From the IMG/VR virus record IMGVR_UViG_3300034169_000010, positions 1 through 47,871 of that record: a stretch of 47,871 nucleotides of DNA; one strand, written 5' to 3'. The notes beneath the pieces are model-generated. The model was not told the DNA's origin. It was given only the letters and a program-made list of their open reading frames with translations, and ran no database searches. Every line of letters starts with the position of its first letter. Within the stretch, counting starts at the first letter, position 1. The position numbers and the translations under genes were made by a program. This DNA is from a virus. Below are positions 1-47,871 of this stretch, piece by piece.

Positions 1-143
1 GAGCACGAGCCGTAGCTGCCGTGCGCCCAGAAAGTCTCACCATTTAACGTGACCTTGGCCCACCAGTCGCCTTGATACGAACCGAAGTTGCGGAACTCCA
101 GCACCTCGGCCCCGGCTGCGGAGAGTGCCTCTTCGTAGCTCAC
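1..143 (-). CDS. 5' part of Cys-rich early protein (cut by window edge)
   Basis: This is the first 47 codons of the 133-residue protein encoded in full at 47384-47785. It starts with GTG at 143. That GTG overlaps the TGA of the gene before it (GTGA), which suggests translational coupling. The copy is identical to the right-end copy except for codon 14 (GTG here, GTA there), a silent change. It is truncated only because the window begins here. Confidence 0.85.
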   Translation of the reverse strand, partial: MSYEEALSAAGAEVLEFRNFGSYQGDWWAKVTLNGETFWAHGSYGSC

Positions 144-229
144 CGGATTGACCCTTCGCAGAGGTCGAGAGGCTCGCCCGCGACCGGCACGTCTCCGACG
201 AACTCCCGGCAGAGGCGCTCTGCTTCGTT
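1..229. repeat. Left copy of terminal direct repeat
   Basis: This 229-base segment recurs at 47643-47871 with one difference: C at 102 against T at 47744. The gene on the minus strand is cut by the window start and appears complete at the right end, so the ends join. It could be a true short terminal repeat, as in many podoviruses, or the overlap left by assembling a circularly permuted genome. The mismatch argues against a purely exact-overlap artefact. Confidence 0.95.
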
Positions 230-391
230 CGCGAGCTTGTCCAGGAACATCGTGTCGTTGACGTGGAAGGAGATCCGCGTGGACCCCTCCCCGAACGTCA
301 GGTACATGATCCGTCCGCCCCTCCCGTCGGGGAGGATGGAACCGACGATCTTCGTATCGGCTTCGGCTTCGGCGTATGTCATGTGTCGCAT
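140..391 (-). CDS. Hypothetical 83-residue early protein
   Basis: I do not recognise the family. The product is small and acidic, with no membrane segment or cysteine pair, and looks like a compact cytoplasmic protein. The ATG at 391 is preceded by AGGAGA at good spacing, and a strong sigma70-type promoter lies just upstream (411-438). It is therefore the first gene of the unit that runs across the genome junction into the zinc-binding proteins and the ERF annealing gene. Its stop overlaps the next start (GTGA). Confidence 0.8.
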   Translation of the reverse strand: MRHMTYAEAEADTKIVGSILPDGRGGRIMYLTFGEGSTRISFHVNDTMFLDKLANEAERLCREFVGDVPVAGEPLDLCEGSIR

Positions 392-410
392 CGGTGTCTC
401 CTATGTGGGA

Positions 411-438
411 AGTATGGGCCGCTAGCAGCGGGTGTCAA
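411..438 (-). promoter_or_regulatory. Sigma70-like promoter with palindromic spacer
   Basis: Minus-strand -35 TTGACA (438-433) and -10 CATACT (416-411) are 16 bp apart. The spacer holds a perfect inverted repeat at 419-431 (arms CCGCT and AGCGG, 3-bp centre). A very similar element sits in the promoter at 3781-3810. A palindrome between -35 and -10 is a typical repressor site. Predicted transcription starts near 404 and drives the 83-residue gene and the ERF operon. Confidence 0.6.
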
Positions 439-441
439 GGT

Positions 442-1362
442 CTATTTGAGGCTCTGGGCGAAAGAACATTTCGTCGATACCGGGCAGTAGGAAGCGCAGC
501 GAATTGAGACGCCTTTGCGTTCTTCAACGATGCCGCGTCCCGAGAGGATCTCGGCTACGTAACGCTCCGCGTCCTCTCTCGTCGGCATGATCCGTTCGGC
601 CCGAAGGGACTTCACCGAACGCATGACGGCGAACCCGGAATCCCGCGCCCATCTCTCCTCCGGGGTGCAGTCGGGGAGGGTGCGTCGAGCGGCCTCGTGG
701 AGCCGTAGGCGCCCGGTAACGTACTCCTGCGCCTCGTCGAGCGACCAGAGGGGGAACGGAACGTCAATCTCCTGACTCTGCGGGTAGCCGGTGTCCCTCC
801 GGCTCTGGGATGCGTTCCAATCCCTCAAGATCGCCCACACGGCAAGAGCCCTTACCGTCCCCCTCGGAACGGCTCCGGATCGCTCCAGGAGCCAGCGGAG
901 CACGTTTAGCTGGCATTCCCAGTCGGACTTCCCGCGCCGACCGTCCGAGACACTCCACGCGGAGGTGATTTTCCAGTCCCATAACGTGCCGTCAGCCTCT
1001 AGCACGTCCTCTTGGCCGGATACCGTCCAGGGGATGCCGTCAACGGTAACGGCCGTCTCGCAACGATGCTCGATGAGGAGAGGGGCGCGGAAGTCCGGGT
1101 CGTCTATCTCTCGAATGGCGACCCGTGTCTTGAGAGACTCAGCGGCTTGCTGGAGGGCCGAATGCACGGCCGTTCCCAGGAGCTTCCAGGTATCGGAGCC
1201 GACCTCATCCGGGGGAAGCTCTGCCCGGTGTAGTGCGAGGAGCCGGACGATACGGGGGGCGTTGATAAGCGAGGTGACAGATATCAGGCGTTCCGAAGGA
1301 CCGGCGCGAGGCCCAAGGTAAGGGTCGGACATCGTCCAGGCACGGCGAGAAGCGGGGATCAT
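442..1362 (-). CDS. PD-(D/E)XK family nuclease
   Basis: Predicted RecB/Cas4-like nuclease for processing DNA in recombination or degradation. Counting from the ATG at 1362, the motifs are in order: H67 in a GTAVH helix, D119 in QEDVLE, D129-x-K131 in LWDWKIT, then Q151 in ECQLNVL, the usual H-D-DxK-Q series of the superfamily. Three C-terminal cysteines (about 289, 293, 299) resemble the C-terminal part of an iron-sulphur clamp, but I see no clear fourth cysteine near the N-terminus. The start at 1362 overlaps the upstream stop (ATGA); ATG 1332 is an alternative. ERF and DUF1064 genes elsewhere in the early block fit a recombination role. Confidence 0.75.
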   Translation of the reverse strand: MIPASRRAWTMSDPYLGPRAGPSERLISVTSLINAPRIVRLLALHRAELPPDEVGSDTWKLLGTAVHSALQQAAESLKTRVAIREIDDPDFRAPLLIEHRCETAVTVDGIPWTVSGQEDVLEADGTLWDWKITSAWSVSDGRRGKSDWECQLNVLRWLLERSGAVPRGTVRALAVWAILRDWNASQSRRDTGYPQSQEIDVPFPLWSLDEAQEYVTGRLRLHEAARRTLPDCTPEERWARDSGFAVMRSVKSLRAERIMPTREDAERYVAEILSGRGIVEERKGVSIRCASYCPVSTKCSFAQSLK

Positions 1363-1547
1363 GCGGCACCACGAAGCCGGGCACTCCGAACGCACCGCTT
1401 GCACCGCTGGTGTTTGGGAGGATCCTCGAACCCTCCAGAAAGCGAGTAGAAGCTGGAGCCGCAGGCCGGGTGAACCGGCCCATCCTTCGCAACGAGGTGG
1501 AACGGCCCTACCTCGTCATGCCACTTGGTCATCCTTCTAACCCACAT
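1359..1547 (-). CDS. Small Cys-containing protein (62 residues)
   Basis: Unrecognised basic protein. A single cysteine and histidines near the middle (VHPACG) and a C-terminal CKRC pair could bind zinc. ATG 1547 was chosen because GGAG lies 7 bases upstream; a longer GTG start at 1628 lacks a ribosome site and would overlap a strong hairpin. Its stop overlaps the start of the PD-(D/E)XK nuclease (ATGA), so the two are probably translated together. Confidence 0.6.
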   Translation of the reverse strand: MWVRRMTKWHDEVGPFHLVAKDGPVHPACGSSFYSLSGGFEDPPKHQRCKRCVRSARLRGAA

Positions 1548-1577
1548 ATCAAGGCTCCGTTTCTGAAGTCGGGTCAA

Positions 1578-1640
1578 CCGGCTTCCCTTCGGGCCGCGTA
1601 TAGCGGTCGAAAGGGAAACCGGCCGCACCTAAGCGGCCGG
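1578..1640 (-). promoter_or_regulatory. Two overlapping hairpins in a leader
   Basis: In the 100-base gap before the 62-residue gene lie two hairpins. One is a perfect 8-bp stem (1619-1626 with 1633-1640), with loop TTAGGT on the transcribed strand. The other is a 20-position stem with three mismatches (1578-1597 with 1603-1622). They share CCGG at 1619-1622, so their full stems compete. No U-run follows, so a simple terminator is unlikely; an RNA-processing or translation-control element is possible. Confidence 0.5.
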
Positions 1641-1647
1641 AACCCTG

Positions 1648-2010
1648 CTAATCCGAAAGGAGCGTCAGGGCGCGGACTGAATCCCCGTGCATCCGGCACG
1701 TACCGTGGTCGATATCCGCGAGATAGAACCGAGACGATCCGTTCTTGAACTTCAGGTGTTTACCATTCGCCCCGGCGTAGTCCAAGAACGCCTCCCGCGA
1801 CCAGAAGCGGCGACGCCCGAAGGGTCGCGCCTCATAGGCGCCTCGGATGATCCATGAGCCGTCAGGCGCCCACCGCATAGGCTCGAAAGACGCTCCGGAA
1901 CGCTGTACCACGTCCCCGGTATCCGTTCGGAACTTCAGGATCTCGCCCGACTTTAGGTAAGCGTAAGCGTAGAGTCTAGGTTCGCCATTGACTGTATAGA
2001 CGTATGGCAT
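1648..2010 (-). CDS. Hypothetical 120-residue early protein
   Basis: Unrecognised. It is rich in Tyr, Arg and Gly, with alternating hydrophobic and polar residues that suggest a beta-rich soluble fold. It has one cysteine and no membrane segment. ATG 2010 has GGGAG upstream at suitable spacing. It sits 12 bases from the stop of the 97-residue gene, in the left early unit, and is followed by the double-hairpin leader. Confidence 0.75.
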   Translation of the reverse strand: MPYVYTVNGEPRLYAYAYLKSGEILKFRTDTGDVVQRSGASFEPMRWAPDGSWIIRGAYEARPFGRRRFWSREAFLDYAGANGKHLKFKNGSSRFYLADIDHGTCRMHGDSVRALTLLSD

Positions 2011-2022
2011 CTCATCTCCCTG

Positions 2023-2316
2023 CTAGACGATGGAATCCGCGAGGCGTAGAACTTTCGAGAGGAGCGGCTCTCCCATACACGCGAGATAGGCGTCCGGATC
2101 TTCCCGTTCAAGCTCCGGTAGACTCCACGCGGCAAACTCCGGAATCTCCCAGAGGATCTCACCGGCCGCGTCCGGAGCCGGGAATCCTTCGGCATCGTCC
2201 GGCCAGTCGTGCGGAACCATCATGTTCCGGAGAATCTCCTCCGGGAAGTAACCGCGAGCCGCGAGCCATTCGAGAGAGTCTTTCTCGGCCGGGGTGATGC
2301 TGAGTTTGTAGCTCAT
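2023..2316 (-). CDS. Hypothetical acidic 97-residue protein
   Basis: Unrecognised, strongly acidic, with repeated Trp, Pro and Glu, as in small phage proteins that bind or mimic. ATG 2316 follows the upstream stop by four bases and has a weak GGTGA ribosome site, so it probably relies on coupling. A longer start at 2358 would overlap the upstream gene. No catalytic motif is visible. Confidence 0.7.
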   Translation of the reverse strand: MSYKLSITPAEKDSLEWLAARGYFPEEILRNMMVPHDWPDDAEGFPAPDAAGEILWEIPEFAAWSLPELEREDPDAYLACMGEPLLSKVLRLADSIV

Positions 2317-2320
2317 GGAA

Positions 2321-2671
2321 TCACCGCGCGACCTTTCCGACGAGGTACCACGCGCCATGGGCGGCCGATACCTCGCCGTGACCGCTAACGTACTGTCCGA
2401 ATTTCATCTGAGAGACAGGACACTTCCCGATCAGGCCGTAGCAGAGATCGTTGATTCGGCTCCGCGTCGTCGGCGTGGGCCATCCGGCGAAGGAGACGTG
2501 CACCTCTCCGGCCGGATTCACGGTGACGATAGGATGCCCGTGGAGGGAAAAGGTGACGAAGTCGACGCGGTTGGAGCCGTTCATCCGAAGGAATGAGACG
2601 GAGGAATTACCGGCACCTTTGCTTTTCCCGGCCCGGTAGGCGTCGATGAGTTTGCGTGCGGCGACTCTCAT
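2321..2671 (-). CDS. Hypothetical 116-residue protein under leader control
   Basis: Unrecognised basic protein, with GKS-containing N-terminal helix and a beta-rich middle. GKS here is not in a recognisable P-loop context. The ATG at 2671 has an AAGGGA ribosome site that lies inside a hairpin (2674-2691), which can compete with an upstream hairpin. Translation may thus be controlled by RNA structure. It ends four bases before the next gene. Confidence 0.7.
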   Translation of the reverse strand: MRVAARKLIDAYRAGKSKGAGNSSVSFLRMNGSNRVDFVTFSLHGHPIVTVNPAGEVHVSFAGWPTPTTRSRINDLCYGLIGKCPVSQMKFGQYVSGHGEVSAAHGAWYLVGKVAR

Positions 2672-2673
2672 GT

Positions 2674-2740
2674 GATTCCCTTTCGAGAATCGGCCCCGGT
2701 TATCCGGGCGATTCGTGCGACGGCCGAGTTACCGGCCGTC
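2674..2740 (-). promoter_or_regulatory. Structured leader with hairpin sequestering a ribosome site
   Basis: In transcript order there are three hairpins: an 8-bp perfect stem (2740-2733 with 2726-2719); an 11-bp stem with a 2-base bulge (2714-2709 and 2708-2704 with 2699-2695 and 2692-2687); and a 5-bp stem (2691-2687 with 2678-2674) whose loop and 3' arm hold the AAGGGA ribosome site. The second and third share 2687-2691 and cannot both form. This resembles a translational switch; I do not recognise a known riboswitch class. Confidence 0.5.
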
Positions 2741-2760
2741 CCGCGTTCCGTCCGGAAGAG

Positions 2761-3078
2761 CTAGACGCTAGATTTAAGCGGATTCTCGCCGGGATAGTCG
2801 TCTTCGGCGTAGGCCGATTCGATCCTCTCGCCGCAGTGATCGCAGAAGAGGTCCGGATCCTCCCAGTTAGCTTCGGCGCCGATGATGCGCCACTGGTCGT
2901 CTTCGTTCTCGTCAGCGTGCGAGATTACCTCGCGCTCTGCGTTGACGCATTTCGGGCAGAGAGTCCCGCAATCCGCCGTGAGATAGAACAGGGGATACCC
3001 GCCGGGCCAGGCGTAGGCCGAAACGGCGCCATCGGGCGTGGTGTACGGTGTAAGGTCGAGAGTCTTCGGTTCGCGCAT
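2761..3078 (-). CDS. Zinc-ribbon-like early protein (105 residues)
   Basis: Two cysteine pairs, CPKC near residues 41-44 and CDHC near 79-82, are arranged as a small zinc ribbon, with an acidic stretch between. Such proteins are common in phage early regions and may bind nucleic acid or host proteins; the role is unknown. GGAGG lies about 10 bases before ATG 3078, and a very stable hairpin (3098-3117) sits just upstream of it. Confidence 0.75.
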   Translation of the reverse strand: MREPKTLDLTPYTTPDGAVSAYAWPGGYPLFYLTADCGTLCPKCVNAEREVISHADENEDDQWRIIGAEANWEDPDLFCDHCGERIESAYAEDDYPGENPLKSSV

Positions 3079-3097
3079 GATGTTCTAGCCTCCGAGC

Positions 3098-3117
3098 GTC
3101 CCCTCTTGCGAGGGGAC
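3098..3117 (-). promoter_or_regulatory. GNRA-tetraloop hairpin before a ribosome site
   Basis: A perfect 8-bp stem (GTCCCCTC with GAGGGGAC) closes on GCAA in the minus-strand RNA, a GNRA tetraloop. It lies in the 56-base gap before the 105-residue gene, just 5' of its GGAGG. No U-tract follows, so it is more likely an RNA stabiliser or processing site than a terminator. Confidence 0.55.
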
Positions 3118-3134
3118 CGACGCAAGCTAGACGC

Positions 3135-3407
3135 CTAGTCGGGATAGATGACGGCGAAGAGATCCCCGTCCTGTTCGAGCGACCAGACCTTGCCGTTGGC
3201 ATCCTTGAACGTAGCTTCGCGGGTAACGTCGTCCCATGCTTCCCAGTAGAACTCGTGGTCCGGTCCCGCGAGGAGGATGGCGATATCCTCGGGCTTCACT
3301 CCCCATGCTTCGGCCATGCCACGGGAAGCGAACTCCTGAGGAACATAGACTCCCCAGTGGCCGTCAATGATGCATTCCGCTTCGATGGGTTCGGTCTCAG
3401 CGTACAT
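3135..3407 (-). CDS. Hypothetical 90-residue protein
   Basis: Unrecognised acidic protein with many Trp, Asp and Glu and no cysteine pair or membrane segment. ATG 3407 was chosen because AAGGA lies at good spacing inside the end of the previous gene; the longer ATG at 3470 would overlap that gene heavily. It is the third gene of the unit starting at 3774. Confidence 0.7.
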   Translation of the reverse strand: MYAETEPIEAECIIDGHWGVYVPQEFASRGMAEAWGVKPEDIAILLAGPDHEFYWEAWDDVTREATFKDANGKVWSLEQDGDLFAVIYPD

Positions 3408-3412
3408 GGGGC

Positions 3413-3577
3413 TTATCCTTTCGCTTCCTGGACGGGATTGAGTGTGATGATGGCGCTTGCGCCATACCATGAGGCATCGGTTCGGGAGACTTCGAGAGCT
3501 TGATTCAGGGTCGGCAGGAAGAGCCGGAGGGTAGGCTTACCCTCTCTCTTGAGTGTGACGAGCCAGCGGCGAGTCAT
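3413..3577 (-). CDS. Small basic protein (54 residues)
   Basis: A short open frame starts at ATG 3577 overlapping the stop of the upstream gene (ATGA) and ends five bases before the next start. N-terminal MTRRWLVTLKREGK is basic and beta-like. The precise fit between its neighbours, not similarity, is what supports it. Function unknown. Confidence 0.7.
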   Translation of the reverse strand: MTRRWLVTLKREGKPTLRLFLPTLNQALEVSRTDASWYGASAIITLNPVQEAKG

Positions 3578-3774
3578 GGCTTCGTCCAGACTTCAACGGC
3601 GGTGCCTTTGTGCTGCGCTTTCAGCTCTGCCGCCTGAAGTACGCTGTTCGTCAGGTACGCCATCCACGGCGACGGCGTGAACCAGAAGTTCAACGCGCCG
3701 TTGGAGAATGACGCCGTGAGCCATTCTCCTGCCGCGTTGCGAACACCGTAGCGGGTTTCGGTTGTTTCGCTCAT
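3574..3774 (-). CDS. Hypothetical 66-residue protein, possibly leaderless
   Basis: Unrecognised small soluble protein. ATG 3774 has no Shine-Dalgarno sequence. The promoter at 3781-3810 would begin transcription about 7 bases after its -10, almost exactly at this ATG, so the mRNA may be leaderless. A longer start at 3819 would overlap the promoter. Its stop overlaps the next start (ATGA). It is the first gene of the unit reading towards 1.36 kb. Confidence 0.6.
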   Translation of the reverse strand: MSETTETRYGVRNAAGEWLTASFSNGALNFWFTPSPWMAYLTNSVLQAAELKAQHKGTAVEVWTKP

Positions 3775-3780
3775 GGATAG

Positions 3781-3810
3781 AAGATACAGCCTGCTAACAG
3801 CGGATAGCAA
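3781..3810 (-). promoter_or_regulatory. Promoter sharing the palindromic spacer
   Basis: Minus-strand -35 TTGCTA (3810-3805) and -10 TATCTT (3786-3781) are 18 bp apart. The spacer contains CCGCTGTTAGCAGG (3803-3790), near-identical in sequence and placement to the palindrome in the promoter at 411-438. Both promoters drive early genes, which suggests one shared regulator. The predicted start coincides with ATG 3774. Confidence 0.5.
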
Positions 3811-3819
3811 GGTATCCAA

Positions 3820-4120
3820 GCTCTCTCACAACCAACCTATCGAGCTATGCCAACCAAGCCGCCGAGCTACGCCCATCTAAATCGGACAATCTAGTCTGAT
3901 TCTCGGTGTAGTCTCACGGGTGGGGGCAGGCGCCTCTCACTTTGATAGGTTCCTATCGCTCTGAGTGTTGTTGCTCTTACTACGGTGCCCCGAGCTACTA
4001 CGCTCCTTCACTCTCCCCTTAGCGCCCCTAGGCACCCGGTCTGACCCCCAGGAGCCGTCGAGGCTGGGAAGCCGGGAGGGTATCTCGGGCATTACGGTCC
4101 TGAGCACCACTCTGGAACGC
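3820..4120. other. Non-coding stretch between early units
   Basis: No convincing gene is seen here. Open frames on both strands lack ribosome sites and cross the terminator. The one clear element is a 14-bp perfect inverted repeat at 3944-3957 (GATAGG, TT, CCTATC), which could be a regulator site. CCAACCAAG occurs at 3849 and again near 4291 and 4312, and may be a minor repeat. Confidence 0.5.
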
Positions 4121-4199
4121 GAAAAAGGGCCTTTTGGCCCTCGATTCGTTGACAATGTCGTGCTTTATGTGCCAGAGCGAACGGCGCTTGGCACTCCCG
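4121..4199 (-). ncRNA. Candidate short phage RNA (about 78 nt)
   Basis: A promoter-like sequence (4235-4206) predicts a start near 4199, and an intrinsic terminator ends at about 4122. The RNA between has no open frame with a ribosome site. It folds into a 10-bp hairpin with one bulge (4194-4185 with 4179-4169), a short single-stranded stretch, then the terminator stem. This promoter, structured body and terminator layout is typical of a small regulatory RNA. It may instead be only the leader or attenuated end of the upstream operon. Confidence 0.45.
4122..4140 (-). terminator. Intrinsic terminator
   Basis: On the minus strand GGGCC, AAAA, GGCCC is followed directly by TTTTT: a compact GC stem, tetraloop and U-run. 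It ends leftward transcription from the 4.3-10.5 kb operon and from the promoter at 4206-4235. The next genes (from 3774) have their own promoter. Confidence 0.8.
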
Positions 4200-4205
4200 C
4201 GCCAT

Positions 4206-4235
4206 ATATTAGGACCGTTTTTGCTGCCCTGACAA
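4206..4235 (-). promoter_or_regulatory. Sigma70-like promoter for candidate short RNA
   Basis: Minus-strand -35 TTGTCA (4235-4230) and -10 TAATAT (4211-4206) are 18 bp apart. It lies downstream of the last gene of the operon and only about 75 bases before an intrinsic terminator, so it would yield a very short transcript. Confidence 0.5.
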
Positions 4236-4298
4236 GGTGAGACGAAAAGAGAGGAAAGTCAAGGGTTGGAGAGAGGAAGTCTAAAAGAGCCAACCAAG

Positions 4299-4526
4299 TC
4301 AGGGGTCTGCCCCAACCAAGGGTGGAGCGAGGAAGCGGCTACGCCTTGCTTCAACCCTCACTGGGTGCCTGAAGGACGCCAACCCAAGCTCATGGGTGCA
4401 GAGGGGGCAGAGGACGACGGTGTGCACCCCGGTTGCGACAACGAACCAGACGGCGGAGGGGGTCTCAGCGTCGCACCCGTCGCACATCTGGGGCTCTACG
4501 GCAAACTCGGGGTGGATAGGGGTCAC
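4299..4526 (-). CDS. Zinc-knuckle protein (75 residues)
   Basis: Two cysteine pairs, CDGC and CPLC, about 28 residues apart, with a hydrophobic stretch between, suggest a small zinc-binding domain; the basic C-terminus may touch nucleic acid. GTG 4526 overlaps the preceding stop (GTGA), and this start removes the low-complexity N-terminus of the longer frame. It is the last gene before the terminator region at 4.1 kb. Function unknown. Confidence 0.65.
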   Translation of the reverse strand: MTPIHPEFAVEPQMCDGCDAETPSAVWFVVATGVHTVVLCPLCTHELGLASFRHPVRVEARRSRFLAPPLVGADP

Positions 4527-4738
4527 TTCAATCCTCCGATCGGCGGGTACACGTCCAGATCCACGTCCACCGTGGTCCCCTTGATGCCCGACCCCACCTT
4601 CTCCATGCGTCGGCACAATTCAGCGGCCCTCTCCTCCGCACTCACGGTTACGGTCCCAGGCATGTGACGCCAGCAGGGGCTCCCACTCCGGCACCGCCTA
4701 CACCCCTTCAGCCTCTCTTCCAACCCGTAGTCCCTCAT
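4523..4738 (-). CDS. Cys/Arg-rich protein (71 residues)
   Basis: The N-terminal third carries C13, C16 and C22 with several arginines, a possible zinc-binding patch; the rest contains an amphipathic helix and a short beta segment. Unrecognised. AGAAGG precedes ATG 4738 at normal spacing. Its stop overlaps the GTG of the next gene. Confidence 0.65.
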   Translation of the reverse strand: MRDYGLEERLKGCRRCRSGSPCWRHMPGTVTVSAEERAAELCRRMEKVGSGIKGTTVDVDLDVYPPIGGLK

Positions 4739-4836
4739 CTCCGCGCCTTCTGCTTCATCTAGGGCTCCTCTCTGGTGGTACCATGCAGCTGCCTATTGCC
4801 GCTCACCTCGTGAAACAGGGTCGGCCCAGTGACCAG

Positions 4837-4864
4837 AAAGAGTCGGGTTCCAGCCCGGCTCTTT
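4837..4864. other. 11-bp perfect hairpin in intergenic gap
   Basis: AAAGAGTCGGG pairs with CCCGGCTCTTT across loop TTCCAG (one G-T pair) in the 152-base gap 4739-4890. It lies 26 bases beyond the stop of the 62-residue gene. It may be a weak bidirectional terminator or an RNA-processing site. It resembles a tRNA T-arm at first sight but no tRNA can be built around it. Confidence 0.5.
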
Positions 4865-4890
4865 CCATCTTTAACAACCGCTGACCAGCC

Positions 4891-5079
4891 TCAGCGCCTC
4901 TTCCCTCCGCTGGGCCTCTTCATCGTGAAACCCACCGGCCTCTCCGCCTCTACGAGTGGTCTACCGTCCGGGGCGTAGAGGAGGGGCTCCGTAGAGTGCT
5001 CCCTCTCGTGGACCGTCTGCCCCACGTGCCTGTCGTCAGGGGAGGATCTCCAGTCCCCTCGTACCTTCATCTCGCTCAT
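4891..5079 (-). CDS. Hypothetical 62-residue hydrophilic protein
   Basis: Unrecognised, rich in Arg, Glu and His, with a motif like YAPDGRPLVE in the middle and a basic tail. ATG 5079 overlaps the upstream stop (ATGA); GTG 5085 and ATG 5070 are alternatives, the last with GGAG 9 bases upstream. It is the distal gene of a chain of overlapping small genes. Confidence 0.65.
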   Translation of the reverse strand: MSEMKVRGDWRSSPDDRHVGQTVHEREHSTEPLLYAPDGRPLVEAERPVGFTMKRPSGGKRR

Positions 5080-5261
5080 CTCCACGGGAGGAGTATGGCT
5101 TGGGTGTAGAAGATCACAACCTCGCCATCGTCTTTGCGGTACGAGGTGGTCGAAACCCCACCAGACAGGTGCCAGTCGCGGGCCAGCCAGTCGTTCACCT
5201 CTTTCACGAAATCACGCTGAGATTCAGACTGGACGATGCCGTAGGTGCTACTCACCCTCAT
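5076..5261 (-). CDS. DUF1737-like protein (61 residues)
   Basis: The layout fits the DUF1737 domain: a short beta strand (YGIVQSES), a helix ending in VNDWLARDWHLSGGV, then a strand with FYTQAIL, as in family members with a GW-x-P-x-GG turn and a final YxQA motif. The family is small and of unknown biochemical role, common in phages. ATG 5261 overlaps the upstream stop (ATGA). Confidence 0.7.
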   Translation of the reverse strand: MRVSSTYGIVQSESQRDFVKEVNDWLARDWHLSGGVSTTSYRKDDGEVVIFYTQAILLPWR

Positions 5262-5407
5262 CTCCACGCCTCCTGAAGCCTCTCGGCCTCCTTCCGTACC
5301 TTCTTCTCCCCGCCTTCCTCGAAGGCCCTCCTTAGCCTCACCTCTGCTACCCACTTAGCCCTAGCCCTCTTCGCGGCAGCGGAGATCCACTTCTCGGTGT
5401 CGCTCAC
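5258..5407 (-). CDS. Short helical basic protein (49 residues)
   Basis: A small frame with GTG start at 5407 and TGA at 5258, joined to both neighbours by GTGA and ATGA overlaps. It encodes a highly charged helix rich in Lys, Arg, Glu and Ala (N-terminus MSDTEKWISAAAKRARAKW). It is probably a nucleic-acid or protein-binding helix. Function unknown. Confidence 0.7.
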   Translation of the reverse strand: MSDTEKWISAAAKRARAKWVAEVRLRRAFEEGGEKKVRKEAERLQEAWR

Positions 5408-5580
5408 AGAACCGCCGGGATCAGGTTCAGCCGCCGAAGCTCGTCCAGCAGATCGGCCGTCGCCTCCTGAAGCTCGTCCTTCCCTATCAGCTCACACTCG
5501 AATTCGTTACCCACCACGTAGGCGCCGTCTACCGCCTCCCTGAGCCTCCTCGCCGCATCAGTCACCATCGCGTTCGTCAT
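5404..5580 (-). CDS. Hypothetical acidic protein (58 residues)
   Basis: Starts at ATG 5580 overlapping the preceding stop (ATGA) and ends overlapping the next GTG. It has two predicted amphipathic helices separated by a short beta segment, is acidic, and has one cysteine. No family recognised. Confidence 0.7.
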   Translation of the reverse strand: MTNAMVTDAARRLREAVDGAYVVGNEFECELIGKDELQEATADLLDELRRLNLIPAVL

Positions 5581-5801
5581 TTCCCCTCCTCAAAGAGCCT
5601 CATCTGGGATCTCTTCATCTCGCGGTTCCTCGCCAACCTCGCCTTGTTCAGAACCCGTACCTCCACCTCAACCTCGTCCCGGTAGTCGAACATCTTGAAC
5701 TTCCCGTCCACAATCAACAGGTGGTGGAGGATGGCGTCTCTCCTGTCCGCTACCTCGTGGAAGTCGTATACCCCTGTGTCTCGTACCGTTACGACGTACA
5801 C
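5577..5801 (-). CDS. Hypothetical 74-residue protein
   Basis: A beta-rich N-terminus with VVTVRDTG, an acidic centre, and a basic helical C-terminus with many Arg and Lys. Unrecognised. GTG 5801 lies 13 bases inside the upstream gene. The stop overlaps the next ATG (ATGA). Confidence 0.65.
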   Translation of the reverse strand: MYVVTVRDTGVYDFHEVADRRDAILHHLLIVDGKFKMFDYRDEVEVEVRVLNKARLARNREMKRSQMRLFEEGK

Positions 5802-6058
5802 AGCGGCACCTTTACCATCGCGTGAGTGGAGTTCTTCACGGCATCCAGGGCGTCCATCAGCTCCACCTGATTCTCGCTAAGTGCCTTCATCTGGAGGCGC
5901 AGGGAGGCGTTCTCCCGCTCGGCGCCCTCCAAGTTGGCTTCTACGGCTTCGATCAGGTACCCCATCGCGTCGTATAGGTCCTGGGAGTCCTCTGCGTTCT
6001 CGCGTTCCCGTTTCGCCCTCGTCAGCGCCTCTTCCAGCTTCATCGCGGTCTCGCTCAT
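5789..6058 (-). CDS. Coiled-coil protein (89 residues)
   Basis: Mostly helical with heptad-like spacing over residues 5-75, acidic, and probably a dimer or trimer in solution. ATG 6058 overlaps the upstream stop (ATGA), so the long upstream extension of the frame is rejected. Function unknown. Confidence 0.7.
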   Translation of the reverse strand: MSETAMKLEEALTRAKRERENAEDSQDLYDAMGYLIEAVEANLEGAERENASLRLQMKALSENQVELMDALDAVKNSTHAMVKVPLCTS

Positions 6059-6240
6059 CCCTCCACCCCCTCGCACTCCGTGCATCTCATCGTCCCGGTG
6101 CCGTCTACGAACCAGTCCTGCGCGCTGTGCAGGCACCCGTGGAAGGGGGCCGTCTTGCGGGAGGCGATGACCCTCTCCAGCCGCTCCTGCGTCGTCTCGC
6201 GCCGTAGCTCGATCTCCCACTTCCAGAGCTTCAGCTTCAT
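6055..6240 (-). CDS. Small protein with C-terminal Cys pair (61 residues)
   Basis: A basic, Trp-rich N-terminal helix is followed by a histidine-cysteine segment (HGCLH) and CTEC near the end. These could form one zinc site. Start ATG 6240 and stop overlap both neighbours as ATGA. Unrecognised. Confidence 0.7.
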   Translation of the reverse strand: MKLKLWKWEIELRRETTQERLERVIASRKTAPFHGCLHSAQDWFVDGTGTMRCTECEGVEG

Positions 6241-6344
6241 CGCCTCCTCCTGCACACCGCCTCGACAGCCAGCCCCAGAACTAAGATCAGAACGCTGATC
6301 TTAGCCACCATCCCCCATGTAAGTGCCTGCGCGAACTCGCTCAC
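6237..6344 (-). CDS. Single-pass membrane micropeptide (35 residues)
   Basis: Residues 12-30 form one hydrophobic segment followed by CRRRR, a positive-inside anchor, so the short N-terminus should face the periplasm. GTG 6344 has AGGAGG 4-5 bases upstream and overlaps the previous stop (GTGA); the longer frame upstream is the shadow of the previous gene. Such peptides can modulate host membrane proteins; the target is unknown. Confidence 0.7.
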   Translation of the reverse strand: MSEFAQALTWGMVAKISVLILVLGLAVEAVCRRRR

Positions 6345-6502
6345 CAGTCCTCCTTCCGGCGCGTGCCGGTCGTCCGTCCCGCTTCTTTTTCCCGATCCCT
6401 CCGGCTCTTGTTCGCCCTCTTCGCCCGGCAGGGAGGGCAGACAAGGCCACCGAAGCCAACCCCGTACTCCAACTTCCCGTGGCAATCCTGGCAGGTGCTC
6501 AC
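6341..6502 (-). CDS. Zinc-ribbon-like protein (53 residues)
   Basis: CQDC (residues 4-7) and CPPC (22-25) are spaced like a zinc ribbon, followed by a strongly basic tail of Lys and Arg that suits nucleic-acid binding. GTG 6502 and the stop overlap both neighbours as GTGA. Unrecognised family. Confidence 0.75.
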   Translation of the reverse strand: MSTCQDCHGKLEYGVGFGGLVCPPCRAKRANKSRRDREKEAGRTTGTRRKEDW

Positions 6503-6741
6503 AGCGCACCCCGCATTATGTCTACGATCTCGCTCGGCCCTTCGCGGACTTCGAGGTAAGCCGACCCAGTGGACGACACGATTGATCCTTCCACCCAGTG
6601 CGGGTGGGCTTTGATCGAGAAAATAGACCCAACCATAACCAGCACCTCAACCCACTCGCGTTCGTCTACGGGGATACCCGGTGAGTACGACCGGTAGGGC
6701 GCTAGCTCATGCAGGACGAGGAAGGCAGGCGGCTGTCCCAT
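6499..6741 (-). CDS. Hypothetical 80-residue protein
   Basis: Soluble and beta-rich, without cysteines or membrane segment, and unrecognised. The N-terminus is proline- and tyrosine-rich. ATG 6741 lies four bases after the stop of a 21-residue membrane peptide. Its stop overlaps the GTG of the zinc-ribbon gene. Confidence 0.7.
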   Translation of the reverse strand: MGQPPAFLVLHELAPYRSYSPGIPVDEREWVEVLVMVGSIFSIKAHPHWVEGSIVSSTGSAYLEVREGPSEIVDIMRGAL

Positions 6742-6744
6742 GCC

Positions 6745-6810
6745 CTACTCCCTGCTATCGACGCGGAAGAGGAGCAGGATGATGATTACGACGAGCAGCG
6801 TGGTGGTCAT
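6745..6810 (-). CDS. Membrane micropeptide (21 residues)
   Basis: The product MTTTLLVVIIILLLFRVDSRE is a single hydrophobic helix (residues 4-15) with a charged tail. Its ATG at 6810 has a near-perfect AGGAGG 7 bases upstream and overlaps the previous stop (ATGA). This is far stronger support than chance would give for so short a frame. It probably sits in the inner membrane; function unknown. Confidence 0.7.
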   Translation of the reverse strand: MTTTLLVVIIILLLFRVDSRE

Positions 6811-7004
6811 TTCGGTCCCTCCTGAACTGGCCCCCGGTTTTCCGGGTAGCCGATTACTTTTTTCAGCCCTACCGTCCCCCCTTCGAACCTGCCCCCAGAA
6901 CCCCTACGTAGTAGGGGGTTCGGGGGACAGTTCGAATGGGGTCCTCGGAACGTGCCCTCGGGGGCATGTTGGGGGACAGTTGGGGCAAGTTGGGGCAGGT
7001 TCAT
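6807..7004 (-). CDS. Pro/Gly-rich protein (65 residues) over a G-run repeat
   Basis: Unrecognised, low-complexity product rich in Pro, Gly and Gln. The start at 7004 overlaps the primase-helicase stop (ATGA) and its stop overlaps the micropeptide start (ATGA), so translation through it is likely. The DNA carries a G-quadruplex motif (6960-6995), tandem 10-bp repeats and an inverted repeat, so the frame may be open partly because of that structure. Confidence 0.5.
   Translation of the reverse strand: MNLPQLAPTVPQHAPEGTFRGPHSNCPPNPLLRRGSGGRFEGGTVGLKKVIGYPENRGPVQEGPK
6901..6995 (+). repeat. G-run array with G-quadruplex motif and inverted repeat
   Basis: The plus strand has G-runs at 6914-6918, 6922-6926, 6938-6941, 6960-6964, 6971-6975, 6982-6985 and 6992-6995. 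The last four are separated by three 6-base spacers, each ending in GTT, a regular quadruplex motif. AGTTGGGGCA is repeated in tandem (6978-6987 and 6988-6997). GGGGGACAGTT occurs at 6922 and 6971. CCCCTAC-GTA-GTAGGGG at 6901-6917 is a perfect inverted repeat. Confidence 0.75.
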
Positions 7005-9067
7005 GATGCGTGCCTCAAAATAGGCAGTTTCCAGACGAGTCCGCCGCCTCTCCCGGACCTCTCTTCAGTTATTAGCTCCTGTGAGTCGGCCATCTCAAGG
7101 CGGGCCGCCTGATGGATCGCCTTCTTCCCTCCACACCTCTCCTCCAAGGCTCTCCCCGACAAGCCATCGGGGTTCGTCTTCAGAATCTTCTTGATCTTTT
7201 CCTTGGCAGGGGCCAGCAGCCTCTTCCGCTCGGTCTCCGCCTCGTCCTGCTGGGCTTCCTCTGCCGCCTCCTTGTCGATCTCTCGCAGGGTCCACGTCGT
7301 CGGGTCCAGATTCATGCGAAAGATCCGACCCGTCGCCCCCAGCGCCTTCGTGATCGTCACCTCGACTTCCGTCTGGTTGTCCTTGCGGTCGATCTTTTCG
7401 AGGTAGGCAAGCACCTGCGAGCGGTGCTCCACGCCAGCCGACCCGAGAGCAGCCGACCGGGGGTGCATCCGGTCCTCTTTCCGCTTGGCTGCGGTCGCCG
7501 CCCTGTTGGCGTGGCTCGGGCAGAAGACGGGGATGAGCAGTTTCGCGGCGATCTGGCGGGAAATGTCCATCGCGCAGTTGATCCGGGACCTCTCCCCGTC
7601 GTCGTCCGCCTTCGTTGCGACCGTCTGGGGGGTGTCCACCAGCACGGCGGCGGCATCCCCTGCGGCTATCACCGCATCCCGGAAGGATTCCATCGAGACA
7701 CCAGACTCCCGCTCGTCCGCCACCTTGACGACAGGCCCCACGGAGTCCATGAACCGCTGGAACGCCTCATCGTCTGAGGCGATGTCGCCGTAAACGTCCG
7801 CCAAGCGGGTGAGCGGCTGCGTCCCGCCCTGGTCCGGGGAGTAGATGTAGAGCCTCCCACCGTTCAGGCGGGCTCGTGCTATCCCGATCTGCATGGCGAG
7901 GGCCGATTTGCAGGAGCCGGGAGCCCCAACGAAGGTCACTACGACGCCGCCGGGGAGTCCACCACCCAGGCAGGCGTCGAGGGCAGGGATTCCCGTTGGA
8001 GCCCTTGTAGCGAGGATCGTCTGAAGCTCTAGACGGAAGAGGTTCAGGTCAATCCACGGGAAAACGCCGGGTGCAGCCGTGGGGAGGTCCGCCGGGGCCG
8101 GATCGGCTGGGTCCGACATCGGCTGCGGAGGGCGGAGAGCCGCCGACGTGGACGGGAACGGGTCTCTACGGGCTTGGGCGTAGGCCCACCCGATGATCCC
8201 CTGTACCTCCCCGTCCGTTACCGTCCTTTGGGCTCCTGCTTCCTTCGCCAAGTCGAGGAAGGGGTCTGCCCACGTACGGGCGACGGCGATCGGGACGGCG
8301 TTGTCCTTCATCTGGGTCCAGAGCCACACGGCCGTGTCGTGGCGAGCAGATCCGGCGAGAATCCTCTCGGAGGCGCGGGCGAAAAGCTTCGCGCATAGCG
8401 GTCCAGCGTGCTGCTCGTCCAGTTCGATGCCGGTGTGGATCGGATCGGTGGGGGAGAGCGAGGATTTTCCGAAAAGCGCGAGCAGCCATGCGGGGGCTGG
8501 CTCTAGGGTGGAATCGTCCTCGTCAACCCACTCGTAGGTGCCGCCGGATGCGTGCATCGAGGGGGCGACGATGATGTACCCGCCGTCCGCCTTGATATCG
8601 AGCCCAGGACCGAGCTTCCCGGACGAGTTCGAGGAGATGCGGCTCCCATCCCTCGGGTGCTGGAACAGGATGTGGACCGATCCCCCGCCAGACCCGGTAC
8701 GAGCGCGAATGGAGTATGGGAGCTTCCCGTTCTTAGCCTCTAGCGCATCAAGCGAGTCCAGCCCCGTCTTGTAGGCGTCTACGTCGAGGACGATGATCCC
8801 TGACTCGGCGCCGCACCGGATGGCGACGTTCGCTAGTGGGTACTGAATCCACCATGAGCGGATGATCGTGGGGTCGGTCGTCGCCTCCAGAAGGCCGGTC
8901 AGGACAGCGCGACCGATGGGGTGTTTCGCCTTGCGCTCGCACTCTTCGCCCTTCCCGCAGGCGCACCCATTGGCGGTGGGCCACCAGCACGGGAAGACGT
9001 GCCACCCCTTCGCAGCGTAGCGGAGCGCAGCCGCACCCATGGGGGACGGCGCGAGCATGGGCATCAC
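7001..9067 (-). CDS. Primase-polymerase / RecA-like helicase fusion
   Basis: Replication protein with two parts. Residues 1 to about 210 match the bifunctional primase-polymerase (archaeo-eukaryotic primase) family: GWHVFPC near 21, a WW..YP.AN segment near 72-80, D95 and D97 in VLDVD, SVHI near 130, and GLDIKADGGYI near 155. Residues about 340-600 form a RecA/RepA-type ATPase, with Walker A GAPGSCKS at 381-388 and Walker B AVLVDTP near 474-480. A charged helix and a likely winged helix finish the protein. It would prime and unwind phage DNA. No DNA polymerase gene was found, so a host polymerase is implied. GTG 9067 overlaps the upstream stop; ATG 9064 is equally possible. Confidence 0.85.
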   Translation of the reverse strand: MMPMLAPSPMGAAALRYAAKGWHVFPCWWPTANGCACGKGEECERKAKHPIGRAVLTGLLEATTDPTIIRSWWIQYPLANVAIRCGAESGIIVLDVDAYKTGLDSLDALEAKNGKLPYSIRARTGSGGGSVHILFQHPRDGSRISSNSSGKLGPGLDIKADGGYIIVAPSMHASGGTYEWVDEDDSTLEPAPAWLLALFGKSSLSPTDPIHTGIELDEQHAGPLCAKLFARASERILAGSARHDTAVWLWTQMKDNAVPIAVARTWADPFLDLAKEAGAQRTVTDGEVQGIIGWAYAQARRDPFPSTSAALRPPQPMSDPADPAPADLPTAAPGVFPWIDLNLFRLELQTILATRAPTGIPALDACLGGGLPGGVVVTFVGAPGSCKSALAMQIGIARARLNGGRLYIYSPDQGGTQPLTRLADVYGDIASDDEAFQRFMDSVGPVVKVADERESGVSMESFRDAVIAAGDAAAVLVDTPQTVATKADDDGERSRINCAMDISRQIAAKLLIPVFCPSHANRAATAAKRKEDRMHPRSAALGSAGVEHRSQVLAYLEKIDRKDNQTEVEVTITKALGATGRIFRMNLDPTTWTLREIDKEAAEEAQQDEAETERKRLLAPAKEKIKKILKTNPDGLSGRALEERCGGKKAIHQAARLEMADSQELITEERSGRGGGLVWKLPILRHAS

Positions 9068-9573
9068 CGGCCCATCTCGTCTCGGAGCTTGCTTGGTATC
9101 TGGCGATGGCAGGGCTGGCAGAGGAGGGCCAACTGGAATAGGAGTTCGTTCCCGAACCCCACTTTGTAGGCTCCCTGCTCAGCGATGTGGTGGGCCTCGA
9201 AAAACGGTGGGAATACGGCAGTGCCCGCCATCAGGTTTCTGCCGCAGCCGTCGCAGATGCCGCGCCGGTCAACAAAAAGCCGCAAGCGCATCGTTTTCCA
9301 CTCTGTCGAGTTCAGATGGGCCTCGTACTCCTCGCGCCACGCGATATCTGCCGCCGCCTTCATCGCGCGGAGTTCGGCGGATCTCGCCACCCATCCGCCC
9401 TCCCGTTTCGCTTCATCAAATTCCGGGAAAGACTCCCATCCTGGGTTGTCCTCCCGCCGGAGCGGGTTGGATATTGCGGTCCAGCAGTCGAGGCACTGGA
9501 CCTTGATCTGCACTGTCCCGTTCGACGTGACAAGCCGACGCTTATCGGTGTGATCGTGCGGGCAGGCGTTCAT
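9064..9573 (-). CDS. HNH endonuclease
   Basis: C-terminal HNH domain: C107 and C110 (CDGC), the double histidine H128-H129 in EAHHI, then C152, C155 and H156 in CQPCH. The cysteines would hold structural zinc and the histidines the metal at the active site. An N-terminal CxxC (about 27-30) is separate. Such genes are often mobile, free-standing homing endonucleases, though some serve in packaging. ATG 9573 and the stop overlap both neighbours, so it is fully built into the operon. Confidence 0.8.
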   Translation of the reverse strand: MNACPHDHTDKRRLVTSNGTVQIKVQCLDCWTAISNPLRREDNPGWESFPEFDEAKREGGWVARSAELRAMKAAADIAWREEYEAHLNSTEWKTMRLRLFVDRRGICDGCGRNLMAGTAVFPPFFEAHHIAEQGAYKVGFGNELLFQLALLCQPCHRQIPSKLRDEMGR

Positions 9574-9761
9574 CGCAGCCCCAACTGCTCGGCCGCTGCC
9601 GGATCAAAAACCCCTGTCTCCGGTATGCACTTGGAGACGGCGTGCTCAAGGGATTTCGTCGCCACCCAACTGATGGGGCGCTCAAGCTCCTTGGCGAGCG
9701 CGGCCACTGATTCGTAGAGATCCTCTCGTACCGAGATCGTTGTCCATCCGGGTTCGGGCAT
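9570..9761 (-). CDS. Ribbon-helix-helix regulator (63 residues)
   Basis: A short beta strand (TTISVRED) followed by two helices with ALAKELERPISWV is the CopG/Arc/MetJ ribbon-helix-helix pattern. These proteins dimerise and bind tandem or palindromic operators. A promoter with near-direct repeats lies immediately upstream (9783-9846) and may be its own operator. It heads the replication genes, so it probably regulates them. Confidence 0.75.
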   Translation of the reverse strand: MPEPGWTTISVREDLYESVAALAKELERPISWVATKSLEHAVSKCIPETGVFDPAAAEQLGLR

Positions 9762-9782
9762 CTGTGTCTACCTCCAGTGAGT

Positions 9783-9846
9783 AAAGTATCACAAAGGAGG
9801 GTGCGGTCAACTATACCTTGGTCTAGTTCCGGCTATACTGGTCTAG
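9783..9846 (-). promoter_or_regulatory. Promoter and direct-repeat operator of RHH gene
   Basis: Minus-strand -35 TTGACC (9810-9805), 16-bp spacer and extended -10 TGATACTTT (TACTTT at 9788-9783). Just upstream lie two near-copies of CTATAC-TGGTCTAG (9811-9826 with two extra bases, and 9833-9846), their shared TGGTCTAG parts about 20 bp apart, that is two helical turns. RHH regulators commonly bind such tandem sites. Confidence 0.55.
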
Positions 9847-9866
9847 CATCGGTCAGTCCCCCTCTC

Positions 9867-9905
9867 GGCCCGCCGCGTCTCGCAGCGCGAGCGGGCCACC
9901 TTTTT
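9867..9905 (+). terminator. Plus-strand intrinsic terminator in a minus-strand region
   Basis: GGCCCGC (9867-9873) pairs with GCGGGCC (9891-9897) over an inner CTCGC/GCGAG hairpin, followed by ACC and TTTTT (9901-9905). It works only in the plus direction, where no gene lies upstream. TATACT at 9834-9839 could be the -10 of a plus-strand promoter, giving a transcript of about 60 nt. Confidence 0.65.
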
Positions 9906-9909
9906 CGGC

Positions 9910-10137
9910 TCAGATCCCGTCGTCTTCTGCGGGCTCGCCCTGAATCGGCATCCCCCTCGCCCTCAGCCAGTCGATGTGCCCAGTGCGGTAGCGGCCCAGC
10001 CAGAGCCGCGCCGCGTCCTCCATGATCGTGCTCCTGCCTCCCACGATGCCGGACTCCTCGGCCACCCTCTTCAGCTCCTCGATGGTCTCAAGTCGCAAAG
10101 CGAACGACATGACCTCTTTTCGCTTCGGTCTACTCAT
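9910..10137 (-). CDS. Ribbon-helix-helix-type DNA-binding protein (75 residues)
   Basis: A basic strand (KRKEVMSFALRL) and two helices with ETIEELKRVAEESG fit the ribbon-helix-helix fold; a Trp-rich tail follows. It may pair with the second RHH gene at 9570 in controlling the early-late switch. AGGAGGTGA precedes ATG 10137, one of the strongest ribosome sites here; the upstream frame extension is rejected. Confidence 0.7.
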   Translation of the reverse strand: MSRPKRKEVMSFALRLETIEELKRVAEESGIVGGRSTIMEDAARLWLGRYRTGHIDWLRARGMPIQGEPAEDDGI

Positions 10138-10178
10138 CGTCACCTCCTGCCGTGAGCATAGCAGAAGATGGCAGCGGA

Positions 10179-10472
10179 TTAGATGTCCTGGGACTCCTTG
10201 CGAATGATCCACGCGAGGCGCCTGCGGTCACTGGCGCAGACGTGCAGGACGTGGTCTCTTGGCGAATACGCGATGCTTCCGTCCCACGGAAGGAGCTGCC
10301 CGTCCCTCTCTGGGTAGAGTTCGCACACTGCCCACTTCCCGCGAGGCTTCCCGTTGATCGGTGGGCGGGTTTCATCGAGGAATACGATGGGAACTGAGCA
10401 GTCCCTACAGGGACGGCACCAGCGCCTCTGCCACAGGCGACGTGGGGTAACTTTCTTCTCTTCCTCTGACAT
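10179..10472 (-). CDS. Cys-containing first early gene (97 residues)
   Basis: CRPC/CRDC near residues 19-25 could be one half of a zinc site; further cysteines lie near 50 and 79. The protein is basic and otherwise unrecognised. AAGGAGGAC precedes ATG 10472. It is the first gene leftward from the divergent control region, so it is probably expressed early and may act on the host. Confidence 0.75.
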   Translation of the reverse strand: MSEEEKKVTPRRLWQRRWCRPCRDCSVPIVFLDETRPPINGKPRGKWAVCELYPERDGQLLPWDGSIAYSPRDHVLHVCASDRRRLAWIIRKESQDI

Positions 10473-10485
10473 CCGGTCCTCCTTC

Positions 10486-10506
10486 CCTAGATTCTAGGTC
10501 TATGAT
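10486..10506. promoter_or_regulatory. Divergent control region with palindrome
   Basis: Between the early and late blocks, CCTAGATTCTAGG (10486-10498) is a perfect palindrome. It overlaps a minus-strand -10-like TAGAAT and abuts a plus-strand -10-like TATGAT (10501-10506). Good -35 boxes are not visible, which would fit activated promoters. It shares the TCTAG core with the repeats at 9819 and 9839. Confidence 0.45.
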
Positions 10507-10548
10507 GTTCACGGGAAGCCCCTTATCGCCACAGAGCGAAGTCCGGAG

Positions 10549-10560
10549 CCCCGAAAGGGG
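10549..10560 (+). promoter_or_regulatory. GAAA-tetraloop hairpin before first late gene
   Basis: CCCC-GAAA-GGGG, a GNRA tetraloop hairpin, ends two bases before the ribosome site AAGGAGGT (10563-10570). It could protect the 5' end of the late mRNA or keep the ribosome site open. Confidence 0.5.
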
Positions 10561-10577
10561 AAAAGGAGGTCCAAGAG

Positions 10578-10970
10578 ATGTATTCCTACGTAGACGAGGC
10601 GCCCTTCTCGGTCCCTACGGGGGCGAAGGCCCACTACGTCGTCACGATCGCCAACGCGGCTCTCACCCTCGGGAACACGACCAACATCCTGACTACGGCC
10701 GTTCTCGGTGTCCCCTCTGCCACGGACGTGAACGGCACCCGCTACCCGAAGGCCGTCTGCCTCGCGGCGCTCGACTCCACGGCTGATGTCTGGGTGACGG
10801 TGGATGGTCAGACGCCGGTCATCGGGACCACCCAGCCGGTCGGCGTGAAGCTCCCGGCCACCTACCCGACCCTCCGTATCCCCTACCCGGGAGCGATCAA
10901 GAACGACACGATCAAGCTCATCTCGGGGTCGGCTGGCGGCACGCCCGTCCTGATCTATTTTGATTGGTAA
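10578..10970 (+). CDS. Small beta-rich virion-like protein (130 residues)
   Basis: Rich in Thr, Val, Gly and Ala with few charges, typical of capsid decoration or fibre-associated proteins. No specific family is recognised. AAGGAGGT lies 7 bases before ATG 10578. It opens the late block. Its last 53 bases are overlapped on the other strand by an HNH gene. Structural role inferred from composition and position. Confidence 0.7.
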   Translation: MYSYVDEAPFSVPTGAKAHYVVTIANAALTLGNTTNILTTAVLGVPSATDVNGTRYPKAVCLAALDSTADVWVTVDGQTPVIGTTQPVGVKLPATYPTLRIPYPGAIKNDTIKLISGSAGGTPVLIYFDW

Positions 10971-11505
10971 AAAGGCCAGTCAGATGAGACCAGCTACGGC
11001 CACTCAAGATCATGCTCACTTGGGAGTGGGAGACCGGATAGGCGTTCGCTATCTCCCCCACCCTCGCGCCGCCCTCGTAGAGCCTGACGATATCGAGCAC
11101 ATCAGCGTCGCTCAGCTTCGCGTTCCAATGGCGAGACCCCTTTGTATCGAAGAGACCGTTGGCTACGGCGTGGACCATGTTCCCCTTTCTGGTCACGGCT
11201 TCAAGGTTCTCTGCCCGGTTGTTGGTCTTGAGCCCGTCAAGATGGTTGATGTCGAACCGGGGCGGGATCGGCCCCTTATGGGCCTCGTAGACCACGCGAT
11301 GGATCGCAACGCACGTCTTCGCTCCGTTCCCGTGGAGCATCACCTTGGAGTACCCTGTGTCCGCGATGTGGGGGCGAAGGATGCGCTCGGTCAGGTGGCT
11401 GAAAACACGTCCGCACGCGCAGACAGAGTAGAGCCCATTCCACCCAAGAACTGGGGAAAACAGCGAGCCGCAGCCGCCAGCGCCCACGTCTTCGAGCGGG
11501 TCCAT
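10918..11505 (-). CDS. NUMOD4-HNH homing endonuclease
   Basis: A NUMOD4-like N-terminus (WNGLYSVCACGRVFSH, then LRPHIADTGYSKVMLH) leads into an HNH core with H69 in AIHRVVYEAH, NHLDG near 96-100 and NNRAENLE near 104-111. A C-terminal helix-turn-helix (about 130-175) would give sequence recognition. The gene is antisense to the late block, overlaps the end of the preceding gene, and carries its own promoter (11537-11565) and strong ribosome site. All this fits an inserted free-standing homing endonuclease. Confidence 0.85.
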   Translation of the reverse strand: MDPLEDVGAGGCGSLFSPVLGWNGLYSVCACGRVFSHLTERILRPHIADTGYSKVMLHGNGAKTCVAIHRVVYEAHKGPIPPRFDINHLDGLKTNNRAENLEAVTRKGNMVHAVANGLFDTKGSRHWNAKLSDADVLDIVRLYEGGARVGEIANAYPVSHSQVSMILSGRSWSHLTGLFTNQNRSGRACRQPTPR

Positions 11506-11536
11506 GTGTCATCCTCCTCGTATGTTTGCTACGAGA

Positions 11537-11565
11537 AATATAACACACCTCGCGTGGCGTGGCAA
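11537..11565 (-). promoter_or_regulatory. Promoter of the homing endonuclease
   Basis: Minus-strand -35 TTGCCA (11565-11560) and -10 TATATT (11542-11537) are 17 bp apart, close to the sigma70 consensus. The GGAGGATGACAC ribosome site follows. It drives only the antisense HNH gene. Confidence 0.65.
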
Positions 11566-11577
11566 AGGTAAGAGACG

Positions 11578-13161
11578 ATGGCCCTCAACTACAAATCCAA
11601 ACTATTCCAGGGGAGCGCGGGCGGCTCTGGCGGCTCCTCTCTCCCGGCCCTCGCCGGGAACACGGGCAAGGTTCTGACGGTAAACGCGGGCGAGACGGCA
11701 ACCGAATGGGCCGTCGGCCCTGCTCCCGCTGCGGCGGGTACAGATAAGCAGGTACTCTTCAACGACGGCGGGGCCATCGCGGGGGACGCCGGGCTCACGT
11801 TCGACAAGACCACGAACGCCCTGTCTAGCACCGGGCCGCTCACACTCACCCCGACGGCCGATGTCGTTCCCATCACTGCGCGGGCGTATTCCAGCGGTAC
11901 GAACCCAATCGCGCAGTTCCAGACCTCGGCCAACGGGGCGCTGAGCAACATCGGGCACGACGGGACGTGGAACGGCCCGGTCGTCGGCAACGTCACCGGC
12001 AACGTCACCGGCACCTCCGGCAGCACGACGGGCAACGCGGCGACCGCATCGGACGGCCTCTCGACGGCCTCCGGCACGGCTCCTCTCACACTCACGCTCG
12101 CGGCCAAGGGGCTCACGGGGAGCGTGGCGGAGTTCACGGGCGACGCGGGCGCTGGGGGGGCGGCGGGCACGGTGCCTGCCCCTGCCGCTGGCGACGCGCT
12201 GAAGTTCCTGCGCGGCGACAAGACGTGGCAGTCGGCCGGTGCGGGCGGCGGGATCACGAACAGCGCCGGGGCGAACGCCGTCGTCAAGAGCGACGGTACG
12301 AACGTCGTCGCCACGGCGCTCACGGAGGCCAGCGCGGGCGCGTTCGCCACGTCGGCGGGCACGGCCCTCAGCTTCACCGCTACCGCCCCTGCGGCCACCA
12401 CGGGGGCGTCGCAGGCGGGCAAGGCGGTCACAATCACGGCGAGCCCTGCGGTCGCATCGACGGATACGGCGGGGGCGGCGATAGGCGGAGACGTCACGAT
12501 CACGGCGGGCGCAGCGGCGCGGAACACGAGCGGGAACGCTGCGGGGGGGAACGTCATCCTTGCCCCGGGCGGCGGAATCGGCACGGGGGTGCAGGGCGTC
12601 ATCACAGGTACGGGCACCACGGGCGCCACCGGGATAAGGCTCGGCAACGATACGGCGTCGATGGCGCTGTCGGCGTACACGGCGGGGGGGTGGCGCGTAG
12701 GGTTCCACGCATCCGGCATCTCCGTGTTTGGCTCGGTTGGGCAGATCGGTTTCACCGACGGTACTACCGAGACGGCGACGCGGGACGTAGCCCTCCGCCG
12801 CCGCGCCGCCGCGAACCCCGCATGGGGCGTGGCAGCGGCAACGCCGGTCTCTTACGTACATTCAATGGCCGCCGATGCCAGAGCCGGGACAGATACCAAC
12901 GTGGGTGGCGCGAACGCGACGATCCAGCCAGGCAACGGCACCGGAACGGGGGCAGCGTCCACGCTGACCATCTCGACGCCGACGGTCGGATCGACCGGCA
13001 CCACGGCGCAGACGCTCACGGCGCGGGCCGTCTTCGGGCCGAAGGGCGTGAACATCCCCGGCCTCGCGACCTACGCAGACAACACCGCAGCCCTCGCTGG
13101 AAGCCTCGTCGCTGGCGACGTTTACCGCACGTCCACTGGCGTGCTCATGGTCACGTACTAG
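11578..13161 (+). CDS. Ala/Gly/Thr-rich fibre-like protein (527 residues)
   Basis: Low-complexity sequence with repeated short beta-strand units (NVTGNVTGTSG and similar), few aromatics and few charges, as in trimeric fibre shafts. The C-terminus has a motif (YADNTAALAGSLVAGDVYRT) common at the ends of phage and environmental surface proteins. It is probably a tail fibre or capsid fibre. The ribosome site is weak. Composition-driven long antisense frames here are not genes. Confidence 0.7.
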   Translation: MALNYKSKLFQGSAGGSGGSSLPALAGNTGKVLTVNAGETATEWAVGPAPAAAGTDKQVLFNDGGAIAGDAGLTFDKTTNALSSTGPLTLTPTADVVPITARAYSSGTNPIAQFQTSANGALSNIGHDGTWNGPVVGNVTGNVTGTSGSTTGNAATASDGLSTASGTAPLTLTLAAKGLTGSVAEFTGDAGAGGAAGTVPAPAAGDALKFLRGDKTWQSAGAGGGITNSAGANAVVKSDGTNVVATALTEASAGAFATSAGTALSFTATAPAATTGASQAGKAVTITASPAVASTDTAGAAIGGDVTITAGAAARNTSGNAAGGNVILAPGGGIGTGVQGVITGTGTTGATGIRLGNDTASMALSAYTAGGWRVGFHASGISVFGSVGQIGFTDGTTETATRDVALRRRAAANPAWGVAAATPVSYVHSMAADARAGTDTNVGGANATIQPGNGTGTGAASTLTISTPTVGSTGTTAQTLTARAVFGPKGVNIPGLATYADNTAALAGSLVAGDVYRTSTGVLMVTY

Positions 13162-13169
13162 GAGAAGAC

Positions 13170-13445
13170 ATGGCGGCATACACGCTCAACACCACCGCTG
13201 CGCAGGAAGTTGTAATCACCCGCGCCCGCACCGAAGCGAATGCCGTCGGGGCTGGCTACGCGAACAACGGGGCGTACCTACTCGCGGTTCTCACCGCCAA
13301 GATGCTGGACGTGTGGCACGACCAGAAGCAGGCGGACAGGGGCACCTACGATTCAGCCTTGGCCGCAGCCACACAGGTGCAGAAGGACCAGATCGCTGCC
13401 ATCCTCGGCCTACCGGCCGGGACGCTCGCTCTAGTGAAGGCGTGA
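13170..13445 (+). CDS. Small protein after fibre gene (91 residues)
   Basis: Helical, Ala-rich, with a tidy N-terminus (MAAYTLNTTAAQEVVITR). AGGAGAAG precedes ATG 13170, nine bases after the fibre stop. It may be a fibre-associated or chaperone-like protein by position only; no family recognised. Confidence 0.7.
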   Translation: MAAYTLNTTAAQEVVITRARTEANAVGAGYANNGAYLLAVLTAKMLDVWHDQKQADRGTYDSALAAATQVQKDQIAAILGLPAGTLALVKA

Positions 13446-13490
13446 TACCACCGAGCAACGCACCGCGCCCACGGGCGCAAGGAGAAGGAA

Positions 13491-14096
13491 ATGCCTGAAT
13501 TCAACGGAGAGCCAATCCCGGTAGTCGCAACGAGCCCCCTCGACCAGATCATCGAGATGCTCACCGAGATGCGGGGTGCACTCGTGAAGGCTGGTCTGCT
13601 CCCGGCTACGCCCGGAGAGCCAGCCCCGGTGAAGACCGGCGGCATCTACGAGTTCAAGCGCCCGGTCCCCGTCGAGCCCCGTCACGGGCTCGGCAAGAAG
13701 ATGGGCTCCGCCGACGAGAAGGAGTTCATCGAGCGCAGCCGCTACGCCGTCCGGTACTCGGGCCAGCTCTCCCTCAGCCCCGGTCAGGAAGACGAGGCGT
13801 GGGCCGAAATCACGGCCATCCAGACGGGCGATACCGGAATCGTCAAGGCGTACGCAGAGGCGGGCGTGGACCCGATGCTCGTGGCCGTGCTGCTCATGCA
13901 GGGGGAACTCAAGCCGGTCAAGTACGACGGGCCGACGTTCGGTGACGCCGCGCAGAAGCGTGCCGCACTCGCCGGGAAGAGCCCGCAGTCGTGGCTCAAG
14001 GACGAGTTCGAAGTGATGGCGGGGAACCCGGCTCCGTCCGGCGGCGACGAGCCCAACCCCTCTGGCGGCAAGTACGGGAAGAAGTCCTACAAGTGA
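13491..14096 (+). CDS. Hypothetical 201-residue late protein
   Basis: Soluble; a short N-terminal helix (about 17-36), a proline-rich linker, a mixed central domain and a Gly/Ser/Lys-rich tail. Unrecognised. AAGGAGAAGG precedes ATG 13491, behind a small GC hairpin (13465-13478). The stop overlaps the next GTG. Confidence 0.7.
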   Translation: MPEFNGEPIPVVATSPLDQIIEMLTEMRGALVKAGLLPATPGEPAPVKTGGIYEFKRPVPVEPRHGLGKKMGSADEKEFIERSRYAVRYSGQLSLSPGQEDEAWAEITAIQTGDTGIVKAYAEAGVDPMLVAVLLMQGELKPVKYDGPTFGDAAQKRAALAGKSPQSWLKDEFEVMAGNPAPSGGDEPNPSGGKYGKKSYK

Positions 14097-14458
14097 GATG
14101 GCTGGCGGTACTGACGTTGATAGCGGGGGTCGCGCATGGGCAGTGGGCTACGTCCACGCCACGGCCGACGCCTCGCCCGACGTACCCGCCAGCGCCGACC
14201 TCGACTCCGCGCCCGCTCGCGACGGTCACGCCGCGTCCTACGTCTCCTGCGCCATCTGCCACTCCAAGGCCAACCGTAAGCCCCGCCCCGTCGTGCCCTC
14301 CCGCCTACGCGAAGGACTTCGTCTTCGTGCCGGGGGTGCCTCTCTCGCTCCCGGCGGTGGGGCAATCGCTGCTCCTGCCGAACGGGGACGAGTTCGTGGC
14401 CCTGGTTCCATTCGCCGGAGTGGGCGAAATTGAGTTCAGATTCGTGAGGGTGAAGTAG
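14093..14458 (+). CDS. Secreted Pro/Thr-repeat protein (121 residues)
   Basis: Residues 1-16 (MRWLAVLTLIAGVAHG) form a signal peptide with a plausible peptidase I site, followed by TPRPT-type repeats (about 20-66), a periplasm-spanning style linker, and a small beta domain. No lipobox is present. GTG 14093 overlaps the upstream stop (GTGA). It starts the lysis cassette and may act in the periplasm or envelope; spanin-like use is only a guess. Confidence 0.65.
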   Translation: MRWLAVLTLIAGVAHGQWATSTPRPTPRPTYPPAPTSTPRPLATVTPRPTSPAPSATPRPTVSPAPSCPPAYAKDFVFVPGVPLSLPAVGQSLLLPNGDEFVALVPFAGVGEIEFRFVRVK

Positions 14459-14674
14459 ATGACCAAACGCGAAAGGATCGCCGCACTAGAGGCCACCGTC
14501 ACGAGCTTGACCGCTCGCGTTCTGGAGCTTGAGGCCCGGCCGCATCTGGTGCTGAAAGAGAAACAGCCAACGCTGTCGTGGACGACGACGACCGGGACGA
14601 CGGGTCAGCAGAGCAGCGATCTCAGGCTCCCGTCCGGCGTGACGATCTACGGAAATTCGGTAGGTGCACAGTGA
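14459..14674 (+). CDS. Coiled-coil protein (71 residues)
   Basis: The N-terminal 30 residues form a heptad-rich coil (ERIAALEATVTSLTARVLEL), followed by a Thr/Ser-rich beta tail. It begins directly after the preceding stop and its own stop overlaps the next GTG. Unrecognised. Confidence 0.65.
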   Translation: MTKRERIAALEATVTSLTARVLELEARPHLVLKEKQPTLSWTTTTGTTGQQSSDLRLPSGVTIYGNSVGAQ

Positions 14675-15039
14675 TCCAGACCATTACCCCACTTCGCGGG
14701 CGTCTTCCGGCGCTCGCGGTCCTTTCGCTCGTCGTGACGCTCGCCGCGTGCGCGGGCGTCACGCCGCAGCAGTACTGCTACATGGTCAGCGCCGCGACCG
14801 TCCATTCCGTTGACCTAGGGATGAACGTCGCGGGCGACCTCTACCGGGCCGGGAAGATCACCGACGCGCAGAAGGCGAAGATCACCGCGCCGTACGACAA
14901 GTACCAGCCGATCGCCGTGGCCGTCGTGACCGCCTGCAAGGCCGTCGACACGCAGGCTGCCGCCGACGTGGAGACGAAGAAGATCCAGGGCGAAGCCGAC
15001 AAGGTGCTGACGGCACTCGTGGCGGCGGGAGCAAAGTAA
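14671..15039 (+). CDS. Lipoprotein (122 residues), lysis cassette
   Basis: A signal sequence ends in lipobox LAAC (C27), so the mature protein would be lipid-anchored, probably in the outer membrane. The rest is helical. This could be an outer-membrane spanin, though it is larger than most and no partner embedded in another frame is obvious. GTG 14671 overlaps the upstream stop (GTGA). Confidence 0.7.
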   Translation: MIQTITPLRGRLPALAVLSLVVTLAACAGVTPQQYCYMVSAATVHSVDLGMNVAGDLYRAGKITDAQKAKITAPYDKYQPIAVAVVTACKAVDTQAAADVETKKIQGEADKVLTALVAAGAK

Positions 15040-15215
15040 TGGAACTCGCCGTCATCCTCCTCACCATCGCCGCGAAGTACGGCCCCGAGGCGTATGCCAA
15101 GGCCGTCGAGATCGCGCACAAGAAGGACCCGACGCTGGCGGACTACAACGCCCTCCTCGACATCCTGAAGGCGCACCCGACCGGCGAGAGCTACTTCCTT
15201 CCGGTGCCGACATGA
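15039..15215 (+). CDS. Small helical protein (58 residues)
   Basis: Starts at ATG 15039 overlapping the TAA of the lipoprotein gene (TAATG) and ends overlapping the next ATG. The N-terminus MELAVILLTIAAKYG is hydrophobic and the rest amphipathic. It may be membrane-associated. Unrecognised. Confidence 0.7.
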   Translation: MELAVILLTIAAKYGPEAYAKAVEIAHKKDPTLADYNALLDILKAHPTGESYFLPVPT

Positions 15216-15418
15216 TCTCCGGCGCCACGCTGCTCAGCCTCCTCATCTGGCTCGTTATCGGCGGGCTGATCTTCTGGTTACTGTGGTGGTTCATCGGATT
15301 CGTCGGCATTCCGGAGCCGTTCAACAAGGTGGCTCGTGTTCTCGTCGGGCTGGCGGCGGTCGTGTTCCTCATCAACCTCCTGCTCGGCCTTGCCGGGCGC
15401 CCGCTGTTCCGGTGGTGA
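15212..15418 (+). CDS. Two-pass membrane protein, holin candidate (68 residues)
   Basis: Two hydrophobic segments, about 5-29 and 41-63, are separated by a short loop (GIPEPFNKVAR); both ends are near the membrane. Size and topology match small class II-like holins, and the endolysin is in the same cassette. A homologous small bacterial membrane family also exists, so the holin call is an inference. Confidence 0.65.
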   Translation: MISGATLLSLLIWLVIGGLIFWLLWWFIGFVGIPEPFNKVARVLVGLAAVVFLINLLLGLAGRPLFRW

Positions 15419-15419
15419 C

Positions 15420-15737
15420 ATGCGCCTCGACGTTTATTTGCACTTCGCCCCGTCCGAGCCCGATCCCGTGCTCAGCCGGATTCTTCAGAAGCTCTGCTCC
15501 ATCGAAGAGAAACAGGAGGCCATCATGCCCATCCTCGACGACATCGTTGCCAAGGTTGCCGCCCTCACCACGGTCGGCGACTCCGTCATCGCCCTTCTCA
15601 CCGAACTTCGTGCGGATCTCGACGAGGCCATCGCCAACGGCGACCTCGTGAAGCTCCAGGCGATCTCAGACGGCCTCGGCGCCGAGACCACGCGCCTCGC
15701 CGACGCCGTCGTCGCCAACACTCCCGTCGAGCCCTAA
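15420..15737 (+). CDS. Helical protein (105 residues)
   Basis: Mostly alpha-helical with a probable coil over residues 20-95, acidic and soluble. ATG 15420 starts one base after the holin-like stop. No family recognised; possibly an accessory lysis or assembly factor. Confidence 0.65.
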   Translation: MRLDVYLHFAPSEPDPVLSRILQKLCSIEEKQEAIMPILDDIVAKVAALTTVGDSVIALLTELRADLDEAIANGDLVKLQAISDGLGAETTRLADAVVANTPVEP

Positions 15738-15741
15738 CGAC

Positions 15742-16251
15742 ATGAGCCCCGATCCTGCGGTCCCTCCCGTCGATGTCATGCCTGCCGGAGCGGTGCTCTC
15801 GGCCGGGCAGACATTCGCTCAGGCTGCCACTACTGAGCCCGGCGGGACGGGACCGGGGGTCACGACTACCCTGTCGCGGACGGCGTCCGAGCTGCCAGCC
15901 CCTGGCGTCGTGACCGCTGCGGTCGTCGCGCCGAAGACCGGCCCGATCGACGTCCCCGAAGGCTCGCCCGTCGTCGTCGTGGCGCAGGCGTTCTGGAAGA
16001 GCAAGACGATCAAGGCGGCGCGCAACCTGATCGCCGGAGCAATCGGAGCGGCGCTCCTCGCGGTTGCCGTGAAGGTGGCCGGGGCCGGGACCGTGATCGG
16101 CCTCGACTGGACTGAAGTGCGGAACATCGCCATCAACGCTGGTGTCCTCGCGCTCGCGGGCGGCTATATGATGTGGCATAAGACGCTCGAAAATAACCCG
16201 GTCAAGATCGTCGTGCTCTCTCTCCTTGGTGGGGCCGTGTTGTGGGCATGA
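15742..16251 (+). CDS. Membrane protein with altered C-terminus (169 residues)
   Basis: A flexible N-terminus (about 1-85) precedes two or three hydrophobic segments (about 93-111, 127-140, 155-168). The heptapeptide LENNPVK near residue 150 is followed by IVVLSLLGGAVLWA. A copy of the DNA for LENNPVK occurs at the end of the next gene, right before the following start. This suggests the ancestral protein ended at LENNPVK and gained a new tail when the endonuclease gene inserted. Holin or antiholin role possible. Confidence 0.7.
   Translation: MSPDPAVPPVDVMPAGAVLSAGQTFAQAATTEPGGTGPGVTTTLSRTASELPAPGVVTAAVVAPKTGPIDVPEGSPVVVVAQAFWKSKTIKAARNLIAGAIGAALLAVAVKVAGAGTVIGLDWTEVRNIAINAGVLALAGGYMMWHKTLENNPVKIVVLSLLGGAVLWA
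16184..16206 (+). repeat. Upstream copy of 23-bp duplication
   Basis: CGCTCGAAAATAACCCGGTC plus three bases; its partner is 16861-16883. Twenty of 23 bases match and all three differences are at silent third positions in the shared reading frame. The pair brackets the endonuclease VII-like gene. Confidence 0.85.
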
Positions 16252-16886
16252 GCCTCGCGCTCCACTTCCCCGTGACGAAGCGGTGCACCGGGTGCGGCGG
16301 GGAGAAGGAGTTGCAAGAGTTTTCCCCGAACAAGCGCGGGCGACTGGGACGGCAGTCCCAGTGCAAGGTGTGCTTGAACAAACAGGGCCGAGACCTGCGC
16401 ATCGTTGACGACAACGAAACGATGGGCAGCGTTACGGATTGTGCTTCAACGAAAGTATGCCCAGGGTGTAAACAGGAGTTGCCGCGAGACGCATTCAACC
16501 CTAGGCGCGCACGAGGCAAACACTTCCTTGTCTCGCGGTGCAAGAACTGCCTGAGCGTGTACCACCGCGCCCGACGCGACAGGGACCCGGAACACAACTG
16601 GCGCCACAACCTGACGTACAGGCGCGGGATGAACGTCGAGCGATACCGGGCCATGGAGGTAGAGCAGCGGTTCGGATGCGCCATCTGCGGCGGCCCCCCA
16701 TCTCTCAAGAGGGGCGGCAAGGTGGACCATTTCGACGTAGACCATGATCACGAGACGGGGGAGGTACGTGGCCTGCTTTGTAGCGGCTGCAATACCGGCC
16801 TTGGGTCCTTCCGTGATGACCCGTCTAGGCTCGCAGCGGCCATCGCATATCTGAAGCGCTCGCTCGAAAATAATCCGGTGAAATGA
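16248..16886 (+). CDS. Endonuclease VII-like HNH nuclease (212 residues)
   Basis: Two zinc-ribbon modules lead (C13/C16 with C39/C42; C71/C74 with C98/C101), followed by an endonuclease VII-type core: C144/C147, D165-H166-D167-H168 in VDHDHETG, GEVRGLLC, and C178/C181 with a helix ending in YLKR. T4 endonuclease VII resolves branched DNA, but phage proteins of this layout are often homing nucleases. The last residues, LENNPVK, copy the preceding protein. ATG 16248 overlaps the upstream stop (ATGA). Confidence 0.8.
   Translation: MSLALHFPVTKRCTGCGGEKELQEFSPNKRGRLGRQSQCKVCLNKQGRDLRIVDDNETMGSVTDCASTKVCPGCKQELPRDAFNPRRARGKHFLVSRCKNCLSVYHRARRDRDPEHNWRHNLTYRRGMNVERYRAMEVEQRFGCAICGGPPSLKRGGKVDHFDVDHDHETGEVRGLLCSGCNTGLGSFRDDPSRLAAAIAYLKRSLENNPVK
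16861..16883 (+). repeat. Downstream copy of 23-bp duplication
   Basis: Partner of 16184-16206, encoding the LENNPVK tail of the nuclease. It is followed directly by TGATG, the stop-start junction with the next gene, as expected if this was the original end of the interrupted gene. Confidence 0.85.
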
Positions 16887-17263
16887 TGACCGAGAGCGAG
16901 ACGGCCCAGCACGTAAAGGAGCTTCTGGAGCTTCGGATCACGGAGCTTGAGAAGCGCGTGGATCTTCGCAACGCGGACGCCCACCTCGCAATGCGGATGG
17001 CGGCAGAGGTCGCAAAGGAACAGCGGGCGCAGGCGAAGGAAGTGACGGAAGAGCTTCGGAAACAGGCGGGCACGTACCCGACGAAAGAGGCCATCGACGC
17101 CCGTACCGGAGAGCAGGGACGAGGCCTCGCGGCGCTCGCGGATCGCACGGCCAGCATCGAGACGAAGCTGTCGAACATGGAGGGCCGCTTTTGGGCGTTC
17201 TCGGTGGGCCTGACGCTCGTCTTCGCGGGGATCACGCTCGCGCTGAGGATGGTGGGGAAATGA
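16883..17263 (+). CDS. Coiled-coil protein with C-terminal membrane anchor (126 residues)
   Basis: A long charged coil (about 5-95) is followed by one hydrophobic segment (about 105-123) and a basic end. Such tail-anchored coiled-coil proteins are frequent beside phage endolysins and are often called holins or inner-membrane spanins without proof. ATG 16883 (ATGA overlap) or 16886 may be used. The stop overlaps the next ATG. Confidence 0.65.
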   Translation: MMTESETAQHVKELLELRITELEKRVDLRNADAHLAMRMAAEVAKEQRAQAKEVTEELRKQAGTYPTKEAIDARTGEQGRGLAALADRTASIETKLSNMEGRFWAFSVGLTLVFAGITLALRMVGK

Positions 17264-17811
17264 AGCCCTGGCGCCACATCGCGGAGACCCTGATCGCCCT
17301 CGCGGGGATCGGCGTGGCGTTCGGTGCGTCGGCTGTCGGCACGCTCGTCGGCACGGGCTCGTCCCTGTCCGGCGAGGCAGCGGTGATCCTCGCGTGGGTC
17401 TTCGCCGTCGTGATGGGGCTCTTCGCCTTCGCAGCTGCCTTCAACCGGCTCCTCGTCATGCCGATCATCGAGAAGATGGCTGCGCAGCACCGGGAGTCCC
17501 TGTCGCTTGGCCTCGCTGAGATCGCCAAGGGATTCGAGGCGCTGATGGATCGGCACATCGCCGCGCACGACCCGCACCCGGACGCGAGCGAGCGGCTGCA
17601 CGAGCCGTTGCAAGAGGCGATCGACGAGATTGAGAGAGAGCTTTCGGAGTTCGTCATCTGGTGCCAGAAGAACGGGTGCCCACACGCCATGCGCGCCAAA
17701 CGGAGGTCAACCGACCCGCAGACGGGCGGCTTGAACGATACCGGCCCGGACCTCTCCGACGTGGCGAAACGTGCCGAGTACAGGACGCGCAAGGCTGGGG
17801 AGCGCGAGTGA
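17260..17811 (+). CDS. Two-pass membrane protein in lysis cassette (183 residues)
   Basis: Hydrophobic segments at about 8-32 and 40-63 make a hairpin in the membrane, followed by a long soluble C-terminal domain (about 70-183) with a WCQKNGCPHA segment. A holin-like role is suggested by position immediately before the endolysin. Start and stop overlap both neighbours. Confidence 0.65.
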   Translation: MKPWRHIAETLIALAGIGVAFGASAVGTLVGTGSSLSGEAAVILAWVFAVVMGLFAFAAAFNRLLVMPIIEKMAAQHRESLSLGLAEIAKGFEALMDRHIAAHDPHPDASERLHEPLQEAIDEIERELSEFVIWCQKNGCPHAMRAKRRSTDPQTGGLNDTGPDLSDVAKRAEYRTRKAGERE

Positions 17812-18281
17812 GCGACTTCGACCGCGCCCTCCACGATTTCGTCCTCCCGTTCGAGGGCGGGAAAGTAGACCACCCACACGACAAGGGCGGCAGGACGAAC
17901 CGTGGGATCACCCAGCGGACCTACGACGGGTGGCGGCTCGACCACGTCCTCGACAAGCGGGACGTGTGGGAGATGAGCGACGCGGAGATGTACGAGGTCT
18001 ACCGGGGCTCCTACTGGTGGCCCGCGAAGGATCTCCCGTGGCCTCTGTGCCTCGTCGTATTCGACTGTAGCGTCCTCTTCGGCCCCAGCCGGGCTCAGGA
18101 GTGGCTAGCCGCCGTCTCATGGCATGACGCCCCCTCTGTGGCGCAGGCGTGGGCCATCATGTGCCTCCGGCGGGAGCGGCACCGGGCGAACATCGCGAAG
18201 GACAAGACGCAGGCCCGGTTCTGGCCGGGGTGGATGAACAGGCTCACCGCGCTCGCGGCAGAGATAAGCAAGGAGAAATGA
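17808..18281 (+). CDS. Endolysin, GH108-type muramidase
   Basis: The N-terminus carries the GH108 signature: E16 in PFEGGKVDHP as the likely catalytic acid, then DKGGRTNRGIT (about 25-35). The C-terminal part (about 105-157) resembles the helical peptidoglycan-binding region of the family. It would cut peptidoglycan glycan strands at lysis. There is no signal peptide, so release depends on a holin. GTG 17808 overlaps the upstream stop (GTGA); at 157 residues it is close to the usual size. Confidence 0.8.
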   Translation: MSDFDRALHDFVLPFEGGKVDHPHDKGGRTNRGITQRTYDGWRLDHVLDKRDVWEMSDAEMYEVYRGSYWWPAKDLPWPLCLVVFDCSVLFGPSRAQEWLAAVSWHDAPSVAQAWAIMCLRRERHRANIAKDKTQARFWPGWMNRLTALAAEISKEK

Positions 18282-18282
18282 G

Positions 18283-18642
18283 ATGGCGTACCCGGCTCCC
18301 GTTTACTCGAACAAGGCGACCTCTGGCACGACGGTCGGTGAGTGGATCGACATCGCCGTATCCGTGGTTGCTGGCCTACCTCCGGTAATGATTGTTACGT
18401 TCACCGGAACAGCGACCTACACTATTCAGGGTTCGCACGACATGGCGAGTGCCGTGGACTTCTCCGCCTCGCTCTCGGCCCCCGTGGCGAAGGATCTCGT
18501 CCCTGGTGTCCGCTTCTGGCGCACGAAGCCGACGGCCAACAGCGGGACGTTCACCTCGTCGGTGGGGCCTGTCCCTGCCGCGAACGGTGGCTTCGCGACG
18601 CCGAACAACGTGACCATCACCTCCGGGCCTGTGCTGGACTAG
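18283..18642 (+). CDS. Small beta-rich structural protein (119 residues)
   Basis: Thr/Val/Ser/Pro-rich beta protein with one Trp pair, resembling carbohydrate-binding or fibre-tip modules, but no family is recognised. AAGGAG precedes ATG 18283 and it ends nine bases before the tailspike gene. Structural role inferred. Confidence 0.65.
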   Translation: MAYPAPVYSNKATSGTTVGEWIDIAVSVVAGLPPVMIVTFTGTATYTIQGSHDMASAVDFSASLSAPVAKDLVPGVRFWRTKPTANSGTFTSSVGPVPAANGGFATPNNVTITSGPVLD

Positions 18643-18651
18643 GAGGAGCGC

Positions 18652-21426
18652 ATGGCGATTCCCGAACTCAAGGACTCCAAAGACAGGCTCACCGACTGCA
18701 TCTACTTCGGAGATCCTCTCTCCGCGAGCGTTGGGTCGGGTTTTGTCACGAACGCGAGGACCATCTCCACGACGGCTCCACTGGGCGGAGGCGGGGATCT
18801 CTCGGCCAATAGGACGATCACCATCGCGGAGTTCGCCGGGGGCACGCCGGGTAGCGTCCCGACCTCTCCGGGAGGCACCGCTCGCTTCCTTCGCGCCGAT
18901 GGCACCTGGGAGATCGTCTACCCGCTTCAGGACATCGACTACGGGGACGTGACCGTCGGCGGCGGCGGCACGACCATGACCATCGACACGGGCGTAGTCA
19001 CGACAGCCAAGATGGGCGGCGACGTGACTGTAGCGGGGAAGGCTCTCCTCGATGACGTGAGCAATACCGCGCAGAGGGCCACCCTCGGGCTCGGGACTGC
19101 GGCAGTCAAGGATGTCCCCGCCTCCGGGGATGCTGCCGCGACGGAGGTCGTCTTCGGTACGGACACCCGCCTGACGGACGCGAGGACGCCAGCGGCGCAC
19201 GTACACCCCCAGTCGGAGGTCACGAGCCTCGTGGCGGACCTCGCGCAGAAGATCACGACGGACGGCACGGCCCGGACCATCGTGAAGAAGGCTGGAACTG
19301 CCATCGGGACGAGGCGCGGCATCAACCTCATCGAAGGTACGGGCGTCTCCCTCACCGTGGCCGACGACGCCGTGAACGAGGAGGTAGATGTCACCATCGC
19401 CTCCACGAGCGGGGTAGCGGACGGCGACAAGGGCGACGTGACGGTAAGCGGGTCCGGGGCTACGTGGACCATCGACAACGGGGTCGTCAGCCTCGCCAAG
19501 ATCGCCAACGCAGCCGCGAACTCCAAGATCCTCGGCTCGGGGGCGGCTGGTGTTGGTGCTCCCTACGCGGAACTCTCCCTCGGCACGAACATCACGATGA
19601 GCGGCACGACGATCAACGTCTCCAGCGGAACGGCAACGCTCGGGGATGGCGACTACGGCGACATCGTCGTTGCCACGGGCGGGACTGAACTCAGGGTGGA
19701 CACGGCAGCGGTCACGCTCGCCAAGATGGCGAATCTGTCTGGTCCGGGGAAGGTCATCGGTAGGAAGACGGCTGGGGCTGGTGTCCCGGAAGAACTCGCC
19801 ATCGGGACCGACATCCAGGCGTACGACGCAGACCTCGCGGCCATCGCAGGGCTCACCTCCGCAGCGGACACCGTCCCCTACTTCACTGGCTCCGGCACGG
19901 CTGCGCTTACGACCCTCACCTCCTTCGGGCGGAACATCATCGACAGCACGGACGCCGCGTCTGCGCAGGCGGCGCTGGCACTCGTGCCGGGGACGAATGT
20001 ACAGGCGTACGACGCGGAACTCTCTGCCCTCGCTACCACCACCTCTGCGGCCGACAAGGTGCCCTATTTCACCGGGGCTGGGACTGCCTCTACGACCACC
20101 GTCACCTCTTTCGCAAGGACCGTACTGGACGACACGACTGCGGCTGCGGCGAGGACGACGCTCGGGGCGCAGGCTCTCGCTGTAGTGGATGCCGGTGGTC
20201 AGGTCTTCAACGTGAAGTCTCACGGGGCCATCGGGGACGGCACGATTGACGACACGGTGGCTATCCAGAATACGATCACCGCTGCTGCCGCGATCAGCCC
20301 GAGAGGCGTCGTCTTCTTCCCGCCGGGCACCTATAAGACCACCGGGGCCTACAACCTGAACGGCCTTAGTGGGCTGAAGATCATCGGCTCCGGCGTTGGC
20401 AGTACGGTCATTGACCTGAACCACGCGACGAACGACCTGTTCTCCGTCACCACCACGATGACGAGCAACATTGAGATTTCAGGGATGACGGTCACGTCGG
20501 GTACGGCGACCAGGAGCGCCGGGTGGGTGTTCCACGTCAACGACGCCTACAACAGCACCGGGTCTCTGAAGAAGAGCCTGTTCCGGAACCTAGAAATACA
20601 GAAGCAGTTCAACGGGCTCGCCATCAAGAAGTACGAGTTCGTTACGCTCAACGACATCATGCTCTGGGACTGCGTCGGCACCACCGGGGTCGGCCTGAAG
20701 TTCGGGCAGACGACAGCATCGAACATCAACCAGGGATCAGAGGCCCGGTGTCGCAACGTCCAGATTTACCCGAACGACCTCGCTGGGGGCGCGGCCAAGC
20801 TGGGCACCGGCATCCTCATCGAGGACACGGACGCCGTCGAGTTGTCCGACTGCTCTGTGGGAGGCTCCTACGGGCACGGGCTCAGAATCGTGGCGAACTC
20901 TGGGGGGCACACTCCCACCAACCACTTCTTCAACAACTGCATCTTCGACGCAACAGAGACCGGCCACTGCGTCTATATCTCTGGCGGCGGGAACGCCCTG
21001 CGGATCAAGATGACTGCCACGTGGATCGCCTCGGCCGGTAAGTCCGCCGGTACAGCGAACGGCAACGGGATGCGCGTGGAAGTCCCGGCCTACAGTGGCG
21101 AGATCAGCGGGTGTAACTTCTATAACTCCAGGGGAACAGGACTCTACTTCGCAGCTACCACCGTATCCGCGCCAGTTGCCATCAGCGGGTGTACGTTCAG
21201 CTCGAACGGCTCCGGGGCGGGAGCATCCAACAACGACGGTATATTCATCAGCACAGGGACCAACCAGCTTGGGCCGGTCATCACTGGCTGCGTGGACGAC
21301 GGTAGCAACGGCGTGTCGATCCGAACGGGTGCGAACGCGAACCGCCTCGTCATCGTCGGGAACCGCTGGGTCAGCGGGACGGCCTACGGCATCGCGCCAA
21401 GCGTGAACGCCAGCAACGGATCATAG
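18652..21426 (+). CDS. Tailspike with pectate-lyase-like beta-helix (924 residues)
   Basis: The N-terminal half is a fibre built of repeats: units with DGDYGDIVV or DGDKGDVTV then VTLAKMAN-like helices, and two 62-residue repeats starting near 386 and 448 (QAYDADLAAIAG, QAYDAELSALAT). From about 517 (NVKSHGAIGDGTIDDT) the sequence fits the pectate lyase superfamily beta-helix, with VFFPPGTYKT following. Such spikes bind and often cleave capsular or O-antigen polysaccharide. It is probably the main host-range determinant. Confidence 0.85.
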   Translation: MAIPELKDSKDRLTDCIYFGDPLSASVGSGFVTNARTISTTAPLGGGGDLSANRTITIAEFAGGTPGSVPTSPGGTARFLRADGTWEIVYPLQDIDYGDVTVGGGGTTMTIDTGVVTTAKMGGDVTVAGKALLDDVSNTAQRATLGLGTAAVKDVPASGDAAATEVVFGTDTRLTDARTPAAHVHPQSEVTSLVADLAQKITTDGTARTIVKKAGTAIGTRRGINLIEGTGVSLTVADDAVNEEVDVTIASTSGVADGDKGDVTVSGSGATWTIDNGVVSLAKIANAAANSKILGSGAAGVGAPYAELSLGTNITMSGTTINVSSGTATLGDGDYGDIVVATGGTELRVDTAAVTLAKMANLSGPGKVIGRKTAGAGVPEELAIGTDIQAYDADLAAIAGLTSAADTVPYFTGSGTAALTTLTSFGRNIIDSTDAASAQAALALVPGTNVQAYDAELSALATTTSAADKVPYFTGAGTASTTTVTSFARTVLDDTTAAAARTTLGAQALAVVDAGGQVFNVKSHGAIGDGTIDDTVAIQNTITAAAAISPRGVVFFPPGTYKTTGAYNLNGLSGLKIIGSGVGSTVIDLNHATNDLFSVTTTMTSNIEISGMTVTSGTATRSAGWVFHVNDAYNSTGSLKKSLFRNLEIQKQFNGLAIKKYEFVTLNDIMLWDCVGTTGVGLKFGQTTASNINQGSEARCRNVQIYPNDLAGGAAKLGTGILIEDTDAVELSDCSVGGSYGHGLRIVANSGGHTPTNHFFNNCIFDATETGHCVYISGGGNALRIKMTATWIASAGKSAGTANGNGMRVEVPAYSGEISGCNFYNSRGTGLYFAATTVSAPVAISGCTFSSNGSGAGASNNDGIFISTGTNQLGPVITGCVDDGSNGVSIRTGANANRLVIVGNRWVSGTAYGIAPSVNASNGS

Positions 21427-21440
21427 AAAGAAGGGGACAG

Positions 21441-21962
21441 ATGACCGAAGAGAAGAAGGCCAAGAGGGCGTACACGCGGAAGCCGAAGGTGGAGCCGCTC
21501 GCCGTCTACTCCGTGGCGGTGAAGGTCACGCGGGGGCGGAAGGTGGAGACGATCTACGCCGAGAGCACGAGGGTGGAGAACGGGTGCCTCGTCATCGTCT
21601 CGATGGACGGCCCCCAGCCCCTCGTCGAGAAGACGCGGTACATCCCCTTCGGGAGCGCCGAGATCGAGGTGTGCCAGAGGCCACAGTCGCAGTTCAGATA
21701 CGGAGCGCAGCCAATAGACTACGGCCCCGTGCAGGTTCCGGGGCGGGGGTTTGCTGTGACCACGGCTGGCCCGGCCCCGATGTTCTCCCACACCGAGATT
21801 GGCCCACGCATCGAGCTTGGCCCGCTGGAGATGGCTCGCCAGATGGGGCAGGCGAACCCGGCTCCTGTGGTGAGGCAGAGACCGGCCGCGATGGTGGAGA
21901 GGAATCACGAGGGGCTTCCGGTCGTAACGGGTGGATTCACGGATAGCGGGGGGAACTTCTGA
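21441..21962 (+). CDS. Hypothetical protein before terminase (173 residues)
   Basis: Basic N-terminus (KKAKRAYTRKPK), a beta-rich middle and a Pro-rich tail. The position just before the large terminase gene is where a small terminase is often found, but no helix-turn-helix is evident and the fold looks wrong, so I do not assign it. The stop overlaps the proposed terminase start. Confidence 0.65.
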   Translation: MTEEKKAKRAYTRKPKVEPLAVYSVAVKVTRGRKVETIYAESTRVENGCLVIVSMDGPQPLVEKTRYIPFGSAEIEVCQRPQSQFRYGAQPIDYGPVQVPGRGFAVTTAGPAPMFSHTEIGPRIELGPLEMARQMGQANPAPVVRQRPAAMVERNHEGLPVVTGGFTDSGGNF

Positions 21963-23557
21963 ACAAGCTATCGCGAGACGGAGAGGAAGGGCTCCGTTCG
22001 CTTTACTTTTTCGCCACGACATTCGTCGGGCTTGATCTGGAGGAGCAGCCGCACCGGGCTATGTGCGATGTGGTGCAGAACGCGGAGGAGGACAACGATA
22101 AGCCCTACTCCATGCTCGTCGTACCCCGTGGCTTCTACAAGACATCCATCATCAGGGCTGGAATCATCTGGAAGTTCTACCGCCGAATCTACCTACAGGA
22201 CAACCCGTACCACCGCATCCTTATCGCCTCGGCTAACCTTGCGCTCTCCCGGATGACGGTGTCGGCCGTGTCCAACCTCATGCGCTACGGCGGGCGTGGC
22301 GGCAGGATGAACGAGGAGTACGGGTGCCTCTGGCTGAACCGCACCAGGGACATGCCTGGCTCCAAGGTGGAGGACGGCATCAACATCGCTCCACGCATCG
22401 AGCGAGGTGAAGTGCCGACGGCCGTCGAGCCGTCCCTCTTCCTCGGATCTCTCCGGCGCATCAGCACCGGGTTCCACGCCGATGAGGCGATAGTCGATGA
22501 TCTGAACAACTCGGAGAACGTGAAGACGCCGGTGCAACTGCAAAAGACGCTAGATTACTGGCATTTGATTTTTCCTCTCCTCGGCGCGAGGGACAGGGAT
22601 GGCAAGCGCCCGAAGATCACGATGTCATGCACGCCGTGGCATGACGCTGACGTGCGTGGGACGATCATCAGGGAGCAGAAGGCTCGGTACGCAGAAGACC
22701 CTGAGTTCGTGTCCGACTGGAACATTACCGTAAGGCCAGCCATCAACGAGGACGGGTCGCCCCTGTGGCCTACGAAGTACCCACTGGAAGAACTGGCCCG
22801 TCTCAGCAGCGGGCCGAACGCGATGCCAGTTCGTGAGTTCGCCGCGAACTACATGCTGGACCCAGTAGGGAATACCGGATTCGCTAACGAAGAGGACATC
22901 CGCTGGAACCGACGCGAATCCTTCCCTGCTCTCCGGCAGGGACGGATCACGGTGGACCCCAGCTTCCATACGGAGGCTCGGGAGCACTCCTGCTTCACTG
23001 CGATCACGGTCGTCGCCTACGACAAGTTCGCGAAGATGTACGTCCTCGATGCCCGTGGCTCTCGTGCGTGGACGACCGAGAAGTTCATGGACGAGATGTT
23101 CGCCATCTCGGAGCAGTACCCGACGTGGCCGATCTTCATGGAAGACAGCCACATGGGGTACTTCCGGCTCGCGGTCCAGATGGAGGAGGCTCGGCGTTCC
23201 AACGAGGCGGGGCACCCCGTCAGGCTCCGTGTCCATTACGTACCCATCGACGTGAAGGCGTCGAAATATTCGCGCTGGGAGAAGATACGTCCAAGATTCG
23301 AGCGTGGAACCATCTACTTCGCAGACGACATAGCCCCAAGCATCAAGGCAGAGATTACGAACGAGCTAGTCCGGGGCGAAGCAGCGAGGTTCAAAGACTT
23401 CCTCGACGCACTCGCGATGGCGGAGACGGGGGTCTCCCCGAAGACGGGCAAGGACGGGAATCTCCTCTCCTTCCCGGACAGGAACGACGCTGGCAGCGGT
23501 GGGTCCACCCCACCGGCCCTGACCTTCGGTGACGTATTCGGCAAGAGGATAAAGTAA
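21959..23557 (+). CDS. terL: Terminase large subunit
   Basis: ATPase-nuclease that packages DNA through the portal. Counting from CTG 21959: an N-terminal YFFATTFVGLDLEEQPHRAM (about 15-35) typical of T7-like and related terminases, Walker A in VVPRGFYKTS (about 54-63), Walker B in DEAIVDDL (about 175-182), and a nuclease domain with VDPS (about 332-335). No ATG, GTG or TTG lies upstream of the conserved N-terminus; the first ATG (22061) would delete it. CTG overlapping the upstream stop, behind a G-rich ribosome site, is therefore the best start. Confidence 0.85.
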   Translation: MNKLSRDGEEGLRSLYFFATTFVGLDLEEQPHRAMCDVVQNAEEDNDKPYSMLVVPRGFYKTSIIRAGIIWKFYRRIYLQDNPYHRILIASANLALSRMTVSAVSNLMRYGGRGGRMNEEYGCLWLNRTRDMPGSKVEDGINIAPRIERGEVPTAVEPSLFLGSLRRISTGFHADEAIVDDLNNSENVKTPVQLQKTLDYWHLIFPLLGARDRDGKRPKITMSCTPWHDADVRGTIIREQKARYAEDPEFVSDWNITVRPAINEDGSPLWPTKYPLEELARLSSGPNAMPVREFAANYMLDPVGNTGFANEEDIRWNRRESFPALRQGRITVDPSFHTEAREHSCFTAITVVAYDKFAKMYVLDARGSRAWTTEKFMDEMFAISEQYPTWPIFMEDSHMGYFRLAVQMEEARRSNEAGHPVRLRVHYVPIDVKASKYSRWEKIRPRFERGTIYFADDIAPSIKAEITNELVRGEAARFKDFLDALAMAETGVSPKTGKDGNLLSFPDRNDAGSGGSTPPALTFGDVFGKRIK

Positions 23558-25497
23558 TGACGCGCAAAAAGTCCGAACCCAGCGAAGCGGATCTGAAGCT
23601 CAAATCCAAGTGGGGTGCGAGGCTGGAGCGCGGCAAGCGTCACCAGGACGCCAACTCGAAGGACTGGGCCAGGAACGAGAAGCTCGTCTTCGGCATCAAC
23701 CCCGGCGGGGAGAACGAGGACGACGCGGAACTCGCCTACGGGTGGGGGCTCTTCAAGTCGCTGGAGACTGCCATCTACGTCCAAGACCCGGACTTCTTCG
23801 TGGAGTCGAAGTTCAACTCGGACCCCGACACCGCGAAGCGCCTGACCGATATCGTCAGGACCGACGTTCGGGACATGGACCTGAAGTCGGCGGGCGGGCT
23901 GATGCTCCTCGACACGATGATCTGCGGCTACGGGGTAGGCGTCGAGATCATCAAGACCGACAAGAAGTTCGTCCGCTTCCCTGCGGGGTCTATCGGTGGG
24001 CTCATCGAGGAGGACACGGACACCGAGATGCCGGTGGAGCAGGCGTACGAAGTCGTGAGGGTCCACCCGAAGGACAGCCTCTTCGACCCTCGCGGCACGA
24101 AGCTGGACCTCTCGGACCACGGCTGGTGGGCCGGAGCCTTCTACCCGACCATCTCTGAGCTTCAGGGCGACCCGTCATTCACACTCCCCGAGAAGCTGGA
24201 CAGCATCGAGGAGGCTTCCCAGACTACGAGGCCCGACGGCCCCGGTGGGAGGCGCTCCTCCGGCGGGCGTGGCTCCCAGCAGGAGGAGACGGACCCGAAC
24301 TTTAAGACGTGCTGCGTCTGGGAGGTCTGGGACAAGCCGGATCAGAAGATCCACTACTTCCTCGACTCCATGTACCACTACCTCGGCACGAAGCCGTGGC
24401 CCTGCAAGCTCAAGATTGGCCCCAGGAGCCTCTTCCCGGCCACCGTCATGGCGATGCACCCCAACCCCAAGGGGTTCTATCCGAAGCCCGTGATCAGCCT
24501 CGTACGCCGTCAGTTGGAGAAGCTGAACCGGATCGAATTCGACATGGACGGGTACTACCGGAACCGCTGGAAGAAGCACCTCGCCCCTGCCTCGTGGTTT
24601 ACCCCTGACACGATCGCCCACCTCGTTGACACGACGGCGGAGCATTCCGTCCTCCTGATCGAGAAGGACGAACTCGACGCCTTCGTCGGCCCCGCTTCCA
24701 CTGGGCAGGTGGACATGCAGCGGCTCGTGGTGCAGATGCAAGACCCGATGGTCCCGCAGGACTACTACGTCCGGAAGCAGGGCATCGAGACGGACATCCA
24801 GCAGATCCTCGGGTACGGGCCTTCCGACCGTGGGGGCCTCCCGCAGACGCGCAGCGCCCGCGAGGCCGTGATGATCAACGACTCAAAGCAGCAGAAGCTC
24901 GTGAAGCTGGCTGACCAGATCGCAGACTTCTACCGAGAGTTCTGCTCCAAGCACCTCCTCCTCCTTCAGGCGACGATGGCCGTCAAGCGTGCCGCCCGCA
25001 AGTGGCCACTCCCGGCATCCGGCCTCACGGAGTGGTTCCAGTACGACAAGGACTCCATCAAGGGCGACTTCGCGTTCAACGTCTACGCGGGCTCCTCCGG
25101 CCCCAGGACGACCGAGACGAAGAAGATGGCCGCGCAGCAGGAGTTCCAGATGCTCGCCCCGATCTTTCAGGCAGAGGGCAAGTCCATCTACCCGCTCCTC
25201 CGTAAGTACGGCTCTGTCATGGGCTGGGACGATATCGAGGAGATGCTCGGCAACGGGAAGGCCGAGATCAAGAACCTCGCCGCAGCCTCGGCCATGTTCG
25301 CGCAGGGGCAGGTTGGCCCCGAGAAGCTCCTTGAGCAGATCGCCCGCGCCGTCCAGACGAACCTCTCCAACAACGACCTCGCCGAAGTGAAGAACTTCCT
25401 CGCCCAAGGGATCAGCGGGCAGGGCGGACAGCCCTCCGGCCCCAAGGGGATGAGGGGCGACCCCGGCACGCCCAACGCCGGGACAGGAGCGATGTAG
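23557..25497 (+). CDS. Portal protein (646 residues)
   Basis: Dodecameric ring at the unique capsid vertex. The length, position after terminase, TAATG overlap and content fit: N-terminal acidic and basic helices, a wing region, a stem-like helix stretch with EFDMDGYYRNRW (about 325-340), and a long helical C-terminal part with a Gly/Pro tail. The closest match by layout is to podovirus-type portals. Confidence 0.75.
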   Translation: MTRKKSEPSEADLKLKSKWGARLERGKRHQDANSKDWARNEKLVFGINPGGENEDDAELAYGWGLFKSLETAIYVQDPDFFVESKFNSDPDTAKRLTDIVRTDVRDMDLKSAGGLMLLDTMICGYGVGVEIIKTDKKFVRFPAGSIGGLIEEDTDTEMPVEQAYEVVRVHPKDSLFDPRGTKLDLSDHGWWAGAFYPTISELQGDPSFTLPEKLDSIEEASQTTRPDGPGGRRSSGGRGSQQEETDPNFKTCCVWEVWDKPDQKIHYFLDSMYHYLGTKPWPCKLKIGPRSLFPATVMAMHPNPKGFYPKPVISLVRRQLEKLNRIEFDMDGYYRNRWKKHLAPASWFTPDTIAHLVDTTAEHSVLLIEKDELDAFVGPASTGQVDMQRLVVQMQDPMVPQDYYVRKQGIETDIQQILGYGPSDRGGLPQTRSAREAVMINDSKQQKLVKLADQIADFYREFCSKHLLLLQATMAVKRAARKWPLPASGLTEWFQYDKDSIKGDFAFNVYAGSSGPRTTETKKMAAQQEFQMLAPIFQAEGKSIYPLLRKYGSVMGWDDIEEMLGNGKAEIKNLAAASAMFAQGQVGPEKLLEQIARAVQTNLSNNDLAEVKNFLAQGISGQGGQPSGPKGMRGDPGTPNAGTGAM

Positions 25498-25932
25498 ATG
25501 CCGATGGCCGAGTACCACTGTAAGAAGTGCAAGACCGAGTACGAGTACCACTTCACCGTGGAGCAGTGGCCCTACGTGGATGAGTTGGAGTGCCCTGTGT
25601 GCGGGGGCGCCGCCACGAGGTACTTCTCTGCGGCCCCCGGCATGAGCCCTGACCCCCACTGGACGGGCCACTACGACGTGCAGTTGGGGCGGTACATCAC
25701 CTCGCGGGACGAGAAGCGGCGCATCCTGAAGGCCAAGGGGCTTGAGGAAGTGTCGGAGGGTGAGTTCAACAGGGGGGTGGCCTCCGTGAAGGATGGTAAG
25801 GACATCATCCCGGAGAACGATCCGAAGTTCCGTGCCGCGATGGAGAAGGCTTACGCTGATACGGTATCGGGCAACGTAGCCCCTGTAACCCCGCGTGTCG
25901 TCGATTTCGGCGACAACGCCATGTTAGTCTGA
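25498..25932 (+). CDS. FmdB-like zinc-ribbon protein (144 residues)
   Basis: CKKC (about 8-11) and CPVC (about 33-36) form an FmdB/CxxC-type zinc ribbon with aromatic spacing (YEYHF), followed by a helical tail. Similar small proteins lie between portal and scaffold genes in many phages; the role is unknown. It starts one base after the portal stop. Confidence 0.75.
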   Translation: MPMAEYHCKKCKTEYEYHFTVEQWPYVDELECPVCGGAATRYFSAAPGMSPDPHWTGHYDVQLGRYITSRDEKRRILKAKGLEEVSEGEFNRGVASVKDGKDIIPENDPKFRAAMEKAYADTVSGNVAPVTPRVVDFGDNAMLV

Positions 25933-25949
25933 CAGCAGGAGGTAAACCG

Positions 25950-26834
25950 ATGGCAGAGAACGCCGTAGCTGATGGCGCCCCGACGGTTGCCCCGTCCGCA
26001 GGGACGGGAGCCGGTGAAGGGCAGTCGGCCGGAGGGAGCATTCTTGCGGAGCTTGAGGCGGACACGCCGAAGGCACCCGAAGCGTCTCCTGACCCGTGGG
26101 GCGACCCCGAGTTCGTGAAGAGGCTGGAGTCCTTGGACTTCAGCAAGGCACCGGAGCCTATCCGCCGCAAGGTGGAGGCGCCCTTCGTAAGGGACTGGAC
26201 GCCCAAGTGGCAGTCGGTCGCGAAGGAGCGGGCCGAACTCCAGGCACAGAAGGACAAGTTCCTCGACGTTGCCTTGGAGCGGCTGCGGTCTGGAGGGGTG
26301 GAGACGCCCACCCAGACGGTGCAGGACCAGATCCGTGAGCGCATCGAGGCGGGCGATTTGAGCGCCCTGCCCGAAATGATGCGTCAGGAGATCGAACGGG
26401 AAGTTGGCCCCATGCGTCAGCAGGCTGCGCTCAGAAATGCTCTCGACAAGGCGGTGCAGATCTCGCCTCTCGTCAGGGAGAAAGAGCCGGAGATCGCGGA
26501 GATCATCCGTGGAGATCCGCAGTTGCAGCAGTTGGCGTCAATGAACAACTACCAGTACGCTCCGTTGGTACTCGCGGCTCTGGCCGACCGCATCGAGAAA
26601 GTCCAGATTCAGCAGGAGTTTGAAGCCTACAAGGCTCAAGCCGATGTGAAAATGAAGGCTTACGCGAGGCGGGCGATTGAAGAAATGCGGGCGCAAGGCG
26701 CAAGCCTTCCGTCCGTGTCATCGCAGGCCGGATCAGGCAATGGTGCCAGCCGCAGCACGCAGCACATGACAGCGAAGGAAGCTATCCTGGATGCGTTCAT
26801 AAAGGCTGGCGGGGTGCCTGACCCTCGACTCTGA
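25950..26834 (+). CDS. Scaffolding-like protein (294 residues)
   Basis: Acidic, disordered N-terminus (1-60), then long charged helices with coil propensity (about 65-250), and a short C-terminal helix (about 270-285) of the kind that contacts capsid protein. Position between portal and capsid genes fits a scaffold that is removed from the procapsid. AGGAGGT precedes ATG 25950. Confidence 0.7.
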   Translation: MAENAVADGAPTVAPSAGTGAGEGQSAGGSILAELEADTPKAPEASPDPWGDPEFVKRLESLDFSKAPEPIRRKVEAPFVRDWTPKWQSVAKERAELQAQKDKFLDVALERLRSGGVETPTQTVQDQIRERIEAGDLSALPEMMRQEIEREVGPMRQQAALRNALDKAVQISPLVREKEPEIAEIIRGDPQLQQLASMNNYQYAPLVLAALADRIEKVQIQQEFEAYKAQADVKMKAYARRAIEEMRAQGASLPSVSSQAGSGNGASRSTQHMTAKEAILDAFIKAGGVPDPRL

Positions 26835-26838
26835 CGCA

Positions 26839-26854
26839 GCCCGTTAGGTCGGGC
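26839..26854 (+). promoter_or_regulatory. Hairpin in capsid gene leader
   Basis: GCCCG and CGGGC form a 5-bp stem with loop TTAGGT, just before the GGAGG ribosome site of the capsid gene. The hexaloop is identical to that of the early-leader hairpin at 1619-1640 on its transcribed strand. Confidence 0.4.
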
Positions 26855-26871
26855 GCGTCCCGGAGGATCAC

Positions 26872-27852
26872 ATGGCAGGCCCGACCGAATCGTTTCAGTT
26901 CGACACGTTCCTCACGTCCACCCTCAAGAACTACGACCCTGAACTCCGCAAGAACTTCCTGGAGAACCGACCCGCCACCGCGCTCCTGATGGACAAGTAC
27001 GGCCACAAGGACAGCGACGGCGGACGGACGTGGCAGGGCGTGGCCGAGTACGGTCAGAACCCCAACGTCCACTGGTTCCAGGGAGTTGACCCCTTCTCTC
27101 AGGAGATCGCCGAAGGCGCCCTCCCGCTCCAGTACGACTGGAAGTACCTCGGTGGGTCCATCGGCATCAGCCGCGTGGAGCAGGCCGAGAACCGTGGGCA
27201 GGCGAAGCTCTTCTCCCTCGTGGAACTCCGGCTGCGTCAGGTGACGCGGACGATGGGCACGATGCTCAACGAGGCAATCTTCGTTGACGCGGGGCCGAAG
27301 GCGATCATCCCGCTCTCGACGCTCATCTCGACGACCCCGTCCTCGGGCGCTGTCGGGAAGCTCGACCCTGCAACGAACCCCTTCTGGCGCAACGGCGCCG
27401 TCACCTCGGCTGGCTCCTTCGCCGCGAACGGCGTCAAGGGCACGGCGACCGACGTGATGATCACCGCCTTCAACAACGCCTCCGACGGCACCTACGACAC
27501 CCCGAACGCGATCATCTCGGGGCAGGACGTGTTCGAGTATTACAACCGTACCCTCATGGGTATGGCCCGGTACGTCAACACCGGCCGTGGGAACGTGGGC
27601 GACGCCACCTTCCGCTCCCTTGAGTACAACGGCATCGAGTGGGTCTGGGACCGCCAGTGCCCCTCCGGCCGTGTCTACGGCGTCAACACGAACTACACCT
27701 ACTTCGTGACCGACCCGACGATGTTCTTCGAGTGGACCGAACCCCTCAAGTACAACACGCAGCTCGCCTCGACCCGGCTCTGCGCAACCCGTCTCTTCCT
27801 CTGCACGACCAGCCGCATGTTCAACTTCGTGGTTGACGGGTTCACGGCGTAA
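26872..27852 (+). CDS. Major capsid protein (326 residues)
   Basis: Most abundant virion protein. Length, position after portal and scaffold genes, a helical N-terminal arm (about 14-45), beta-rich central region, and a final ATRLFLCTTSRMFNFVVDG segment fit the HK97-fold capsid proteins. CGGAGG precedes ATG 26872. Codon use is very GC-biased, as expected of a highly expressed gene here. Confidence 0.8.
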   Translation: MAGPTESFQFDTFLTSTLKNYDPELRKNFLENRPATALLMDKYGHKDSDGGRTWQGVAEYGQNPNVHWFQGVDPFSQEIAEGALPLQYDWKYLGGSIGISRVEQAENRGQAKLFSLVELRLRQVTRTMGTMLNEAIFVDAGPKAIIPLSTLISTTPSSGAVGKLDPATNPFWRNGAVTSAGSFAANGVKGTATDVMITAFNNASDGTYDTPNAIISGQDVFEYYNRTLMGMARYVNTGRGNVGDATFRSLEYNGIEWVWDRQCPSGRVYGVNTNYTYFVTDPTMFFEWTEPLKYNTQLASTRLCATRLFLCTTSRMFNFVVDGFTA

Positions 27853-27877
27853 GCGCAGAAGGACAGGAGGAAAACAC

Positions 27878-28690
27878 ATGGGTCTCTCTCGCAACGCACC
27901 CTACCCCGCCCACCTCGCGCCCGCGCCGCTGGCTTTCCAGAAGCTGTGGCCCTACTACACGGGCAACGCCGTCAACTCGTCCGCACTCCTCGCTGGTCTC
28001 GGTATGGAATGGGACTGTGTCGGTGAAATCGACTCCATCGGTGGCAACTCGTTCATGTACGTGAAGGCCGCTGCGGCGCTCGCGCAGGGCCAGCTCGTCT
28101 CCTTCGGCACGCCGACGGCTTCCACCGTCACTGCCGCTGGCTCCAGCACCAAGACGATCGTCTGGGCCGCTGGCGGGCTGACCGTCGATGCCGAGATCGG
28201 GAACATCCTCTACATCGCGAACTCCACCTCCTCCGGCGGCGGGTTCACGATCCGGAAGATCATCTCGAACACGGCCACGACCATCACCTTCTCGCGGGTG
28301 GACCCGAGCGTCGCCTCGAAGCCCGACGACCAGAACGCTCTCGAACTGGCCGCGACCAACGGCAACGTCGCCATCATCATCCGCCCCTATCAGGTCATCG
28401 TGAACACGGCGACCACGGTCCCCGTCGGCGTCGTCCTCGGCACCGTCACGGACACCTACTACACGATCATCCAGACCAAGGGCCTCGCCCTCGTCCAGAC
28501 GGTCGGCAACGGCACGGCTACCGCCGTCGGGAAGCCCGCAGTCGGCTCCGCCGCTGGAGTCGCCATCGGGTCCGCCGCCGATGCCGCCAACCTCTTCAAC
28601 GGTCCCGGCGGGCTCGTCGCCCTCTCGGCGTACTCCGCCGCCGGTCCCGGACTCACCCCCTTCTACGTGAACTTCAAAGGTAACTTCTGA
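27878..28690 (+). CDS. Capsid decoration-like protein (270 residues)
   Basis: Immediately follows the capsid gene; Ala/Gly/Thr/Val-rich with repeated short beta strands and very few charges, like cement or head-fibre proteins. ATG 27878 has AGGAGG 6 bases upstream; the longer start overlapping the capsid gene is rejected. No family is firmly recognised. Confidence 0.7.
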   Translation: MGLSRNAPYPAHLAPAPLAFQKLWPYYTGNAVNSSALLAGLGMEWDCVGEIDSIGGNSFMYVKAAAALAQGQLVSFGTPTASTVTAAGSSTKTIVWAAGGLTVDAEIGNILYIANSTSSGGGFTIRKIISNTATTITFSRVDPSVASKPDDQNALELAATNGNVAIIIRPYQVIVNTATTVPVGVVLGTVTDTYYTIIQTKGLALVQTVGNGTATAVGKPAVGSAAGVAIGSAADAANLFNGPGGLVALSAYSAAGPGLTPFYVNFKGNF

Positions 28691-28755
28691 TGGCTACCAA
28701 GAAGCCCAAGGGCAAACCCAAGCCCATGCCGATGAGGCCGAAGAAGGGCTGCTAG
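28690..28755 (+). CDS. Lys/Pro-rich micropeptide (21 residues)
   Basis: Encoded by a TGATG overlap with the preceding stop. The peptide is MATKKPKGKPKPMPMRPKKG plus Cys: almost entirely Lys, Pro, Met and Gly. It could bind nucleic acid or be a virion internal peptide. Support is the overlap, position before a terminator-like hairpin, and codon use like its neighbours. Confidence 0.55.
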   Translation: MATKKPKGKPKPMPMRPKKGC

Positions 28756-28764
28756 GTCAACCTG

Positions 28765-28796
28765 GCGGGGGAGGACTTCCACTCCCCCGCTCTTTC
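28765..28796 (+). terminator. Probable terminator after capsid genes
   Basis: GCGGGGGA (28765-28772) pairs with TCCCCCGC (28783-28790) over a 10-base loop, followed by TCTTTCCC. The weak U-run suggests partial termination, which would favour capsid gene expression over the connector genes that follow. Confidence 0.5.
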
Positions 28797-28809
28797 CCAA
28801 GGAGGCACG

Positions 28810-29190
28810 ATGCCCGACCCAGTGGTATACGACGCGATCGGAGAGGCGCTCTTCACGGCGAAGCTCCAGAGGAACGACCACGTCGCCGTCGAGAAGAAGA
28901 TCGAAGAGCGTGACCCCATCTGGAACTTCGAGCACATCCCGCTCGTCCTTCAGGAGCAGACGGACCTCCGTGCGTGGATGTCCTACGACAAGCCCGTCCG
29001 CTTGGCCCGCGTCAAGGAGTGGATCACCCAGTTCTCGAAGCGGGAAGGCGAGACGCTGGACATGCACGCGGCGAGGAAGGTGAAGCTCCGGCGCATCCTC
29101 CTCTTCGTCATCGGGACCGAAGCCTCTTCCGCGATCGGATCAAGGGACGTTGCCGCAGAGGCGTTCAAGAGCATCTTCCCCAAGGAGTAG
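28810..29190 (+). CDS. Hypothetical 126-residue head protein
   Basis: Helical, basic C-terminus, no cysteines. AAGGAGG precedes ATG 28810. The position between capsid and adaptor genes suggests a connector or minor head protein, without sequence proof. Confidence 0.65.
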   Translation: MPDPVVYDAIGEALFTAKLQRNDHVAVEKKIEERDPIWNFEHIPLVLQEQTDLRAWMSYDKPVRLARVKEWITQFSKREGETLDMHAARKVKLRRILLFVIGTEASSAIGSRDVAAEAFKSIFPKE

Positions 29191-29193
29191 CCG

Positions 29194-30063
29194 ATGGCCG
29201 ACCGCACCCTAGCCGTGATGATCGCCAATGTGCAGAGGAAGGTGGGCTCCGGCCCCGCCATCCCCCGCCTTGAGATCATGCAGGCGTTGAACACGGCCCA
29301 CCTTGAAATCCACGGCGCCTACGACTGGCCGTGGGCCTACAAGGAAACGAACATCAACGTCAACCCGTCTTACTCGACGGGGACCATCTCCGCCACCGTC
29401 GGCTCTGCCACGGTCACGGGGGCAGGAACGACGTGGAGTACGGGGTGGACGAACCGGCGGCTGAAGCTCGGCGCGTCCGACTGGCCCGTGCTTTCGTTCG
29501 GTGGGGTCGGCACGCTCCTCCTCGTCCAGCCCTTCCACGGGGAGGCCAACCTCTCCGGAGAGGCGTACACGATCTACCAGGACGTGTTCCAGATGCCCGC
29601 AGACTTCGAGCCCGGCAAGGATCTCACCCTCGTCGGCACCAGCGGGCGGGACCGCATCAGGCACATCCCCCGGATGTCGCTGGAGACGGAGGGCACCTAC
29701 GGGTATGCCGACTACGGGCGTGACTCGACGGGCAGGCACCTCATCCGGATCAGCCCATCGCCCACCGACACGTCCGTCATGCGGCTCGTCTACAAGGCAC
29801 GGCCCACCGACTTCACGTCGCTCCTCCAGATCCCGTGGCTACCCCAGACGTATCAGGACATCCTTGAACTCATGGCGGAGGCAGAGGTGAAGAGGACGAA
29901 CGGCGTCCCCGGCTGGGAAGTCCCCGCTGCCATCGCGGCGAGGAAGAAGCTTGAGATGAAGCGACAGGTCATCTCGGGTCCGGTGGACAACAGGAGCGAC
30001 GAGTTCACGAACGACAGCGGCGGCTATGGCGGCAGATGGTGGCGCCACGTAGGGGGCTACTAG
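29194..30063 (+). CDS. Head-tail adaptor-like protein 1 (289 residues)
   Basis: An N-terminal helical segment (IANVQRKVGS...ALNTAHLEIH) and a C-terminal helical part (LMAEAEVKRTNGVPGW) flank a beta-rich insert, the pattern of portal-adjacent adaptors in podoviruses (T7 gp11 type). The C-terminal Gly-rich tail would project into the channel. The next gene has the same layout, so the two look like paralogues. Confidence 0.6.
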   Translation: MADRTLAVMIANVQRKVGSGPAIPRLEIMQALNTAHLEIHGAYDWPWAYKETNINVNPSYSTGTISATVGSATVTGAGTTWSTGWTNRRLKLGASDWPVLSFGGVGTLLLVQPFHGEANLSGEAYTIYQDVFQMPADFEPGKDLTLVGTSGRDRIRHIPRMSLETEGTYGYADYGRDSTGRHLIRISPSPTDTSVMRLVYKARPTDFTSLLQIPWLPQTYQDILELMAEAEVKRTNGVPGWEVPAAIAARKKLEMKRQVISGPVDNRSDEFTNDSGGYGGRWWRHVGGY

Positions 30064-30816
30064 ATGAGCAACCTCCTCTCCACCTCCGTGATGATCGCGA
30101 AATGCCAAGCGAGAGTACCGATCGGGCTCTCCCAGACCTTCTGGATGGACAAGCTGAACGAGGCGTACCGCTGGATATCACAGAAGGGTGCCTTCGTCTG
30201 GGACTTGGAAGCGTCCTCCGTATCCATCCCCGATGGCTCCACCACGATTGCGCTGCCGACCGGGACGAAGGCTTGCGATCCGGGTAAACCGATCTACCTC
30301 GCTGGCCCGACATCAGGGTCAGGGGCAATGGTCGGTGTGTCTATGGACACGCTGATCCCGTCGGTCCCGTGGGACGAGGCCCTCACCCAGCAGTTCGCAG
30401 AAGTGGAGGCTCCACCTGGCGCGTATTCATGTTGGGCGATGACCACCAGCTTTACCGGCACTGACGACTACCGCTACAAGGGGTACTTGTACCCGTTCAG
30501 CGCGAGGCCGATAGGCGGGACGTTCACGATGGCGCTCGTGTACCACAGGGACGTTAGCGCCACCGAACTCCCCATCAGCGGGGCGCAGTTTTTCCCCACG
30601 CCGAACAGCTTCGACAACCTGATGATCGAACTCGCAGAGGCGGAGGCGCGGCGCATCTACGGACTCGCGGGGTGGGACATCATCCAGAAGAGAGCCGAGA
30701 GCGCCATCGTCAACCTACTGGACCCCTACCGGAGCACGAAGAACGCTGCATCGGGTCTCGTGGACCAGCAGAAGCAGACGGCCGAGCGGCAGATGATGAA
30801 GCAGGAGCGTACCTGA
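30064..30816 (+). CDS. Head-tail adaptor-like protein 2 (250 residues)
   Basis: Shares the plan of the preceding protein: N-terminal helices with LNEAYRWI, a beta insert, and LMIELAEAEARRIYGLAGW in the C-terminal helical part, followed by a charged tail. It probably stacks in the connector. Its ATG at 30064 is immediately after the previous stop and its own stop overlaps the next ATG (TGATG). Confidence 0.6.
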   Translation: MSNLLSTSVMIAKCQARVPIGLSQTFWMDKLNEAYRWISQKGAFVWDLEASSVSIPDGSTTIALPTGTKACDPGKPIYLAGPTSGSGAMVGVSMDTLIPSVPWDEALTQQFAEVEAPPGAYSCWAMTTSFTGTDDYRYKGYLYPFSARPIGGTFTMALVYHRDVSATELPISGAQFFPTPNSFDNLMIELAEAEARRIYGLAGWDIIQKRAESAIVNLLDPYRSTKNAASGLVDQQKQTAERQMMKQERT

Positions 30817-33764
30817 TGTATCGCGGCGTAGAGGTGCTCACGCTCGTCCCGGATAGGGCAGGGCGTGGGGGCACGAAGTTCGGCTACCACGCCTTCCAGC
30901 AGGAGCCGATCAACGACACGCGGGAGACCGTCAACGTCCACATCTGGCAGGACTCGTGGCGCACGGACGGGGCCATAGCCGAGTACACAGGCTACTTCGT
31001 GGACGATGAGAACGCGGAGGAGAACGCGAAGAAGGCGCTGGCCCTGCACGGGTACTCCAAGTTCTCGCTCACGAGCCCGACCCTCGGGCCGAAGACCGAG
31101 ATGCTCGGGCACAACGTGAGGGTGTGGGGCGCCAATACCTACGGCTACATCTGGAACTACACGAGAGTCGTAGACCAGGTCTTCGATCCCCCGGCGTCGA
31201 TGATGGACACCAACGTCATCTGTAAGGCGTCCATCGAGTACCCGGCTGTCTTCGTCAACGTGAACAACAGGTGCTTCATCGCGACCGGGATAGATCAGGC
31301 GGTCATCTACGACTCGTCCACGGGACCATCCCTCTACGGGAACGACGGGACTCCTACTGCGTACACACTAGGGGTGGGCTCACCGACCGCCGCCCCCACC
31401 ATCGGCGCCCTCACCATAGGTACGCCCGGAGGGGCAGGGACGCAGGCGTCCGGGTACTTCCACAAGACGAGCAAGTACATCACGGACAACGTGCCCAACG
31501 GAGGGCTCTCGACTGCGCTCCCGACCGCTGACATGACCCCGCCAGCCGCAGCGGACACCCACGTCATCACCGCAGACGGGATCACATGGGACGACACCAC
31601 CGCTCCCGACGCGAACACCATCGACATCAAGGACGGAACGTCCGTCTTCCCGACGACTGGTCTTCAGGTCAGCATCGCGAACGGGTCCAACATAGCCACG
31701 TTCACCGGCACCGGCCTCCCGACGGACAACGGCTGGGTGATGCTCACCCTCAACGTGAACGGGCTCGTCTTCATCATGGAGGCGTTCGGCAACTCCACGC
31801 CGCCAGAGACGCCGCTCATCCCCTACGCAAACCAAGCGAGGCTCGACCACCCGTGGCGCGGCAGGAGACTGCCGAAGGGGCCACTGGACCCGGAAGACCC
31901 TCCGGGGGGACCGATCACCGGCTGGGACCCGGACGACGACATCGTCCTCCAGCCGTTCACCGTGACTGGCTATCGCCACACGATGACGCGGGGCGGTGTA
32001 GACCTCTACTGGGATGGCATCGGCGGCACGACGGGGGCGAACACCGTCCTTGGCAGCATCCTTACGACGGGCGGGAACATGACGTGGACCGACACGGCAC
32101 CGTCCTATGCCTACGCGTGGTACGACCCGATCACGGGGCACATCTCCAACATCAGCCCGGTCTTCACGCCCACCGTGACGAACCTGACAAACGTCGGCAT
32201 CTCCGTGAATGTCGATGTCGGCTCGATCAGTTACCCTCCCGACACCTCGATCATCTACTACACGGACGAGGACGGTAAGCATCGGAGGTTCACCCACATC
32301 CTCTTCTTCCGGACCCTGAGTTCCGGAGGGTCCACGCTCTACCCCATCGGATCGCTCCAGCCGACCACGACGGACACGGCGGCTCCGTACACCGTCAGGC
32401 CGAACCCGGAGTGGATGGGGCTCCCGAATCCCATCCAGAACCTTACGGCGTTCCCGCCGACGACGACGGGGAACTTCTGGTCCGACAAGTCCACTGACGC
32501 CGACCTCCTGATCTCGGGCGCCCTCCGTGCTCCGCAGTTCACGAACGGCAGGCCCCGGATCATCCAGAACGGCGTGGAGCAGATCATCTTCCCGGCCCAC
32601 CTCGCCTACTGGGACGGGCGCATCTGGGTCGCTGGGCCTCAAGACCCGGCCGCTCTCCACTACTCGTGCGACAGGGTCCAGTGCCCGTTCGGCGTGCCGG
32701 AGGAGTCGTTCGCAGATACGAACGTTCTCCGTATCCCCGCCTCGGACGGCTGCATTCGTGGGATGAAGCTGATTGGGGAAAGCCTCCTCATCACGACGGA
32801 GCGGTGGGCCTACACCATCGCCGGGAACAACGAAGCGAACTACCGCCTGATCCGGGTCTCCACGAGGATGGCCGGTGTAGGCGAGTACCAGATGGCCGAG
32901 TTCGTTCCGGAGGTGGAGGGGCAGACGGCGCTCGTCGTCTTCATCGGGACCGACGGCAGGGTCTACGCGATGCCCCTCGGTGGCGAGGCGACGCCCATCT
33001 CCAAGGACATCCAGACCTACCTCCACGCGGCCAAGCTCACGCTCCGGGCGCAGTACGCCAAGGCCCGCATCCACACCATCGTCACGGAAGGAAGACGGAT
33101 CATCCTCCTCTTCTGCCCGGATGTTACGGGCACCTCGGGCAAGACGTTCTTCTTCGACTTTGACACGAAGACGTGGTCGGAGCACACGCTCGTCACGGCC
33201 ACTGGGCTGTCTCCCAGCGGAGAGAGGACCGCATGGACGGCGGTACAGGACCGGACGAACTACGGGGCGGAGGCGTTCGCCCAGCCGGGGACAGGGGCCA
33301 ATATCCGCCTCTTCAAGTGGCTGAACAACGCGACGACCGGGTCTACCCCGGCCGGGACGATCCGGACCTTCCCCCTGAACTTCGACGGGAAGAAGACGAG
33401 GAAACGGCTCCACTTCGTGAAGCTCTTCGTCAGCGACGAGAGCCCGACGACGCAGTCGCCTCTCCTCTACGGGTGGCGGGTGCGACTCATCAAGGACTAC
33501 TCGGCCACGGCCCTGACGGCATCCCCGGTACAGGAGTACGACTCTGCCTACAAACAGATCGTCTCGCCTCATCAGTACATCATCGACAACGAGTTCGACG
33601 CCGAACTCATCGTCACGGATGCGGCGCTCTCCCCGGACATGCCGATCCTCGGGTACACCTTCGACATCGAGGTGACGTTCCCCAACCACGCCGATAGCAT
33701 CTTCCGCCTCTACCGGATGGGAGTCGGCTGGTCTACCGCCTCTGAGAATCAGGTAGACATGTGA
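30816..33764 (+). CDS. Nozzle-like tail protein (982 residues)
   Basis: Large beta-rich protein. The middle and end contain repeated strand-turn units (GESLLITTERWAY, TDGRVYAMPLGG, KTFFFDFDTKTW) of a beta-propeller type like T7 gp12 tail-nozzle proteins, with an N-terminal domain that would dock on the adaptors. Position after two adaptor genes supports this. It is longer than T7 gp12, so extra domains are present. No tape-measure protein is seen. Confidence 0.65.
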   Translation: MYRGVEVLTLVPDRAGRGGTKFGYHAFQQEPINDTRETVNVHIWQDSWRTDGAIAEYTGYFVDDENAEENAKKALALHGYSKFSLTSPTLGPKTEMLGHNVRVWGANTYGYIWNYTRVVDQVFDPPASMMDTNVICKASIEYPAVFVNVNNRCFIATGIDQAVIYDSSTGPSLYGNDGTPTAYTLGVGSPTAAPTIGALTIGTPGGAGTQASGYFHKTSKYITDNVPNGGLSTALPTADMTPPAAADTHVITADGITWDDTTAPDANTIDIKDGTSVFPTTGLQVSIANGSNIATFTGTGLPTDNGWVMLTLNVNGLVFIMEAFGNSTPPETPLIPYANQARLDHPWRGRRLPKGPLDPEDPPGGPITGWDPDDDIVLQPFTVTGYRHTMTRGGVDLYWDGIGGTTGANTVLGSILTTGGNMTWTDTAPSYAYAWYDPITGHISNISPVFTPTVTNLTNVGISVNVDVGSISYPPDTSIIYYTDEDGKHRRFTHILFFRTLSSGGSTLYPIGSLQPTTTDTAAPYTVRPNPEWMGLPNPIQNLTAFPPTTTGNFWSDKSTDADLLISGALRAPQFTNGRPRIIQNGVEQIIFPAHLAYWDGRIWVAGPQDPAALHYSCDRVQCPFGVPEESFADTNVLRIPASDGCIRGMKLIGESLLITTERWAYTIAGNNEANYRLIRVSTRMAGVGEYQMAEFVPEVEGQTALVVFIGTDGRVYAMPLGGEATPISKDIQTYLHAAKLTLRAQYAKARIHTIVTEGRRIILLFCPDVTGTSGKTFFFDFDTKTWSEHTLVTATGLSPSGERTAWTAVQDRTNYGAEAFAQPGTGANIRLFKWLNNATTGSTPAGTIRTFPLNFDGKKTRKRLHFVKLFVSDESPTTQSPLLYGWRVRLIKDYSATALTASPVQEYDSAYKQIVSPHQYIIDNEFDAELIVTDAALSPDMPILGYTFDIEVTFPNHADSIFRLYRMGVGWSTASENQVDM

Positions 33765-34195
33765 GCAACCTCCGCGACATCCGTACCCCGGCGGACCCGG
33801 AGGACTTCGAGAGCCTGTACGACAGGGCGGCGAAGCCTCCCCGCGACTTCAAGGTGACGAAGGGGCTCACCGACACCGTCTGCATCTTCAAGTTTCAGGA
33901 CTACTCTGGCATCCCGTCCAGAGACCCGACGGTCAGCTACCGGGCGTACTTCGTACCGGCCACGGTTGCCACGGCTAGGGAGATGGGGCTACTCGCCCGC
34001 AGGCAGGCGGCTCTCCAGATCGGCAGGCTCGTCGCCTCCGTCCCCGCCACGGGCAAAGGGGAATGGCTGGAGATCTCCTCCCCCGATCCCGTGGCTACTC
34101 CCGGAGGATTCTTCCTCGCCTGCGGAATCAACAGGAGAGGGATTGAATCAGAGCCAACTATCGCCTATCCAAACCCCTACGTGATCGTCCCGTGA
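33761..34195 (+). CDS. Hypothetical 144-residue tail-region protein
   Basis: Soluble beta-rich protein. GTG 33761 overlaps the nozzle stop (GTGA), and its stop overlaps the next GTG. Possibly a small tail component; no family recognised. Confidence 0.65.
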   Translation: MSNLRDIRTPADPEDFESLYDRAAKPPRDFKVTKGLTDTVCIFKFQDYSGIPSRDPTVSYRAYFVPATVATAREMGLLARRQAALQIGRLVASVPATGKGEWLEISSPDPVATPGGFFLACGINRRGIESEPTIAYPNPYVIVP

Positions 34196-34611
34196 AAGGT
34201 GCCATCCACGCCGAAGAGCCCGTATGGGTGAACGAGCAGCCGACCCGGCCTACGGAGATCAGGGCGGGCGACAAAGTGGAGTCTACGGGGGCTAGGAGGG
34301 CACGGGTGGAGAAGGCGAGGCGTGGGCAAGGGCAGGGGACGGTATGGCTCCACGGAGCCTCCGGGGCCTGCATACGGTGCCTCCATGACGAGCGGGTGGC
34401 GGTCTACGTGGACGGGAGGCGGAGGTTCCGTCGGGCAGCGAAGGTGGCCCCCGGCGACCTCATCATGCGTCTCGTCGGCGGACGCCTCACAATAGACCCC
34501 GTGATAGCCATCCGAACCCTGACCGAGAGCGTCCCCGCCGTCTACCTCGAAATGCCGTCCGTATCGCTCTTGAGCGAGGAGGGGTTCCTGTGCCGACTCT
34601 CGCTGGGATGA
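34192..34611 (+). CDS. Free-standing degenerate Hint-like protein (139 residues)
   Basis: The pattern resembles a Hint (hedgehog/intein) domain: an N-terminal strand then EIRAGDKVEST (like the GD-x-V motif), a CLHDERVAV segment where block B holds its histidine, FRRAAKVAPGDLI (like A-x-D-L-x-x-GD-x-L), and a VYLEMPSVSLLSEEGFL end (like the block F region). The usual N-terminal Cys and C-terminal His-Asn are missing, so self-splicing is not expected. It may be a structural relic or a non-catalytic fold. This is inference from motif order. Confidence 0.4.
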   Translation: MKGAIHAEEPVWVNEQPTRPTEIRAGDKVESTGARRARVEKARRGQGQGTVWLHGASGACIRCLHDERVAVYVDGRRRFRRAAKVAPGDLIMRLVGGRLTIDPVIAIRTLTESVPAVYLEMPSVSLLSEEGFLCRLSLG

Positions 34612-35228
34612 AGCGCCGGTTGATGGGGCACGTCCAGCAGGGAGGGGACTTCCTGAAGGTGGACCTCCGCTCGGGCCAGTGCTTCCAGTCCGTCTGGGAG
34701 GGCGTCTCCTTCACCGACTCCCGGCTCTCGATGGTCCACTTCGTGAACTCCCGGTGGGTGAACTGCCGCCTCACGGACACCGACATCTACGGCGCGAACT
34801 TCCTTTCGGGGAGCTTCCATGACGTTACCTTCACCGGGTGCGACGGAGAGCAGGCTTCCTTTGCCGGGGCCGTACTCAGAAACGTCACCTTCCGATCCTG
34901 TCGGCTGGCTTACTCGTCTTTCGTCAACGCCAGCTTCCACGACGTGCTCTTCGACGGGTGCGAGCTTCGAGGAGCGGACCTCGACGTGGCGGAGGCTACC
35001 GGAGTCCAGTACAACAAGTGCTCTTTGTGGTCAGCCAAGACTGCCTTCAACTGCACCTTCTGGAATTCGGGGCTGGGGGTAGAGGACTGCCAGAGGTTTG
35101 CGGCGCTTCTCGCCAGAGTTCACCCTGACCCGGCGTCCAAGGAGATCCTGATTAAACTGGCAGGCGAGGCCACGTACCGCGCGGTGGACCGCCTCATGGC
35201 CCCGCAGCCGGATGACACGGAGTTCTAA
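34590..35228 (+). CDS. Pentapeptide-repeat protein (212 residues)
   Basis: Residues about 20-150 show the five-residue A(D/N)LxX-type periodicity (such as ANFLSGSFHDVTF, ASFAGAVLRNVTF, SSFVNASFHDVLF) of a quadrilateral beta-helix. These proteins are often protein-binding scaffolds; some mimic DNA and inhibit gyrase. The gene overlaps the previous stop by 22 bases; GTG 34590 has AGGAGG 5-9 bases upstream. A virion or host-targeting role are both open. Confidence 0.75.
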   Translation: MPTLAGMKRRLMGHVQQGGDFLKVDLRSGQCFQSVWEGVSFTDSRLSMVHFVNSRWVNCRLTDTDIYGANFLSGSFHDVTFTGCDGEQASFAGAVLRNVTFRSCRLAYSSFVNASFHDVLFDGCELRGADLDVAEATGVQYNKCSLWSAKTAFNCTFWNSGLGVEDCQRFAALLARVHPDPASKEILIKLAGEATYRAVDRLMAPQPDDTEF

Positions 35229-35237
35229 GGAGGCAAG

Positions 35238-35852
35238 ATGGGACAGTCATCGAAAGATAAGGCAGCGGGCGAGGCGGCGAGGACTAACGCCCAGCTCTCC
35301 GGGGAGTTGTGGGACCAGAGCAAGGGGCCTCTCTCGGAGATCCTTGAGATGCTCAAGGGCGGGGTTTCGCAGGGAGCCAACGAGATCCCACTGAGCATCT
35401 CCAAGCAGTTCGATACGGCGAGGCAGCAGAACGACCTCGGGTACGACGGAGCCATCCGGGCGAACCGGGAGCTTGCCGGGGCGAGGGCTAGGACTTCGGG
35501 ACAGGTCTACTCCACCGGAGAACTCGACGCCGCCATCTCGCAGGGGACGTACGCCCTGAACCAGAGCCGGGAGTCCGCCACTAGGAACCTGAACTTCCAG
35601 GAGGCGCAGGCGGGCATGGGGCAGTACAACCAGATGCTCGGTCTCTTGGGGCAGGGAGCGAACACCGCGATCGGCATGGGGCAGGGCATGACTCAGGCGC
35701 AGCTCGCTGGCATCAACGGGATGTCGAGCAGCGGCGGATGGGGCGGGGCCGTGCAGGGAGCCGCCAGCGGTGCTGGGACAGGGGCGGCATTCGGTGGGTA
35801 CGGGGCTCTTATCGGAGGCGTCCTCGGTGGCGCGATGGGGTATTACTCATGA
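35238..35852 (+). CDS. Internal virion-like protein (204 residues)
   Basis: Helical with Gln/Ala/Gly richness and a C-terminal glycine-zipper segment (about 165-200, GAASGAGTGAAFGGYGALIG) able to insert into membranes, as in podovirus ejection proteins (T7 gp14-like). AGGAGG precedes ATG 35238. It is the first of four such genes. Confidence 0.65.
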   Translation: MGQSSKDKAAGEAARTNAQLSGELWDQSKGPLSEILEMLKGGVSQGANEIPLSISKQFDTARQQNDLGYDGAIRANRELAGARARTSGQVYSTGELDAAISQGTYALNQSRESATRNLNFQEAQAGMGQYNQMLGLLGQGANTAIGMGQGMTQAQLAGINGMSSSGGWGGAVQGAASGAGTGAAFGGYGALIGGVLGGAMGYYS

Positions 35853-36481
35853 GCACCAGTAAGAACTCAGCTTCGAGGCAGGCGGCGCGGCAGTACGGTC
35901 AGCTTGCGCGGGAGGGCTACGGGCTCGGGATGCCAGCCCTCGGCGCCCGCAACGACGCCCTCATGCCCGCTCTCGTGCAGGCCCAGCAGGGCGACCTCCC
36001 CGCCTACATGCAGGAGGCATTCGCCCAGCAGAGGACGGGACTTCAGGAGGGGATCGCGGGGCAGGAGAGGTCCAGGGTGCAGGCGCAGGATGCCGGGGCC
36101 AAGAGGAACGTGGCCGGTGGCAACCTCGCCTCCGCCCTGAACCCGGCGCAGATGGGCCAGATCCTTGCCGACGCGATGACGGGTAGTCGGGTCCAGCAGG
36201 GGATGGCGACCGTCAACCAAGCCAACTCCCTGATGAGCATGGGCCTCGGCGGGGCCGGTCAGGCGGGCAACGCAGCCGTCGGTGCGGCGGGGAACAACCT
36301 TCAGGCCATCTCCATGCTCCCGAACTACAACCCCACCTACGCAGCGGTGCTCGGCGGGGTGAACGCGGCAGGCTCCATCTACGGGGCAGGGAAGCAGTCC
36401 GGCTGGTGGGGCCAGCCGAACACGACGGGAATCGCAGGGTTCGACCCTAACGCGCCGGTCTTCGACATGAGGACGAGGTAG
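35849..36481 (+). CDS. Internal virion-like protein (210 residues)
   Basis: Helical and Gln/Ala/Gly-rich, resembling the preceding product in composition, with a hydrophobic Gly-rich stretch near 140-185. ATG 35849 overlaps the upstream stop (ATGA). It probably enters the host with the DNA and helps build the ejection channel. Confidence 0.6.
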   Translation: MSTSKNSASRQAARQYGQLAREGYGLGMPALGARNDALMPALVQAQQGDLPAYMQEAFAQQRTGLQEGIAGQERSRVQAQDAGAKRNVAGGNLASALNPAQMGQILADAMTGSRVQQGMATVNQANSLMSMGLGGAGQAGNAAVGAAGNNLQAISMLPNYNPTYAAVLGGVNAAGSIYGAGKQSGWWGQPNTTGIAGFDPNAPVFDMRTR

Positions 36482-36483
36482 CC

Positions 36484-38187
36484 ATGAGCAGCAACTACCG
36501 CCCCAGCGAAACCTCTGGGCTCCCGGACTTGGCCGGGGCTCTCACGCCGCAGGCGGAGAGGGACTACGCGGATGAAGTCCCGTTCCAGTTCGCCCTCAAC
36601 GCAGGGCAGGGCCGTGCGCAGGAGGGGCTCGGATGGGGCATGGGCGCCCCCCAGCCGGGGAACGCCTTCGGCTCCTACGACTACGTCGGGGTGCTCGGCG
36701 ACTACGGGCAGCAGATGGCTGCGTCCAGAGAGCCGGAGCCCCCGCCCATCGGTAGCATCACCCGGAAGGCAGACGGCACCACCGATCTCAAGGGAGTCTC
36801 CAGCAGCTTCCTCGAAGATGTCATGGGCCAGATGACAGACCTGAAGACGATGAAGGCTGCGGCGATGGCACGGGTGGCCCAGCTTCGGCAGCAGGAGTCG
36901 AGCGGGTCTCCCATCCTCGACGCCCTCTCCCAGTTCGCCGGGGGCATGGCTGCCAACGATCCGACGATGCCGGGGTGGGTACGGGCTCTCGGGCAAACCA
37001 ACCTCCAGATGGGGAACCAGGGGATCGCGGCGAAGCGGAAGGGAGAGGAAGCGAAGGCATTCGCTTACGGCAAGGAGATCACGGACACGAGCCTAGCCGC
37101 AGCGCGGTTGCAGGATGAGCAGACCCAGCGCCAGTTCGTCGAGTCTCAGAAGCAGGCGTCCGTGGCTTCTATAGCGGAGAAATCCAAGATCGACGCGACC
37201 TTCAAGATCCACGACGACGCGGTCTCCATGATCGAGAAGTCCAGCGTCTTCGACGTGCATGGGACGGCCAAGAAGATGGTGGCGATGGGGATTCCGGAGG
37301 ACCAGATCATCGCTGAGATCGAGGGGCTCCAACAGTACGCCGACGACAGGGCGAAGGCCGTCGCGAAGCTGAAGGCGGCGGAGGCAAAAGAGGACAACGC
37401 GAAGGAGGTCTCCCGCGCCAGGGCGATGCTCGCGGTGGTGGACGCCCGTGGCGACATCACGGAGCGCCGCATCCAGGCCAAGGAAGAGGCGGAGATGAGG
37501 GGCAGGGCGCACTCTTTCAACATGAAGGTGCTGTCTGAATCGAAGCCATCAGCCGTGGTGGACACGAGCCTTCGCGAATCCAGCCAAGCTCTCGACACGA
37601 TCGAGAAGGCGAAGGCGATGCTCGACCCCAAGAACCCTGAAAACATCAGGGGCAAATTTGGGTTCGGCAAGGGGTGGCTACTTACCCGTAAGGTGTGGCG
37701 TGGGTCTGAGGAGCAGAAGATGCTCTCGGTGTCCATCGACACGCTCTCTGAGTCTGCCAAAGCCGCAGGGCTGAAGCCTCTGTCGGATACCGACCTCCGG
37801 CTTCTGAGGGACGGGATACTCGACCCGAACAAATCCCCGGATGCCAACGACGAGGTCGTCCGTCAGGTGGAGACGAAGATCAAGAACCTCGTTACGCAGA
37901 TCATGGAATACAACCAGGGGGTTGACTGGGCCGCGAAAGCGAACGGGCTCCCGAAATTCGCCAGGGGGAAGATCCCGGAACTCATGGAGCGGAGGAAGAC
38001 CTACTTCAGCCAGTACGCCCCGCCGGGGTCGGAGATACCGGAGACGCCATTCACTCCGGAGGCTCCGCCAGTCAAGCTCCCGGCCGACTTCCTGGCGGCG
38101 CTGAAGAAGCAGCCCGCAGGCAGGGGCCTCAAGTACAACGGCGTGGGCTACCTGATGGTCAACGGCAAGCCCGTAAAAGGTGAGTGA
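36484..38187 (+). CDS. Internal virion-like coiled-coil protein (567 residues)
   Basis: A disordered Pro/Gly-rich N-terminus (1-110), long charged helices (about 110-470, many Glu/Lys/Arg/Ala) and a Pro-rich C-terminus fit internal-core or ejection proteins (compare T7 gp15). No enzyme motif is visible. Its stop overlaps the GTG of the next gene. Confidence 0.65.
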   Translation: MSSNYRPSETSGLPDLAGALTPQAERDYADEVPFQFALNAGQGRAQEGLGWGMGAPQPGNAFGSYDYVGVLGDYGQQMAASREPEPPPIGSITRKADGTTDLKGVSSSFLEDVMGQMTDLKTMKAAAMARVAQLRQQESSGSPILDALSQFAGGMAANDPTMPGWVRALGQTNLQMGNQGIAAKRKGEEAKAFAYGKEITDTSLAAARLQDEQTQRQFVESQKQASVASIAEKSKIDATFKIHDDAVSMIEKSSVFDVHGTAKKMVAMGIPEDQIIAEIEGLQQYADDRAKAVAKLKAAEAKEDNAKEVSRARAMLAVVDARGDITERRIQAKEEAEMRGRAHSFNMKVLSESKPSAVVDTSLRESSQALDTIEKAKAMLDPKNPENIRGKFGFGKGWLLTRKVWRGSEEQKMLSVSIDTLSESAKAAGLKPLSDTDLRLLRDGILDPNKSPDANDEVVRQVETKIKNLVTQIMEYNQGVDWAAKANGLPKFARGKIPELMERRKTYFSQYAPPGSEIPETPFTPEAPPVKLPADFLAALKKQPAGRGLKYNGVGYLMVNGKPVKGE

Positions 38188-39986
38188 TGCCTAAGTACGA
38201 GGAGTACGTCCCTCCCACCGGATCGAAGTACGAGGAGTACATCCCGGTGAACCCTGGCTCCGCATCGGATGCGTCGAGGGGTCTGCCGACCCGTGGCGAC
38301 AAGATCGACGCCGCGCTCGGTGGGGCGTCCGCCCTCGGCGCGACCTTGGCCACGCTCCCGTTCACGGGGCCTGCGGCAGTTGGGTTCGGGGCGCTAGCGA
38401 GAGCCGCTACGGTGCGTGCTCTCGCCGCTGGGGCGGGGGGAGCGACCGGGAGCCTCGTCAAATCTGGGGTGCAGACTGCCCTCGACACGCCCGGCAAGCC
38501 AGCGAACAAGGCCGATGTCATCAACCGTGCGCTTGAGGGCGGGGTGCAGGAGTTCGCGGGGCAGACCATCGGTGAAGTCCTCGGGGGCGTCCTGCCCGTA
38601 GGCGTAGCCATAGGCAGAGCCGCTGTGCGGCAGGCGCCCAAGTCGATGGGCGGGCAGAGGTTCTACAAGACCAAGTGGGACGACTTGCAGAAGGCGAACG
38701 ACGCTCTCGCCTTGGCTACGGCCGACGCGGCGGCTACCACGATGCAGACACTCGGCAAGCACGTCGAACAGCACGAGATCGGGGAGATCGGTCAGGAAGG
38801 GTTCTCCAAATTCAGGAGGGTGTTCCTGGACAAGGAGCGCGAGCAGTTCAGGGCTTTCGAGGAGAGCCTCGCCTCCTCCAAGATCGACTATACCGACGTG
38901 GCGAAGGATCTCATCAACCTAGAGAAGAGCAGGCCCAAGGCGAAGGGCGGGCTGAAGGTACTGACTGAAGGCGACACCAAGTGGGAAGAACTCGTGAACG
39001 CCATGCGGGAGGGGCAGAAGGCACGCCCCGGAGCCACCGACCCGCTGTTGACGGGCCGCGCCATGCTCCCGCCGTTGAACTCGGCGGAGGCCGGTGACGC
39101 CGTGGTACGTGCCCGCTCGGCCGTGTCTACACGCCTTCAAGAGATTGAGGCGCAGAGGCTCGGCTTGGCAGAGGGGTACACGAAGGAGTACGTCGAAGGG
39201 TTGCGGGATCTGAAGGCGCGGCTGGACCAGAAGATCAGGGGTGCCGCCTTCGAGACGGACCCTCTCCTTGGCGCTGGTTACGACAAGCTGATGAAGTTCT
39301 CTGGCGACCACCGCGAGGTGCTGAAGCAGACGTTCGTTGGGATGGCCGAGAACAAGAAAGGCGACCTCGCGAAGAATCTTCTCTCGGCCAATCACCCGGA
39401 GTGGGTGGACACGTTCAAGATGGCCGTGAAAGAAGGCTCGATCACCCCGTCACAGCAACTCGATGTCCAGCGGGCAGCGCTGGAGAGCCTTCTCCTGCGG
39501 ACGAAGAGCAGCGGGGAGAAGGTCATAGACATCGAGAACTTCGCGACTCGCATGGACAACACGGGCGCAGCGGGGAGGAGGCTGTTCTCCGACCCCGCTG
39601 CCGCGAATACCGTGAACAACCTGAAGACCATGTCGAAGGAGATCAAGGGGCTACCGAAGACGCCGCAAGCCGCTGGCATCCCATACACCGGGGACACTGC
39701 GGAGGGGAAGTTCTACGGGATGATGGCTTCCGTGGTCGGGTTCAAGCTGACGAACATGGTGTTCCTGCCTCGCGAGGCATACGCACTGATGAACAGCGGG
39801 ATCGTGAAGGTAGCCTCGAACCCTGCCGCCTTCCCGAAATTCATGCGAGCGGTTAAGATGGCGGAGGCCGCTGGCAAGTGGTCGCCCACCGCCACGAACC
39901 TCGCCGTGGACGCACTCCGCACGGCCAAGGTGTACGAGGGGCTCAAGATGGCCCTCGCTACTCCCCAGATGGCCCCTTCCCATTAG
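38184..39986 (+). CDS. Large internal virion-like protein (600 residues)
   Basis: Begins with a tandem KYEEYVP/KYEEYIP repeat (residues about 4-22), then a Gly/Ala-rich, membrane-compatible segment (about 50-100) and long amphipathic helices. The place as the last gene of the virion block fits T7 gp16-like ejection proteins, but no transglycosylase motif is visible. GTG 38184 overlaps the upstream stop; ATG 38187 is possible. The last 29 bases are antisense to a small membrane gene. Confidence 0.65.
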   Translation: MMPKYEEYVPPTGSKYEEYIPVNPGSASDASRGLPTRGDKIDAALGGASALGATLATLPFTGPAAVGFGALARAATVRALAAGAGGATGSLVKSGVQTALDTPGKPANKADVINRALEGGVQEFAGQTIGEVLGGVLPVGVAIGRAAVRQAPKSMGGQRFYKTKWDDLQKANDALALATADAAATTMQTLGKHVEQHEIGEIGQEGFSKFRRVFLDKEREQFRAFEESLASSKIDYTDVAKDLINLEKSRPKAKGGLKVLTEGDTKWEELVNAMREGQKARPGATDPLLTGRAMLPPLNSAEAGDAVVRARSAVSTRLQEIEAQRLGLAEGYTKEYVEGLRDLKARLDQKIRGAAFETDPLLGAGYDKLMKFSGDHREVLKQTFVGMAENKKGDLAKNLLSANHPEWVDTFKMAVKEGSITPSQQLDVQRAALESLLLRTKSSGEKVIDIENFATRMDNTGAAGRRLFSDPAAANTVNNLKTMSKEIKGLPKTPQAAGIPYTGDTAEGKFYGMMASVVGFKLTNMVFLPREAYALMNSGIVKVASNPAAFPKFMRAVKMAEAAGKWSPTATNLAVDALRTAKVYEGLKMALATPQMAPSH

Positions 39987-40083
39987 AGTCACGGTGCGTC
40001 TCGACGTAAGCCATGAGGAGGGCGAGCCCGGCGGCTAAGGCGGCAAGGGTCGTCAGGTCGAACCAGGACGGTAGAAGATTCAT
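39958..40083 (-). CDS. Membrane micropeptide (41 residues), antisense to 3' end
   Basis: One hydrophobic helix at about 8-27 (FDLTTLAALAAGLALLMAYV) followed by a hydrophilic tail. AGGAGG lies 5 bases before ATG 40083, a strong site. It is convergent with, and overlaps the last 29 bases of, the internal virion gene at 38184. It is the leftmost gene of the right early block; role unknown. Confidence 0.65.
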   Translation of the reverse strand: MNLLPSWFDLTTLAALAAGLALLMAYVETHRDSNGKGPSGE

Positions 40084-40105
40084 GCGGTCCTCCTAGAAAG
40101 GGAAC

Positions 40106-40128
40106 GGCCCCCGTGAGGGGGCCTTGTT
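40106..40128 (+). terminator. Terminator of the late block
   Basis: GGCCCCC, GTGA, GGGGGCC is followed by TTGTT. It lies about 120 bases beyond the last plus-strand gene and would end late transcription. On the minus strand no U-run follows, so it does not stop leftward transcription to the 41-residue gene. Confidence 0.8.
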
Positions 40129-40488
40129 CCGGCCTTGCGCCCGTGACCGGTGACGGGTGTGAGATACCGCGCCCCAAGCGTAGCACGGCTGGTGGTAAGA
40201 TTGGTCCGTGAGATATCGCGGGTCAAACCAAGCGCTTTCGGAGCCCGCGACGCGAGTAGACTGCCCCCTGCGTCAACGGGGCATCGGGTTCCACGCGGTC
40301 CCGGTTTCAGTGACGGGTTCAGAAGGCAGGCGAAATCCGAGCGACGAGCGTCTGGTTGATGACGCGACGGCCCCCCGCGCCTCGGTCCACCTGGGTAGTT
40401 CCCTAGACTAAGCCAGCCTTCACGCAGCACGAGAGCGCCCGGCTCGGCCGGAACCCCACCCAGTGGGGGGAGGGGGCCGGACTGCCTC
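40129..40488. other. Non-coding stretch between converging blocks
   Basis: I see no gene with a ribosome site on either strand. Repeats are present: GTGAGATACCGCG (40159-40171) and GTGAGATATCGCG (40208-40220), and GTGACGGGT at 40150 and 40310. A CCCCAC-CCA-GTGGGG hairpin is at 40454-40468. This could be a regulatory, packaging or origin region; nothing decides it. Confidence 0.4.
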
Positions 40489-40812
40489 TCACGTCTTTGG
40501 CCCCGTCTTCCTTCTGAGCCCTGCCATGATCCCCACGTACCTTGGCATGGTCTCCTTCGTCGGGAGGTTGATCCCTGCGAGGTGGAACCACATCTCCCTA
40601 TGCCGGATGTGCTCCGTCCCTTGGGAGTAGAAGAACGCCTTCGCGCTCGCCATGTCGCTGGCCTCCTCGTTGTAGCCGAGTCCCGCCACGTCCCTTGCCG
40701 CCTGGATCAGAAGCTCGCGGGCGAGGTTGCCCCACGAGATACCTTCGTCTTTACGCTCCGCTTGGTTGGGGTCCTGCGCAACCACCTTCCCCTGCTCGCG
40801 TCCAGCACCCAT
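40489..40812 (-). CDS. Hypothetical 107-residue protein
   Basis: The C-terminal 60 residues look like a folded helical domain (ASAKAFFYSQGTEHIRHREM, then MWFHLAGINLP). ATG 40812 overlaps the DUF1064 gene by 106 bases and has a moderate GGAAG; GTG near 40788 or ATG 40650 are alternatives. Unrecognised. Confidence 0.55.
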   Translation of the reverse strand: MGAGREQGKVVAQDPNQAERKDEGISWGNLARELLIQAARDVAGLGYNEEASDMASAKAFFYSQGTEHIRHREMWFHLAGINLPTKETMPRYVGIMAGLRRKTGPKT

Positions 40813-41156
40813 CTGGGGCTTCCGGTGTGAATCCGGATTACTATCCCAGCCGTCGCCTCCAAGAGCTTCGCCTTCAACCGGAACTCCGGCGTAATCGTCG
40901 CCTTCGACTTGCAGTCCTCCACAGTCCTCTCCCCCGTCTCCACCTCCGTGTACACGTAATCTGCTATGTATGTGCAGATCAGGTGGGAGTTGACCGTGAT
41001 TGGGAATGGGATCTGCCGCTGGAGTCCAACGATCACCCCGGCCCTCTCCATCAACTTCAACTCTTGCCATCTTTTCGCCTCCGCCTTCGAGTCGAATCGG
41101 ACGCCGTCCACTGTCGTCTTGACCGCGTGGAACTTGTTCCAGCCTTTAGGTCTCAT
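40707..41156 (-). CDS. DUF1064 family nuclease-like protein (149 residues)
   Basis: The N-terminal part matches DUF1064 (PD-(D/E)XK fold): NKFHAVKT, SKAEAKRWQEL with E26, D66 in YIADYVY, and D81-x-K83 in EDCKSK, as the metal-binding and catalytic residues. Members occur in phages and are thought to be endonucleases in recombination. ATG 41156 overlaps the upstream stop (ATGA). The stretch after about residue 110 is atypical. Confidence 0.75.
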   Translation of the reverse strand: MRPKGWNKFHAVKTTVDGVRFDSKAEAKRWQELKLMERAGVIVGLQRQIPFPITVNSHLICTYIADYVYTEVETGERTVEDCKSKATITPEFRLKAKLLEATAGIVIRIHTGSPRWVLDASRGRWLRRTPTKRSVKTKVSRGATSPASF

Positions 41157-41362
41157 TTCGGGAGCTGCGCCGCCGCCACCGACTTGACGTGCTGGAGGAG
41201 GTGAGCCCGGATCTCGTCTCCAACGAACTTGATAATCTCCTCGCTCTCTCCCTTCCCCTGCGAGGCGTCTGCGATCAAAAACAAACGGATTCGGTCGAAC
41301 TCTGGGGCCGTCAGGAAGAGCTTGATCGAGGTATCCAGCCCTCGGCGTGTGACTTCGTTCAT
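41153..41362 (-). CDS. Hypothetical helical protein (69 residues)
   Basis: Basic and helical, no cysteines or membrane segment, unrecognised. Start at 41362 directly after the previous stop (TAAATG), and its own stop overlaps the nuclease start. It may assist the DUF1064 nuclease. Confidence 0.65.
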   Translation of the reverse strand: MNEVTRRGLDTSIKLFLTAPEFDRIRLFLIADASQGKGESEEIIKFVGDEIRAHLLQHVKSVAAAQLPK

Positions 41363-41698
41363 TTACCTCTCCAATGCGACGATGAGTCGTGGCTGTTCGT
41401 CGCCTCGCCGGACGTTCACCACCTCGCCCCGGAGCATGTAGACGTGCGCTCTCGGGTGGATGGCCCCCCGCTCGATGAGGCCGTTACGGATGAGGGACCA
41501 GGGGCGAGGGAGAGAGACGCGATCCGCCCCTCCCCTCGCCGCCGTCGTCCACAGGAAGCCGATGCCTACGGGCTCCATAGGCCCGACAGGCTCTTCACGA
41601 AGGACGCCCCATGCCGCTCCAAGGAGATCACCGAACACCTTGAGTGAGCGACTCTGGGGCACGTCAGACTCAACCAGCAGGGACAGGCGCCGGGACAT
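41363..41698 (-). CDS. Hypothetical 111-residue protein
   Basis: Soluble, basic, beta-helical mix, with no known motif. It starts at 41698 within the end of the 61-residue gene and stops one base before the next start. No family recognised. Confidence 0.6.
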   Translation of the reverse strand: MSRRLSLLVESDVPQSRSLKVFGDLLGAAWGVLREEPVGPMEPVGIGFLWTTAARGGADRVSLPRPWSLIRNGLIERGAIHPRAHVYMLRGEVVNVRRGDEQPRLIVALER

Positions 41699-41855
41699 CC
41701 GGGATCATGTCGAAGGCGATGAGGTTCTTCGTCGGGATTCCGAAGACCCTCATCCCGTTCTTCAGCACCACGGTAAGGTCTCCGTCCGTTGCGATGGTGC
41801 AGTCGGTGAACTCGGCGCTCACGACAGCCGAAAACGAAAGTTTGTAGCTCTGCAT
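41670..41855 (-). CDS. Small beta-rich protein (61 residues)
   Basis: MQSYKLSFSAVVSAEFTDCTIATDGDLTVV-type alternation suggests a small beta barrel; it ends with a Pro-rich tail. AAGGAAG precedes ATG 41855, so the longer frame is rejected. Unrecognised. Confidence 0.65.
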   Translation of the reverse strand: MQSYKLSFSAVVSAEFTDCTIATDGDLTVVLKNGMRVFGIPTKNLIAFDMIPDVPAPVPAG

Positions 41856-41868
41856 TGGTTCTTCCTTT

Positions 41869-41991
41869 CTATCGGGCGGATTCAAACAGGATGACGGCGA
41901 TGACCCCGAGCAGCAGCCCACCGACCGTGATGCAGGCGGTGACGAACCCGTGCCACCAGACGGAGCGCAGGGGGCCGGAGAGGTCGGTCAT
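41869..41991 (-). CDS. Single-pass membrane peptide (40 residues)
   Basis: One hydrophobic segment (about 15-35, TACITVGGLLLGVIAVILFE) with short polar ends. ATG 41991 overlaps the upstream stop (ATGA) and has GAGGGC upstream. Possibly a host-membrane modulator; no family recognised. Confidence 0.65.
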   Translation of the reverse strand: MTDLSGPLRSVWWHGFVTACITVGGLLLGVIAVILFESAR

Positions 41992-42296
41992 GGCTGCCCT
42001 CTGCCGGGGGCGCCGGGGGCGGAACGCAGCGCCCGAACTATCTCGATGTTCTCCGCCCGCTCGCGCTGGCTCATCTTCGGGAGCCGGTCGTGGTCGAACG
42101 TCCAGTACTGACCGCAGCGCCCGCAGACCATGTCGGGAGCGCAGTAGCCGGAGTGGACCTCGCGCCATGCGTGGATCGTCCGTGCGTTGCCGACGCAGCA
42201 GTGCGGGCAGGGTGCGCGGCGCGTCTGTCGGTAGCGTGACGGGACGCAGAGGATGCCTGTGATGCCGTCGCCGGTTGTGAATGGGATGCAGGGCAC
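41988..42296 (-). CDS. Zinc-finger-like protein (102 residues)
   Basis: Cysteine pairs CPHC (about 29-32) and CGRC (about 59-62) with WTFDHDRLPK following suggest a treble-clef-type zinc site, as in many small phage proteins. GTG 42296 has GGAGGAGG upstream. It is coupled to the membrane peptide gene. Function unknown. Confidence 0.7.
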   Translation of the reverse strand: MPCIPFTTGDGITGILCVPSRYRQTRRAPCPHCCVGNARTIHAWREVHSGYCAPDMVCGRCGQYWTFDHDRLPKMSQRERAENIEIVRALRSAPGAPGRGQP

Positions 42297-42298
42297 GG

Positions 42299-42607
42299 CT
42301 ATTCCTCCTCCTCTCCCGCGCCGGGGGCGGGGCTGGCGAGGGCGTCCCACGCCCGTAGCGCGGCGGATGCAGCACACGGGCACAGCGTTGGGTTCTCACA
42401 GCCATGGTTCATGGAGCGAAGTACCCTGTGCATCTCCACGGCGGCCTCCGCGACGGCGACGAGGCGGGGAAGGTAGATCAGCGAGTAGCCCGCGACGACA
42501 CGAGCAGCGGCAGCGCGCTCCTGCTCGTCGAGGCCGGGGGCGTTGTGTTCCATGAGGACCCGCTTGGCCTCTTCCAGAATCTCGGCGAGGGTCATCTCAG
42601 CGGGCAT
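42299..42607 (-). CDS. Helical protein with Cys cluster (102 residues)
   Basis: A long amphipathic N-terminal helix region precedes NHGCENPTLCPCAASAA (about 67-83), which could be a metal site, and an acidic tail. GGAGG precedes ATG 42607. Unrecognised. Confidence 0.65.
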   Translation of the reverse strand: MPAEMTLAEILEEAKRVLMEHNAPGLDEQERAAAARVVAGYSLIYLPRLVAVAEAAVEMHRVLRSMNHGCENPTLCPCAASAALRAWDALASPAPGAGEEEE

Positions 42608-42806
42608 CAGGGCCTCCGTGCGCGTTGTTCCACATCTGGCGCAACCTCTTGATCTCTACGCGGGCCTTCCGCAGCTTCTCCCGCAGCATCACGACCCGAG
42701 CGGTGAGCCTCGCTTCGGGGCAGCATTCGGACTCGTCCATGCTGTCGAGCGGTGTCTCGCAGAAGCGGCAGAACTGGCTTCCGGCGATAGCGTGGCGGCG
42801 GTTCAT
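42597..42806 (-). CDS. Small CxxC protein (69 residues)
   Basis: CRFC near residues 13-16 and CC near 28-29 may bind zinc; the rest is a basic coil (VVMLREKLRKARVEIKRLRQ). AGGAGG precedes ATG 42806, which overlaps the upstream stop (ATGA). A DNA-binding or regulator role is possible. Confidence 0.65.
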   Translation of the reverse strand: MNRRHAIAGSQFCRFCETPLDSMDESECCPEARLTARVVMLREKLRKARVEIKRLRQMWNNAHGGPDAR

Positions 42807-42982
42807 CGGTGGCCTCCTGCGAGCCGATTCCAGCGGCGGATGGCGAGCGCGGGTGTCTTGCCGTAGACGATCAGATCGTGCGTGGCCATATCGCAGCACG
42901 TCACCTTCGGCTCGTCGCAGTAGGTAGCGTCCAACGTCGCCCTGCGGTGGCACACCGGGCACGGCAGCGGCTTCGCGTTCAT
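42803..42982 (-). CDS. Lar-like restriction alleviation protein (59 residues)
   Basis: CPVC (8-11), a TCC near 27-29 and the ending AIRRWNRLAG fit the Lar/Lambda restriction-alleviation family pattern (CP-x-C, C-x-x-C, A-x-x-x-WN-x-R). Such proteins relieve host type I restriction. It overlaps its neighbours as ATGA. The second cysteine pair is irregular, so this is a family-level guess. Confidence 0.55.
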   Translation of the reverse strand: MNAKPLPCPVCHRRATLDATYCDEPKVTCCDMATHDLIVYGKTPALAIRRWNRLAGGHR

Positions 42983-43473
42983 CGGGGGCCTCGGTTCGAG
43001 CGGCTGCGTTGGTGCAGCTCTTTGCGCGCTGCGTTCCGTTTCTCTTTGTTCACCTCGTGCGACCTCCTCCACGTATCTCTCCGACACGTGGCGCACTCTC
43101 TGTACGGACGGCTACCGCGCAGGCTGCGCCAGACCACGTTCGATCCGACGAGTGGGTGCCCGTGCTGGCACGCGGTTTTCTTCTGTCCGGCATATCTGCC
43201 TTTTGCGGCGCAATCAGCCATGTTGTCGCGATGCGTACCCACGAACAGATGGGTGGCCTGTATGCACGCCGTCTGGTCGCATTTGTGCAGGACGAGACGC
43301 CCCGCTGGCACGGGACCATGCTCCAGTTCGTAGGAGAGCCTGTGCGCCAGGTGCAGCCTACCGCTCACGTGCAACCTACCGTAGCCGCGCCTGTTCACCA
43401 CGCCGAACCAGAGCGTGCATCCGGTATTCGGCTCCGGAATCGACCACTTCTCCAGTCGCTCGCGGATGCTCAT
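42979..43473 (-). CDS. HNH endonuclease with altered core Asn (164 residues)
   Basis: Layout matches phage HNH nucleases with HRLSYELEHGPVP then LHKCDQTACIQATHLFVGT: H of HKC, a Gln where the family has Asn (compare CVN in the paralogue at 44299), and H of THL. A second zinc-ribbon (CQHGHPL, CATCRR) follows. ATG 43473 overlaps the upstream stop, so it is integrated in the operon. The Asn-to-Gln change may lower activity. Confidence 0.75.
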   Translation of the reverse strand: MSIRERLEKWSIPEPNTGCTLWFGVVNRRGYGRLHVSGRLHLAHRLSYELEHGPVPAGRLVLHKCDQTACIQATHLFVGTHRDNMADCAAKGRYAGQKKTACQHGHPLVGSNVVWRSLRGSRPYRECATCRRDTWRRSHEVNKEKRNAARKELHQRSRSNRGPR

Positions 43474-43595
43474 CGCTCCTCCTGTCGGGGGCCTCGCGCG
43501 GTGTCGCACCGGTAGAGCAGCCTCACCCTCTCAGCCTCGATCTCGTTTGCCAGCCGGTCGTATGCGGCAACGACGCGAGCGCGTGCGTCAATCAC
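43470..43595 (-). CDS. Small charged peptide (41 residues)
   Basis: A helix with many Arg and Glu (MIDARARVVAAYDRLANEIE). GTG 43595 overlaps the previous stop by eight bases; the stop overlaps the next ATG (ATGA). Unrecognised. Confidence 0.55.
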   Translation of the reverse strand: MIDARARVVAAYDRLANEIEAERVRLLYRCDTARGPRQEER

Positions 43596-43785
43596 GGTCT
43601 TGCACCTCCACCGGCAGCGGCGCGGTGGCAACCGCCAAGGAATCCTTGACAGTTGGCGTCTCCTCGGTCTGCGGGAGGGCGAGGAGCAACGCCGTGATGA
43701 CGCCACGGGCATCCGACAGGCCGAACGTGTACGGCTGTGCTAGCCACGCCTCCGCCGCGCGTCGTGCTTCAGCGAGGGCGGTCAT
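43588..43785 (-). CDS. Hypothetical 65-residue protein
   Basis: Helical N-terminus (ALAEARRAAEAWLAQ), then a hydrophobic helix (VITALLLALPQ). Not clearly membrane-spanning. ATG 43785 overlaps the upstream stop. Function unknown. Confidence 0.6.
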   Translation of the reverse strand: MTALAEARRAAEAWLAQPYTFGLSDARGVITALLLALPQTEETPTVKDSLAVATAPLPVEVQDRD

Positions 43786-44102
43786 GGGATCACCTCACGC
43801 CACTCGACGGCGAAACCGTCGCTCTCTTCCACCTCGCGGACAACCTTCCGCTTCCGCTCGACGCGCTCCACGCTCCACGGCGTGCCATCCGGCGCAAGAC
43901 CCATCAGCCTTTCGGAGCACGGTCCCCATTGCACGCGGGCGAGAACGAACGCTTCAAGGTCGGCGCGAGACTTGAACGTCTTCGCCTCGATGGTGGGGCG
44001 GGGCGGAAGTGACACGGCATACGCGAGCCCCTGCGTCAGAGATACCTGGGTGTTGATGGTGGTCGGATAGCAGACCGTGGCGATGATGAGTATCCAGTTC
44101 AC
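43782..44102 (-). CDS. Signal-anchor protein (106 residues)
   Basis: MNWILIIATVCYPTTINTQV is a likely signal or membrane anchor, followed by a beta-rich domain and a charged tail, so the bulk may be periplasmic or membrane-facing. GTG 44102 overlaps the upstream stop (GTGA). No family recognised. Confidence 0.6.
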   Translation of the reverse strand: MNWILIIATVCYPTTINTQVSLTQGLAYAVSLPPRPTIEAKTFKSRADLEAFVLARVQWGPCSERLMGLAPDGTPWSVERVERKRKVVREVEESDGFAVEWREVIP

Positions 44103-44302
44103 TTCTCTTTCTCCTCCCGCCTCGCGGCGGCAACGCGGGCGGCGGCTTCGTGCGCCCGATCTATCCGCTCTTGGTGCGGCTCTTCTCTCGGCACGCTGAT
44201 GCGGCGGCCGTCTAACTTCGTGAACGTGTCGTAGCAGGGCTGTCCATCCACGCTCTCGCAGTTCGGGCACCATTCGGCGAGCGGGTCTTTCGGCGCGGTC
44301 AT
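44099..44302 (-). CDS. Zinc-binding small protein (67 residues)
   Basis: CPNC (12-15) and CYDTF (23-27) make a half zinc site, followed by a highly charged helical tail. Members of this type occur widely in actinobacterial and proteobacterial phages. ATG 44302 overlaps the upstream stop. Unknown role. Confidence 0.65.
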   Translation of the reverse strand: MTAPKDPLAEWCPNCESVDGQPCYDTFTKLDGRRISVPREEPHQERIDRAHEAAARVAAARREEKEK

Positions 44303-44715
44303 GACGAAAGTCCTCGCGCCAGTGCGGCGCGACGCCGGAGTACGTCACACTCTCGGCACATTCGATACGTGGTGCCCACGTCCGTACGTGTCCCAACAAG
44401 GGGGTGCCCGCGCAGGCAAGTGGTGCGTTTCTGGTGACGACGTCTCCCCTTGCGTGAGGAGTCTTGCGCGTTGTCGGCGGCTGAACCCAAGAACAGGTGG
44501 CCTACGTTCACGCACGGGGGGTTGTCGCAGTGGTGGCACACCATCACCCCGTCCGGGATCGGTCCGTTCGCTTCCACCCATGCGAAACGGTGCGCTTGCC
44601 AGACCTTCCCTCCGCGTTTAACCCTCCCATACCCGCGGCTGGTCACGTTCCCTATCCACAACAAGCACCCGCTATTCGGCTCGGGTATCACGAGATTGTC
44701 AAAATCATGCTTCAT
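44299..44715 (-). CDS. HNH endonuclease (138 residues)
   Basis: Paralogue of the gene at 42979: HRFAWVEANGPIP, then CHHCDNPPCVNVGHLFLGS with all three HNH residues present, followed by CLRGHPL and CREC. It should be catalytically competent. It is flush in the operon through ATGA overlaps on both sides, unlike the antisense nuclease at 10918. Confidence 0.8.
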   Translation of the reverse strand: MKHDFDNLVIPEPNSGCLLWIGNVTSRGYGRVKRGGKVWQAHRFAWVEANGPIPDGVMVCHHCDNPPCVNVGHLFLGSAADNAQDSSRKGRRRHQKRTTCLRGHPLVGTRTDVGTTYRMCRECDVLRRRAALARGLSS

Positions 44716-44939
44716 GGCTTCGGCTCCTCGGGCGGGGGCGGGTAGAGCAGGGCGAGCACTTCGTCTGCCAGCGCCACGGACCACAGCGCGACCTTGTCGT
44801 GCGGGATGGCGCCTCCCGGCGTGGACGAGTCGCTAGCGAGAATCCCTTGCAGCGTCGCACACGTCAGGCGCAGACGTACCTCTTCGACGTTGACGGAGCG
44901 GCGGCACAACGGGCAGTTGTATTCGCTGCTACCCCTCAT
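44712..44939 (-). CDS. CxxC protein (75 residues)
   Basis: CPLC (9-12) with a further cysteine near 27 and a Leu-rich C-terminus (ALADEVLALLYPP). Possibly zinc-binding; unrecognised. Start 44939 overlaps the upstream stop. Confidence 0.6.
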   Translation of the reverse strand: MRGSSEYNCPLCRRSVNVEEVRLRLTCATLQGILASDSSTPGGAIPHDKVALWSVALADEVLALLYPPPPEEPKP

Positions 44940-45394
44940 CGCTTCCCCCCGTCCGTCTCCCCGTGGGCCGCAGGAGGGGAGAGGCGCGGGTCTGGCCTCA
45001 GCGGCGGGTTGAACGGGTCATACCCGTTGTTCCATCGCCAGTCCCCGAGCCGGTCGGTCACGCTCCGCTCGGTCTCCGTCGGCTCCCATCCCTCGCGGTG
45101 CTGCGCGTCCCAGACGTCGAGCAGCAGCCCCACGCTCTCCGCGAGCCGGGACGCGAGGGCGTCGCGCTCTTCGGCGGTTTTGATCTTCCATTCGGCCCAC
45201 AGGCGGCACGCTTCACGCGCCTCGTCCCTCTCCCTCGTCGCCTCGGCCAGCGAGGACCGGAGGGCGGCGACCTCGGCGAGTGCGTCTTTCACGTCGCCGT
45301 TGTTGATCGGGACGGCGACCATCCGGAGCGCGCGATCGGTTTTCGGCCCCCACTTCTCGACAGAGCGGGCCATGTTCTCAATCCACTCGCTCAC
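44936..45394 (-). CDS. Coiled-coil early protein (152 residues)
   Basis: Residues about 35-95 form a charged coil (ALAEVAALRSSLAEATRERD). The C-terminus is Asp/Pro-rich. GTG 45394 overlaps the upstream stop (GTGA). No family recognised. Confidence 0.65.
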   Translation of the reverse strand: MSEWIENMARSVEKWGPKTDRALRMVAVPINNGDVKDALAEVAALRSSLAEATRERDEAREACRLWAEWKIKTAEERDALASRLAESVGLLLDVWDAQHREGWEPTETERSVTDRLGDWRWNNGYDPFNPPLRPDPRLSPPAAHGETDGGKR

Positions 45395-45609
45395 TTCTCC
45401 ACCTCCTCCGCCGGGGCGAGGGCCGCACGGGCGCGTCCAACCTGCTCCCGGAGCGCGTCCTTCCATCGCTGGTCGTGCCCCACCTGCGACACGCTGGCGA
45501 GCCAGTTCGCGGTGTCCCGCAGCGCCTTCTCCAGCTCCCCCACCCTCGCCGCCAGCGCGGCCTCGCGGGCACGGAGCGCGGCGTCAGTAGCGGTCTTCGC
45601 GTCGGTCAC
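45391..45609 (-). CDS. Helical protein (72 residues)
   Basis: Ala/Arg/Glu-rich coil (AALRAREAALAARVGELEK) followed by a short amphipathic helix. GTG 45609 has GGAGGAATACC upstream and lies within the preceding gene by 26 bases. Possibly interacts with its coiled-coil neighbour. Confidence 0.6.
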   Translation of the reverse strand: MTDAKTATDAALRAREAALAARVGELEKALRDTANWLASVSQVGHDQRWKDALREQVGRARAALAPAEEVEK

Positions 45610-45835
45610 GGTATTCCTCCCCAAGCTCCTCGCAGAAGCGGTCCAGATCCCTCTCCGTAAACTTGCGCCCACACTCCGGGCACTCCTCCGGGCAGTCGAT
45701 GTCATCTCCCTCCGGCGGTGAACACTGCTCCGGTGGGCCGTAAGTCTGGCCGGGCGAGCCTGGGTAATAGGTCACGTCCAGGTCAGCCTCGCACTCCGGG
45801 CAGGAGACGACATCCGTGCATCTGGTCTTTTTCAT
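45584..45835 (-). CDS. Two-CxxC zinc-ribbon protein (83 residues)
   Basis: CPEC near 12-15 and CPEC near 52-55, each in an acidic context with CGRKF at the second, suggest a zinc ribbon; a Cys- and Asp-rich stretch lies between. ATG 45835 overlaps the preceding stop (ATGA). Function unknown. Confidence 0.65.
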   Translation of the reverse strand: MKKTRCTDVVSCPECEADLDVTYYPGSPGQTYGPPEQCSPPEGDDIDCPEECPECGRKFTERDLDRFCEELGEEYRDRREDRY

Positions 45836-45960
45836 TTCAGTCCCGCCCGTTCCCTTCTCTTGTTTTGACGTTCCGCCACAAGTAGGCAGAGGCACGTCCC
45901 GACAATGGCCCCGAAGCAGGCGAGGAAGACGAAGCCCCCGAGCGCCAGGAGGTCTCTCAC
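45832..45960 (-). CDS. Membrane peptide (42 residues)
   Basis: One hydrophobic segment (about 3-28: LLALGGFVFLACFGAIVGTC) followed by a basic tail ending in KRRERAGLK, so the tail should be cytoplasmic. GTG 45960 overlaps the previous stop (GTGA) and its TGA overlaps the next ATG. Unrecognised. Confidence 0.65.
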   Translation of the reverse strand: MRDLLALGGFVFLACFGAIVGTCLCLLVAERQNKRRERAGLK

Positions 45961-46160
45961 GGGGTGCCGTCCTCTTCCGGCCCGAATGAGTCCCTCACCC
46001 GGAGGGCGGCTACGTTGCAGGCGCTCCGTGCGCCCGAGACTACGATCTCGGCGCGTAGACGACGCATCCCGGCGCCCTTCATGCCTACTCTCTCTGCCTT
46101 GATAGCCTCTCTCAGCTCCGCCTCTGCGGCGTCCAGCCGGTTCCTGAGATCAAGGCTCAC
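45957..46160 (-). CDS. Basic helical protein (67 residues)
   Basis: Charged coil (LRNRLDAAEAELREAIKAER) with a further basic helix and an acidic end. GTG 46160 overlaps the upstream stop (GTGA). Possible DNA-binding dimer; unrecognised. Confidence 0.6.
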   Translation of the reverse strand: MSLDLRNRLDAAEAELREAIKAERVGMKGAGMRRLRAEIVVSGARSACNVAALRVRDSFGPEEDGTP

Positions 46161-46390
46161 TCGGGGCCTCCAACCCTTCCGGGGTGATGCGGGGCGGTGT
46201 AAGCGATCCCGCATTTGAGTCCCCTGACCGTCTGGAGGGCTTCCGCGAAAGCCGGGCTAAGGCCAGCGACCCGGAGGGCGGCGGTCTCCTTGGCGTCTCT
46301 GCGCATGAATGCGAGGGCTCGTGTGTAGCAGTGGTAGGAGAACCAGAAGACGATGGGGACGGCGATCGAGTAGAGCGCGAGGTCTTCCAT
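46157..46390 (-). CDS. Membrane-anchored protein (77 residues)
   Basis: N-terminal hydrophobic helix (about 5-20, LYSIAVPIVFWFSYHC) followed by a soluble, Ala-rich part. ATG 46390 follows the ERF stop by eight bases with a weak AGGCG site. Unrecognised. Confidence 0.6.
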   Translation of the reverse strand: MEDLALYSIAVPIVFWFSYHCYTRALAFMRRDAKETAALRVAGLSPAFAEALQTVRGLKCGIAYTAPHHPGRVGGPE

Positions 46391-46398
46391 GTCAGCGC

Positions 46399-47139
46399 CT
46401 AGAAGGGTACGCTCTGGTCGATGTGCTCGACCGTGAGGATATTGGTGAAATTTCCCTTCTTTTCGAACGTGGCGAGTACCTCGGTCCCGTTGTGCTTCGC
46501 CTGGGTCAGAATGGCCCCGGCGGTCTCGCTGAACGTGCTCGCCCTCGTCCCGTCCGAGAAGTTCGCCGTCCAGCGGGTCCACTTCGGCGGGTCTTCCTTG
46601 GTGTCCTTCGCCGTATCCACCGCCTTGACGAAGAGGGCGGCGGGACCGGCACCCGACTGAGCCTTGGTAGGGGCAGCCGGGGCCGGTTGGGTGGGGTGCG
46701 TCTCGCCCTGCGCCGGAGGGCGGGGGGCGGGAGCGGGCGAGGTGGCTGGCCTCGCGGTGGGATGCGATGCGGCGTTGCCGTCGTCGTCCTCGCCCTCGGA
46801 GGTGGCACCGACGATGGCGGCGAGGGCGTACCGGCGGAAGTAGGTGATGACGCTCCCGAGCTTCTGGGGGTTCGGCTCGTTCGGCATCGGGAGGGAGGTC
46901 TCGACCCACTCACCGGAGGAGTGGAGGAGGAGGGTAGAGAGGCTCGTTCCGTCGCCTCCCTGGACGACAGAGAAGCCCTTGGCCGCGAGGATCGGGTAGA
47001 GGTTCTCGGCCATCGCGGCGAGGTCCGTGTAGCTCGACTTGAAGAACGGGTTGTCGGCGTTCCGGCGAAGCGGCTTCATGGACGCCTGCACTTCGGCCAA
47101 GGCAACGGCGAAGTTCTTGAGATCAGGGGAGGTCTTCAT
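46399..47139 (-). CDS. erf: ERF-family single-strand annealing protein (246 residues)
   Basis: The N-terminal region matches the ERF superfamily: ALAEVQASMKPLRRNADNPFFK, SSYTDLAAMAENLYP and SVITYFRRYALAAIVGA. ERF proteins form rings that bind single-stranded DNA and anneal complementary strands, supporting phage recombination and genome circularisation. A Pro/Ala-rich linker (about 125-175) leads to a C-terminal domain (about 190-246). ATG 47139 overlaps the upstream stop (ATGA). Nucleases nearby in the same block would supply resected ends. Confidence 0.85.
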   Translation of the reverse strand: MKTSPDLKNFAVALAEVQASMKPLRRNADNPFFKSSYTDLAAMAENLYPILAAKGFSVVQGGDGTSLSTLLLHSSGEWVETSLPMPNEPNPQKLGSVITYFRRYALAAIVGATSEGEDDDGNAASHPTARPATSPAPAPRPPAQGETHPTQPAPAAPTKAQSGAGPAALFVKAVDTAKDTKEDPPKWTRWTANFSDGTRASTFSETAGAILTQAKHNGTEVLATFEKKGNFTNILTVEHIDQSVPF

Positions 47140-47387
47140 TCGGTCGTCTCCTCGACGCACTCGCGGTGCGCCCATCTTGCAAGCCTACAGAGGCAGTGAG
47201 CCCGTTCACGGTCAAGGGAGGGAGGCGGAGGGCCATAGCCGCTCCCGGAGCAGTCGAGGCACCGGGCCAACGTCGCGGTCCCGGCCTCTGGGTCAAGGCC
47301 CCCGCCGCCGCACCGGGGGCAGGGGAAGGACTCCGGGTCCACGTCGAGAGGATCCATGCCCAGGGGGGCAAGGTCGTCGCGAGTCAC
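47136..47387 (-). CDS. DnaJ-like zinc-finger protein (83 residues)
   Basis: C23-x-x-C26 followed by Gly-rich residues, and C43-x-x-C46-x-G-x-G, reproduce the CxxCxGxG spacing of DnaJ-type zinc fingers. A further Cys/His patch (HCLCR, HREC) follows. It may bind DNA or the ERF protein, whose gene it precedes and overlaps (ATGA). Confidence 0.65.
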   Translation of the reverse strand: MTRDDLAPLGMDPLDVDPESFPCPRCGGGGLDPEAGTATLARCLDCSGSGYGPPPPSLDRERAHCLCRLARWAHRECVEETTE

Positions 47388-47785
47388 AGCGGGTTCTCCT
47401 TTATGAATGCGATCATCTCTTTAGCGTCCATGTCCCATTCGAGGTTGCGCGACGCCTCCGTCTCTGCCTGCTCCTGCGTCAGCCGGTCGTCCAGATACCC
47501 TGCTCCGAACTCTGCGAGGCGGACGGCGTAATCGGCTTTCGCCGCGTCGCAACCAGCGCACGGTGGGTGCGAGGCATCGTATCTATGCTCGCCGCACTCC
47601 TCGCTCTTGTAGTCGAACTCTGCCTCAAAGGCGTCGCAGCCGGAGCACGAGCCGTAGCTGCCGTGCGCCCAGAAAGTCTCACCATTTAACGTGACCTTGG
47701 CCCACCAGTCGCCTTGATACGAACCGAAGTTGCGGAACTCCAGTACCTCGGCCCCGGCTGCGGAGAGTGCCTCTTCGTAGCTCAC
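47384..47785 (-). CDS. Cys-rich protein spanning the genome junction (133 residues)
   Basis: Complete copy of the gene cut at the left end. Cysteine pairs at about 47/50 and 76/79, each in CxGCDA context, plus C64 and H67, suggest one or two zinc sites. The rest is acidic. GTG 47785 overlaps the stop of the preceding 83-residue gene (GTGA), and it leads into the DnaJ-like and ERF genes. Function unknown. Confidence 0.75.
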   Translation of the reverse strand: MSYEEALSAAGAEVLEFRNFGSYQGDWWAKVTLNGETFWAHGSYGSCSGCDAFEAEFDYKSEECGEHRYDASHPPCAGCDAAKADYAVRLAEFGAGYLDDRLTQEQAETEASRNLEWDMDAKEMIAFIKENPL

Positions 47786-47871
47786 CGGATTGACCCTTCG
47801 CAGAGGTCGAGAGGCTCGCCCGCGACCGGCACGTCTCCGACGAACTCCCGGCAGAGGCGCTCTGCTTCGTT
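47643..47871. repeat. Right copy of terminal direct repeat
   Basis: Partner of 1-229. T at 47744 against C at 102 is the only difference and changes GTA to GTG in the minus-strand gene without altering the protein. See the left copy for interpretation. Confidence 0.95.
47782..47871 (-). CDS. 3' part of 83-residue gene (cut by window edge)
   Basis: The last 29 codons and stop of the protein encoded in full at 140-391; the 5' part lies beyond the window end. Identical to the left copy. Confidence 0.8.
   Translation of the reverse strand, partial: NEAERLCREFVGDVPVAGEPLDLCEGSIR

Follow-up and report, generated by a model that had tools for sequence, protein, structure and literature searches.

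Genes and features at the locus

The window, the whole 47,871 nt of the IMG/VR virus record IMGVR_UViG_3300034169_000010, begins and ends with an exact 229 bp direct repeat (1-229 = 47643-47871), and probably represents a complete genome or a circularly permuted one. At the locus described here, a membrane gene, a nuclease gene and a gene for a coiled-coil protein follow one another on the same strand, and the seven codons of the membrane protein's LENNPVK segment occur twice, once on each side of most of the nuclease gene (Table 1). The genome carries many nuclease genes: four more HNH genes lie at 9067-9573, 10921-11505, 42982-43509 and 44302-44784 (- strand), one with a weak HNH match and three with HNH_3 matches, one of the latter together with NUMOD4.

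Table 1. Genes and repeat copies at the locus.
Feature	Position	Strand	Basis or content
Membrane gene, 169 aa	15742-16251	+	ORF; hydropathy
Copy 1 of the tail repeat	16184-16206	+	CGCTCGAAAATAACCCGGTCAAG; LENNPVK within the membrane gene
Extra end of the membrane gene, IVVLSLLGGAVLWA plus stop	16207-16251	+	14 residues; probable carried-in tail
Endo VII/HNH nuclease	16242 or 16248 to 16886	+	Pfam, PHROG, residues, model
Copy 2 of the tail repeat	16861-16883	+	CGCTCGAAAATAATCCGGTGAAA; LENNPVK = C-terminus of the nuclease
Gene for coiled coil and one membrane helix	16883-17263	+	Relative in a distant phage (L004)

The membrane protein has a long, Pro/Val-rich N-terminus followed by two hydrophobic helices (about residues 90-119 and 123-148), then LENNPVK and finally IVVLSLLGGAVLWA. 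A low-confidence single-sequence model gives three helices, with a possible third at residues 153-168, and is too weak for use beyond topology. The ORF has no Pfam or PHROG match, and no holin family matches the protein. The gene is holin-like by position and topology only; the same genome encodes a Glyco_hydro_108 endolysin (17808-18281).

The nuclease ORF starts at an ATG at 16248, with a GTG at 16242 also in frame, and stops at a TGA (16884-16886). Its ATG lies on the stop of the membrane gene (ATGA, 16248-16251) and its leader, GGTGGGG (16228-16234), lies inside the extra end of that gene. The protein matches Endonuclease_7 in Pfam (PF02945, E = 3.5e-20, above the cut-off) and phrog_2633 (endonuclease VII, E = 8.6e-41); by sequence, the closest solved structure is that of Hpy99I (E = 1.8e-8), with T4 Endo VII at E = 0.012. 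All the DHHRN catalytic residues are present and invariant (D165, H166, H168, R174, N182), and the CxxC pairs are intact (C144/C147/C178/C181). The protein thus belongs to the Endonuclease VII/DHHRN family by its domain, its catalytic residues and its two zinc-binding CxxC pairs.

A model of the nuclease based on 23 sequences is compact (pLDDT 87.8) and comprises two N-terminal zinc ribbons and the nuclease domain. Its final helix stops at residue 208, and LENNPVK (206-212) is therefore mostly outside the modelled fold (the last residue block has a pLDDT of 67); the fold is predicted to be complete before the copied tail. The 26 residues that follow CN..LG are ordinary for the family (median 25), and we dropped the length of this tail as an argument.

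Relatedness of the two copies

The two copies are identical at 20 of 23 bases and start 677 positions apart. They differ by C/T (16197/16874), C/G (16203/16880) and G/A (16206/16883), all at third codon positions and all synonymous, and they are read in the same phase in two different genes. The original prediction, that a 23-bp near-copy with only synonymous differences lies on each side of the nuclease, was therefore accurate, save for a small slip in one coordinate (CCCGGTCAAG starts at 16197, not at 16194). The variant codons of copy 1 (AAC/GTC/AAG) are preferred in the phage genome and those of copy 2 (AAT/GTG/AAA) are unpreferred. Copy 2 also contains GGTGA at 16877-16881, followed by AAATGATG; these are likely to serve the coiled-coil gene as its ribosome site (Shine-Dalgarno) and start, and that gene begins at an ATG at 16883, the last base of copy 2, or at 16886.

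The bare count of 20 matches is weak evidence of relatedness, because 14 alignment offsets reach at least 20/23 in a 23-mer window-wide, including those of the terminal repeat and of protein repeats. The composition of the match is more telling. The sequence GAAAATAA occurs twice in the genome, both times in the tail repeat, which contains AT-rich sequence in a genome of 64% GC. The codons GAA, AAT and AAA are rare in the phage (23%, 7% and 11%, respectively, of the codons for their residues), and rare codons common to both copies point to shared descent of the DNA rather than to convergence of the proteins. When the codons of the membrane and nuclease genes were shuffled, none of 1500 replicates reached the observed score (maximum 29.2 bits, against 35.7 observed), which corresponds to a Gumbel P of about 1.3e-5, a value that leaves out the position of copy 2 at the exact end of the nuclease. 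On this sequence evidence, a shared DNA ancestry of copies 1 and 2 can safely be accepted.

The residues that follow copy 1 are also far from random. The hydrophobicity of IVVLSLLGGAVLWA is in the top 0.087% of the stop-free 14-codon windows of the genome, and is reached by 1/1318 when a stop must follow the window. Such an extreme value makes random read-through unlikely. The original prediction held that the insertion had incidentally given the membrane protein a new end, and this now looks doubtful, because arbitrary DNA would hardly encode a stretch as hydrophobic as IVVLSLLGGAVLWA. More probably, IVVLSLLGGAVLWA arrived as the genuine tail of a membrane protein, the rival possibility being that it is native to the membrane protein.

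The junction in other phages

A distant phage (L004) has a relative of the coiled-coil gene, at 27-34% identity and with SNMEGRFWA invariant. It comes directly after a small membrane gene for two helices, the two genes meeting at a TAATG with no nuclease between them. This membrane gene, whose encoded tail runs about 20 residues past PVP, is not significantly similar to that of the window (BLASTP E = 2), but the two are alike in place and topology. The coiled-coil gene is thus probably the original right-hand neighbour of the membrane gene, and the L004 junction supports, but does not prove, the entry of the nuclease between two adjacent genes.

Closer comparisons were sought in several collections. 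The membrane gene has no close relative in phage records, IMG/VR or genome-collection contigs, and the coiled-coil gene none in phage records or IMG/VR; nothing close to the nuclease was found in IMG/VR, nor was the empty junction (as an ENNPVK-stop-ATG pattern). Since these searches returned no close nuclease-free relative, the polarity of the duplication and the donor origin proposed below are ones that we infer. In the closest TerL relative (L003, 52% identity), the membrane, nuclease and coiled-coil genes are absent from the stretch examined, and the membrane gene is absent from the whole record.

Terminal copies at other Endonuclease VII loci

We compared the ends of the nuclease with the neighbouring genes at about 125 Endo VII loci taken from IMG/VR, GTDB genomes and phage records. 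The locus of the tail repeat ranks first among the 125, and two others (L027 and L136) have a terminal copy at an end of the nuclease. In L027 (IMGVR_UViG_3300022309_000032), the nuclease ends in TLDYTP and the upstream gene in TLDFTP, with 17/20 nt identical. Six phages have homologs of this upstream gene, in no case with a nuclease after it, and these homologs stop at the column where the L027 gene does; the end of the L027 gene is therefore taken to be native. L136, on a contig of a Coatesbacteria MAG, is the mirror image: the nuclease starts with MALFPTVE and the downstream gene with MALFPSVE, and the copies, which take in the stretch ahead of the start, match at 24/32 nt. The downstream gene of L136 has no homologs in phages.

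When termini were swapped between loci, the score of L027 was reached in 1 of 14520 comparisons and that of L136 in 0 of 13107. At the DNA level, with the 99% point of the null at 27.4 bits, L136 scores 29.9 and L027 23.8. Each is a single example, and neither stands far enough above this null by itself for certainty. The two loci stand out most at the protein level, and the count of cases is therefore not unbiased. In the three cases together, stop codons excluded, we count nine differences between copies at third codon positions and two conservative replacements, as expected from the divergence of genuine gene ends.

Some other loci were considered and left aside. The repeats that flank the nucleases of L007 and L125 are mainly intergenic and are not copies of gene termini. 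In L007 (Streptomyces phage Spelly), the repeat CTGACTAAAAATC lies around the nuclease (1394-1440 and 2033-2065), and the last codons and stop of the nuclease (TCT GAC TAA) are within one of its copies; in L125, an exact intergenic 14-nt repeat, CGGTTTGGAGTCCC, lies on both sides of the Endo VII gene (3781-3794 and 4321-4334). The likeness of tails in L066 and L067, Lys-rich or confined to three residues, is probably due to chance. In L066 (around 4085 and 4513), the upstream gene ends in KGRKSNKK and the nuclease in KGRNKKSK, a Lys-rich and AT-rich match that is possibly a terminal copy.

A probable homing gene that may carry a replacement gene end

We consider it somewhat probable that a free-standing homing gene resembling that of F-CphI entered between the membrane and coiled-coil genes, with copy 1 as the carried gene end and copy 2 as the displaced original. 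The membrane gene would first have ended in ...LENNPVK and a stop, with the coiled-coil gene directly after it (ATGATG). That junction would have been invaded by a free-standing Endo VII homing endonuclease gene (DHHRN, F-CphI-like), which would have brought its own version of the terminal codons of the membrane gene together with the 14-residue hydrophobic tail. The carried copy 1 and IVVLSLLGGAVLWA would have been joined in frame to the resident membrane gene, while the resident tail (copy 2) would have moved downstream and been captured as the final codons and stop of the nuclease, without ceasing to provide the coiled-coil gene with its ribosome site and start. Both genes would remain complete, and the nuclease would be translated by coupling to the membrane gene at the ATGA.

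We infer the homing activity of the enzyme, the donor origin of copy 1 and the hydrophobic tail, and the status of copy 2 as the original. Should copy 2 indeed be the displaced tail, the start of the next gene would hold its bases in place, and copy 1 would be free to vary or foreign. The direction of the silent changes then follows from codon preference in copy 1 and from the Shine-Dalgarno sequence and start in copy 2. Protection of one copy from cleavage, which had been proposed to explain these changes, is not needed. Two other parts of the original prediction gained support: that insertion of the nuclease duplicated the tail of the membrane gene and that one copy was recruited as the C-terminus of the nuclease. 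The support comes from the statistics, the nuclease-free junction of L004, the predicted completeness of the fold before the tail and the two analogous cases.

A generalisation is tentative: Endo VII homing genes of phages might commonly sit in short terminal duplications, 3' or 5', carrying a replacement terminus and capturing the displaced native one (a stop, or a ribosome site and start), which would spare both genes of compact operons, and the recoded copies may resist self-cleavage.

Alternative explanations

A local event is the next reading to weigh, although an unlikely one. An insertion would have duplicated 23 bp, the new end of the membrane protein would be whatever the inserted DNA happened to encode, and later silent changes would protect one copy from the nuclease. 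The repeat itself, the synonymous nature of all three changes and the insertion between adjacent genes (L004) fit this course of events, but a new membrane end in the top 0.09% for hydrophobicity does not, and the direction of the silent changes is accounted for by codon preference and the Shine-Dalgarno sequence. Moreover, the L136 copies differ at 8/32 sites, more like divergence between alleles, and homing enzymes are not known to produce target duplications of 20-30 bp.

Rather less probable still is that copy 1 is the original. The membrane protein would natively have three helices and end in IVVLSLLGGAVLWA, and the end of the nuclease would have been fused, by a deletion, to the remnant tail of a tandem paralogue of the membrane gene that once preceded the coiled-coil gene. 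The hydrophobic tail does look functional, a third helix appears in the low-confidence model, and the ATGA coupling is clean. Yet this history requires an extra, lost gene, no remnant of a paralogue is seen beyond the 23 bp, and L027 and L136 show terminal duplication without paralogues.

That two seven-residue C-terminal stretches resemble each other by chance or convergence is very improbable: matches of at least 20/23 do arise at about a dozen offsets window-wide, by chance or through protein repeats, but the codon-shuffle P (about 1e-5), the rare codons common to both copies and the placing of copy 2 at the exact end of the nuclease all count against it. The least credible reading, which we reject, places the nuclease within a spliced element (a group I intron or an intein) whose splicing across the copies would restore the membrane gene. 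The joined copies would indeed read ...LENNPVK stop, and Endo VII homologs of phages do occur inside split terminase genes. However, the nuclease ORF leaves only about 40 nt, which could not hold an intron core, and an exact group I splice, with U at the exon end and G at the intron end, fits at no aligned position. Between 15500 and 17500 no Rfam family matches, those of introns included (the best hit, at E = 0.33, falls well short of the gathering score), and neither the nuclease nor the membrane ORF has an intein (Hint splicing) domain.

Relation to known mobile genes

The layout has a precedent in the mobile ORFs of fungal mitochondria, found in atp6 of Allomyces and in atp6, atp9, cox2 and nad3 of Glomus (PMC3630166). 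Such an ORF comes with a C-terminal piece of foreign origin, which is joined in frame to the host gene, while the native C-terminus ends up downstream; the carried piece may measure only about 50 bp, as in atp9, and the copies differ mostly at synonymous positions (PMC3630166). The phage locus is alike in that the C-terminus of the host gene is duplicated on both sides of an endonuclease ORF and that copy 1 with IVVLSLLGGAVLWA is in frame and supplies the end of the membrane gene. It differs in that the fungal enzymes are LAGLIDADG or GIY-YIG proteins of a mitochondrial genome, whereas here an Endo VII/HNH enzyme lies in a phage genome; the fungal copies are mostly longer than the 23 bp repeat; the native fungal copy was identified from relatives, whereas copy 2 is the probable native one here; and the probably displaced copy forms the nuclease's own C-terminus in the phage, unlike in the fungal ORFs. 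The arrangement thus appears analogous to one known from fungal mitochondria, except that the mobile gene is an Endo VII gene of a phage and that the probably displaced tail now ends the nuclease. The reuse of a host-gene tail by a nuclease had been called unusual; this stands insofar as we found just two further candidates among about 125 loci, and less so given the fungal precedent (PMC3630166). We found no published phage example of tail displacement in the open-access literature, most subscription journals being outside the scope of the search.

Among phage enzymes, F-CphI of cyanophage S-PM2 is a characterised free-standing homing enzyme with the Endo VII motif and DHHRN (PMC6083498). The nuclease studied here likewise belongs to a free-standing phage gene, has the Endo VII catalytic motif and conserves DHHRN. 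F-CphI, however, adjoins an intron-containing psbA and is protected by that intron, and the part of the source consulted describes no terminal duplication (PMC6083498). The mob and seg free-standing endonucleases of T4 are optional genes between conserved genes, a status that the phage gene here may share, and their starts can overlap the upstream stop (UAAUGA in mobE), with probable translational coupling (PMC2988022). The ATGA overlap of the phage nuclease fits such coupling. The T4 enzymes are HNH or GIY-YIG rather than Endo VII proteins, and the sections of the source consulted report no duplicated host-gene terminus (PMC2988022). Hpy99I and T4 endonuclease VII share the beta-beta-alpha-metal domain of the phage nuclease, but the former is a restriction enzyme and the latter a Holliday junction resolvase, and neither lies between duplicated gene ends.

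Compact phage operons have almost no neutral DNA, which raises the question of how a selfish nuclease enters them without breaking its neighbours. If true, a replacement tail brought in by the nuclease gene, combined with capture of the native tail, would be a simple and testable answer. It would also tie the homing genes of phages to the fungal-mitochondrial elements that carry C-termini, and account for some of the strange gene ends and hydrophobic extensions annotated in phages.

Two observations concern terminase genes. In rV5-like phages, the terminase gene is split and has a relative of the phage nuclease gene inside it. In L003, the terminase (8669-11404) apparently contains an intein that lies close to the Walker A region and has a LAGLIDADG_3 domain.
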